A DNA stretch of 38,826 nt. Origin: Bacteroidia bacterium (GTDB lineage Bacteria > Bacteroidota > Bacteroidia > UBA4408). The translations under genes were made by a program, and so were the position numbers. This document shows positions 1 to 38,826 of this stretch, piece after piece (the first letter of the stretch is position 1; each line of letters opens with the position of its first letter). The DNA lies in NCBI GenBank assembly GCA_020845635.1, contig JADLFI010000008.1:1-38826 (forward strand), given 5' to 3'. The notes below the pieces were generated by a model, which searched no databases, was not told the origin of the DNA, and was given only the letters and a program-made list of their open reading frames with translations.

Positions 1-214
1 CAATTCTTAGTGAAGCATTTTTCTCTCCATATTGAAATTGCGAGTGAATGTATCCAGAAATTTTAAATTGTTTTAGTAATTTTAAATCACTTTCGTGTGA
101 TTGAATTTGTTGCTCCAATTGTTTAACTAATTCATTGGTTTCTTCTACTTGTTGTGCAAAGAGGTTGGTTGTCAATAAATTTGTGGAGCATAATAGAATA
201 AATATTTTTTTCAT
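1..214 (-). CDS. N-terminus of an outer-membrane porin (cut by window edge)
   Basis: The gene reads leftward from an ATG at 212-214 and runs off the window, so only about 71 residues are visible. They begin with a signal peptide (MKKIFILLC through LFAQ). A short Gln/Glu-rich, probably coiled-coil stretch follows (QQVEETNELVKQLEQQIQ), then a first beta-strand-like segment around ISGYIHSQFQYGE. A signal peptide, a short coiled coil and an 'ISGYIxxQFQYGE' strand is the usual start of Bacteroidota porins of the phosphate-selective porin O/P-like type. This is family knowledge recalled from similar proteins. The protein should form an outer-membrane barrel, but the substrate cannot be judged from this piece. 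A matching promoter element lies 22 bases upstream of the start. Confidence 0.72.
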   Translation of the reverse strand, partial: MKKIFILLCSTNLLTTNLFAQQVEETNELVKQLEQQIQSHESDLKLLKQFKISGYIHSQFQYGEKNASLRI

Positions 215-235
215 TTTGTTTTAATTTACTTGGCG

Positions 236-243
236 CAAAGCTA
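236..243 (-). promoter_or_regulatory. -7 promoter element for the porin gene
   Basis: On the minus strand this reads TAGCTTTG, an exact match to the Bacteroidota -7 consensus TAnnTTTG. It ends 21 bases before the porin ATG. I see no convincing -33 TTTG at the usual distance, so the call rests on the -7 box and its position. Confidence 0.5.
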
Positions 244-430
244 TATGTACATTATTGTGAAGTTGTTTAAGAGGGGTTACAATATTGTTACAATTATGCT
301 TTGATTTACTTTATAAGTTAGGTTTTGATTGTTGTATGTATAGTCAGTGGGATTCATCTGTATTCAGTAGAACTCATGTTGCTTGCCCTTTCAAAAGCAA
401 GCATTTCATCACTTTTATCCTTGTTTTATT

Positions 431-438
431 TATCTTTG
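431..438 (+). promoter_or_regulatory. -7 promoter element ahead of the enoyl-CoA hydratase remnant
   Basis: TATCTTTG matches TAnnTTTG exactly and lies 24 bases before the ATG at 463. The promoter seems to have survived although the gene behind it is broken. Confidence 0.45.
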
Positions 439-462
439 CAGTCCTATTTGAGAAGCAATAAA

Positions 463-650
463 ATGGAACTTATACAAGTAGAAATGCACATAAGACTAAA
501 TATTTCTCTCATTAGTCTTAATCGCCCGAAAGAATTGAATGCACTCAATTGGCAGTTAATGCATGAAATTAAATATACAGTTGGAATTTGAAGAAGCAAG
601 CAGTAATTATAAAAGAAACGCTATTTCTGCAGCTGTTGGATGGTTATTGA
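463..650 (+). pseudogene. decayed enoyl-CoA hydratase/isomerase fragment
   Basis: From the ATG at 463 the frame encodes about 42 residues that look like the start of a crotonase-family protein: MELIQVEM, then LISLNRPKELNALNWQLM, the hallmark 'xxLNRPxxLNALN' beta-strand and helix. The frame stops at 589-591, whereas complete enzymes are about 260 residues. Just after the stop, two other frames give short pieces (AVIIK at 600-614, NAISAAVG from 617) that could be the next crotonase strand joined by frameshifts, but that part is weak. No CoA-binding or oxyanion-hole region follows. The open frame extends upstream to 325, but that part shows no family likeness, so I start the remnant at 463. The end is approximate. 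From 651 to 765 I see nothing recognisable. Confidence 0.6.
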
Positions 651-765
651 CACTTATAAAAATTTTCAGCATTAGGGTTTAACTGAAAAAAGACTTTTCA
701 AATAGAGTATAAACTGTCACACTTAGCAGCTTAGACGTCATTTTGTCAATCTGTCTGTTGGAGGG

Positions 766-1683
766 TCAGAAATTCTTTATTATTTTTATTGTTTTGGCGT
801 TCAATCCATTATTAATACTTAAAAAATATATTCCTGATTTCAATTCTGTTAAGTCCATAGTTTGATTGTTACCAATCACCTGTGTTCGCATAATCGTTTG
901 CCCTAAACTATTCAATAAAGTTAATTCATACAGCTTTGAGCCAAAGTTATCTAGGTGAATAATGTCCGAAAATGGATTGGGGTAAATTTTGAAGTCAGTG
1001 AGTTTTAAGTAATCAGCACTGAGAACAATGTTTACAAAGCAGCTTGAGTAATTTTGGTGTTGCCAAACTTGCTGATTATTGGAAAACGTACAAGTAACCA
1101 ACATCGAGTCCGGCATTTCTGTGCTGAATTTAATTGGAAAGTTGGTAAACAATGGGCCGTGAATGCTTCCTATTCCTTCAATCCATATTTCGCTCAACAG
1201 GTCAAAAGCGTTAATCGTAGTTGGTTCGGCAAAATGAAACCGTTTGTAATACTGTCCGTTTATTTGAATACTGTCAATACTAACCACAGGGATTTTTTCC
1301 GGATATTGCCCATATAAATTAAACAATACGCTGTCTCCTGCACTAATATTAAAATCATACAAAGTATCGAGCTGGTTTGATGTGTCAAGAAATAACACCC
1401 TATTGTTTTCAGACCGAATTAGTCCTTTAAACATCAAGTTGTTTTGGAATAGAGAGTCACTTGCTGAAAATATTTTAAACCATATATTGCTATTTATAAG
1501 TGTGTCGCCTATAAAGCCGTAAACAGTTGTTGTAGTTGCCACAAAGTTTGGATTTTGTATATTGCCATTAGGATATGTTTTTGCAACATTCCATTTAGTA
1601 TCCATATTTTCAAAATGATTTGTAATTTGCCCAAATATCAATATAGGTATGGTTAAGAATGTAAGTAAAAGACTTATTTTCAT
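766..1683 (-). CDS. secreted protein with T9SS type A sorting domain
   Basis: This is a 305-residue protein of unknown function that is exported through the Sec system and then the type IX secretion system. The N-terminus is a signal peptide (MKISLLLTFLTIPILIFGQ). The middle, about residues 20-215, is not recognised and contains beta-rich, Asn/Ser-rich sequence. The last 80 residues or so form a T9SS type A sorting domain: FKIYPNPFSDIIHL, then ELTLLNSLGQTIM, then LKSGIYFLSI and a terminal KTIKIIKNF. The domain is complete, so the protein is probably cleaved and attached to the surface or released. It stands alone on the minus strand, and the next gene rightward diverges from it. PorT, a component of the same secretion system, is encoded at 26400-27158. 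Confidence 0.88.
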   Translation of the reverse strand: MKISLLLTFLTIPILIFGQITNHFENMDTKWNVAKTYPNGNIQNPNFVATTTTVYGFIGDTLINSNIWFKIFSASDSLFQNNLMFKGLIRSENNRVLFLDTSNQLDTLYDFNISAGDSVLFNLYGQYPEKIPVVSIDSIQINGQYYKRFHFAEPTTINAFDLLSEIWIEGIGSIHGPLFTNFPIKFSTEMPDSMLVTCTFSNNQQVWQHQNYSSCFVNIVLSADYLKLTDFKIYPNPFSDIIHLDNFGSKLYELTLLNSLGQTIMRTQVIGNNQTMDLTELKSGIYFLSINNGLNAKTIKIIKNF

Positions 1684-1741
1684 TGTTTTGCAATTAGGTT
1701 GTTAGAGCATCTGCCTGAAATTATATAACATTAAATTATAT

Positions 1742-1749
1742 CAAATGTA
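1742..1749 (-). promoter_or_regulatory. -7 promoter element for the T9SS cargo gene
   Basis: The minus strand reads TACATTTG, matching TAnnTTTG, 58 bases upstream of the ATG at 1683. That leaves a 5' leader of roughly 50 bases. Confidence 0.4.
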
Positions 1750-1935
1750 AAATAATCAGTTCAAATCCACAATATCATTAGTTATTCATGTATAGGATAT
1801 TAAGGGCTAATACACTTATAAACATAAAATGTGTCCGAATTAATTCGCCAATTTGAATTTTTCTGCATCATCTTTTATGCTTTTCAGTACTTACCATTTT
1901 TGGTTTTTTTCTCTATTTAATTAAAATCAAATGAT

Positions 1936-1943
1936 TAACTTTG
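1936..1943 (+). promoter_or_regulatory. -7 promoter element for the DUF5777 gene
   Basis: TAACTTTG matches TAnnTTTG and is followed by C, as is common in this phylum. It ends 28 bases before the ATG at 1972. A -33 box is not obvious. Confidence 0.5.
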
Positions 1944-1971
1944 CAGTTTATACAAAAATTATGATTGGGTA

Positions 1972-2907
1972 ATGAAAACCTATACTATTCTGAATAAACA
2001 GTTTTTGTTGTTATGGATATGTTTTTTTTTTACTCTCCATTTGCAGGCACAAGATTTAAACAGCTTGATGAATGATGCCGAAAAAAATGAGAGTGAAGAA
2101 AAAGAATTGGTAACAGCAACATTTAAAGGAACCCGTGTAATTAATTTACATACCATTGAAACCCAAGGACCCCGTGTGTTGGAATTTCGTATTTCACACC
2201 GCTTTGGCGATTTGGGTTCCGGAGGCATTAATGCCTTTGGTTTAGATGGGGGAGCCAGTATGCGTTTAGCTTTAGAGTACTGTGTTGATGGGCGATTTAA
2301 TTTTGGATTGGGTCGTTCCAATATTGACAAAACGGTTGATGGATATTTAAAATACCGATTACTTCGCCAAACTACTAAAAACGAAATGCCTTTAAGTTTA
2401 ACCCTTCTGGCGGCTTCTTATCTTAATACATCCAAAGACCCTAATACTGCTGTTACAGGGTATAATAAATTCGTACCGGCCTCTAATCGTTTAAGCTATT
2501 GTTTTCAGGCTATTATGGCACGCAGAATTAACGACTATGTTTCAGTACAAATAGCCCCCACCATGTTGCATTTTAATTTGGTACCACGCAAAGTTGATAA
2601 AAACGATATGTTTGCTTTAGCCTTTTCGGGACGTGTAAAAATTAATAACAGAACAGCTTTTACCTGCGAATATACACATCGTCTTACACTCGATTATGCC
2701 AATCAGAAAGATGCTGCGGGCAATCAACTCTATTACAATCCTTTTGCCTTTGGTGTTGATATTGAAACCGGAGGACACGTGTTTCAGATTCATTTCGCCA
2801 ATTCACAGGGAATTATTGAGAACCAGTTTATACCATTTACTACTACTTCGTTTAAAAATTGGGGTATAAAATTAGGCTTCAATATTTCAAGAGTGTATAG
2901 CTTGTAA
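1972..2907 (+). CDS. DUF5777 family outer-membrane beta-barrel protein
   Basis: This 311-residue protein has a signal peptide (residues 1 to about 26, ending LQAQ) and alternating hydrophobic strands throughout, as expected for an outer-membrane barrel. The start of the mature part (ATFKGTRVINLHTIET, then EFRISHRFGDLGSGG, then GLDGGASMRLALEYCV and the GRFNFGLGRSN turn) matches what I recall of the Bacteroidota DUF5777 family. The family has no established function, though neighbours elsewhere often include cytochromes and redox proteins. The C-terminus ends in a strand (WGIKLGFNISRVYSL), as barrels usually do. The gene has its own promoter, and the U32 family gene follows 44 bases later. Confidence 0.75.
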   Translation: MKTYTILNKQFLLLWICFFFTLHLQAQDLNSLMNDAEKNESEEKELVTATFKGTRVINLHTIETQGPRVLEFRISHRFGDLGSGGINAFGLDGGASMRLALEYCVDGRFNFGLGRSNIDKTVDGYLKYRLLRQTTKNEMPLSLTLLAASYLNTSKDPNTAVTGYNKFVPASNRLSYCFQAIMARRINDYVSVQIAPTMLHFNLVPRKVDKNDMFALAFSGRVKINNRTAFTCEYTHRLTLDYANQKDAAGNQLYYNPFAFGVDIETGGHVFQIHFANSQGIIENQFIPFTTTSFKNWGIKLGFNISRVYSL

Positions 2908-2951
2908 GTTAAAAATTTAATGCAAAACTTTAATAAATAACCCTATTAAAA

Positions 2952-4193
2952 ATGAAAAATAAATTGATGGAACTTATGGCACCTGCCGGCTCATACGAAG
3001 CTATTGCAGCCGCCATTAATGCAGGAGCCGATTCAATATATTTTGGTGTAGAGCAATTAAATATGCGTACCAAATCAACGCATAATTTTACTTTGGATGA
3101 TTTACCTAAGATTTCTGAAATTTGTAAAAGTAATCAGGTAAAAAGCTACCTAACCCTTAATACTATTGTATATGACCACGATATACAATTGCTGAAACGA
3201 ATTATTGACAGCACCAAAGCTGCAGGAATTACGGCCATTATTGCCTCTGACCATGCCGTGATGAACTATTGCCGAAAAGCCGGTGTACCGGTACATATCT
3301 CTACACAGGCCAATATTACTAACATTGATACCGTAGAGTTTTACTCTGTATATGCTGATGTTATGGTTATGGCTCGCGAGTTAAGTTTACAACAAGTGCA
3401 ATCAATACATCGCGAAATTCAAAGACGTGAAATTACAGGACCTTCAGGAGAATTAGTAAAGTTGGAAGTGTTTGGTCATGGCGCCTTGTGTATGGCTGTT
3501 TCGGGAAAGTGTTATTTGAGTTTGCACTCTAATTATTCTTCGGCCAACCGAGGAGCCTGTATTCAAAACTGCCGCAAAAGCTATATTGTTACCGATAAGG
3601 AAGATGGTGTTGAGTTTGAAGTGGATAACGAATACATAATGTCGGCCAAAGATTTGTGTACAATTGATTTCTTAGATAAAATCGTGGGTGCAGGTGTTTC
3701 CGTTCTTAAAGTTGAGGGTCGTGGTCGCAGTGCCGATTATGTTCATGTTACTATTCAATGTTATCGCGAAGCAATTGATGCGCTCGCCAATGGAACCTAC
3801 TCAAAAGAAAAAATAGACCAATGGAAAGAAAGACTGAGTACGGTATTTAATCGCGGTTTCTGGGATGGTTATTATTTGGGTCGCAAAATGGGCGAGTGGA
3901 ATGATGAAGCCGGATCAAAAGCTACCAAGCGTAAGGTATATATTGGTAAAGGTTTAAAATATTACGATCAGGCCGGAGTTGCCGAGTTCTTAATTGAAGC
4001 TCAAGGTTGTAAAGTGGGCGATGAGTTGCTTATTATTGGCCCTACTACGGGTGTTGTTGAAGCATCACTTCATGAAATGCGATGCGATGACCAAAGCGTA
4101 GATATTGTTAAACGCGGAAAAACCATTACTTTCCCTGTATCTACTAAAATCAGACCCAGTGATAAACTATATAAACTAGTTCCCGCAACATGA
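2952..4193 (+). CDS. U32 family peptidase-like protein (TrhP/YegQ-like)
   Basis: This 413-residue cytoplasmic protein belongs to family U32. The opening MELMAPAGSYEAIAAAINAG and the signature EVFGHGALCMAVSGKCYLS are diagnostic. U32 members were named as peptidases, but the better-studied ones act in tRNA or rRNA hydroxylation (TrhP, RlhA) and in ubiquinone synthesis (UbiU/UbiV). Four cysteines, C180, C187, C203 and C207, sit where UbiU/UbiV carry Fe-S ligands, so a cluster is likely. That is inference. Length and layout best fit the TrhP type, which makes the 5-hydroxyuridine at tRNA position 34. The stop overlaps the start of the ferredoxin gene by four bases, which suggests the two products work together. 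Confidence 0.88.
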   Translation: MKNKLMELMAPAGSYEAIAAAINAGADSIYFGVEQLNMRTKSTHNFTLDDLPKISEICKSNQVKSYLTLNTIVYDHDIQLLKRIIDSTKAAGITAIIASDHAVMNYCRKAGVPVHISTQANITNIDTVEFYSVYADVMVMARELSLQQVQSIHREIQRREITGPSGELVKLEVFGHGALCMAVSGKCYLSLHSNYSSANRGACIQNCRKSYIVTDKEDGVEFEVDNEYIMSAKDLCTIDFLDKIVGAGVSVLKVEGRGRSADYVHVTIQCYREAIDALANGTYSKEKIDQWKERLSTVFNRGFWDGYYLGRKMGEWNDEAGSKATKRKVYIGKGLKYYDQAGVAEFLIEAQGCKVGDELLIIGPTTGVVEASLHEMRCDDQSVDIVKRGKTITFPVSTKIRPSDKLYKLVPAT

Positions 4194-4417
4194 TAAAAGT
4201 ATTGCAACACCGGCATAAATGCATAGGGTGTAATGCTTGTGTAGAAGCCGATAAGTATCGTTGGAGAATTTCAAAAAAAGACGGTAAAAGCACCCTGATT
4301 GGGGCTACTGAAAAAAAAGGCTGGTATTCGGTAGTAGTTGAAGATGATGAAGCAGAAAAATTAGAAGCCGCCCGCGTACATTGCCCCGTAAACATTATTC
4401 GTTGGGAAAAAATATAA
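4190..4417 (+). CDS. small single-cluster ferredoxin
   Basis: This 75-residue protein has the cysteine pattern of one [4Fe-4S] or [3Fe-4S] cluster: C11, C14 and C17 (HKCIGCNACVEA) plus a remote C65-P66 (HCPVNIIRW). The 47 residues between are longer than in minimal bacterial ferredoxins and contain a Trp/Tyr-rich segment. There is no signal peptide. The ATG lies inside the last codons of the U32 gene (ATGA overlap), so translation is coupled. It probably carries electrons, possibly to the U32 enzyme, but the partner is inferred from gene order only. Confidence 0.82.
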   Translation: MIKVLQHRHKCIGCNACVEADKYRWRISKKDGKSTLIGATEKKGWYSVVVEDDEAEKLEAARVHCPVNIIRWEKI

Positions 4418-4441
4418 CCCTGTTTTTAATTTTTAAGTCGT

Positions 4442-4474
4442 TTTGTCATACTTGTTTATTTGGCAATAAATTTG
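4442..4474 (+). promoter_or_regulatory. promoter (-33 TTTG, -7 TAAATTTG) for the zinc peptidase gene
   Basis: TTTG at 4442-4445 and TAAATTTG at 4467-4474 are separated by 21 bases, which fits the Bacteroidota primary sigma factor pattern. The ATG is at 4500. This is the most complete promoter seen in the window. Confidence 0.6.
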
Positions 4475-4499
4475 TATTTCTTATGGTAAAAAACAAACT

Positions 4500-5189
4500 A
4501 TGATAGGAATTTATTTGATATTCGGATTTTTTGCCATAATCAGTTGGGTAATCAGCAATCGCCTTAAAAGTAAATTTGAAGCATACAGCCAAATACCATT
4601 AAGCAGCAATATGAGTGGGAGTGAGGTTGCAAAGAAAATGCTGAACGATGCCGGAATTTATGATGTAAAAATAATTTCAGTTGAGGGGCAACTGAGCGAT
4701 CATTACAATCCCACCAATAAGACAGTAAATTTAAGCCATGATGTATTTTATGGACGTAGCATTGCTTCGGCTGCTGTAGCAGCACACGAGTGTGGGCATG
4801 CCGTTCAGCATGCGCGAGCTTATACTTGGCTCAACCTGCGAAGCCAGTTGGTTCCGGTACTTTCGGTAACTTCTAAATATATGCAGTGGATATTGTTGGC
4901 CGGTATTTTATTAATTAATCTCAGTCCAATACCGCTGGGGGTTGGAATAGTTTTGTTTTCACTTACAACTTTGTTCTCATTTATTACCTTGCCGGTTGAG
5001 TTTGATGCTTCAAACCGTGCTTTAAAATGGTTGCAAAGTTCAGGAGTGTCTAATAGTTCTAATCACGCTTACGCGCAAGATGCCCTAAAGTGGGCAGCCA
5101 TGACTTATGTAGTTGCAGCATTAAGTTCCTTAGCCACCTTAATATATTATATCTTAATTTTTTTAGGAAATCAAAGGAGAAACAACTAA
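4500..5189 (+). CDS. membrane zinc metallopeptidase, YugP-like
   Basis: The 229-residue protein has an N-terminal membrane segment (IYLIFGFFAIISWVI). A soluble stretch with the zinc motif AHECGHAVQH follows (H96, E97, H100, the HExxH pattern), and then three more hydrophobic segments at about 125-140, 145-165 and 205-222. The sequence NLSHDVFYGRSIASAAVAAH ahead of the motif and LPVEFDASNRAL after it are typical of the zinc peptidase family PF04298. FDAS probably supplies further ligands. The substrate is unknown, and the family is usually annotated as a zinc metallopeptidase of the cytoplasmic membrane. The gene is a single unit with its own promoter. Confidence 0.9.
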   Translation: MIGIYLIFGFFAIISWVISNRLKSKFEAYSQIPLSSNMSGSEVAKKMLNDAGIYDVKIISVEGQLSDHYNPTNKTVNLSHDVFYGRSIASAAVAAHECGHAVQHARAYTWLNLRSQLVPVLSVTSKYMQWILLAGILLINLSPIPLGVGIVLFSLTTLFSFITLPVEFDASNRALKWLQSSGVSNSSNHAYAQDALKWAAMTYVVAALSSLATLIYYILIFLGNQRRNN

Positions 5190-5307
5190 CCCATTTACAC
5201 TCAATTTAATACTTTGTAATTGCGGTTATTAATTTCAAATAAACTAACTGTTTGCAAAAAATATTTATTTATAAGCTAATTATTCTTTTTTAATAGAATT
5301 GATTAGT

Positions 5308-5315
5308 TATTTTTG
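5308..5315 (+). promoter_or_regulatory. -7 promoter element for pyrG
   Basis: TATTTTTG matches TAnnTTTG and is followed by C. It ends 25 bases before the ATG at 5341, so the in-frame ATG at 5299 lies upstream of the promoter box and cannot be the start used by this transcript. Confidence 0.5.
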
Positions 5316-5340
5316 CAGTCGTTATTTTAATATCTGCTCT

Positions 5341-6954
5341 ATGCCAAATGCTAAATATATTTTTGTAACCGGAGGGGTTACATCTTCACTCGGAAAAGGT
5401 ATTATTTCAGCATCGCTGGCTACATTACTGCAATCGCGTGGGTTTAAAGTAACTATCCAAAAGTTTGACCCTTATATTAATATTGATCCGGGAACATTAA
5501 ACCCCTATGAGCATGGCGAGTGTTATGTTACTGATGATGGGGCCGAAACCGATTTAGATTTAGGACATTACGAACGTTTTTTAAATGTTCCTACCTCGCG
5601 TGCCAACAGTATTACTACAGGCCGCATATATAAGTCGGTAATTGATAAAGAACGACAAGGAGCATATTTAGGAAAAACCGTTCAGGTTATTCCGCATATT
5701 ACCGATGAAATTAAAAACAGTATCAAGCTTCTAGCCAAAAACAAGGCTTTTGATTTCGTGATTACCGAAATTGGCGGTACTGTGGGCGATATTGAGTCCT
5801 TACCTTATATTGAAGCCGTTAGGCAAATGAAATGGGAGTTAGGGAAAAATTGTTTGGTAGTGCATCTTACCCTTATACCATATTTGGCTGCTGCCGGGGA
5901 GCTAAAAACCAAACCCACGCAACACTCGGTAAAAGCTTTACTTGAATACGGAATACAACCCGATATTTTGGTTTGTCGCACGGAGCATACCTTAAATAAA
6001 GAGTTGAAAAAGAAAATAGCTTTATTCTGTAATGTTGAAATTAGTGCGGTGGTTGAAAGTATTGATGCTTCAACCATTTATGAAGTTCCTTTCTTGATGA
6101 AAGAAGAAAAACTAGATGAGGTGGTTTTACGCAAATTAAGCATTGATACCGACCAAAAACATGATTTAACGGCTTGGAGCAAATTTCTGAGAAAATTTAA
6201 AAACCCCACCAAAGAAGTAAATATTGCATTGGTTGGAAAATATACGGAATTAAAAGATGCTTATCTTTCCATTGCTGAGGCATTTAAACATGCCGGAGTA
6301 GCTAACGATACACGGGTAAATCTTAACTGGATACATTCAGAAGGAATTAATGATGATAATGTTGCAGAGAAAGTTCAAGACATGAGTGCGGTACTTGTGG
6401 CTCCAGGCTTTGGAGAGCGCGGAGTAGAAGGAAAAATTGCTACTATTAAGTATGTACGCGAAAATAATATTCCGTTTTTTGGTATTTGTTTGGGAATGCA
6501 ATGTGCAGTTATTGAGTTTTCACGAAATGTATTAAAATTAAAAAATGCCAATAGCACCGAAATAAATGTTGATACACCTCACCCCGTGATTGATATTATG
6601 GACGAGCAAAAAAAGGTAACTATGAAAGGCGGAACTATGCGCTTAGGGGCATATTCATGCCAATTAAGCAAAGATTCCTTAGCGTATAAAATTTACCAGT
6701 CAGATACAATTCAAGAACGTCACCGTCATCGTTTTGAGTTTAATAATAAATACTTGGATAAATTTGTAAATGCCGGAATGATTAACACCGGAATGAATCA
6801 GAAAACTAATCTGGTTGAGATTATTGAAATACCTAGTCATCCATTTTTTATAGGCGTTCAGTTTCACCCTGAATACAAAAGTACTGTGGCACAGCCGCAT
6901 CCCTTATTTGTCAGTTTTGTGGCTGCAGCTCTTAAACATCAGAAATCTAAATAG
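5341..6954 (+). CDS. pyrG: CTP synthase
   Basis: This 537-residue cytoplasmic enzyme makes CTP from UTP, ATP and glutamine. The N-terminal amidoligase domain begins [20 protein letters not shown] with the P-loop-like GxxSSLGKG, followed by [20 protein letters not shown] and the [10 protein letters not shown] region. The C-terminal class I glutamine amidotransferase domain has the nucleophile C383 in GICLGMQ, and the His and Glu of the triad in VQFHPEY. The length is standard (about 535-545). I chose the start at 5341, not the in-frame ATG at 5299, because the protein family begins at MPNAKY and a promoter -7 box lies at 5308-5315. The gene stands alone. Confidence 0.97.
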
Positions 6955-7006
6955 TTAAAGTATTATAAGCCCCTCTGTGTCTTTATTTTTTATTAAAGAT
7001 ATAACT

Positions 7007-7014
7007 TATATTTG
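7007..7014 (+). promoter_or_regulatory. -7 promoter element almost touching the ruvX start
   Basis: TATATTTG matches TAnnTTTG and ends five bases before the ATG at 7020. In Bacteroidota, transcription usually starts about five to seven bases after this box, so the ruvX message would be leaderless or nearly so. Confidence 0.5.
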
Positions 7015-7019
7015 TACTT

Positions 7020-7433
7020 ATGTCCCGTATAATGTGTTTTGATTATGGAACCAAAAGGGTTGGAATAGCCGTATCAGACCCCATGCAAATGATTGCCGGG
7101 GCTTTGTGTACTTTGCATCCTGATAAAGTTTTAGATTTTATAATTGATTACAAACGTTCTGAAACCATTTCGTGCTTTGTGGTTGGATTGCCCAAAAACC
7201 TTGATAATTCTATTAATGAAGTAGAAAGATATATAAAAGGTTTTATCAAGAAACTAAATCAAAACTTTCCTAACATACCTGTTGAACGCATAGATGAACG
7301 GTTTACATCGGTAATGGCTCAAAAAAGTATGGTTATGGGGGGAATAAAAAAAAGCCAAAGACAAGAAAAAGGAAATACCGATCAGATTAGTGCAACCATT
7401 CTATTACAAGATTATTTAAGAAAGAAAATATAA
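7020..7433 (+). CDS. ruvX: Holliday junction resolvase-like YqgF/RuvX
   Basis: The 137-residue protein has the RNase H-like YqgF fold. The first strand carries the acidic residue in CFDYGTKRVGIAVSD, and the second block is VVGLPKNLDNS. Then comes DERFTSVMAQ with the Glu, and the last acidic residue is in DQISATILLQDYL. The family is assigned to Holliday junction resolution and to pre-16S rRNA end processing. The gene heads a compact same-strand cluster with def (5-base gap), a lipoprotein, rlmD and a methyltransferase. The promoter sits so close to the ATG that the message may lack a leader. Confidence 0.94.
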   Translation: MSRIMCFDYGTKRVGIAVSDPMQMIAGALCTLHPDKVLDFIIDYKRSETISCFVVGLPKNLDNSINEVERYIKGFIKKLNQNFPNIPVERIDERFTSVMAQKSMVMGGIKKSQRQEKGNTDQISATILLQDYLRKKI

Positions 7434-7438
7434 AAATT

Positions 7439-7996
7439 ATGATATTACCAATTGTCGCTTACGGAGACCCTGTTTTACGAAAAAAAGGAGTTGATATTGA
7501 CCAAGATTATAAAGATTTAAAGCAGTTGATTGACAATATGTTTGAAACCATGTATCATGCCAATGGTGTGGGATTGGCCGCACCTCAAATTGGCAAATCA
7601 ATACGTTTGTTTATTGTTGATGCTGCCCCTTTTGAAGATAAAGAACCTGAACTTAAAGATTTTGTTCAGGTATTTATAAATCCTGAAATTGTTGAACAAA
7701 GCGGAGAAGAATGGGCTTTCAACGAAGGCTGCCTGAGTATTCCCGGCATTCGCGAAGATGTTATGCGTAAGCCTACCATTTTGGTTAGATATTATGACGA
7801 AAATTTTGAATATTATGAAGAAGAATTTTCAGGATTGGCAGCACGTGTAATTCAACATGAGTATGATCATATAGAAGGAATATTGTTTACCGACCGTATT
7901 AACGCTTTAAAACGAACCTTACTGAAAGGAAAGCTAAACGATATAAGCAAAGGAAAAGTTGATGTAGATTATAAAATGAAATTTCCAAAGAAGTAA
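7439..7996 (+). CDS. def: peptide deformylase
   Basis: The 185-residue enzyme removes the N-formyl group from new proteins. All three motifs are present: GVGLAAPQIG, EGCLSIPG with the metal ligand C98, and QHEYDHIEG with H140, E141 and H144. The length is normal and the start is the first ATG, five bases after ruvX. The order ruvX-def is common in Bacteroidota. It acts in the cytoplasm on ribosome-bound nascent chains. Confidence 0.97.
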   Translation: MILPIVAYGDPVLRKKGVDIDQDYKDLKQLIDNMFETMYHANGVGLAAPQIGKSIRLFIVDAAPFEDKEPELKDFVQVFINPEIVEQSGEEWAFNEGCLSIPGIREDVMRKPTILVRYYDENFEYYEEEFSGLAARVIQHEYDHIEGILFTDRINALKRTLLKGKLNDISKGKVDVDYKMKFPKK

Positions 7997-8004
7997 ATTA
8001 ATTA

Positions 8005-8556
8005 ATGAAACGAATAATAATTATTTCAATTATAGCATGTGCTGTGGCTCTTCTTATGAGTTCGTGTGGTAATTCTAAGAAAAGTGAGGTAGGAGGAAAA
8101 GAGTTTTATCAGAAACAAATAGATTCGGTTGAAACTCAGTTGTATGGCAATAAAAAATTTGCTATTGATCATGCCACAGCTATGTTTGCCATTAAGTGTT
8201 ATGAAGAGTTTGCCTCATACTTTCCTGACGATGCAAAATCGGCCGATTATTTATTGAAAGCGGCTGACATTTCGCAAGGGTTAGGCTCGTATGATGCTGC
8301 ACTGAATTACCTAAATAAGTTAACAACCAAGTACCCCAATTATAAAAACAAAGCCTGGGCAATACTTATGAAAGCCATTATTTATGGAGACGTAAAAGGA
8401 GATACTGCACAAGCGCGTATTTATTATAATGAAGTAATAACCCAATACCCCGAAAGTGAGCTAGCTAAGGATGCTGAAGCCAGTATAAAAAATTTGGGAA
8501 AAAGTCCCGAAGAGCTTATCAGAAGTTTTGAAGAAAATCAGTCAAAAGCTAATTAA
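8005..8556 (+). CDS. TPR-containing lipoprotein
   Basis: The 183-residue protein has a lipoprotein signal ending in the lipobox LMSSC (C21). Two or three tetratricopeptide-like helical repeats follow, for example AMFAIKCYEEFASYFPDDAK, LGSYDAALNYLNKLTTKYP and TAQARIYYNEVITQYPES. It should be a lipid-anchored scaffold in the periplasm or inner leaflet of the outer membrane. The repeat spacing resembles BamD/YbgF-type TPRs, but the protein is too short for BamD and I do not claim that role. It sits 8 bases after def and 17 bases before rlmD, so all are likely on one message. Confidence 0.85.
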   Translation: MKRIIIISIIACAVALLMSSCGNSKKSEVGGKEFYQKQIDSVETQLYGNKKFAIDHATAMFAIKCYEEFASYFPDDAKSADYLLKAADISQGLGSYDAALNYLNKLTTKYPNYKNKAWAILMKAIIYGDVKGDTAQARIYYNEVITQYPESELAKDAEASIKNLGKSPEELIRSFEENQSKAN

Positions 8557-8573
8557 ACCGGTGTTTGCATAAC

Positions 8574-10016
8574 ATGAAAGTAAAAAAAAAACTACCTTTA
8601 ATAGAAGCTATTGAAATTGTAGATATTGGTTCTGAGGGGCAAGCTGTTGCCAAGTATAACGATTGGGTTATATTTGTAAAAGGCGGTGTGCCCGGAGACG
8701 TATGCGATATACAAATAACACGAAGAAAAAATAAATATGCTGAAGGCTTTATTACGCGTCTTGTCAAACAATCTGACAAAAGAACACAACCCTTTTGCTC
8801 ACATTTTGGTACTTGTGGAGGGTGTAAATGGCAGCATTTAGATTATCGCTGGCAGTTGTTCTACAAGCAAAAACAAGTGGAAGATGCTTTAAAACGAATT
8901 GCCAAAATTCCGTACCCCGAGTTGTTGCCTATTATTTCATCTGAGCATACAACTTTTTATCGTAACAAACTGGAATATACCTTTAGCAATAAAAAATGGC
9001 TTAATAAAGATGATTTTATTAAAGCAGTTGAAAATAATGAAAACAAAACCCAAGCTTTTACCGATAGCAAAGGTGTTTCAAATGCCTTAGGATTTCATAT
9101 TCCGGGAATGTTTGATAAGGTACTTGATATTGATAAATGTTGGTTGCAGCATAACATTAGCAATGAAATAAGAAATTCAGTTAAAGATTTTTGCAATAAA
9201 CAGCATTATCCTTTTTTTGATATTAAACAGCAAAATGGGTTTATGCGCAATTTAATTGTTCGTAACAGCAGCATAGGGGAGTTAATGGTTATTGTAGTGT
9301 TTCATAAAAATGATGAAACAAAAATCAATAAACTGATGGGCTTTTTAGCCGAACAATTTCCTCAAATAAACTCATTGAACTATGTTGTTAACCCTAAACG
9401 TAATGATACCATAAACGATTTAGAGGTAATTACCTACAAAGGAAGCAGTTATATTGTAGAAGAAATGGATGGTTTGAAGTTTATGGTAAGTCCTAAATCG
9501 TTTTATCAAACCAACCCAAAACAGGCTATGGTCTTGTATAAGGTGGCCAAAGATTTTGCCAATATTAAAAGAAACCAAACCGTGTATGATTTATATACAG
9601 GAACCGGCACTATAGCCAACTATGTGGCACTACACGCCAACAAAGTAATAGGTATTGAGTATATTGAAGAAGCCATTCATGATGCACAAAGAAACTCAAG
9701 CCTTAATCATATATCAAATACTGCTTTTTTTGCAGGCGATATGAAAGAGGTGCTGACACCCGAATTTATAGCACAACATGGCAAAGCCGATGTAATTATA
9801 ACCGACCCGCCACGTGCCGGAATGCATATTGATGTGGTGCAAAGAATTATGGAAATGAAACCGAAAACGGTGGTATATGTAAGTTGCAATCCGGCAACAC
9901 AAGCACGCGATATTGCCTTCATGGCATCTCTCTATAAAGTTACTGCAGTGCAGCCTGTTGATATGTTTCCACACACTCATCATGTAGAATGTGTAATAAA
10001 GTTAGAATTAATGTAA
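8574..10016 (+). CDS. rlmD: 23S rRNA (uracil-5-)-methyltransferase RlmD
   Basis: The 480-residue RumA/TrmA-family enzyme makes 5-methyluridine in RNA. It starts with a TRAM-like RNA-binding domain (about 5-60, including the glycine-rich VKGGVPGDVCDIQITRRK). The Fe-S site is FCSHFGTCGGCKWQH plus a later Cys in DKCWLQ. The SAM domain has YDLYTGTGTIANYVAL, and the catalytic parts are DPPRAGMH and YVSCNPATQARD with the nucleophilic Cys. I use the ATG at 8574. A TTG three codons upstream is possible but adds nothing conserved. RlmD versus RlmCD or TrmA cannot be separated with certainty by eye. Confidence 0.93.
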   Translation: MKVKKKLPLIEAIEIVDIGSEGQAVAKYNDWVIFVKGGVPGDVCDIQITRRKNKYAEGFITRLVKQSDKRTQPFCSHFGTCGGCKWQHLDYRWQLFYKQKQVEDALKRIAKIPYPELLPIISSEHTTFYRNKLEYTFSNKKWLNKDDFIKAVENNENKTQAFTDSKGVSNALGFHIPGMFDKVLDIDKCWLQHNISNEIRNSVKDFCNKQHYPFFDIKQQNGFMRNLIVRNSSIGELMVIVVFHKNDETKINKLMGFLAEQFPQINSLNYVVNPKRNDTINDLEVITYKGSSYIVEEMDGLKFMVSPKSFYQTNPKQAMVLYKVAKDFANIKRNQTVYDLYTGTGTIANYVALHANKVIGIEYIEEAIHDAQRNSSLNHISNTAFFAGDMKEVLTPEFIAQHGKADVIITDPPRAGMHIDVVQRIMEMKPKTVVYVSCNPATQARDIAFMASLYKVTAVQPVDMFPHTHHVECVIKLELM

Positions 10017-10030
10017 TACCGTGTAAAGTC

Positions 10031-10618
10031 ATGATAAAAACCGATAAAAAATTTTGGGAATCTCGTTGGGAAAATAAACAAACGGGATGGGATGCCGGGC
10101 AAATTACCACACCACTCAAAGAATACTTTGACCAATTAAAAGACAAAAGTATAAAAATACTAATTCCGGGTTGTGGTAATGCCTACGAGGCCGAGTACTT
10201 ATATAAATTAGGGTTTAATAATGTATATATTATTGATATTGCTCAGCAGGCCTTAGATAATTTTAAACTGCGTGTCTCCGATTTTCCTGAGGAGCATTTA
10301 ATATGTGACGATTTTTTTAATCATGAAGCACAGTATGATTTAATTGTAGAGCAAACTTTCTTTTGTGCTTTAAATCCGTCCTTGCGTGGCCAATATGCCC
10401 AAAAAGTACATAGCTTATTAAAGCCTCAAGGAAAGCTCATGGGTTTACTTTTTAATATTCCGTTAAACAGCACCGAGCCTCCATTCGGTGGCCATAAAGA
10501 TGAATATATTAAATACTTTGAGCCTTATTTTAATTTTAAATACTTTGAAATATGCTATAATTCCATAAAGCCAAGAGCCAATAACGAACTATTTATCTTA
10601 TTCACAAAGAAAGCATAA
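10031..10618 (+). CDS. SAM-dependent methyltransferase, TPMT-like
   Basis: The 195-residue enzyme belongs to the thiopurine S-methyltransferase-like group. It opens with FWESRWENKQTGWDAGQITT, the family's usual WxxRWxxxxxGW motif. The SAM-binding loop is ILIPGCGNAYEAEYL with a following acidic strand VYIIDIA, and the later PPFGGHKDEY segment is also typical. Substrates in bacteria are small thiols, halides, selenium or tellurium compounds, or simply unknown. I chose ATG 10031 because the earlier in-frame start at 9989 lies inside rlmD and its extra 14 residues are not family-like. It is the last gene of the ruvX-def-rlmD cluster. Confidence 0.88.
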   Translation: MIKTDKKFWESRWENKQTGWDAGQITTPLKEYFDQLKDKSIKILIPGCGNAYEAEYLYKLGFNNVYIIDIAQQALDNFKLRVSDFPEEHLICDDFFNHEAQYDLIVEQTFFCALNPSLRGQYAQKVHSLLKPQGKLMGLLFNIPLNSTEPPFGGHKDEYIKYFEPYFNFKYFEICYNSIKPRANNELFILFTKKA

Positions 10619-10632
10619 TGATTATTTTTCTA

Positions 10633-10640
10633 TACCTTTG
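10633..10640 (+). promoter_or_regulatory. -7 promoter element for the LUD-domain gene
   Basis: TACCTTTG matches TAnnTTTG and ends 15 bases before the ATG at 10656. The leader would be about ten bases or less. Confidence 0.5.
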
Positions 10641-10655
10641 TACCAATATTGAGTT

Positions 10656-11282
10656 ATGGAACAAAGTACCTCTCGCGAAAAAATATTAAAGAAAGTACGC
10701 AATGCCTTGATGAATAAGTCGCCCAAAGACACTGTGGCTAATATTGACTTTGAATCTGAAGTTTTTGCCAAGGCCGTAGATGATCTTGAACTGGTATTTG
10801 CTCAAAATTTTACCGAAGCAGGTGGGCGTTTTATTTTTTGCGAAAATAATGTAGTTCTGATTGAAACAATTGAAGAATTTGCTAATAACATTGACTTGCC
10901 TGGCAATATTGTTTGTCAGGAACCAATTATTCAAGAATTATTACAAGTTGCTGAAACTAAGTTTCAAACGGAGTTTACCGATAGTACACCCATTGTAATA
11001 AGTAGTTGTGAGCAGTTAGTTGCGCGTACCGGAAGTGTAATGGTTTCGTCAAAACAAGGAACCGAAAAAAGGGCTTTATTAAATGCTCCTTTTTTAATTG
11101 TAATAGCTTCAACTAATCAGTTGGTGGGAGACACCAAACAAGCATTAATTGAAGTACGTAAAAGATATAATGGTACTTTCCCCAATATGTTATCTATTAT
11201 CACTAATCCTATTGACACCGAGAATAAGCTGAATAATAATAAACAAAATATTTTGGTATTGCTAATAGATGCACAAGATTAA
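10656..11282 (+). CDS. LUD domain protein (LutC/YkgG-like)
   Basis: The 208-residue protein has an N-terminal helix (SREKILKKVRNALMNK). The LUD core follows, with the typical GGRFIFCEN strand and the signature LVARTGSVMVSS, and later APFLIVIASTNQLVGDTKQAL. LutC is part of the LutABC lactate-oxidation complex, but no lutA or lutB is nearby. Stand-alone LUD proteins next to cdsA are a regular Bacteroidota arrangement whose function is unknown, so I would not infer lactate use. DUF2007 and cdsA follow on the same strand, 28 bases later. Confidence 0.88.
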   Translation: MEQSTSREKILKKVRNALMNKSPKDTVANIDFESEVFAKAVDDLELVFAQNFTEAGGRFIFCENNVVLIETIEEFANNIDLPGNIVCQEPIIQELLQVAETKFQTEFTDSTPIVISSCEQLVARTGSVMVSSKQGTEKRALLNAPFLIVIASTNQLVGDTKQALIEVRKRYNGTFPNMLSIITNPIDTENKLNNNKQNILVLLIDAQD

Positions 11283-11310
11283 TTAACCCCTTTACTAATA
11301 CTTATGAGCT

Positions 11311-11520
11311 ATGGAAAATTGGACTAAGGTATATGAAACTGATGATTTGCAGAATGCAGAATTGCTTAAGTCTGTACTGTTAAATGAGGGTATAGAAGCT
11401 GTTACACTAAATCAAAAGGACAGTAGTTATGTGGTTTATGGAACTATCTCTATATATGTTCCTAATGAAATGGCAGAACAAGCCAATAATATTATTAAAT
11501 CACAATTAAGCAGTGAGTAA
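11311..11520 (+). CDS. DUF2007 small protein
   Basis: The 69-residue cytoplasmic protein matches the DUF2007 (putative signal transducing protein) pattern. It opens with WTKVYETDDLQNAELLKSVL, then the strand IEAVTLNQKDSSY, and ends with IYVPNEMAEQANNIIK. The fold is a ferredoxin-like beta-alpha-beta unit, and the role is unknown. Its stop codon lies eight bases inside cdsA, so the two are translationally coupled. Confidence 0.85.
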   Translation: MENWTKVYETDDLQNAELLKSVLLNEGIEAVTLNQKDSSYVVYGTISIYVPNEMAEQANNIIKSQLSSE

Positions 11521-12322
11521 TTTTTGGCAAAGAGCCGTTACCGGCACTGTCTATGTTGCTGTGCTTGTTGGGATGACCTATTTTCATCCCTTGTCTTTGG
11601 GTATTCTCTTCCTTGTTGTAACTATTTTAGGGTGCAATGAGTTTTTTAATATAGCTATAAAAGGGAATAACACGCCCCAAAAAATAATGGGCACTTTATT
11701 GGCATCATGGTCATTTGTTTTGAGCTTTATGTATGTGTTTTATGAACTCCCCCCCAAGTTCATGATGCTTATTATTGTAATGATATGCCTTGTATTTATT
11801 GGAGAATTATATCGTAAAAAAAACAATCCTTTCAGGCAAATAGCCTTTACCTTAACCGGGGCTATATGGGTGGGTTTACCCATGAGCCTGATTCCGTTTT
11901 TGGTAAATTATCAAAATCAGTTTCATCCCGAGATTTTGTTGGGGTGCTTTTATTTAGTATGGGCTAATGATACAGGAGCTTATTTACTGGGAAGCAAAAT
12001 AGGAAAACGTAAATTATTTGAACGTATTTCGCCTAAAAAAACATGGGAAGGTGCATTGGGAGGCGCTCTTCTGGCAATGGCTATAAGCTATCCCATAGCT
12101 CATTTTTATACCGTGTTTTCATTTACCCACTGGTGTATAATAGGATTAATTGTGGCGGTTATTGGCAATTATGGAGACTTAATTGAGTCACTTTATAAAA
12201 GAAGTAAAAATATTAAAGACTCCGGAACTCTATTGCCCGGTCATGGAGGAATCTTAGACCGTATTGATAGCTTACTGATGGTTATTCCGTTTGTTACTGT
12301 TTATGTTTATTTATTCATTTAG
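11513..12322 (+). CDS. cdsA: phosphatidate cytidylyltransferase
   Basis: The 269-residue integral membrane enzyme makes CDP-diacylglycerol from phosphatidate and CTP, the branch point of phospholipid synthesis. There are about seven to eight hydrophobic segments. The C-terminal signature SLYKRSKNIKDSG, then LLPGHGGILDRID, is complete. The start is a GTG at 11513 (MSNFWQRAVTG) that overlaps the DUF2007 stop by eight bases. The usual Bacteroidota neighbour psd is not next to it here. Confidence 0.95.
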   Translation: MSNFWQRAVTGTVYVAVLVGMTYFHPLSLGILFLVVTILGCNEFFNIAIKGNNTPQKIMGTLLASWSFVLSFMYVFYELPPKFMMLIIVMICLVFIGELYRKKNNPFRQIAFTLTGAIWVGLPMSLIPFLVNYQNQFHPEILLGCFYLVWANDTGAYLLGSKIGKRKLFERISPKKTWEGALGGALLAMAISYPIAHFYTVFSFTHWCIIGLIVAVIGNYGDLIESLYKRSKNIKDSGTLLPGHGGILDRIDSLLMVIPFVTVYVYLFI

Positions 12323-12393
12323 TTTAACTGTTAAATTCTTAATTATTACATCAATATTTAAGAGATATAACATTATTAAGCCCTTAAATTTAT

Positions 12394-12401
12394 TATCTTT
12401 G
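12394..12401 (+). promoter_or_regulatory. -7 promoter element for the 12422 gene
   Basis: TATCTTTG matches TAnnTTTG and ends 20 bases before the ATG at 12422. Confidence 0.5.
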
Positions 12402-12421
12402 ATAAAAGTAAAAAAATAACT

Positions 12422-13684
12422 ATGTTCAAACGGTTGATATTAATATTTACATTGGTATTTTTCATGGCAATTCCATCGTTTGCGTCTTTTTTATTGATAC
12501 CCATGGATAATACCCAGAAGAATCATTTAAAAGCTTATGGTATTGCATACTGGGTATTAAAAAATGATGCAGAGTTAAGCTGGCTACTTAATTATCGTGG
12601 TGGTAGCTTTATGATGAAAAATATGAAATCTGTTGAAAACGAATGTTTAATCAGAGGTGTTTCATATGAAATTATTGCCGATTCAAAAGCCACTGCAATT
12701 CTACAGGAAATATCCAATCCTGAGGTGAATATGGACGAAATAAAACTTGAAAAAGCACCACGTGTGGCGGTATATTCACCTAAAAATAAATTGCCTTGGG
12801 ATGATGCAGTTACAATGGCATTGACCTATGCCGAAATTCCATACGATGTAGTTTATGATGAAGAGGTGATTATAGGTAAATTGCCTATGTATGATTGGCT
12901 GCACCTGCATCATGAAGATTTTACTGGACAGTATGGTAGATTTTACGCTATGTATCGCAATGCAGCATGGTATCAAGAAGAGCAAAGAACAAGTGAAGCC
13001 AGAGCTCAAAAATTAGGATTTAAAAAAGTATCACAGTTGAAATTGGCTGTAGCTCAAAAAATTCGTGATTTTACTGCGGGTGGAGGTTTTTTATTTGCAA
13101 TGTGCTCAGCTACCGACTCGTATGATATTGCTTTAGCTTGCGAAGGTTTAGACATATGTGAAAGCATGTTTGACGGAGATGGTACTACCCCTAATTACAA
13201 TAGTAAAATTGATTATTCAAAAGGTTTTGCATTTACTAATTATACATTAAAGACAAATCCTATGGAATACGAGTTTAGTAATATTGATATTAAAGTGCCG
13301 CGTGCAATACCGCAAAAAAACGACTTATTTGTACTTTTTGACTTTAGTGCCAAATGGGATCCTGTGCCGAGCATGCTGTGTCAAAATCACGAAAATATTA
13401 TTAAAGGTTTTATGGGGCAAACAACAGCCTTTAATAAAAACTATATTAAACCGGGAGTGTTAATTATGGGCGACAATAAGTCGATGAATGAGGCACGCTA
13501 CATACATGGCGAGTACGGTAAAGGTACTTGGACTTTTTATGGCGGTCACGACCCCGAAGATTATCAACACTTTGTGGGCGACCCGCAAACTGATTTAAGT
13601 TTACATCCTAACTCTCCGGGGTATCGTTTAATCTTGAATAATATTCTTTTTCCAGCGGCTAAAAAGAAAAAACAAAAAACATAA
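12422..13684 (+). CDS. secreted Bacteroidota protein often labelled 'asparagine synthetase B'
   Basis: The 420-residue protein has a signal peptide (MFKRLILIFTLVFFMAIPSFA) and then FLLIPMDNTQKNHLKAYGIA and WLLNYRGGSFMM. I recall these as the start of a conserved Bacteroidota family carried in databases as 'asparagine synthetase B'. The sequence does not support that name: there is no N-terminal Cys nucleophile, no ATP-pyrophosphatase SGGxDS loop, and the protein is exported. About residues 135-260 could be a class I amidotransferase-like (ThuA/PfpI-like) fold, with GGGFLFAMCSATDS placing C228 at a nucleophile-elbow position and later GGHDPEDYQH. That is inference. The C-terminus is lysine-rich (AAKKKKQKT). 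The function is unknown. Confidence 0.75.
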   Translation: MFKRLILIFTLVFFMAIPSFASFLLIPMDNTQKNHLKAYGIAYWVLKNDAELSWLLNYRGGSFMMKNMKSVENECLIRGVSYEIIADSKATAILQEISNPEVNMDEIKLEKAPRVAVYSPKNKLPWDDAVTMALTYAEIPYDVVYDEEVIIGKLPMYDWLHLHHEDFTGQYGRFYAMYRNAAWYQEEQRTSEARAQKLGFKKVSQLKLAVAQKIRDFTAGGGFLFAMCSATDSYDIALACEGLDICESMFDGDGTTPNYNSKIDYSKGFAFTNYTLKTNPMEYEFSNIDIKVPRAIPQKNDLFVLFDFSAKWDPVPSMLCQNHENIIKGFMGQTTAFNKNYIKPGVLIMGDNKSMNEARYIHGEYGKGTWTFYGGHDPEDYQHFVGDPQTDLSLHPNSPGYRLILNNILFPAAKKKKQKT

Positions 13685-13738
13685 TTATTATCTGTACAGA
13701 AAAATGTGAATTTGTTTCAGAGATTCCCTAAGCATATT

Positions 13739-15574
13739 ATGTTTAAAATTAAAATAACTGTATTCTTTACAGCTATTATAATTTTAGCCCTAAAGTTTAT
13801 ATTTCCGGAAAGTAATATCTTGTCATGGGACGTATTTGGTTATTATTTGTATTTGCCCGCTCGATTTATCTATCACGACCCCTATCTTACCCGGCATAAT
13901 TGGCTAAATGATATTGTTGAACAATATCAAAGCACCGCCACACTTTATCAATTATACGATATACCCGATACCGCAAACCGTGTTATTAAATATAGTATGG
14001 GTATGTCGTATCTTTACGCTCCTTTTTTCTTCTTAGCTCATTGGTTAGCTCCTTTTTTTCATTATCCGCAAGATGGCTATAGTGGCATATATGCCTTGTC
14101 TATTGAATACGGAATGTTGTTTTACAGCTTTATTGGCTTATATTATTTACTCAAAATATTGTATTCATATTTTAATAGTATAACCGCAAATATTGCTTTT
14201 ATTCTCATTGTTTTTGGAACAAATTATATTCAACTTACTGTTCAATATTCCTTACTTACCCATGTTCCTTTGTTTACTTTATATTGCTTATTGATATATT
14301 TCACTATACAATGGGATAGGTATAAACAATGGACTGACTTTTATAAACTAACTTTGCTTTGCGGGCTTATTACCATTATCAGACCAAACGAAATAGTATG
14401 TGTTTTTATTCCGCTGCTTTGGAACAACATTTCAATGGAAAGTTTTAAAAATAAATGGCAATGGATAAACGCTTCATATTTAAAATTAACTGGTAGCTTA
14501 TTGCTTTTTTGTATTCCCATTGCAGGACAGTTGTTATATTGGAAAGCCACTACCGGACAATGGTTTTTTTATAGTTATTTGAACCCCGGTGAAGGACTTG
14601 ATTTTCTTAGCCCGCATACCCTTCCTTTCTTATTCAGCTTTCGCAAAGGGTGGTTGGTATATAGCCCTGTTGTTATTGTTGCCATCATTGGTGTTTTTAT
14701 AATAGCTCGAAAGAATAAAGCTATTTTTCCGGCAACAGCAGTAGTGCTTGGTCTTTCTGTGTACCTTGTATCTTGCTGGTCGTGTTGGTGGTATGCCGGT
14801 GGGAGTTACAGTCAGCGTGCTATACTGTCAACTTATCCGTTATTAGCTATAGGGTTAGGTTATGCCATTGATGCCATACCTTCAAGAATTAAATTTGCTT
14901 TTTATGCTTTATTGTTGTTTTTATTGACTTTAAACCTGTTTCAAGCATGGCAGTTTAAACAAGATATAATAGATCATGAGCGAATGACTTATCAGTATTA
15001 TAAAAAAATTTGGTTTAAAACCGAAAGACCGGAAAATGCTGAAAGCCTATTGTTGGTTAATAGAGGAGTTGATTTTAACGAAAGCATTACTGATATTGAT
15101 AGGTATGATGAGAAGCGAGTTGTAAACAATAAATTTAATTCAGTAATTCCCGGCAAAGAGTATATTTTTTGCGATACATTAGGCTTTGATGACCATAGTT
15201 CGGTGTGGATGCAGCAAGGTCAAAACGAGTTTGTTGACGCCTTTGCCTCAACCTACAAAGCTGTAACCAATTCTGACCACTTCTGGATTAAAGTTTCAAT
15301 TTATTTTTTTATTCCGCCAGGACAACAAGCTAAAAGTCCTAATATAGTGACGGTATTCAATCATAATAATCAACCCTATAAATATCGCAATATACACTTG
15401 CCTGATGATTCAATTAAAATAAATCAATGGAATTATTTAGAATATTACTATTTGAGCCCTGAAGTGCGCACGGTTAACGATGATTTTAAAGTATATATTT
15501 GGCATCCTAATGCCAATAAAGTTTTTATTGATAATTTAGCGGTATCTTTTCTAACTCCTAAAAAGGATGAATAA
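13739..15574 (+). CDS. multi-pass membrane protein, GT-C glycosyltransferase-like
   Basis: The 611-residue protein has about ten to eleven membrane segments in residues 1-420, followed by a soluble C-terminal region that looks beta-rich (about 430-610, with WMQQGQNEFVDAF and VFIDNLAVSFL). The first loop has an aspartate in the setting LSWDVFGYYLYLPARFIY, and RPNEIV and GGSYSQRA loops follow. This layout fits GT-C glycosyltransferases that use lipid-linked sugars, but I see no diagnostic motif, so the enzyme class is inferred. I prefer ATG 13739 (MFKIKITVFFTAIIIL). A GTG at 13706 would add 11 residues. It overlaps the next gene by eight bases. Confidence 0.7.
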   Translation: MFKIKITVFFTAIIILALKFIFPESNILSWDVFGYYLYLPARFIYHDPYLTRHNWLNDIVEQYQSTATLYQLYDIPDTANRVIKYSMGMSYLYAPFFFLAHWLAPFFHYPQDGYSGIYALSIEYGMLFYSFIGLYYLLKILYSYFNSITANIAFILIVFGTNYIQLTVQYSLLTHVPLFTLYCLLIYFTIQWDRYKQWTDFYKLTLLCGLITIIRPNEIVCVFIPLLWNNISMESFKNKWQWINASYLKLTGSLLLFCIPIAGQLLYWKATTGQWFFYSYLNPGEGLDFLSPHTLPFLFSFRKGWLVYSPVVIVAIIGVFIIARKNKAIFPATAVVLGLSVYLVSCWSCWWYAGGSYSQRAILSTYPLLAIGLGYAIDAIPSRIKFAFYALLLFLLTLNLFQAWQFKQDIIDHERMTYQYYKKIWFKTERPENAESLLLVNRGVDFNESITDIDRYDEKRVVNNKFNSVIPGKEYIFCDTLGFDDHSSVWMQQGQNEFVDAFASTYKAVTNSDHFWIKVSIYFFIPPGQQAKSPNIVTVFNHNNQPYKYRNIHLPDDSIKINQWNYLEYYYLSPEVRTVNDDFKVYIWHPNANKVFIDNLAVSFLTPKKDE

Positions 15575-16436
15575 GTTAATTGTATTTTTTGTAACCATAC
15601 TTTTGTGCTCGGATACTGTACAGGCGCAACTCAACAATTTTCAAATTTGGCAGGCCGATATTCGCATTAAGGATGGGGCAGTATATTTTGGTCAGGCTCA
15701 AAAAATAGGTAATCTTAAAGGCTATAATAATCAGCCTGCCTTTGTTAATGATAGTATTTTATTGTTTAGCCATGCCGATGGAGCAAGCCAATCAGATATT
15801 TATCAATATAGAACTAAAAGCCGAACTTTTCAAAACCTTACCAAGAGTGCAATGAGCGAGTTTTCACCAAAATTGCTTCCCAATAATGATGGTTTTTCGG
15901 TAGTAGCAGTTGAACAAGATTCTACCCAAAGAATATGGTCTTATAATTTGGAAGGAGGGAATGAAAAAAATATTATCCCTCAGTTCGACTCGGTAGGGTA
16001 CTATTGCTGGCTTGGCGATACTGCCATAGCAGCCTTTGTATTAACCGAACCATCCACGCTTCAAATATATTCCATCAAGAATAATCAAGTAAGAACACTA
16101 GCCCATAATATTGGTCGCTGTTTACAAGTTTCGTCTTATAACAACTTATATTTTTCTTTTATTGATAGTTACTCAACCCGTTGGCTATGCCGTATAGAGC
16201 ATGATGGAACTATTACCAAACTCATTGAATTTTTAAGCGGTGTTGAAGACTTTGTGGTAAGTAATAACAATACTATTTTTTGTGCTCAAAACGGTATCTT
16301 GTTTTATACCGACCTTAATTTCAATCAAGGGTGGCGTATGTGTGCCAACTTTGAGTCGGTAGGAATAAAGCATATCAGCAGGTTAGCGTTAAATCCTTCA
16401 AATAAGTTAATAGTTTTTGTCAATAGCGAAGATTAA
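15567..16436 (+). CDS. secreted TolB-like beta-propeller protein
   Basis: The 289-residue protein has a signal peptide (MNKLIVFFVTILLCSDTVQAQ). It then carries repeats of propeller type, in which a 'xxSPxxxPxxxGxxV' strand set recurs: QPAFVNDSILLFSHADG, SEFSPKLLPNNDGFSVVAV and IKHISRLALNPSNKLIVF. DIYQYRTKSRTFQNLT resembles the TolB/PD40 blade style. It has no visible catalytic residues and could bind a ligand or partner in the periplasm. The ATG overlaps the end of the GT-C-like gene by eight bases, so the two are coupled. The gene is tail-to-tail with rsgA, with six bases between the stops. Confidence 0.7.
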   Translation: MNKLIVFFVTILLCSDTVQAQLNNFQIWQADIRIKDGAVYFGQAQKIGNLKGYNNQPAFVNDSILLFSHADGASQSDIYQYRTKSRTFQNLTKSAMSEFSPKLLPNNDGFSVVAVEQDSTQRIWSYNLEGGNEKNIIPQFDSVGYYCWLGDTAIAAFVLTEPSTLQIYSIKNNQVRTLAHNIGRCLQVSSYNNLYFSFIDSYSTRWLCRIEHDGTITKLIEFLSGVEDFVVSNNNTIFCAQNGILFYTDLNFNQGWRMCANFESVGIKHISRLALNPSNKLIVFVNSED

Positions 16437-16451
16437 ATACCATTAATCTTC
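16428..16451. terminator. perfect 8-bp inverted repeat spanning two convergent stop codons
   Basis: GAAGATTA (16428-16435) pairs with TAATCTTC (16444-16451) across an 8-base loop. Both genes end with the same codons Glu-Asp-stop (GAAGATTAA), and that symmetry creates the stem. The stem is AT-rich and lacks a clear T-tract on either side, so a bidirectional terminator is possible but not proven. Chance similarity of two C-termini is the alternative. Confidence 0.4.
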
Positions 16452-17387
16452 ATAACTTACTTCGGTTTCTTCTTCAATCATACTGATATAGCTGCGATAT
16501 CTGGTAAAAGGTATTTTATTTTCCTTTACCGCCTGTTTTACTGCACATCCGGGTTCTTGTAAATGCAAGCAATTGTCAAAACGACACTGATTTAATAAAT
16601 CTCTCATTTCAGGAAAATAATGGCTTAACTCGTATTTATCCATATTGATTAAACCAAACTCGCGTATGCCGGGCGAATCAATGATAAAAGTATTATCATC
16701 TAAAGGATGCATTTCGGCAAAAGTGGTGGTATGCCTTCCTTGTAAATGTACTGTTGATATTTCGGAAGTTTTAATATTAAGGTCAGGGTTTAAGCTATTG
16801 ATTAATGTTGACTTTCCGGTGCCTGAATGTCCAATGAGCAAGGTTATTTTGTTCTTCAGGAGGCTTTTAAATTGTTCTGTGTCATTTTTTTCTAAGGCTG
16901 TGATAGAGTATGTATTATAGCCTGCCGCTTGGTAAACATTTTTAATTTCGCTGGCCAATGTTTGATCTTCATCATTCCAGGTGTCGCGCTTGTTAAAGAT
17001 TATAGATGCAGGTATTCCGTAAGCCTCGGCAGTAACCAACATACGGTCAATAAAACCATAAGGAGTACGCGGGTTTTTAATAGTAATAATGATAAAAACA
17101 CGATCAATATTTGCCGCCAGAATATGTAATTTTTTGGATAGATTAATACTTTTACGAACAATAAAATTTTTCCGATCTTCAATATCCACAATAATTCCGT
17201 TATCGGTATTATTTTCATACTCTATATGTACTATATCGCCAACGGCTACCGGATTGGTACTTCTTACACCCTTAAGCCGCAAATTGCCTTTAATGCGGCA
17301 TTCCAGAATACTTGAGTTGTTGAGTTTTACCCTATACCAACTTCCGGTTGATTTTATAACTCTACCTTTTATGATTTTACCTGACAT
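16443..17387 (-). CDS. rsgA: ribosome small subunit-dependent GTPase A
   Basis: The 314-residue GTPase helps mature the 30S subunit. It has an N-terminal OB domain (GRVIKSTGSWYRVKL). The circularly permuted GTPase domain carries NKRD (in IIFNKRDTW), the P-loop GHSGTGKSTLINSL and DSPGIREFG. The C-terminal zinc site is CRFDNCLHLQEPGC (C, C, H, C). I chose ATG 17387 (MSGKIIKG). A longer TTG start at 17429 is open but its 14 extra residues are not family-like. The gene is divergent from the histidine kinase gene and convergent with the propeller-like gene. Confidence 0.96.
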   Translation of the reverse strand: MSGKIIKGRVIKSTGSWYRVKLNNSSILECRIKGNLRLKGVRSTNPVAVGDIVHIEYENNTDNGIIVDIEDRKNFIVRKSINLSKKLHILAANIDRVFIIITIKNPRTPYGFIDRMLVTAEAYGIPASIIFNKRDTWNDEDQTLASEIKNVYQAAGYNTYSITALEKNDTEQFKSLLKNKITLLIGHSGTGKSTLINSLNPDLNIKTSEISTVHLQGRHTTTFAEMHPLDDNTFIIDSPGIREFGLINMDKYELSHYFPEMRDLLNQCRFDNCLHLQEPGCAVKQAVKENKIPFTRYRSYISMIEEETEVSYED

Positions 17388-17504
17388 ACCCACGAAATTA
17401 AACAAATTGCCCGAGTAATTTATAATCAAATACAGAATTGTGTCGGGTTAATAATATTTTTAACTATTATTTCGTTAACACCATATAATATCCTTTGCAG
17501 TAAT

Positions 17505-17512
17505 TATCTTTG
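17505..17512 (+). promoter_or_regulatory. -7 promoter element almost touching the histidine kinase start
   Basis: TATCTTTG matches TAnnTTTG and ends five bases before the ATG at 17518, the same geometry as at ruvX. The predicted transcript start falls on or beside the start codon. Confidence 0.5.
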
Positions 17513-17517
17513 TTTTA

Positions 17518-20500
17518 ATGTTAACCGATAAACCTTTTGGAATAAGAACTCGTTATGCTTTGCTCGGCTTAGGGCTTTCGCTGGTACTGAGCCTGCTACT
17601 TAGCTTTTTTATTCCTTATGCTGAATCGAAGAAAATGCATATTTCTGATTTTCAGAAAAAACTACATGAGAAAGAGGAAATTACTGAAAAATTAATATCG
17701 CAGGTAAAAGAGGAGATTCAAACATCAGACTATACAGACTTATTTGCTAAGCATCAAAAAAATTATAGCACACTGTACCGTAAACAGGGAGTGGTTTTAA
17801 TGATATATGAGAATGATACTCTTAAATTTTGGACAGACAACCATATCCCCGTTGAGAATCATCTATTAAATATTTGTTTAGACAACAATATAGTAAAACT
17901 AATCAATGGTTGGTATGAGGTCCGGAAAAGTACCTTAAATAGCAAAATTATTATTGGATTGATTTTAATAAAGAATGATTATTCATTTAATAATGAGTAC
18001 TTAAGTAATGACTTTGCGGTAGGTTTTCATTTACCACAATCAACACAAATTATGGAAAACAAGCCTAATGAGGGCATACCTATATTTAATAAGGAGAATA
18101 AATATTTATTCTCGTTTGATAAGGTTGAACATGAACCGCATTTGTGGTTAGAGCATTTATTAATTATTAGTTTACTATGTAGTCTTGTTTTTTTCTGGAT
18201 ATCATTAGAAAAATTGTGTTTCAGAATTTTTCATCGCTTAGGATTCTATACTTATTACATTGCATTTGGAGCATTACTGGCTTTGTTTCAGTTATTAATG
18301 ATTAAGAATAGGTTTCCGCAATTATTATATAATACCGAATTATTCAGTCCTTCAATATATGCACATACAACTTTTATTCCTTCATTAGGGGATTTACTTT
18401 TTCTAGTAATACTTCTATCTGCCTATTTGTATGGTTTTTATGTTTATGCAAAAAGTAGTCATAAAATTAATATAAATGGTTTTGTGGTTATTATACTGCA
18501 TGTTCTTGCCTCTGCACTCATTGCAGCATTAAGCATTAATGTTTCTATAAGTTTAGTGGGCGATTCAAAAATTAATCTTAATATCAACAATCTTATATCA
18601 CTTAACCGATACAGCTATTTGGCATATATATGTATGGGATTGTTGTTTACTGCTTTTTATTTTTCTGTTCAGATATTAATAATACGGTTAAAAGATTATC
18701 AAGTAAGCAATGCCAAAGCTTTGTTGTTATGGCTAAGTATTATGCCTTTAATAGCTGTGTATTTTAATATTGAAGGCTACTTTATTTTTCTTCCTTTATT
18801 TTGGTTTGCCATTCAATTATTTCTTTATCAGATATCTTTTATTCGCTATTATACCGCCTATGTCATTACTTTTATTATTATGGTTAGTCTTATTACCAGC
18901 CTATTGGTTAGAAATGAAATTAACCATAACAATGAGATTAAAATAAAGGCCTTAGCAGAAAATTTAGCCATTGAACGAGATCCAATTGCCGAGTATTTAT
19001 CTATTGATATCAGTCATAAAATTGTTAACGATTCTGTTCTTATAAACTCCCTGATTACAAACGTTCCGGGAGATAATGTTTTCTTGAAAATATTGAAAGA
19101 AAAATATTTTAATGGCTATTGGGAAAAATTTGATATTCAATTTTATGCCTACGATTCATTATGTAATCCTATCAATAAATCGCCCGGTGCAGTTTTTGAT
19201 AAATACAGTTTCTTTGAAGATTTATTTAAGGATAGAAAAAATAATAACTTTTGTTACCTCCCCACCGAAAAAAGTTCTAAGTCGGGTTTTCTGCTTAAGT
19301 ACGATTTATATAAGAAATCAAAAAACAGTAAAAAATTTGTAGCCCATGTTTTTATTGAGGCCGATTCCAAATATCTTTCTGATGAAATTGGTTTTCCGCG
19401 ATTATTACTTGATAATACGGTTGACAACCAGCATGAGTTTAGTGAATTATCTTTTGCCATCTATCGTAATAATTTGTTGAGCAAGCATCATGGTAAGTTT
19501 ATTTATAACACAAACCTCTCGTTTTATAATAGCCTGTTACAGCACAATAATACCGACTTCATATACTTTAACGGGTATAAGCATTATATTATGAATGCCG
19601 GAAGTAATGTGTATGTTGTGAGCATTAAAAACGAAAATTGGGTTAGCACCCTTACCTTTTTCTCCTATCTGTTTACTATTTTTTCTTTGTTGTTTTTACT
19701 GCTTGTATTTATCATTAACCCTGCCCGATTTGATATTTTAAAAACATTTACTCTACGCAACCGCATACAATTATTACCCATAGCTATGGTGTTAATAGCC
19801 TTAATATTGTTTGGCTCCGGAACGGTTTACTTTATTATTAAACAGTATGAACAAAAAAATGCCGAAAATCTTACCGAAAGACTTCAGTCTGTTTTGCGTG
19901 AAGTTGAATACCGCTTGGGAAGTGAAAAAAACATTTCGTTTTCCTCGCCAGAATACTTAACCTATATTTTAGCCCGATTCTCCAATGTATTTATTGCAGA
20001 CATAAATCTTTATGACAACAATGGTAATTTAATCGCTTCATCAAAACCCAAGATAATTGAAGAAGGTTTGATTTCAGAAAAAATGAACTCTGAGGCTTAT
20101 TTACAAATGGTAATCAACAAACAGGCGCAATTTATCAATAACGAGCAAATTGGAAGTTTGAATTATTTATCGGCATATATTCCCTTTATCAATGAAGATA
20201 ATCAATTGCTTGGTTATTTAAACATCCCGTATTTTGGCAAACAGGCCGAACTGGAAAATGAGATATCAACTTTATTGGTAACATTGATAAATATTTATGT
20301 TTTCTTAATAGTGATATCGCTGTTGGTTACCCTTTTTATAGCCAACCGTATAACAGTTCCCTTACACCTTCTCCAACAAAAACTTGCCAGTATGCGTTTG
20401 GGGCGTACAAATGAAACCATTGAGTGGCACAATAAAGACGAAATTGGGAATCTGATAACCGAATACAATCGTATGATAATAGAGTTGAGCGAAAGTGCCG

Positions 20501-21204
20501 AAAGGCTTGCCAAAAGTGAGCGTGAAAGTGCTTGGCGAGAAATGGCCAAACAAGTTGCACATGAAATAAAAAACCCTTTAACCCCTTTGCGTTTAAATGC
20601 CCAACTTATTCAAAGAGCGTATCAAGAAAATAATCCGCAATTTAACGAAAAATTTAATAAATTTATTTTTATGCTGATTGAGCAGGTGGACACCTTAGCC
20701 CAAATAGCTACAGAGTTTAGCAATTTTGCTTCTATGCCTAAACCTAAATTGTTGCCCGTAATTATTAATGAGGTTATTGGCAATACCATTACACTATTTA
20801 AAACTACTACCGATACTGAAATTGTTTATACTGAATATGCTCACAATTGCGAAATATTGGCCGATAAAGAACAATTGTTGCGTGTATTTAATAATTTAAT
20901 TAAAAACGCAATTCAAGCTATTCCTGAGGACAAAGAAGGTCGTATAGAAATTGTTTTAGAAAGGCAGAATAATGAAGTGGTTGTTCAAATAAAAGATAAT
21001 GGAATAGGGATAAGTGATGAGCAAAAGAAAATGATTTTTGTTCCTAATTTTACCACTAAGTCCGGAGGTATGGGGCTGGGGCTTGCTATGGTTAAAAGTA
21101 TAATGAGCAGTATTAACGGCAGTATTAGTTTTAATTCAGTTTTACATCAGGGAACTACTTTTGAATTACGATTTCCTATGAATACTATCAATGATAATCA
21201 ATAA
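17518..21204 (+). CDS. large membrane histidine kinase, NtrY-like
   Basis: At 1228 residues this is a very long sensor kinase. Segments by rough position are: membrane helix 13-33; extracytoplasmic region 34-210; a block of about eight helices 213-465; extracytoplasmic region 466-710; helices 711-737 and 752-775; extracytoplasmic region 776-915; helix 918-943; HAMP 935-990. The HisKA domain has H1015 in QVAHEIKNPLTPL, and the ATPase domain has NNLIKNAIQAI, DNGIGISDEQ and GGMGLGLAMV. AHEIKNPLTPLRLNAQLIQ is the NtrY style, but no response regulator is adjacent. The final bases are four away from rsmE. The signal sensed is unknown. The start fits the promoter. Confidence 0.93.
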   Translation: MLTDKPFGIRTRYALLGLGLSLVLSLLLSFFIPYAESKKMHISDFQKKLHEKEEITEKLISQVKEEIQTSDYTDLFAKHQKNYSTLYRKQGVVLMIYENDTLKFWTDNHIPVENHLLNICLDNNIVKLINGWYEVRKSTLNSKIIIGLILIKNDYSFNNEYLSNDFAVGFHLPQSTQIMENKPNEGIPIFNKENKYLFSFDKVEHEPHLWLEHLLIISLLCSLVFFWISLEKLCFRIFHRLGFYTYYIAFGALLALFQLLMIKNRFPQLLYNTELFSPSIYAHTTFIPSLGDLLFLVILLSAYLYGFYVYAKSSHKININGFVVIILHVLASALIAALSINVSISLVGDSKINLNINNLISLNRYSYLAYICMGLLFTAFYFSVQILIIRLKDYQVSNAKALLLWLSIMPLIAVYFNIEGYFIFLPLFWFAIQLFLYQISFIRYYTAYVITFIIMVSLITSLLVRNEINHNNEIKIKALAENLAIERDPIAEYLSIDISHKIVNDSVLINSLITNVPGDNVFLKILKEKYFNGYWEKFDIQFYAYDSLCNPINKSPGAVFDKYSFFEDLFKDRKNNNFCYLPTEKSSKSGFLLKYDLYKKSKNSKKFVAHVFIEADSKYLSDEIGFPRLLLDNTVDNQHEFSELSFAIYRNNLLSKHHGKFIYNTNLSFYNSLLQHNNTDFIYFNGYKHYIMNAGSNVYVVSIKNENWVSTLTFFSYLFTIFSLLFLLLVFIINPARFDILKTFTLRNRIQLLPIAMVLIALILFGSGTVYFIIKQYEQKNAENLTERLQSVLREVEYRLGSEKNISFSSPEYLTYILARFSNVFIADINLYDNNGNLIASSKPKIIEEGLISEKMNSEAYLQMVINKQAQFINNEQIGSLNYLSAYIPFINEDNQLLGYLNIPYFGKQAELENEISTLLVTLINIYVFLIVISLLVTLFIANRITVPLHLLQQKLASMRLGRTNETIEWHNKDEIGNLITEYNRMIIELSESAERLAKSERESAWREMAKQVAHEIKNPLTPLRLNAQLIQRAYQENNPQFNEKFNKFIFMLIEQVDTLAQIATEFSNFASMPKPKLLPVIINEVIGNTITLFKTTTDTEIVYTEYAHNCEILADKEQLLRVFNNLIKNAIQAIPEDKEGRIEIVLERQNNEVVVQIKDNGIGISDEQKKMIFVPNFTTKSGGMGLGLAMVKSIMSSINGSISFNSVLHQGTTFELRFPMNTINDNQ

Positions 21205-21208
21205 TAGA

Positions 21209-21925
21209 ATGATATTATTTTACGAACCCGAAATAAGCATTAACTCCGTATGTACACTCAGTCCTGATGAATCAAGACATGTAGTACAGGTATTACGATT
21301 AAAGAAAGGAAATTTGTTGCATATAACTAATGGTAAGGGGAGCTTGTTTATAGCCGAGTTATTAGACGATAATCACAAAAGATGTGCTGTTATGGTTAAA
21401 GAAGAACAGTACTTTAAAGAGAATGATTCTAATATTCATATTGCCGTGGCACCAACAAAAAATATGGAACGTATGGAATGGTTTGTTGAAAAGGCTGTTG
21501 AACTTGGTATTGATGAAATTACGCCTATAATTTGCAAACATTCCGAACGGAAAGAAATTAAAACAGAAAGATTAAATAAAGTTGCTGTGGCAGCCATGAA
21601 ACAGTCATTAAAGTATCGCCTTCCAATAATTAATGAAGCTGTAAAATTTGATAAATTAATAAAGGAATGTATGCATGAACAAAAATTTATTTGTTTTGGC
21701 GAGGCTTCTCCTGATAATAATTTGAGCACAATTGATATTCATAAAGGGCAAAATATTTTTTTGATAGGCCCCGAGGGCGATTTTAGCGATGAAGAAATAC
21801 AAGCAGCCAAAGCACAAGGTTTTTTGGGATTATTTCTGGGAAATAGCAGATTAAGAACCGAAACAGCAGCACTTCATGTAGTAAGCATTTGCCATTATAA
21901 GAATCAGGTTTCCAACAAATACTAA
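21209..21925 (+). CDS. rsmE: 16S rRNA (uracil-1498-N3)-methyltransferase
   Basis: The 238-residue SPOUT-fold enzyme methylates U1498 of 16S rRNA. It opens with a PUA-like domain (MILFYEPEIS, then SRHVVQVLRLKKG). The knotted SAM-binding part follows: FLIGPEGDFSDEEI and LGNSRLRTETAALHVV, both diagnostic. I chose ATG 21209 because RsmE proteins of this phylum begin at this point. The ATG at 21191 would overlap the kinase gene and add six unconserved residues. It is probably cotranscribed with the kinase gene. Confidence 0.96.
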   Translation: MILFYEPEISINSVCTLSPDESRHVVQVLRLKKGNLLHITNGKGSLFIAELLDDNHKRCAVMVKEEQYFKENDSNIHIAVAPTKNMERMEWFVEKAVELGIDEITPIICKHSERKEIKTERLNKVAVAAMKQSLKYRLPIINEAVKFDKLIKECMHEQKFICFGEASPDNNLSTIDIHKGQNIFLIGPEGDFSDEEIQAAKAQGFLGLFLGNSRLRTETAALHVVSICHYKNQVSNKY

Positions 21926-21989
21926 ATAGTGCTTCTCTATTGCCTTTTTATGTGATTGATAATTTTTTTTAAATATTATTTAATTTTTT

Positions 21990-21997
21990 TAAATTTG
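21990..21997 (+). promoter_or_regulatory. -7 promoter element for the SPFH gene
   Basis: TAAATTTG matches TAnnTTTG. The ATG at 22027 lies 29 bases after the box. The region just upstream is an almost pure A/T tract (21959-21990). Confidence 0.5.
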
Positions 21998-22026
21998 TAT
22001 AATAACCCCCCTAAAACTCACTTAAT

Positions 22027-22965
22027 ATGTTTGTATTAGCTATTTCTTTAATTGTTTTGCTCATTTTATCCTTATCTTTTGTAACTGTACAACAAGGTAC
22101 TGTTGCAGTAATTACTATTTTCGGAAAATACCGAAGAGTTATAGGGCCCGGTTTAAATATGAAAATACCTTTTATTGAAAAAATATTTAAAAGGATTTCT
22201 ATACAAAATCGTTCGGTAGAATTGGAGTTTCAAGCTATTACCATAGATCAAGCCAATGTTTATTTTAAAGCCATGTTGCTTTATTCTGTTTTTGACCAAA
22301 GCGAAAATACAATTAAAAATGTAGCCTTTAAGTTTATTAATGACCAAGCTTTTATGCAAGCCTTAATACGAACTATTGAGGGGAGTATAAGAGGCTATGT
22401 GGCCACTAAACGTCAGGCAGAGGTGTTGGGGTTACGTAAAGATATTACAGAGCATGTAAAAGAACAAATAGATAAAATATTGGAAGAGTGGGGCTTTCAC
22501 CTTCAAGACCTTCAACTCAACGATATTACCTTTGATTTGGCCATTATGGACTCTATGTCAAAAGTGGTAGCGTCTAATAACCTGAAAGCTGCTGCCGAAA
22601 ACGAAGGTCAGGCGCTGCTAATTACCAAAACTAAGGCTGCCGAAGCCGATGGAAACGCTACGCGTATTGCCGCTACCGCTGAGAAAGAAGCTGCACAACT
22701 CAGAGGGCAGGGGGTAGCCTTGTTCCGTCAGGAAGTTGCAAAGGGTATGGGAGAGGCAGCTCGCGAAATGGAACAAGCCAATTTAGACACTTCGGTAATA
22801 TTATTTTCCATGTGGACCGAAGCAATTAAAAATTTTGCAGAGTATGGCAATGGAAACATTATTTTCCTTGATGGCTCAAGCGAAGGAATGCAAAAAACCA
22901 TGCGTGAAATGATGGCTTTAAACAACCTGATGAGGCTGGATAATAAAGAAAATAATAATTCATAG
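22027..22965 (+). CDS. SPFH/band 7 (stomatin-like) membrane protein
   Basis: The 312-residue protein has one N-terminal membrane helix (FVLAISLIVLLILSLSFV). The SPFH domain follows: VQQGTVAVITIFGKYRRV, GPGLNMKIPFIEKI and a long helical tail with Ala/Glu-rich repeats (AAAENEGQALLITKTKAAEA, then AEKEAAQLRGQG) that makes coiled coils. Stomatin-like proteins form large membrane rings and often partner with NfeD-type proteases. No nfeD is adjacent, and the next gene is a small lipoprotein. The role is likely membrane-domain organisation. Confidence 0.92.
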   Translation: MFVLAISLIVLLILSLSFVTVQQGTVAVITIFGKYRRVIGPGLNMKIPFIEKIFKRISIQNRSVELEFQAITIDQANVYFKAMLLYSVFDQSENTIKNVAFKFINDQAFMQALIRTIEGSIRGYVATKRQAEVLGLRKDITEHVKEQIDKILEEWGFHLQDLQLNDITFDLAIMDSMSKVVASNNLKAAAENEGQALLITKTKAAEADGNATRIAATAEKEAAQLRGQGVALFRQEVAKGMGEAAREMEQANLDTSVILFSMWTEAIKNFAEYGNGNIIFLDGSSEGMQKTMREMMALNNLMRLDNKENNNS

Positions 22966-22985
22966 AAATAATATCTGGAAACAAC

Positions 22986-23297
22986 ATGAAATACCTGAGC
23001 AAAATACTACTAATTATTGCCATTATCGGATTTTTCTCATGTACTAAGGACATGGTTATGGCTAAAAAAGAGAAAATGACAGTAACCAGAGACTGTTCCG
23101 GAACTTATGTGAAATATGCAGGAAACGATTACCTGGTTTGTAATGATGATAAGTTAAAGAGTTTTAAAGAAGGTGATTCCATTTTTGTTACCATGAGAAA
23201 AGTTGATCAGTGTAAGGATGATGGTTCAAATAAGGCTGTTTGTTTGCTGTATCACGAAAATAAAGGTATGGTAGAAATAGTTGAAGTTTTTAATTGA
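22986..23297 (+). CDS. small Cys-rich lipoprotein of unknown function
   Basis: The 103-residue protein has a lipoprotein signal ending IGFFSC (lipobox Cys C19). The mature part has four more cysteines (C37, C52, C76, C86), possibly two disulphides, in a short beta-rich domain with VTRDCSGTYVKYAGNDYLVC and FKEGDSIFVTMRKVDQC. I do not recognise the family. It starts 20 bases after the SPFH gene and is probably on the same message. It could be a periplasmic partner of the SPFH protein, but only gene order says so. Confidence 0.75.
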   Translation: MKYLSKILLIIAIIGFFSCTKDMVMAKKEKMTVTRDCSGTYVKYAGNDYLVCNDDKLKSFKEGDSIFVTMRKVDQCKDDGSNKAVCLLYHENKGMVEIVEVFN

Positions 23298-23384
23298 ATA
23301 ACCTTTGGAGTTTTCAAAAGATTCCTACCCCTAAAGAATTTCGTCTGTTAAAGTATTTTAATTTTATTATTTGCATAAAGCCAA

Positions 23385-23392
23385 TACATTTG
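23385..23392 (+). promoter_or_regulatory. -7 promoter element for the aminotransferase gene
   Basis: TACATTTG matches TAnnTTTG and ends 17 bases before the ATG at 23410. The in-frame ATG at 23371 lies upstream of the box and is therefore unlikely to be the start. Confidence 0.5.
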
Positions 23393-23409
23393 TGGACTTA
23401 TTTAAAATT

Positions 23410-24609
23410 ATGACAGAAGAAAAATTAGCACCTAGGTTAAGTAAAATTACAGAGTCGCAAACCTTGGCAATGGCTCGTAAAAGTCGAGAATTACAAGCAC
23501 AAGGAAAAGATATTATAAGTTTGAGTTTGGGAGAGCCTGATTTTGATACTCCCGATTTTGTTAAAGATGCGGCTAAAGCAGCTATGGATAACAATTTTAC
23601 TCATTATCCTCCTGTGGCCGGTTTTCAAGATTTGAGAGAAGCCATTGCCGCCAAATTTAAAAGAGATAATAATATTGATTATAAACCCGAACAAATAGTT
23701 GTTTCTACCGGTGCCAAGCAGGCTATAGCTAACGCCATGCTCTCATTGGTTGATGTTGGTGATGAGGTAATAATTCCTGTTCCGTATTGGGTGAGCTACC
23801 TCGACCTGATAAAGCTTGCCGATGGCACTCCGGTATTTGTTCATGCTTCTATAGATAATAATTTTAAAATTACAGCCCAACAGTTAGAAGCCGCCATAAC
23901 TCCCAAAACCAAGCTGATTATTTTTTCTACTCCATGTAATCCTACAGGTTCTGTTTACAGTTATGAGGAACTAAAATCATTAGCTGCTGTTTTGGTTAAA
24001 CACCCACAAATATTTGTAATTTCTGATGAGATATATGAGCATATTAATTACATTGGAAAACATCAAAGTATAGGTCAGTTTGAAGAACTGAAAAATCAGG
24101 TAATCACTATCAATGGGGTAAGTAAAGGATTTGCTATGACCGGTTGGCGCATTGGTTATTTAGGTGCTCCATTATGGATAGCTAAAGCCTGCGAGAAAGT
24201 TCAGGGACAATTTACTTCGGGAGCCTGCTCTATTGCCCAAAAAGCTACATTAGCCGCAGTATTGGCTAACCCTACCGTAACAAGAAATATGAGAGACGGG
24301 TTTCTGAAACGTAGAGACTTAATGTACGGAATGTTAAAAGAAATTCCCGGATTAAAGGTCAACATTCCCGAAGGTGCTTTTTATTTCTTCCTTGATATTA
24401 GCTCATATTTTGGGAAGCGATACCAAGATACTGTCATTAATACTTCGGCCGATTTGTGTATGTATATTTTAAATACGGCCAATTTGGCTTTGGTAAGTGG
24501 CGATGCTTTTGGTGTTGATACTTGTTTACGAATTAGCTATGCCGCTTCAGAAGAGAAAATAATAGAGGCTATGAAACGTTTTAAATTAGCTTTATCAAGA
24601 TTAAGTTAA
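23410..24609 (+). CDS. PLP-dependent aspartate aminotransferase family protein
   Basis: The 399-residue class I/II aminotransferase opens LAPRLSKITESQTLAMARK and ISLSLGEPDFDTPDFV. The substrate loop is GAKQAIANAM. The Asn of STPCNPTGSVYS, the Asp/Tyr of VISDEIYEHI and the PLP-lysine K239 in GVSKGFAMTGWRIGY are all there. The final Arg motif is CLRISYAAS. The layout is that of the aspartate aminotransferase Ib subgroup, which transfers amino groups between aspartate and 2-oxoglutarate, although side activities such as prephenate are common. The kinase gene rfaE1 begins two bases after its stop. Confidence 0.93.
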   Translation: MTEEKLAPRLSKITESQTLAMARKSRELQAQGKDIISLSLGEPDFDTPDFVKDAAKAAMDNNFTHYPPVAGFQDLREAIAAKFKRDNNIDYKPEQIVVSTGAKQAIANAMLSLVDVGDEVIIPVPYWVSYLDLIKLADGTPVFVHASIDNNFKITAQQLEAAITPKTKLIIFSTPCNPTGSVYSYEELKSLAAVLVKHPQIFVISDEIYEHINYIGKHQSIGQFEELKNQVITINGVSKGFAMTGWRIGYLGAPLWIAKACEKVQGQFTSGACSIAQKATLAAVLANPTVTRNMRDGFLKRRDLMYGMLKEIPGLKVNIPEGAFYFFLDISSYFGKRYQDTVINTSADLCMYILNTANLALVSGDAFGVDTCLRISYAASEEKIIEAMKRFKLALSRLS

Positions 24610-24611
24610 CC

Positions 24612-25601
24612 TTGCCTGAAAAAGATAAAATAAAAATCATTGAGTCGTTTAAAGATAAACGGGTAATGGTAATTGGCGATGCCATGCTTGACGCATATTG
24701 GGTAGGTAAGGCCAATCGCTTATCACCCGAAGCGCCTGTTCCTGTTCTCAGTGTTAGTGAAAAAACATTTAAGCCTGGAGGGGCTGCCAATGTGGCTTTG
24801 AATATTAAACATCTGCATGCCATACCTTATTTATTTACCATTGTGGGGAATGATGATGCAGGACAGAAATTAATAAACATTCTGAGAGATGAACAAATAA
24901 ACATTGAGGGCTGCATCATCATAAAGAACAGAATTTCAACTGTAAAAACTCGTATAATAAGTCATTCGCAACATATTTTGAGGATTGACGAAGAGCAAAC
25001 CAATGAATTGTCTGAAAAAGAGAAGACAGTTATTAAACAAAAAATATTAAAAGGAATTGATACCATAAAACCTCATGCCATAATTTTTGAAGATTATGAC
25101 AAGGGAGTATTGTCCGAAGATTTGATTAAATCAGTAATTCACAAAGCTAATGCTTTAAAGATACCCATAGCTGTTGATCCTAAATATAAAAATTTCTGGC
25201 ATTATCAACAAGTTACTTTATTTAAACCCAATTTACGTGAGCTTTGCGATGCCACAGAAACAAACATACAGGCTAAAAACATTGATTCTGTGATTAATGG
25301 CGATAAAGCATTGCGTAAAAAATTAAAAAACAGCATAGCCTTAATAACATTAAGTGAGCATGGGGTTTATATCAGCGATAATAAAAACAATTATAGATTG
25401 CCTGCACATTCACGCAACATCACTGATGTATCGGGTGCTGGCGATACGGTAATAAGTGTGGCAGCACTTTGTTTAGCAGCTAAAACCAATATTTACGATC
25501 TGGCGTATTTGGCTAATCTTGCCGGAGGCTTAGTGTGCGAAAAAAGTGGCGTAGTTCCTATAACAGCTCAACAATTAATACAAGAAATAACTCATAAATA
25601 A
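24612..25601 (+). CDS. rfaE1: D-glycero-beta-D-manno-heptose-7-phosphate kinase
   Basis: The 329-residue PfkB-family kinase covers only the kinase half of HldE. It has VIGDAMLDAYWVGKANRLSP, the sugar-site FKPGGAANVALN, and the catalytic Asp D278 in DVSGAGDTVISVA. It phosphorylates heptose-7-phosphate for ADP-heptose, a precursor of lipopolysaccharide core. The partner nucleotidyltransferase (RfaE2) is not in the window. The start is a TTG at 24612. The first ATG is at 24666 and would remove the first strand, so the TTG is preferred. It is two bases after the aminotransferase gene. Confidence 0.9.
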   Translation: MPEKDKIKIIESFKDKRVMVIGDAMLDAYWVGKANRLSPEAPVPVLSVSEKTFKPGGAANVALNIKHLHAIPYLFTIVGNDDAGQKLINILRDEQINIEGCIIIKNRISTVKTRIISHSQHILRIDEEQTNELSEKEKTVIKQKILKGIDTIKPHAIIFEDYDKGVLSEDLIKSVIHKANALKIPIAVDPKYKNFWHYQQVTLFKPNLRELCDATETNIQAKNIDSVINGDKALRKKLKNSIALITLSEHGVYISDNKNNYRLPAHSRNITDVSGAGDTVISVAALCLAAKTNIYDLAYLANLAGGLVCEKSGVVPITAQQLIQEITHK

Positions 25602-25653
25602 CAATAAAACAAAAAGTATAAGGTTATATTTATTAGAGTTTAGAATTTAAGAA

Positions 25654-26403
25654 ATGAAAGAAGGATTAAGTGCTAATAGTGCAGCAAATATAAAGCCATA
25701 CAATGAGCAAAATGCCAAAAAAGTTCAGGTGGCCGATATGTTTAATAACATTAGTCATAAATATGATTTCTTAAATCATTTTTTATCTTTAGGAATAGAT
25801 ATTTTGTGGCGTAAAAAGGCTGTAAAACTTCTTCGGAAATATGCCCCCAAAAAAATACTTGACATAGCCACCGGAACTGGTGATTTTGCCATAGCTTGCT
25901 TAGCTTTACAACCCGATAAGATTATTGGTGTTGATATTTCGGAAGGCATGCTGGAGGTAGGAGTTTCAAAACTAAAACAAAAAGGTATTTCAAATATTGA
26001 ATTACAGCAAGGCGATAGCGAGCAGCTTGTTTTTAGCGATGCTTCGTTTGATGCTGTTACAGTGGCCTTCGGAGTGCGCAACTTCGAGAATCTTGAAAAA
26101 GGATTGTCTGAAATGAGTCGTGTTCTAAAGCCTCATGGTGTAGCGGCCATTTTAGAGTTTAGTAAACCATCATGGTTTCCTCTCAAACAACTTTATTACT
26201 TTTACTTCCTTAAAATATTACCTACTCTAGGGAAAATTGTTTCTAAAGATAGTCGTGCCTACTCGTATTTGCCTGAATCTGTATTGGCTTTCCCTGATGG
26301 AAACAAAATGGCTGAAATTATTAAATCATCGGGCTTTAAAAAGGTAACTTTATATAAATTATCAGGCGGAATTGCCACTATATACTTTTCAGAAAAAACA
26401 TGA
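25654..26403 (+). CDS. ubiE: demethylmenaquinone methyltransferase
   Basis: The 249-residue SAM methyltransferase of the UbiE/MenG family makes menaquinone from demethylmenaquinone, the last step of quinone synthesis in this phylum. Marks are [20 protein letters not shown] near the N-terminus, the SAM loop [15 protein letters not shown] with the acidic strand [10 protein letters not shown], and the family sequence [18 protein letters not shown]. The ATG of porT lies inside its last codon (ATGA overlap). A TATATTTA sequence near 25627 resembles a -7 box but is not an exact match. Confidence 0.95.
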
Positions 26404-27158
26404 AATTTTCTTTTAGAATAAAAGATTTTCATCGTGTAGGGATAACCTGCTGTATGGTGTTGTGTTGCACTGTTGTCCCATTTGTTTCGGTTAAGGCTCA
26501 AAGCAAGGGGAGTGATAATAAGGTAATGAATCTCCCTAATTTCGATAATAAAATTATACATTTTGGTTTCCTGTTAGGTCCCAATATGGCAGATTTTCGT
26601 ATATCTTATAATCCAAAACATTTTGGGGTTGATAGTGTATTTGGGATTCAATCTAAACGCGAAAGCGGTTTTAATTTGGGCATTATTTCCGATTTGCGTT
26701 TGGCCGAATATCTCAACTTGCGTTTTGTGCCAACCTTATCTTTCTCGGCTCGCTTGCTCGAATATACCTTACTTGATCAAAACGGGCTTTACAATATTGA
26801 TAAGCGAGTAGAATCGGTATATCTTGATTTTCCATTGTTATTCAAATATAAATCAGAACGAGCCGGAAATTTTAGAGCCTATTTGATTGGAGGCGGTAAA
26901 TACAGTTTAGATATGGCTTCCCAGAAAGACATTAACAGCAAACTTGTGAAAGATATTTTAATAAAAATTGATGATAATGATTTCTCATTTGTATTTGGTG
27001 TGGGTTTCGATTTTTACTTAACTTATTTTAAATTTTCGCCCGAATTAACCTACTCTTTAGGATTAAAAAATATTCTAATTCAAGAAAACAATATATTAAC
27101 CAAACCTATTGACAGACTTACTTCTAAGATTATCCAAATTTCTTTTAATTTTGAGTAA
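26400..27158 (+). CDS. porT: type IX secretion system protein PorT
   Basis: The 252-residue outer-membrane barrel is needed for T9SS in Bacteroidota. After a signal peptide (ending about SVKAQ) it has [58 protein letters not shown] and [20 protein letters not shown], ending [17 protein letters not shown]. These blocks are what I know of PorT, and the aromatic C-terminus fits a barrel. It overlaps ubiE by four bases, and the ubiE-porT order recurs in Bacteroidota genomes. With the sorting-domain protein at 766-1683 it indicates a working T9SS. Confidence 0.92.
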
Positions 27159-27175
27159 AACATTAATATTTTGGT

Positions 27176-28768
27176 ATGATTAAAGAAGTGACGCTAACCA
27201 TTAAACCTGAAGAACAAGCTCAGCCCGAAACACTTTATTTATTGGCGGCTGCGGCTTTGAGCGTCTCAAGAGATAATATTAATCATGTTGAAATAATCAG
27301 AAAATCTATTGATGCCCGAGGTAAGAGGATTCTTATAAACTTAAAAGTAATAGTTTTTATTAATCAGGAAGTATTACTTGATAGGGTCTGGAGATTAGAA
27401 CCTATTAAGGTTCAAAACATAAATCATGCCCAAGAGTTGTATATTGTTGGAGCAGGCCCTGCCGGATTGTTTGCAGCTTTAAAAGCAATTGAAAATGGGT
27501 ATAAACCAATAATTATTGAGCGTGGTAAAACAGTTCGCGAACGCAGACGAGATTTAGCTAAAATAAATAAAGAACATATTGTAAATCCTGACTCTAATTA
27601 TTGCTTTGGCGAAGGTGGTGCGGGTACATATAGTGATGGTAAATTATATACCCGTTCGGGAAAGAGAGGCAGTATTGATAAAATATTGCATACTTTTGTT
27701 GAGTATGGTGCCGATAAACAAATTCTTATTGATGCACATCCGCATATTGGTACTAACAAGCTCCCGAAGATTATTGAAAATATACGCCAAGCTATTGTTG
27801 ATTGTGGAGGTATATTTTTTTTTAATCATCGCCTCAGTGATGTATTGATTTGCAATAATGAATTATCAGGGATTACACTTACTAATTTAGAAAATCAATC
27901 TTCTTTTAATATTCAACTTAAACAATTGATATTGGCTACAGGACATTCTGCACGTGATATCTATAAATTATTGAATGACAAAGAAATTGAACTGGAAGTT
28001 AAACCCTTTGCTTTAGGTGTGCGTGTTGAGCACCCACAAAATCTGATTGACAGTATTCAATACCATTGCCATATTGGGCAAGTTAATGATTTGCGCCAAT
28101 ACTTGCCTGCTGCTTCTTATGCCTTGGTAGAGCAAATAAAGGGTAGGGGAGTTTACTCTTTTTGCATGTGCCCGGGCGGCATTATAGCCCCCTGTGCAAC
28201 GGCTCCCGGAGAGGTTGTTACCAATGGTTGGTCGCCTTCCAAGCGTAATAATCCTTTTGCCAATTCAGGCATAGTTGTTTCTGTAGAAGGCAATGATTTT
28301 TTACCTTATCAAAAATATAAATCTCTGGCAGCCATGTATTATCAATCAGACATTGAGAAGAATGCATGCCTTGCCGGAGGAAATACACAAGCGGCTCCTG
28401 CACAGCGATTGGTTGACTTTACACAAAATATTACTTCATCCTCATTGCCTGCATGTAGCTATCAACCCGGTGTAGTTAGTTCTAATTTAAATCAGGTTTT
28501 ACCCAGCCAGGTAGCTTCACGCTTACGAGCGGCCTTTGTAGAGTTTGGAAAAAAAATGAAAGGCTATTATAGCAATGATGCTATTGCTGTTGGTGTAGAA
28601 AGTCGTACAAGCACTCCCGTTAGGATTCCTCGACATCAAACTAACTTAAACCATATTCGCATAAAAGGCTTAATTCCATGTGGAGAAGGTGCCGGATATG
28701 CCGGAGGTATTGTATCGGCTGCTATAGATGGCGTTAAATGTGCTGATGCTGTACTGTTCAACAAATGA
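27176..28768 (+). CDS. FAD-dependent dehydrogenase, COG2509 type
   Basis: The 530-residue flavoprotein has an N-terminal domain (about 1-85) typical of this family. The FAD-binding motif is YIVGAGPAGLFAALKAIENG, with IIERGKTVRERRRDLAK after it. Then comes the conserved NYCFGEGGAGTYSDGKLYTR, and near the end IKGLIPCGEGAGYAGGIVSA, where the flavin is closed over. The reaction and electron partner are unknown. It is 17 bases after porT on the same strand, but nothing ties its role to secretion. A 6-bp inverted repeat (TGTTCA/TGAACA, 28755-28771) spans the stop codon. Confidence 0.92.
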   Translation: MIKEVTLTIKPEEQAQPETLYLLAAAALSVSRDNINHVEIIRKSIDARGKRILINLKVIVFINQEVLLDRVWRLEPIKVQNINHAQELYIVGAGPAGLFAALKAIENGYKPIIIERGKTVRERRRDLAKINKEHIVNPDSNYCFGEGGAGTYSDGKLYTRSGKRGSIDKILHTFVEYGADKQILIDAHPHIGTNKLPKIIENIRQAIVDCGGIFFFNHRLSDVLICNNELSGITLTNLENQSSFNIQLKQLILATGHSARDIYKLLNDKEIELEVKPFALGVRVEHPQNLIDSIQYHCHIGQVNDLRQYLPAASYALVEQIKGRGVYSFCMCPGGIIAPCATAPGEVVTNGWSPSKRNNPFANSGIVVSVEGNDFLPYQKYKSLAAMYYQSDIEKNACLAGGNTQAAPAQRLVDFTQNITSSSLPACSYQPGVVSSNLNQVLPSQVASRLRAAFVEFGKKMKGYYSNDAIAVGVESRTSTPVRIPRHQTNLNHIRIKGLIPCGEGAGYAGGIVSAAIDGVKCADAVLFNK

Positions 28769-28771
28769 ACA
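28755..28771 (+). repeat. short inverted repeat across the flavoprotein stop codon
   Basis: TGTTCA at 28755-28760 and TGAACA at 28766-28771 flank a 5-base loop and include the TGA stop. There is no T-tract after it. It may help end the transcript, but this is weak. Confidence 0.3.
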
Positions 28772-29141
28772 TAATGGTACTTTGAGGTTCAATTTCAAAT
28801 TATTTTGCCATATAAATTACAGCTTTCACTAATAATATATTTAGGATTATGTGTTATCCCTCAATTGGGTGGTACAAACAAAGAGATACAAACTCATATA
28901 AAAGCTCAGGTTCTTGTATGATTATGATACAGGCAGTTGAGTACATTTCTGGCAATAGTTATACACTTATGCGTAAATGGTAATCTTGCCTAAGCACGTT
29001 TAATCTTGCATGATGATATCATATTTCATAAAATCAATATTTATGAAGTAGCATGAAAAAGTTAGAAAATTAACTGTAAACTATACCAATAGAGGATTAT
29101 TCAAATCTAAACATTACCCTTTGTCTATAATGGGGAATTTT
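28769..29141. other. gap between two convergent units holding a gene remnant
   Basis: No intact gene is visible in these 373 bases. A frame-shifted remnant resembling carboxymuconolactone decarboxylase covers 28805-28983. The rest is A/T-rich. Two copies of TAATCTTGC (28981-28989 and 29001-29009) and a 10-base palindrome ATGATATCAT (29013-29022) are present but not explained. Confidence 0.6.
28805..28983 (+). pseudogene. decayed carboxymuconolactone decarboxylase-like fragment
   Basis: One frame (28805-28921) reads LQLSLIIYLGLCVIPQLGG and TNKEIQTHIKAQ, then stops. A second frame from 28918 reads MIMIQAVEYISGNSYTLMRK to a stop at 28983. In the CMD family a helix ending 'xxGxxxEIxxHIxxA' is followed by 'xxxIQxVxYxGxPxxLNAL', so the two pieces fit one gene with a frameshift and losses between them. 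The likeness is by eye from memory and moderate. Intact family members have about 110-250 residues and catalytic Cys motifs, which are missing here. Confidence 0.4.
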
Positions 29142-29885
29142 TTAAAAGTATTGTTTCAATTTACTCAGAGGCTTTCTGATAAGAGTAAGCGCCCCCGGTT
29201 TTAGACCATTTATTTCCCAAGCCTTCTTATCCTCTCTATTGGCCAAGTATCTGTTTCTTAAGGTAACATTACTCTGTCCACCTGTACGCATATTTACTAT
29301 AAGTTCAGGCAAATAGGCTACCTTAATTTTGTGTTTATGAATAAATCTTAACATCAACTCATAATCGGCTGCTGATTTTAAATTTTGATTAAAACTTCCG
29401 TATCGCTCATAACAATATTTTTTTACAAAGAATGTTGGATGTGGAGGCATCCAGCCTTTCATAAAATATCCTTCTTTATATGCACCGGCTTTCCATTTAC
29501 GTATTATCTTTTCAGGATGATAACGGTCAACATAATTCAAATCGCCATAAACAGCCTCAGCTTTAGTTGTGTTAAATAAATTTACCACTTTACTAATTAT
29601 ATTATTTGATGCATACATATCATCAGAGTTGAGGGCAACAACAACCTCTCCGGTAGCTTTATCAATACCTTTGGCTATGGCATCATAAATACCCTTATCT
29701 TTTTCTGACACTATCCGTGCAATTTTATCTTTGTATTTATTAATAATCTCTAAGGTGTTATCGGTAGAGCAACCGTCAATAATAATATACTCTATGTCTT
29801 TATAATCCTGATTGATTACTGATTTTATAGTATCCTCAATGGTTTCTGAACTATTAAAACAGGCTGTAACAATACTTACTTTCAT
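29142..29885 (-). CDS. family 2 glycosyltransferase
   Basis: The 247-residue GT-A enzyme opens KVSIVTACFNSSETIEDTIK. The nucleotide-binding site is EYIIIDGCSTDNTLEII, the metal-binding region is VVALNSDDMYAS, and PPHPTFFVKKYCYERYGSFN is the later conserved block of the family. It transfers a sugar from a nucleotide-sugar during surface polysaccharide assembly, with unknown donor. It follows the acetyltransferase gene by nine bases on the minus strand, so the two make one operon. Confidence 0.92.
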   Translation of the reverse strand: MKVSIVTACFNSSETIEDTIKSVINQDYKDIEYIIIDGCSTDNTLEIINKYKDKIARIVSEKDKGIYDAIAKGIDKATGEVVVALNSDDMYASNNIISKVVNLFNTTKAEAVYGDLNYVDRYHPEKIIRKWKAGAYKEGYFMKGWMPPHPTFFVKKYCYERYGSFNQNLKSAADYELMLRFIHKHKIKVAYLPELIVNMRTGGQSNVTLRNRYLANREDKKAWEINGLKPGALTLIRKPLSKLKQYF

Positions 29886-29894
29886 GTCTAAAAA

Positions 29895-30455
29895 TTAGGT
29901 TTTGATATCACGCTTTCTAATTTCCTTTGCAGGGTTACCTTGATAAACGGTATAACTTTCAAGATGGTTTGTGGCAACACTGTTTACGGCTAATATTGAA
30001 TGACTCTTACAGGTAACACCCGGACATACTACTGATTGAGCACCTATCCATACACCTTCTTCCAGATGTATTTTTCCTACAATCAAATCAAAAGTTTTCT
30101 TCTTATAATTATGATTGCCGCATAGCAGCATTGCCCCTTGCGATATACAAACATGATCATTAATATCTACCTGTGTTAAATTATCAATCCAAACCTGCTC
30201 TCCAATCCACACATAATTGCCAATACTTAGCAACCAAGGATATTTTATATTAACAGATGGTTTTATAACTACACCTTTTCCTACCTTAGCCCCAAACAAT
30301 TTGAGCAAAAAAACTTTTAAACTGCTGATGGGCAAACAGCGTGAGGTAAAAAATAGAATATTGGTATAATACCAAAGTAACATCTTTAATTTTGATGCTT
30401 TTGGGCTATACCAACTGTTGTTGAATAACGATAAATCGGTTTTTTCCAATGTCAT
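29895..30455 (-). CDS. WcaF-like acetyltransferase (left-handed beta helix)
   Basis: The 186-residue hexapeptide-repeat acetyltransferase opens with the WcaF style LSLFNNSWYSPKASKLKMLL and LWYYTNILFF. It continues with LFGAKVGKGVVIKPSVNIKY and imperfect hexapeptide repeats such as IGNYVWIGEQVWIDNLTQVD and VWIGAQSVVCPGVT. The His in LLCGNHNYKKKTFD is probably catalytic. It acetylates a sugar of an exopolysaccharide, and the donor is acetyl-CoA. A two-gene unit with the GT2 gene after it is a small polysaccharide locus, without visible polymerase or flippase nearby. Confidence 0.88.
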   Translation of the reverse strand: MTLEKTDLSLFNNSWYSPKASKLKMLLWYYTNILFFTSRCLPISSLKVFLLKLFGAKVGKGVVIKPSVNIKYPWLLSIGNYVWIGEQVWIDNLTQVDINDHVCISQGAMLLCGNHNYKKKTFDLIVGKIHLEEGVWIGAQSVVCPGVTCKSHSILAVNSVATNHLESYTVYQGNPAKEIRKRDIKT

Positions 30456-30474
30456 TTTTTACTTTTACAAGATG

Positions 30475-30482
30475 CAAATATA
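30475..30482 (-). promoter_or_regulatory. -7 promoter element for the acetyltransferase-GT2 unit
   Basis: The minus strand reads TATATTTG followed by C, matching TAnnTTTG, and ends 19 bases before the ATG at 30455. Confidence 0.5.
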
Positions 30483-30656
30483 CAAAGCAAATCAATAATT
30501 ATAGCATTATACCTCATGAGGCTGTCCATAACTATTCTTTTGCTATATAATGCAATATTTAGGTTATAAAGTATTGATAAATAATGAAAGAACATTCTTT
30601 CACTTTTCTTTTCGCGAATATTGCTTATTATTGTCTTAAAATTAATTTAATTTGCA

Positions 30657-32666
30657 ATGAAGAAAACGTTTTTAACAGTACTAACTTTAATTATTACCCT
30701 TTTGGCGCAAGCACAACATCCGTTGGGAATTGAAGAAATGCTCCATTTGAAACGAGTAGGTGCTCCGGCAGTATCGGCCGATGGTAATGCCATATGTTAT
30801 GTGGTAGAAACCGTAAGCATTGAGAATAATAAAGGAAGCAAAGATTTATTTTTGCAAAGCATAGGTAAGCAAAAATCTGAGCCGATACAACTTACCAACA
30901 CACCCGATATTAATGAGAATTCGCCTTGTTTTAATAATAAAGGAAGTCATATTTACTTTATCTCAGCCGAAAGCGGTAGCCCGCAGGTATGGGTTATGGA
31001 TATTAATACAAAATCTATAAGCCAAGTTACTAATTTTGAAAATGGTGTAGGGAGTTTCTTAATCAGTAAAGATGAGAACTACTTATATTTCACGGCTGAT
31101 GTGAGAATGGAGAAATCGGTAAATGAAATATATCCTGATGCACCAAAAAGCGAAGCACGCATTATTGATGATTTGATGTACAGGCATTGGGATAGTTGGG
31201 ATGACTATAACTATACTCACTTGTTTTTCACTAAACTGAATAACCGTGTTGCCGATGCCAATGCAACTGATTTAATGGAAGGAGAGCCTTTTGATGTTGG
31301 AGGTTTTGATGTTAGCCCCGATGGTAAAAGCGTTGCTTACTCTTGTAAAAAACTAAAAGGAAAAGAATTTGCCTTAAGTACTAATACTGATATTTATTAT
31401 TATCAAACAGAAAGCAAACAAGTGAAAAACTTGAGCCAAAGTAATTTGGGTTACGATCTAAATCCAAAGTTCTCAAATTCGGGTAAGTATTTAGTGTGGG
31501 GAAGTATGAAAACTGCAGGTTTTGAAAGTGATAAGACTAATATCCTAATGTATGATTTTGCAAATTCTAAGTTGAATTATTTAGCTCCTGATTTTCCGGA
31601 GGGTGCTTCTAATCTAACTTGGAGCAATGATGATAAAGAAATTTATTTTATTGCTACCACCAAGGCTACTTATCAAATTTATAGTCTGAATATTGCTTCA
31701 GGCAAGGTAAATCAAATTACACAAGGCGATCATGATTGTAAAAGCATAGGTTTAGGAAATAAGAGCATTATATACACTAAAACTACTATGATGTTGCCGG
31801 TAGAAATTTATTCATGGGATTTGATAAAATCCGGTGAAACGCAGCTCAGTTTTGTGAATAAGGCAGCACTCCAGAATATTATTCCAAGCAAGGTGGAAAA
31901 GAGAATGGTAAAAACTACCGATGGAAAAGAAATGTTGGTTTGGCATATTTTGCCCCCAAATTTTGACCCATCAAAGAAATATCCAACATTATTGTATTGT
32001 CAGGGTGGTCCGCAAAGCCCGGTTAGCTGTTTTTATAGCTTCCGCTGGAATTTTCAATTAATGGCGGCACAAGGATATATTATTGTAGCACCTAATCGTA
32101 GAGGATTGCCCGGCTTTGGACAAGAGTGGAACGACCAAATAAGTGGCGATTGGGGGGGACAAGCAATGAAAGATTATTTAAGTGCTATTGACGATGCCTC
32201 TAATTTGCCTTATGTTGATAAAACTCGATTAGGTGCTGTAGGTGCCAGTTATGGTGGGTACTCGGTATATTGGTTGGCCGGCAACCATAATAAGCGTTTT
32301 AAAACTTTTATAGCACATTGCGGATTGTTTAATCTGGAAAGTTGGTACACCTCTACCGAAGAAATGTTCTTTGCCAATCATGATATAGGCGGACCTTATT
32401 GGAATAGTACATACAATAATGCTTACAACCAGTTCTCTCCACATCGCTTTGTAAAAAACTGGGATACTCCAATTATGGTAATTCATGGCGAAAAAGACTT
32501 TAGAGTGCCTATAGGGGAAGGTATGCAAGCATTTGGTGTGGCACAGCTCAAAAATATTAAAAGCCGATTTTTATATTTCCCTGACGAAGGACATTGGGTG
32601 GTTAAGCCTCAAAACTCATTAGTTTGGCATCGCGAGTTTTATCGTTGGTTAAAAGAAACTTTGTAA
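30657..32666 (+). CDS. S9 family peptidase (dipeptidyl/prolyl oligopeptidase type)
   Basis: The 669-residue exported serine peptidase has a signal peptide (ending LLAQAQ). A beta-propeller follows at about residues 20-400, with PD40-like blades such as GSPQVWVMDINTKSISQVTN and EIYFIATTKATYQIYSL. The C-terminal alpha/beta hydrolase domain has its catalytic triad at S531 (GASYGGYS), D614 (HGEKDFRVP) and H646 (DEGHW). It releases short peptides in the periplasm. The length is normal for the acylaminoacyl or DPP group. No clear promoter match was found between it and the divergent polysaccharide unit. Confidence 0.93.
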   Translation: MKKTFLTVLTLIITLLAQAQHPLGIEEMLHLKRVGAPAVSADGNAICYVVETVSIENNKGSKDLFLQSIGKQKSEPIQLTNTPDINENSPCFNNKGSHIYFISAESGSPQVWVMDINTKSISQVTNFENGVGSFLISKDENYLYFTADVRMEKSVNEIYPDAPKSEARIIDDLMYRHWDSWDDYNYTHLFFTKLNNRVADANATDLMEGEPFDVGGFDVSPDGKSVAYSCKKLKGKEFALSTNTDIYYYQTESKQVKNLSQSNLGYDLNPKFSNSGKYLVWGSMKTAGFESDKTNILMYDFANSKLNYLAPDFPEGASNLTWSNDDKEIYFIATTKATYQIYSLNIASGKVNQITQGDHDCKSIGLGNKSIIYTKTTMMLPVEIYSWDLIKSGETQLSFVNKAALQNIIPSKVEKRMVKTTDGKEMLVWHILPPNFDPSKKYPTLLYCQGGPQSPVSCFYSFRWNFQLMAAQGYIIVAPNRRGLPGFGQEWNDQISGDWGGQAMKDYLSAIDDASNLPYVDKTRLGAVGASYGGYSVYWLAGNHNKRFKTFIAHCGLFNLESWYTSTEEMFFANHDIGGPYWNSTYNNAYNQFSPHRFVKNWDTPIMVIHGEKDFRVPIGEGMQAFGVAQLKNIKSRFLYFPDEGHWVVKPQNSLVWHREFYRWLKETL

Positions 32667-32669
32667 GTT

Positions 32670-32677
32670 TACATTTG
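32670..32677 (+). promoter_or_regulatory. -7 promoter element for the phospholipase C-like gene
   Basis: TACATTTG matches TAnnTTTG, begins four bases after the S9 peptidase stop and lies 29 bases before the ATG at 32707. A TTG at 32645-32647, 22 bases upstream, could be the -33 box and would lie inside the peptidase gene. Confidence 0.42.
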
Positions 32678-32706
32678 GTAATTGATATTTATTTTAATTC
32701 CTGAAC

Positions 32707-33690
32707 ATGAATAAGTTTTTTGGAGTATTTGTGGCTTTAATGTTGCTTTGTTTAAATAATAACCAAAGCTATTCATGGGGCTTTTACGGGCATAAACGAA
32801 TTAATAAAATGGCAATATTTACCTTGCCCGAAGGTATGATTGGTTTTTATAAAAAGCACATTGATTATATTACCGAGCATGCAGTTGATCCGGATAAACG
32901 AAGATATGCTGTGGCTGGCGAAGGCGCACGTCACTATATTGATATTGACCACTACGGTGAAAATGCTTTCGATATTGTGCCTAAACGATGGAAAGATGCG
33001 GTAAATAAGTTTACGGAAGATACATTACAGGCTTATGGTATTGTTCCTTGGTATATTGAAAAAATGGTTGGACGTTTAACGGGAGCTTTTAAAAAAGAAA
33101 ATTTAGATTTAATCTTAAAATACTCAGCCGATTTAGGACATTATATTGCCGATGCTCACGTTCCATTACATACTACAGAAAACTATAATGGTCAATTGAC
33201 TAATCAATATGGCATACATGCATTTTGGGAATCAAGAGTACCTGAGTTAAAAGCAAATGATTATGATTATTTTGTAGGAAAAGCCGAATACATTGACAAT
33301 GTTTTGGATAAAGCATGGTTTACTGTTAAACAAAGTCATATTGCGGTTGATACAGTATTGAAATTTGAAGCTTTATTAAGCTCAGAGTTTCCGCCTGATA
33401 GAAAGTATAGTTATGAAAACCGTGGAAATGTGCTAACTAAGGTTTATTCTGATGAATACACTAATCGCTATAACAATATGCTTAACGGAATGGTTGAAAG
33501 ACGTATGCGCACAGCTATTTTAACCGTTGGTTCTTATTGGTACACAGCATGGGTTAATGCAGGTCAACCTAATTTAAATCGTTTGGAAAGCAAGGAATTG
33601 TCAGATTCAATAAAAAGCGCGCAAATGCAGGAAGAGATTTTATGGAAAACCGGAAAATTAAAAAGCCCCAATAAAGGGCATGAAGATTAA
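32707..33690 (+). CDS. zinc-dependent phospholipase C/S1-P1 nuclease-fold protein
   Basis: The 327-residue exported protein has a signal peptide expected to cut before W in SYS-WGFYGHKRIN. In this fold the new N-terminal Trp binds zinc, so the cut site is significant. Other likely ligands lie in GEGARHYIDIDHYGENAFD, DLGHYIADAHVPLHT and GIHAFWESRVPE (an HxxxE type site), giving a trinuclear zinc set. The fold is shared by phospholipase C and S1/P1 nuclease, so the substrate is not fixed. Many Bacteroidota carry this protein. It is followed 37 bases later by nhaA. Confidence 0.82.
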   Translation: MNKFFGVFVALMLLCLNNNQSYSWGFYGHKRINKMAIFTLPEGMIGFYKKHIDYITEHAVDPDKRRYAVAGEGARHYIDIDHYGENAFDIVPKRWKDAVNKFTEDTLQAYGIVPWYIEKMVGRLTGAFKKENLDLILKYSADLGHYIADAHVPLHTTENYNGQLTNQYGIHAFWESRVPELKANDYDYFVGKAEYIDNVLDKAWFTVKQSHIAVDTVLKFEALLSSEFPPDRKYSYENRGNVLTKVYSDEYTNRYNNMLNGMVERRMRTAILTVGSYWYTAWVNAGQPNLNRLESKELSDSIKSAQMQEEILWKTGKLKSPNKGHED

Positions 33691-33727
33691 AATATTTTTA
33701 TTATAGAGATATAAGTGTTGATTTGGT

Positions 33728-34921
33728 ATGATTAAGAAAATAAAGTCAGAATTAAGAAAAAAGTATTATTCTTTTCTGATTGAATTTTTAAACTCTCAAT
33801 CTTTTGGAGGCTTCTTACTTATTGCCTGTACGGTTATTAGTTTATTATTGGCCAACTCATCTGTTGGTTCCCATTACACACATTTTTGGCATCAAGAGTA
33901 TCAGTTTAATTTATGGTTCAAAAGCATTAATGCAAACATTGAGTTTATTGTAAACGATGTGTTGATGTGCATTTTCTTTTTATTGGTAGGGATAGAGATT
34001 AAACGTGAAATTATTATTGGAGAATTAAGTACCCGTAAAAAATTAGTACTACCCTTAGCCGCTGCATTTGGTGGAATGCTTGTTCCTGCATTCATATATA
34101 ACTTATTTAACCATGGAAATATTGCTCAACATGGCTGGGGAATTCCTATGGCAACTGATATTGCATTTGCCCTTGGTGTACTCTCCCTTCTTGGCAACCG
34201 AGTGCCTATAGCCTTAAAGGTATTTTTAACTGCTTTGGCGGTAATTGATGATTTAGGTGCTATTATAGTTATTGCTTTGTTTTATAGCAGTGGCATTAAT
34301 TTAATGTATGCCTTGTTAAGTTTAGGGGTGGTTATTATTTTATTATTACTTAATAAGTTAAAAGTTAACTACACCTTTGTTTACTTAATTTTGGGTGGTG
34401 TGTTATGGTTTACGGTATATCAAACAGGTGTACACTCAACCATTGCAGGTGTATTACTGGCATTTACTTTGCCTACTTTTCATCACAAAAAGGGCGAATC
34501 TATTTTACTACAAGTAGGTCATGCTATACACCTTCCGGTTACTTATTTTATTATGCCACTGTTTGCAATGGTAAACACTGCTATACTTATCAATGCCCGG
34601 TCTTTTGAACATTCGCCCAATGCCCTCTTTTATGGCATTGCAGCCGGTTTGTTTTTCGGAAAGCCTATTGGTATTTTATTGTTTAGTTTTATTTCGGTAA
34701 AGCTAAAATGGGCTGTATTGCCCCAAGGAGCTAACTGGAATTCAATGGTTGGAGTTGGAATATTAAGTGGTATAGGTTTTACGATGTCGGTTTTTATAAC
34801 TATACTTGCTTTTGACGATAAGATTCTGATTGACTCGTCTAAAATTATCATTATGATTACCTCATTATTTGCTGCTTTAACCGGCTTATTATGGCTGACT
34901 TTGGCACTAAAAAATAAATAA
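33728..34921 (+). CDS. nhaA: Na+/H+ antiporter NhaA
   Basis: The 397-residue inner-membrane protein exchanges protons for sodium and keeps pH and sodium balance. About 11-12 membrane segments are visible. The ion-site residues are D174 and D175 (in AVIDDLGAI) and D144 (in MATDIAFALG), with the same 30-residue spacing as in E. coli NhaA. The N-terminal MIKKIKSELRKKYYSFLIE is longer than in E. coli and charged. The lipid kinase gene starts four bases after the stop, so the two are probably on one message. Confidence 0.96.
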   Translation: MIKKIKSELRKKYYSFLIEFLNSQSFGGFLLIACTVISLLLANSSVGSHYTHFWHQEYQFNLWFKSINANIEFIVNDVLMCIFFLLVGIEIKREIIIGELSTRKKLVLPLAAAFGGMLVPAFIYNLFNHGNIAQHGWGIPMATDIAFALGVLSLLGNRVPIALKVFLTALAVIDDLGAIIVIALFYSSGINLMYALLSLGVVIILLLLNKLKVNYTFVYLILGGVLWFTVYQTGVHSTIAGVLLAFTLPTFHHKKGESILLQVGHAIHLPVTYFIMPLFAMVNTAILINARSFEHSPNALFYGIAAGLFFGKPIGILLFSFISVKLKWAVLPQGANWNSMVGVGILSGIGFTMSVFITILAFDDKILIDSSKIIIMITSLFAALTGLLWLTLALKNK

Positions 34922-34925
34922 CACC

Positions 34926-35819
34926 TTGAATTCCGAAAAGTTTATATTATTTATTGTTAATCCAAAGGCGGGGAAAGGCGCACCTCAAAATTTGGAAAGA
35001 ATAATTACAGACAATGCCTCAAAATTTCAAACTCCGGTTGAGATTGTTTATACAGCCTATGCCAATCATGCTTTCGAGATAGCTCAAACAATTCCGAAAG
35101 ATAAATACAAAACCATTGTTTCGGTAGGAGGCGATGGAACAATGAATGAAATATTAAAAGCACTAATTACAAACTCAATCCCTTTGGCCATTGTTCCTAC
35201 AGGTTCAGGTAATGGCTTGGCGCGTTTTTTAAATATTCCACTACAAATTAACCATGCTGTTGCGCTTGCTTTTACCGGAAAACAAAAAGCCATTGATGCC
35301 CTAAAGATTAATGACACTTACTCTTTTAATGTTAGTGGAATAGGATTTGATGCTTTAGTTGCCCACCGATTTCATCATTTGGCCAACCGTGGTTTGTGGG
35401 GCTATGTAAAAACAGTTTTGAAGAATATTATCTCCTATAAACCTATTCATTTAAAAATTCATTATAGAAACAATGAGCAGGAATTTAATATGCAAGAAAG
35501 TACATTTATCCTGTCAGTGGCCAATAGCAATCAGTTTGGGAATGATGTGGTAATTGCTCCAAAGGCCAGGATTAATGATGGAAAGATGAATTTAATTTTG
35601 ATAAAACCTATTGCTTGGTACTTGTTGCCTTTTTATACCATTCAATTATTCTTAAAAAAAATTGATACACAGAAACGTGTAATTGCTATTGAAACCGAGC
35701 AATGCACCATATACTCCGAGTCCGTTCAATGGCATATTGACGGGGAGGCGGTAATTCTCCATTCACCGGTTCATATTAAAGTATTACCTTTAGCAGTTAG
35801 AATTATTTTATCTGAATAA
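34926..35819 (+). CDS. diacylglycerol kinase family lipid kinase
   Basis: The 297-residue protein has the catalytic DAGK domain: LFIVNPKAGKGAP, VSVGGDGTMNEIL (GGDGT at 68-72) and VPTGSGNGLARFL. The C-terminal domain of the YegS type (GIGFDALVAHRFHH, then WHIDGEAVILHSP) is complete. It phosphorylates a lipid such as diacylglycerol in the membrane. The start is a TTG at 34926, four bases after nhaA, because the family's first strand needs it. The SUI1 gene follows seven bases later. Confidence 0.92.
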   Translation: MNSEKFILFIVNPKAGKGAPQNLERIITDNASKFQTPVEIVYTAYANHAFEIAQTIPKDKYKTIVSVGGDGTMNEILKALITNSIPLAIVPTGSGNGLARFLNIPLQINHAVALAFTGKQKAIDALKINDTYSFNVSGIGFDALVAHRFHHLANRGLWGYVKTVLKNIISYKPIHLKIHYRNNEQEFNMQESTFILSVANSNQFGNDVVIAPKARINDGKMNLILIKPIAWYLLPFYTIQLFLKKIDTQKRVIAIETEQCTIYSESVQWHIDGEAVILHSPVHIKVLPLAVRIILSE

Positions 35820-35826
35820 TCTTTTT

Positions 35827-36171
35827 ATGTCTATGAGCAAAAAAAACAAGAATATGGTTAATGTGGTTTATAGTACAAACCCCAACTTTAATTATCAGTA
35901 TGAAGAAACTGAAGAAACAGAAACACTTGCCACGGAGAAACAAAAACTTCGAGTTTTGCTGGATAAAAAAAACAGAGCCGGAAAATCAGTTACACTAGTT
36001 ACCGGTTTTATTGGCAAAAAAGCCGACTTGGACACTCTTGGTAAAATGCTCAAGAACAAGTGTGGGGCAGGAGGGAGCGTTAAGGAGGGAGAAATAATTA
36101 TACAAGGAGATTTCCGTAGTATAATCGCAGAAACACTTCAAAAAGCCGGCTATAAAGTAACCGTAATTTGA
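35827..36171 (+). CDS. SUI1/eIF1-family translation factor (YciH-like)
   Basis: The 114-residue protein matches the SUI1 fold, with a disordered acidic N-terminus (about 1-40, YEETEETETLATEKQ). The core follows: LRVLLDKKNRAGKSVTLVTG, LDTLGKMLKNKCGAGGSVKE and IIIQGDFRSIIAETLQKAGY. In bacteria this factor (YciH) affects initiation-complex fidelity on the small subunit. It is the last gene of the nhaA-kinase-SUI1 run. Confidence 0.93.
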   Translation: MSMSKKNKNMVNVVYSTNPNFNYQYEETEETETLATEKQKLRVLLDKKNRAGKSVTLVTGFIGKKADLDTLGKMLKNKCGAGGSVKEGEIIIQGDFRSIIAETLQKAGYKVTVI

Positions 36172-36467
36172 TAGTACTACTTTAGTTGCATTTAAAATAT
36201 TTATTCTTTTACTTCTTTAGCAATAAATAAAAATTTAATCCCAATAGCTTTATTATTGCGCTTCGCCAGTTTGAAACAGAAAATGTTAAGTTGGGTCTTA
36301 TATCCTGGTTAAATATTTCTATAGCTTTTGTCTTATTATGTTTGGCCCAATTTCGGGGAAGCTTACAGAACGGTACCGCTCTACTTCTGCCAATAAAAAC
36401 TTAAACCACAACTCCGCTATGATGCGTTTAAGTCTTACTTGTTATAAGATGTGTTTCTTTCTTGTCG
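36172..36467. other. intergenic gap with a possible decayed minus-strand frame
   Basis: No intact gene is visible. On the minus strand, 36212-36400 is open for 63 codons without an ATG, ending at a TAA at 36209, and contains KAIEIFNQDIRPNLTFSVSN and AIIKLLGLNFYLLLKK. A second frame further upstream (about 36330-36445) reads RIIAELWFKFLLAEVERYRS. One of these may be a gene remnant joined by frameshifts, but I recognise no family. The local GC content is a little higher around 36340-36420. Confidence 0.35.
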
Positions 36468-38060
36468 TCATAGTTCATTAATGTTTTTTACTAGCGTCAA
36501 TACGCTGTTTGGATTATTTAGTTCGTAAAACCAATTATTGTCAAAGTCCTTAATTGTCGCAGGATTCTGACTATTACCAACTACCAAACTATGAAATTTA
36601 GTTTTGTTGTCTTTGGCTGATTTAATTTGGTCTTGTGTTGTTTTATCAAATGCTGACATTACAAAGTCCGAAATCATTATCACATCGGCCTTTTTATAAT
36701 CTTCTGTTGTTAACATTCTAAGAGCTTCTCTCATTGCGGGAGTTGCATCTGTGCCACCTTGAAAACTCATTGAAAGAAAGGATATAATTTTATCAATTGA
36801 GTTCTTTAAATCTGTTAGGTTAAGAGTTGCAATTCCTGTCGAAAATGAAATTAGATAACATTTTCGATTATCACGAATTGCGATTTTTAGAATAGCAAAG
36901 CAAAGAGTTTTGGCAACTATTTCAGGAGTTCCGTGCATTGAGCCACTTGTGTCAACACAAATGATAAAAGGTCCTTTTGCTTCTTCTTTTTCCTTTTGTC
37001 GCTTATCTTGATATTCCTCTTCTCGGTAAGAAAGCATTTTTGCTTGATACTCGAATGTTTGTAATTTCTTTTCAGCATACTTTTTATAGAATACAAATTG
37101 CATTGATTCATTGGCAAGTAAAGCAGTTTCCGAAGGAAGTAAACTACTCAAATCATCGCTTTCGTGTATTCCGATTAAGTCGGCTTTACTTGCGTGTTCC
37201 ACCTTCCATTCGGGTTTGAGTTGAATGTTTGCAAACATTTCTTCTTCAAATTCTTTTTCGGCTTGCTGCATTTTACCAAGCATTTCGGCAAGTTCTTTCA
37301 GCGACTTATCTCGTTGCAAAAGTTCAGCGTATTTTTTCAGAATATCAAAATTTACACTTTGCCAATTACCTTTGCTCATTTCCCAAATCCGTCCTAATAC
37401 TATTGTGAATGGCTCAAGTACTTCTTGTAGTTTTTTTAGTTCTTCAATACGCTTGTATAGTTCTTCACAAAATTTTTTTCTCTCGGTTTCTATTTGTTCA
37501 AGCTCCCATTTTATCTGCTTCTTAATAAGCAATTCGTCCCACTCTTCAATGAAATGTTCTTTTACACTTTCAAAACTTGGCTTGTCTTTATCGATATTGA
37601 TTTTTTTGTCCAAACTTCTTTTAAACTCATTTTCGTAGAAAGTGGTATCAAAATCTTTCTTGTCGTATATATCTTTAATGATTGGGTTTACTTTATCCCA
37701 TTTACTTTTAAATTCCGATTTCTCGCTTTGCTCAAATTCGTTTTTTAGTTCTATTTCCTCTTCAAATGGATTTGAAGTCTTGCTTAGTTGCTTTTTGGTC
37801 TTGTTAACAAAATCAAGAATTTCTTGAGTTATCTTTTCTGCAAGTTCAGGGTCTTCAGAGCATAATTCTTTCATTGTAGGATAGGAAAGAATCTCGTCAA
37901 TAGCAGTTCCAAAATTATCAGAATCAGCATTGGCAAAGTCAATGCCTTTTTCGGATTCCTTTAGCAACTGGGAAAAAATTGCGTTAGCAATTTTCTCCCT
38001 TGAATCTTTATTGCCAATGAAACCGAAGTTAATAAATCTATCAAAAGTATCTCGTCTCAT
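36468..38060 (-). CDS. viaA: ViaA-like VWA domain protein
   Basis: The 530-residue protein has a long helical N-terminal part (about 1-360, with coiled-coil-rich LYKRIEELKKLQEV and MLGKMQQAEKEFEEEMFA). A C-terminal von Willebrand A domain follows: GPFIICVDTSGSMHG with the MIDAS D370, S372 and S374; GGTDAT with T437; MISDFVM with D465. GPFIxCVDTSGSM with SFxGGTD and VIMISDF is the ViaA pattern, and E. coli ViaA is 483 residues. ViaA works with the RavA ATPase, which fits the fragment directly upstream. The start overlaps the stop of that fragment by one base (TAATG). It may now lack a working partner. Confidence 0.82.
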   Translation of the reverse strand: MRRDTFDRFINFGFIGNKDSREKIANAIFSQLLKESEKGIDFANADSDNFGTAIDEILSYPTMKELCSEDPELAEKITQEILDFVNKTKKQLSKTSNPFEEEIELKNEFEQSEKSEFKSKWDKVNPIIKDIYDKKDFDTTFYENEFKRSLDKKINIDKDKPSFESVKEHFIEEWDELLIKKQIKWELEQIETERKKFCEELYKRIEELKKLQEVLEPFTIVLGRIWEMSKGNWQSVNFDILKKYAELLQRDKSLKELAEMLGKMQQAEKEFEEEMFANIQLKPEWKVEHASKADLIGIHESDDLSSLLPSETALLANESMQFVFYKKYAEKKLQTFEYQAKMLSYREEEYQDKRQKEKEEAKGPFIICVDTSGSMHGTPEIVAKTLCFAILKIAIRDNRKCYLISFSTGIATLNLTDLKNSIDKIISFLSMSFQGGTDATPAMREALRMLTTEDYKKADVIMISDFVMSAFDKTTQDQIKSAKDNKTKFHSLVVGNSQNPATIKDFDNNWFYELNNPNSVLTLVKNINEL

Positions 38061-38737
38061 TATGAAATAATTATTTCTTCGTTCTTCAATATTTTATAGT
38101 CGTTTTGAATTTTGCGGATTTCAACTTCAAATTTTTCAATTTCTTTTTTTGTCGAAGTCAAGTGACTTTCTACAATGTTGGCTAATTCAGTATTGACAAA
38201 TAGATTAGTTCTCAATTGCTGTAAGTCCTTGGTTCTATAAGTTTCAAGTTCTTCTTTTTGATTATTTGTTACTTCAAGATAGTTTGCAATTCTATTGTCC
38301 CAATCTTCTTCAACCTTTTTGTGTGGTTTTTTAGTTATCTGACGTTTTTCCCCTTCGATAGTTGTTTTTAGTTTGTACTCTTGGTCATTTATGAAGATGA
38401 TAAATTTTGAATTTCCCTTTCTTATATTGAAAGCATTGTGTCGATTAGCTTGTCGGCCATAAACATTTTGATTAATAAGATAAACTAATTTATTGTTATT
38501 TGTTAAACTATTGAAATCAATCTGACTTATAAGGTTGTTTTCATTGTTGAAACCAACTATTTCAAAGTAATCGTTTCTTGCATTTACAAGTGTTTCAACT
38601 CTTGTGTCTTTTACGAAATTCGTTTCTTCCTCTATTTCTGCTTTAAATTCATCTAACTCATCTTTTAGTCCTTTGAAATTGAACTTTAAAGAATAACCGT
38701 GCTTTTGAATTGCATCACTAACGTAACCCTCCCATAA
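38060..38737 (-). pseudogene. C-terminal part of a RavA/MoxR-type ATPase, 5' end lost
   Basis: This minus-strand frame of about 225 codons runs into viaA with a 1-base overlap (TAATG). It has no start codon at its upstream end: a TAA lies at 38738-38740 and no ATG follows in frame. The part seen is charged and helical (for example KLVYLINQNVYGRQANRHNA and KKEIEKFEVEIRKIQND), as expected for the C-terminal half of RavA. The AAA motor (Walker A/B) should be upstream and is missing. Family assignment rests on position next to the ViaA-like gene and general character, not on a hallmark motif. True homology may begin near 38722. Confidence 0.6.
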
Positions 38738-38826
38738 TTAGGACAGGTTGTAAATATACAAAATTAAATTTATTTTCGTTGTGCTTATCAAGAAACAGAA
38801 AAGAGCTCTGCTGGAGAGCAACTCTC
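38723..38826. mobile_element. possible end of an IS3-family insertion sequence
   Basis: The ATPase frame breaks here. The plus strand at 38723-38747 reads GTAACCCTCCC, then ATAATTAGGACAGG. This resembles IS3-family terminal repeats, which often carry a CCCA...GGACA pattern. An A/T-rich stretch and then a GC-richer end (38803-38826, with a GCTCT/AGAGC hairpin) follow and leave the window. No transposase frame can be recognised in the 80 bases seen. The resemblance is judged by eye, so this is a lead only. Confidence 0.3.

Follow-up and report, generated by a model that had tools for sequence, protein, structure and literature searches.

A viaA homologue and the 3' part of its ravA partner beside an IS3-family insertion sequence end in a Bacteroidia genome

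The gene pair at the contig end

The window, by which we mean the whole stretch of 38,826 nucleotides analyzed (contig C8), ends in a minus-strand gene pair that borders a mobile element. Its last part holds the following features.

36468 to 38060, minus strand: intact viaA homologue, 530 aa (open reading frame list, NCBIfam NF008230, and Pfam)
38060 to 38722, minus strand: 3' part of a ravA-type MoxR ATPase gene, 220 codons with no internal stop (comparison with the RavA of L010, an intact relative)
38723 to 38826, minus strand: right end of an IS3-family insertion sequence (IS), with terminal inverted repeat GTAACCCTCCC..., running off the contig (repeat shared with contig C59, likeness to an IS of the congener G001)
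36455 to 38722, minus strand: DNA collinear with the intact ravA-viaA operon of L010, 87.5% identical over 2270 bp (DNA comparison)

The viaA product consists of a helical N-terminal part and a C-terminal VWA domain. The preliminary description had called it ViaA-like with an intact MIDAS and had proposed a profile search, which bore this out: the protein matched the NCBIfam ViaA model (NF008230) with an E value of 7.7e-100, residues 51 to 513 aligning with profile positions 20 to 474. The score of 335 bits is below the curated cut-off of 500 bits, which only E. coli-like members reach; none of the 395 genomes of the class reached it, and among the control genomes only one did. Pfam VWA_2 and VWA_CoxE both scored above their cut-offs, and the MIDAS elements (DTSGS, the T of GGTDA, and ISD) were found by eye. 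PADLOC gave no model match for either protein of 36468 to 38826.

At 530 aa, the protein is indeed about 47 residues longer than its E. coli counterpart, in which the VWA domain spans residues 320 to 483 (PMC9489729). However, most full-length ViaA loci of Bacteroidia encode proteins of 527 to 573 aa (down to 492 aa in L089). Therefore, the extra length is a general Bacteroidia trait and not specific to this locus. The idea that the longer N-terminal helical half has a partner of its own found no support, because homologues of equal length sit directly behind an intact RavA. In E. coli ViaA, it is the N-terminal half that binds RavA (PMC9489729).

The gene upstream of viaA overlaps it by 1 base (TAATG), the last base of its TAA stop, at 38060, being the A of the viaA ATG. 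Read back from viaA, this frame stays open until a TAG at 38738 to 38740, and it has no Walker motif and no start codon at the proper end, all of which agrees with the first reading of the sequence. That reading had also taken the frame for the C-terminal half of a RavA-type ATPase, and comparison with L010 RavA confirmed it. The remnant corresponds to L010 RavA from V301 on (residues 301 to 520) and shares 81% amino acid identity with residues 299 to 519. Only these C-terminal 220 codons are present at 38060 to 38722, and the AAA+ module is absent there. Native ravA can be followed up to the GTT codon at 38722 to 38720. To call the ATPase cut off at its 5' end was right as a description.

We also examined the fold of the remnant with respect to the LARA and triple-helical domains that characterize the C-terminal part of RavA. 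Its model (pLDDT 67) comprises a helix, a beta-rich part, and two long helices. Residues 11 to 207 of the model aligned in register with residues 301 to 497 of a 3nbx chain (Z 7.5, rmsd 2.7, 84 residues), a result tied with unrelated helical bundles. A Foldseek search with the remnant fold returned no match at E<=0.001. AlphaFold prediction of the full L010 ATPase from four sequences was poor (pLDDT 48).

The insertion sequence end

Contig C8 ends at 38826, 104 bp inside the IS. Positions 38722 to 38826 are 100% identical to C59:23-127 of the same genome, where the copy lies at the contig start, and the motif GTAACCCTCCCATAATTAGGACAGGTTG occurs at only two places in the genome, the end of C8 and C59. 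The 127-bp end of C59 matched the congener G001 twice at 82% identity and G034 eight times at 79%, mostly at contig edges. On G001:C60, the same end closes a 1354-bp element (L034:2936-4289) bounded by GTAACCCTCCC repeats. This element encodes OrfA (HTH_Tnp_1) and OrfB (rve), which matched the NCBIfam IS3 family transposase model NF033516 with 179 bits (cut-off, 160 bits). The G001 IS is complete, with a two-frame transposase, a DDE rve core, and matching repeats, whereas C8 holds the last 104 bp only; the two right ends are 82% identical and share the same terminal repeat. These comparisons identify 38723 to 38826 as the right end of an IS of the IS3 family; it was in this repeat that the contig broke.

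The junction is exact. DNA identity with the intact L010 operon reaches 38722, the base that adjoins the terminal repeat of the IS, and goes no further. The TAG at 38738 to 38740 and the first 30 or so residues of the frame as read earlier are IS sequence; therefore, the in-frame stop lies in foreign DNA. Because the DNA from 38723 on is IS and not ravA, the missing front of the ATPase and the in-frame stop have one cause.

The IS body and left ends were not found in the 60-contig assembly, so that both right ends are without a partner. An IS search of the assembly returned nothing but a distant IS-like gene on C51 and, within C30 and C4, short ends that have decayed. We looked for a terminator-like hairpin in the IS end as well; its folding was no better than that of shuffled sequences (z 0.21), and we make no claim of polarity.

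Intact relatives, distribution, and origin

Related genomes had been named as the place to look for an uninterrupted pair. A scan of the contig collection found three close ViaA relatives (L010, L011, and L012; 87, 76, and 68% identity), and in each case an ATPase gene stands immediately before viaA. In L010, the Flavobacteriia MAG WB4_2_1285 (RFQZ01000011.1), ravA lies at 4439 to 6001 (520 aa, Walker A GAPGVAKS) and viaA at 6001 to 7593, with the same 1-base overlap as at the C8 locus. However, ravA is intact in L010, and its flanking genes are unlike those of C8. The L011 ATPase, as listed, begins at a TTG just ahead of the Walker A motif.

L010 RavA matched NCBIfam RavA (NF010054) over residues 5 to 321 with an E value of 1.8e-113 and 380 bits, which is below the curated cut-off of 681 bits, and matched E. 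coli RavA structures over residues 6 to 309 (2.4e-92). Thus, a MoxR AAA+ ATPase of the RavA subfamily stands directly upstream of viaA in the intact relatives, but not at the C8 locus. The proposed RavA-ViaA pairing holds as far as the identity of ViaA and the RavA match of its nearest intact partner are concerned; the AAA+ module itself is missing here.

In all three of these relatives, the pair has mobile or defense-type genes next to it: Wadjet JetA, JetB, and JetC in L011 (region 1953 to 10896); a type IIG restriction-modification gene and an integrase of phage type in L012 (region 2776 to 12441); and a Gp49-like/HTH pair in L010 (7825 to 8464). By eye, such neighbors are not seen in more distant relatives. 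A general defense-island context was unsupported, since most other Bacteroidia loci have housekeeping neighbors (by eye).

A ViaA homologue was found in 15 of the 395 genomes of the class, the source genome included, and in none of seven family relatives (three congeners and four other members). Besides the three close relatives, RavA is directly upstream of ViaA at 14 of 17 further Bacteroidia loci. Two of the remaining three are at contig edges, and the third, in G363 (C1:165947-167305; L071, L081), is a full-length intact ViaA with a gene for a cell-wall-hydrolase-like protein upstream and no RavA-like gene in roughly 7.5 kb of upstream and 6 kb of downstream sequence. This G363 ViaA may be a real orphan. 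The ravA-viaA pair is accessory in the class. Between L010 and the source genome, ViaA is 87% identical but PyrG only 67%, the PyrG value being the same for all three close relatives. This difference to the same genome, together with the absence of ViaA from the seven family relatives, argues that the pair was probably gained by horizontal transfer.

Probable interruption of ravA and its alternatives

The sequence comparisons show the IS end and its exact junction with ravA, that viaA is intact, and that the remnant belongs to ravA. We consider it very probable that a horizontally acquired ravA-viaA pair was hit by an IS3-family element, which landed in ravA at about codon 300, and that the contig stops inside this element. 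The insertion point would lie past the AAA lid and ahead of the C-terminal part of RavA. In the case of a simple insertion, a contig with the 5' half of ravA (residues 1 to 298, about 900 bp) would end in GTAACCCTCC. With only one junction at C8, a target-site duplication is not readable. Because the other end of the IS and the 5' half of ravA are absent from the assembly, the data stop short of demonstrating a simple insertion, in which the two halves would flank the IS, and an IS-linked deletion or a missing contig fits equally well.

We searched for the missing half with the L010 ATPase and found RavA residues 1 to 298 nowhere in the 60 contigs. Apart from the remnant itself, the search matched only two ordinary MoxR ATPases, on C50 (followed by a DUF58-like gene) and C37; they were rejected as partners, since their identity to RavA is only 25 to 28%. 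The preliminary description had proposed extending the assembly past 38826; the contig itself ends there, and C59 shares the repeat of 38722 to 38826. Its suggestion that ViaA is orphaned, or that the ATPase N terminus lies elsewhere after a rearrangement, is not demonstrated: residues 1 to 298 are absent from the assembly, and ViaA looks orphaned only for the reason that C8 runs out within the IS. The SUI1-like gene is followed in three congeners by an AcpH-like gene. The source genome has its AcpH-like gene at C42:32370-32930, inside C42 and not beside the SUI1-like gene of C8 (C8 36171), and therefore its gene order has changed. With the expected neighbor located inside C42, congener synteny failed to identify the contig that follows C8.

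The main alternative is that an IS-linked rearrangement removed the 5' half of ravA, so that ViaA is now a true orphan next to a dead ravA tail. We regard this as possible, though doubtful. Residues 1 to 298 are missing from an assembly that is 99.99% complete, and the region has been rearranged, as the displaced AcpH-like gene indicates. However, both of the expected IS left ends are missing too, which points to contigs lost at repeats, and neither the ravA tail nor viaA has decayed beyond usual rates: relative to L010, dN/dS is 0.28 for the remnant and 0.12 for viaA. The C-terminal half of RavA is the faster-evolving half between intact operons as well. Therefore, neither gene shows signs of long decay, and the IS may have entered ravA recently. 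A break at a contig end inside a repeat is also a common place for assembler errors, so the junction could in principle be a chimeric contig end, or an assembly or binning artifact of a genome with an intact ravA. We think this highly unlikely, because the junction falls exactly at the terminal inverted repeat of a known IS type, which a random misjoin would miss, and no contig in the assembly carries the rest of ravA.

We give almost no credence to the idea that the C-terminal piece of RavA and ViaA form a deliberate, working module without an ATPase. Both frames are free of internal stops, and G363 has an intact ViaA with no RavA in its surroundings, which would suit such a module; yet the remnant lacks a start codon where one should be, a stop within the IS closes its frame, and the full ATPase is kept in close relatives. 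A long shot of a broader kind is that Bacteroidia ViaA persists after RavA loss, as in this strain and G363, with a role of its own or another MoxR partner, and that the pair, whose neighbors in the nearest relatives include Wadjet, restriction-modification, integrase, and toxin-antitoxin type genes, is a mobile stress or defense cassette and not a respiratory chaperone.

If the IS landed in ravA as we propose, the living cell would no longer make the full ATPase from this gene. That would leave ViaA without an ATPase to stimulate and make the pair inactive in this strain. Since the IS separates the AAA+ module from the rest of RavA, loss of function is the likely state in the source strain. 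Function could be regained if loss of the IS rejoined the missing half with the remnant. Nothing here amounts to a new kind of system: the gene pair is known, and so is the type of mobile element that broke it at the end of the contig. An IS interruption is the better reading of what seemed an orphaned gene there.

Relation to known RavA-ViaA systems

In E. coli, ViaA binds RavA via its N-terminal half and stimulates the RavA ATPase, and the pair acts at the inner membrane with respiratory complexes, namely on Nuo and Frd (PMC3893208, PMC9489729). By homology, an intact Bacteroidia pair would consist of a MoxR AAA+ ATPase hexamer and a VWA partner whose helical half binds and stimulates it, and may work as a chaperone-like module on membrane respiratory complexes. 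The order of ATPase and then VWA gene in one operon is the same as in E. coli; ViaA matches its profile over nearly the whole length, and the intact relatives match RavA across the AAA+ module and lid. However, L010 RavA has no sequence match to E. coli RavA past residue 320 or so, and its C-terminal 200 or so residues gave none when searched alone. The interrupted ATPase gene at the C8 locus is a further difference. If this reading is correct, Bacteroidia have a horizontally mobile, accessory subgroup of RavA-ViaA in which the C terminus of the ATPase is very different.

The intact ATPase of the relatives also matches the bpMoxR Pfam model (PF20030) of the MoxR-vWA-beta-propeller ternary systems, but none of the loci read has a beta-propeller or other effector gene next to the pair. 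In the paper on those systems, RavA-ViaA is given as a MoxR-VWA system apart from them (PMC7159879).

In one genome, G294, the region 9480 to 16323 of L084 (G294:C1:3376000-3395999) holds an intact ravA-viaA pair and, directly adjoining it upstream on the same strand, the succinate dehydrogenase/fumarate reductase (sdh/frd) genes for the iron-sulfur protein, flavoprotein, and cytochrome b. This gene context fits the role of the E. coli pair with respiratory complexes, including its fumarate reductase link, and suggests that a tie to respiration may exist in Bacteroidia as well.

Two other ViaA neighborhoods were recorded. The locus of L086 (G093:C32), at 1451 to 10622, is near NuoK, NuoL, and a further Nuo-like gene, and that of L097 (G327:C315), at 352 to 5429, is near cytochrome c oxidase subunits I and III.
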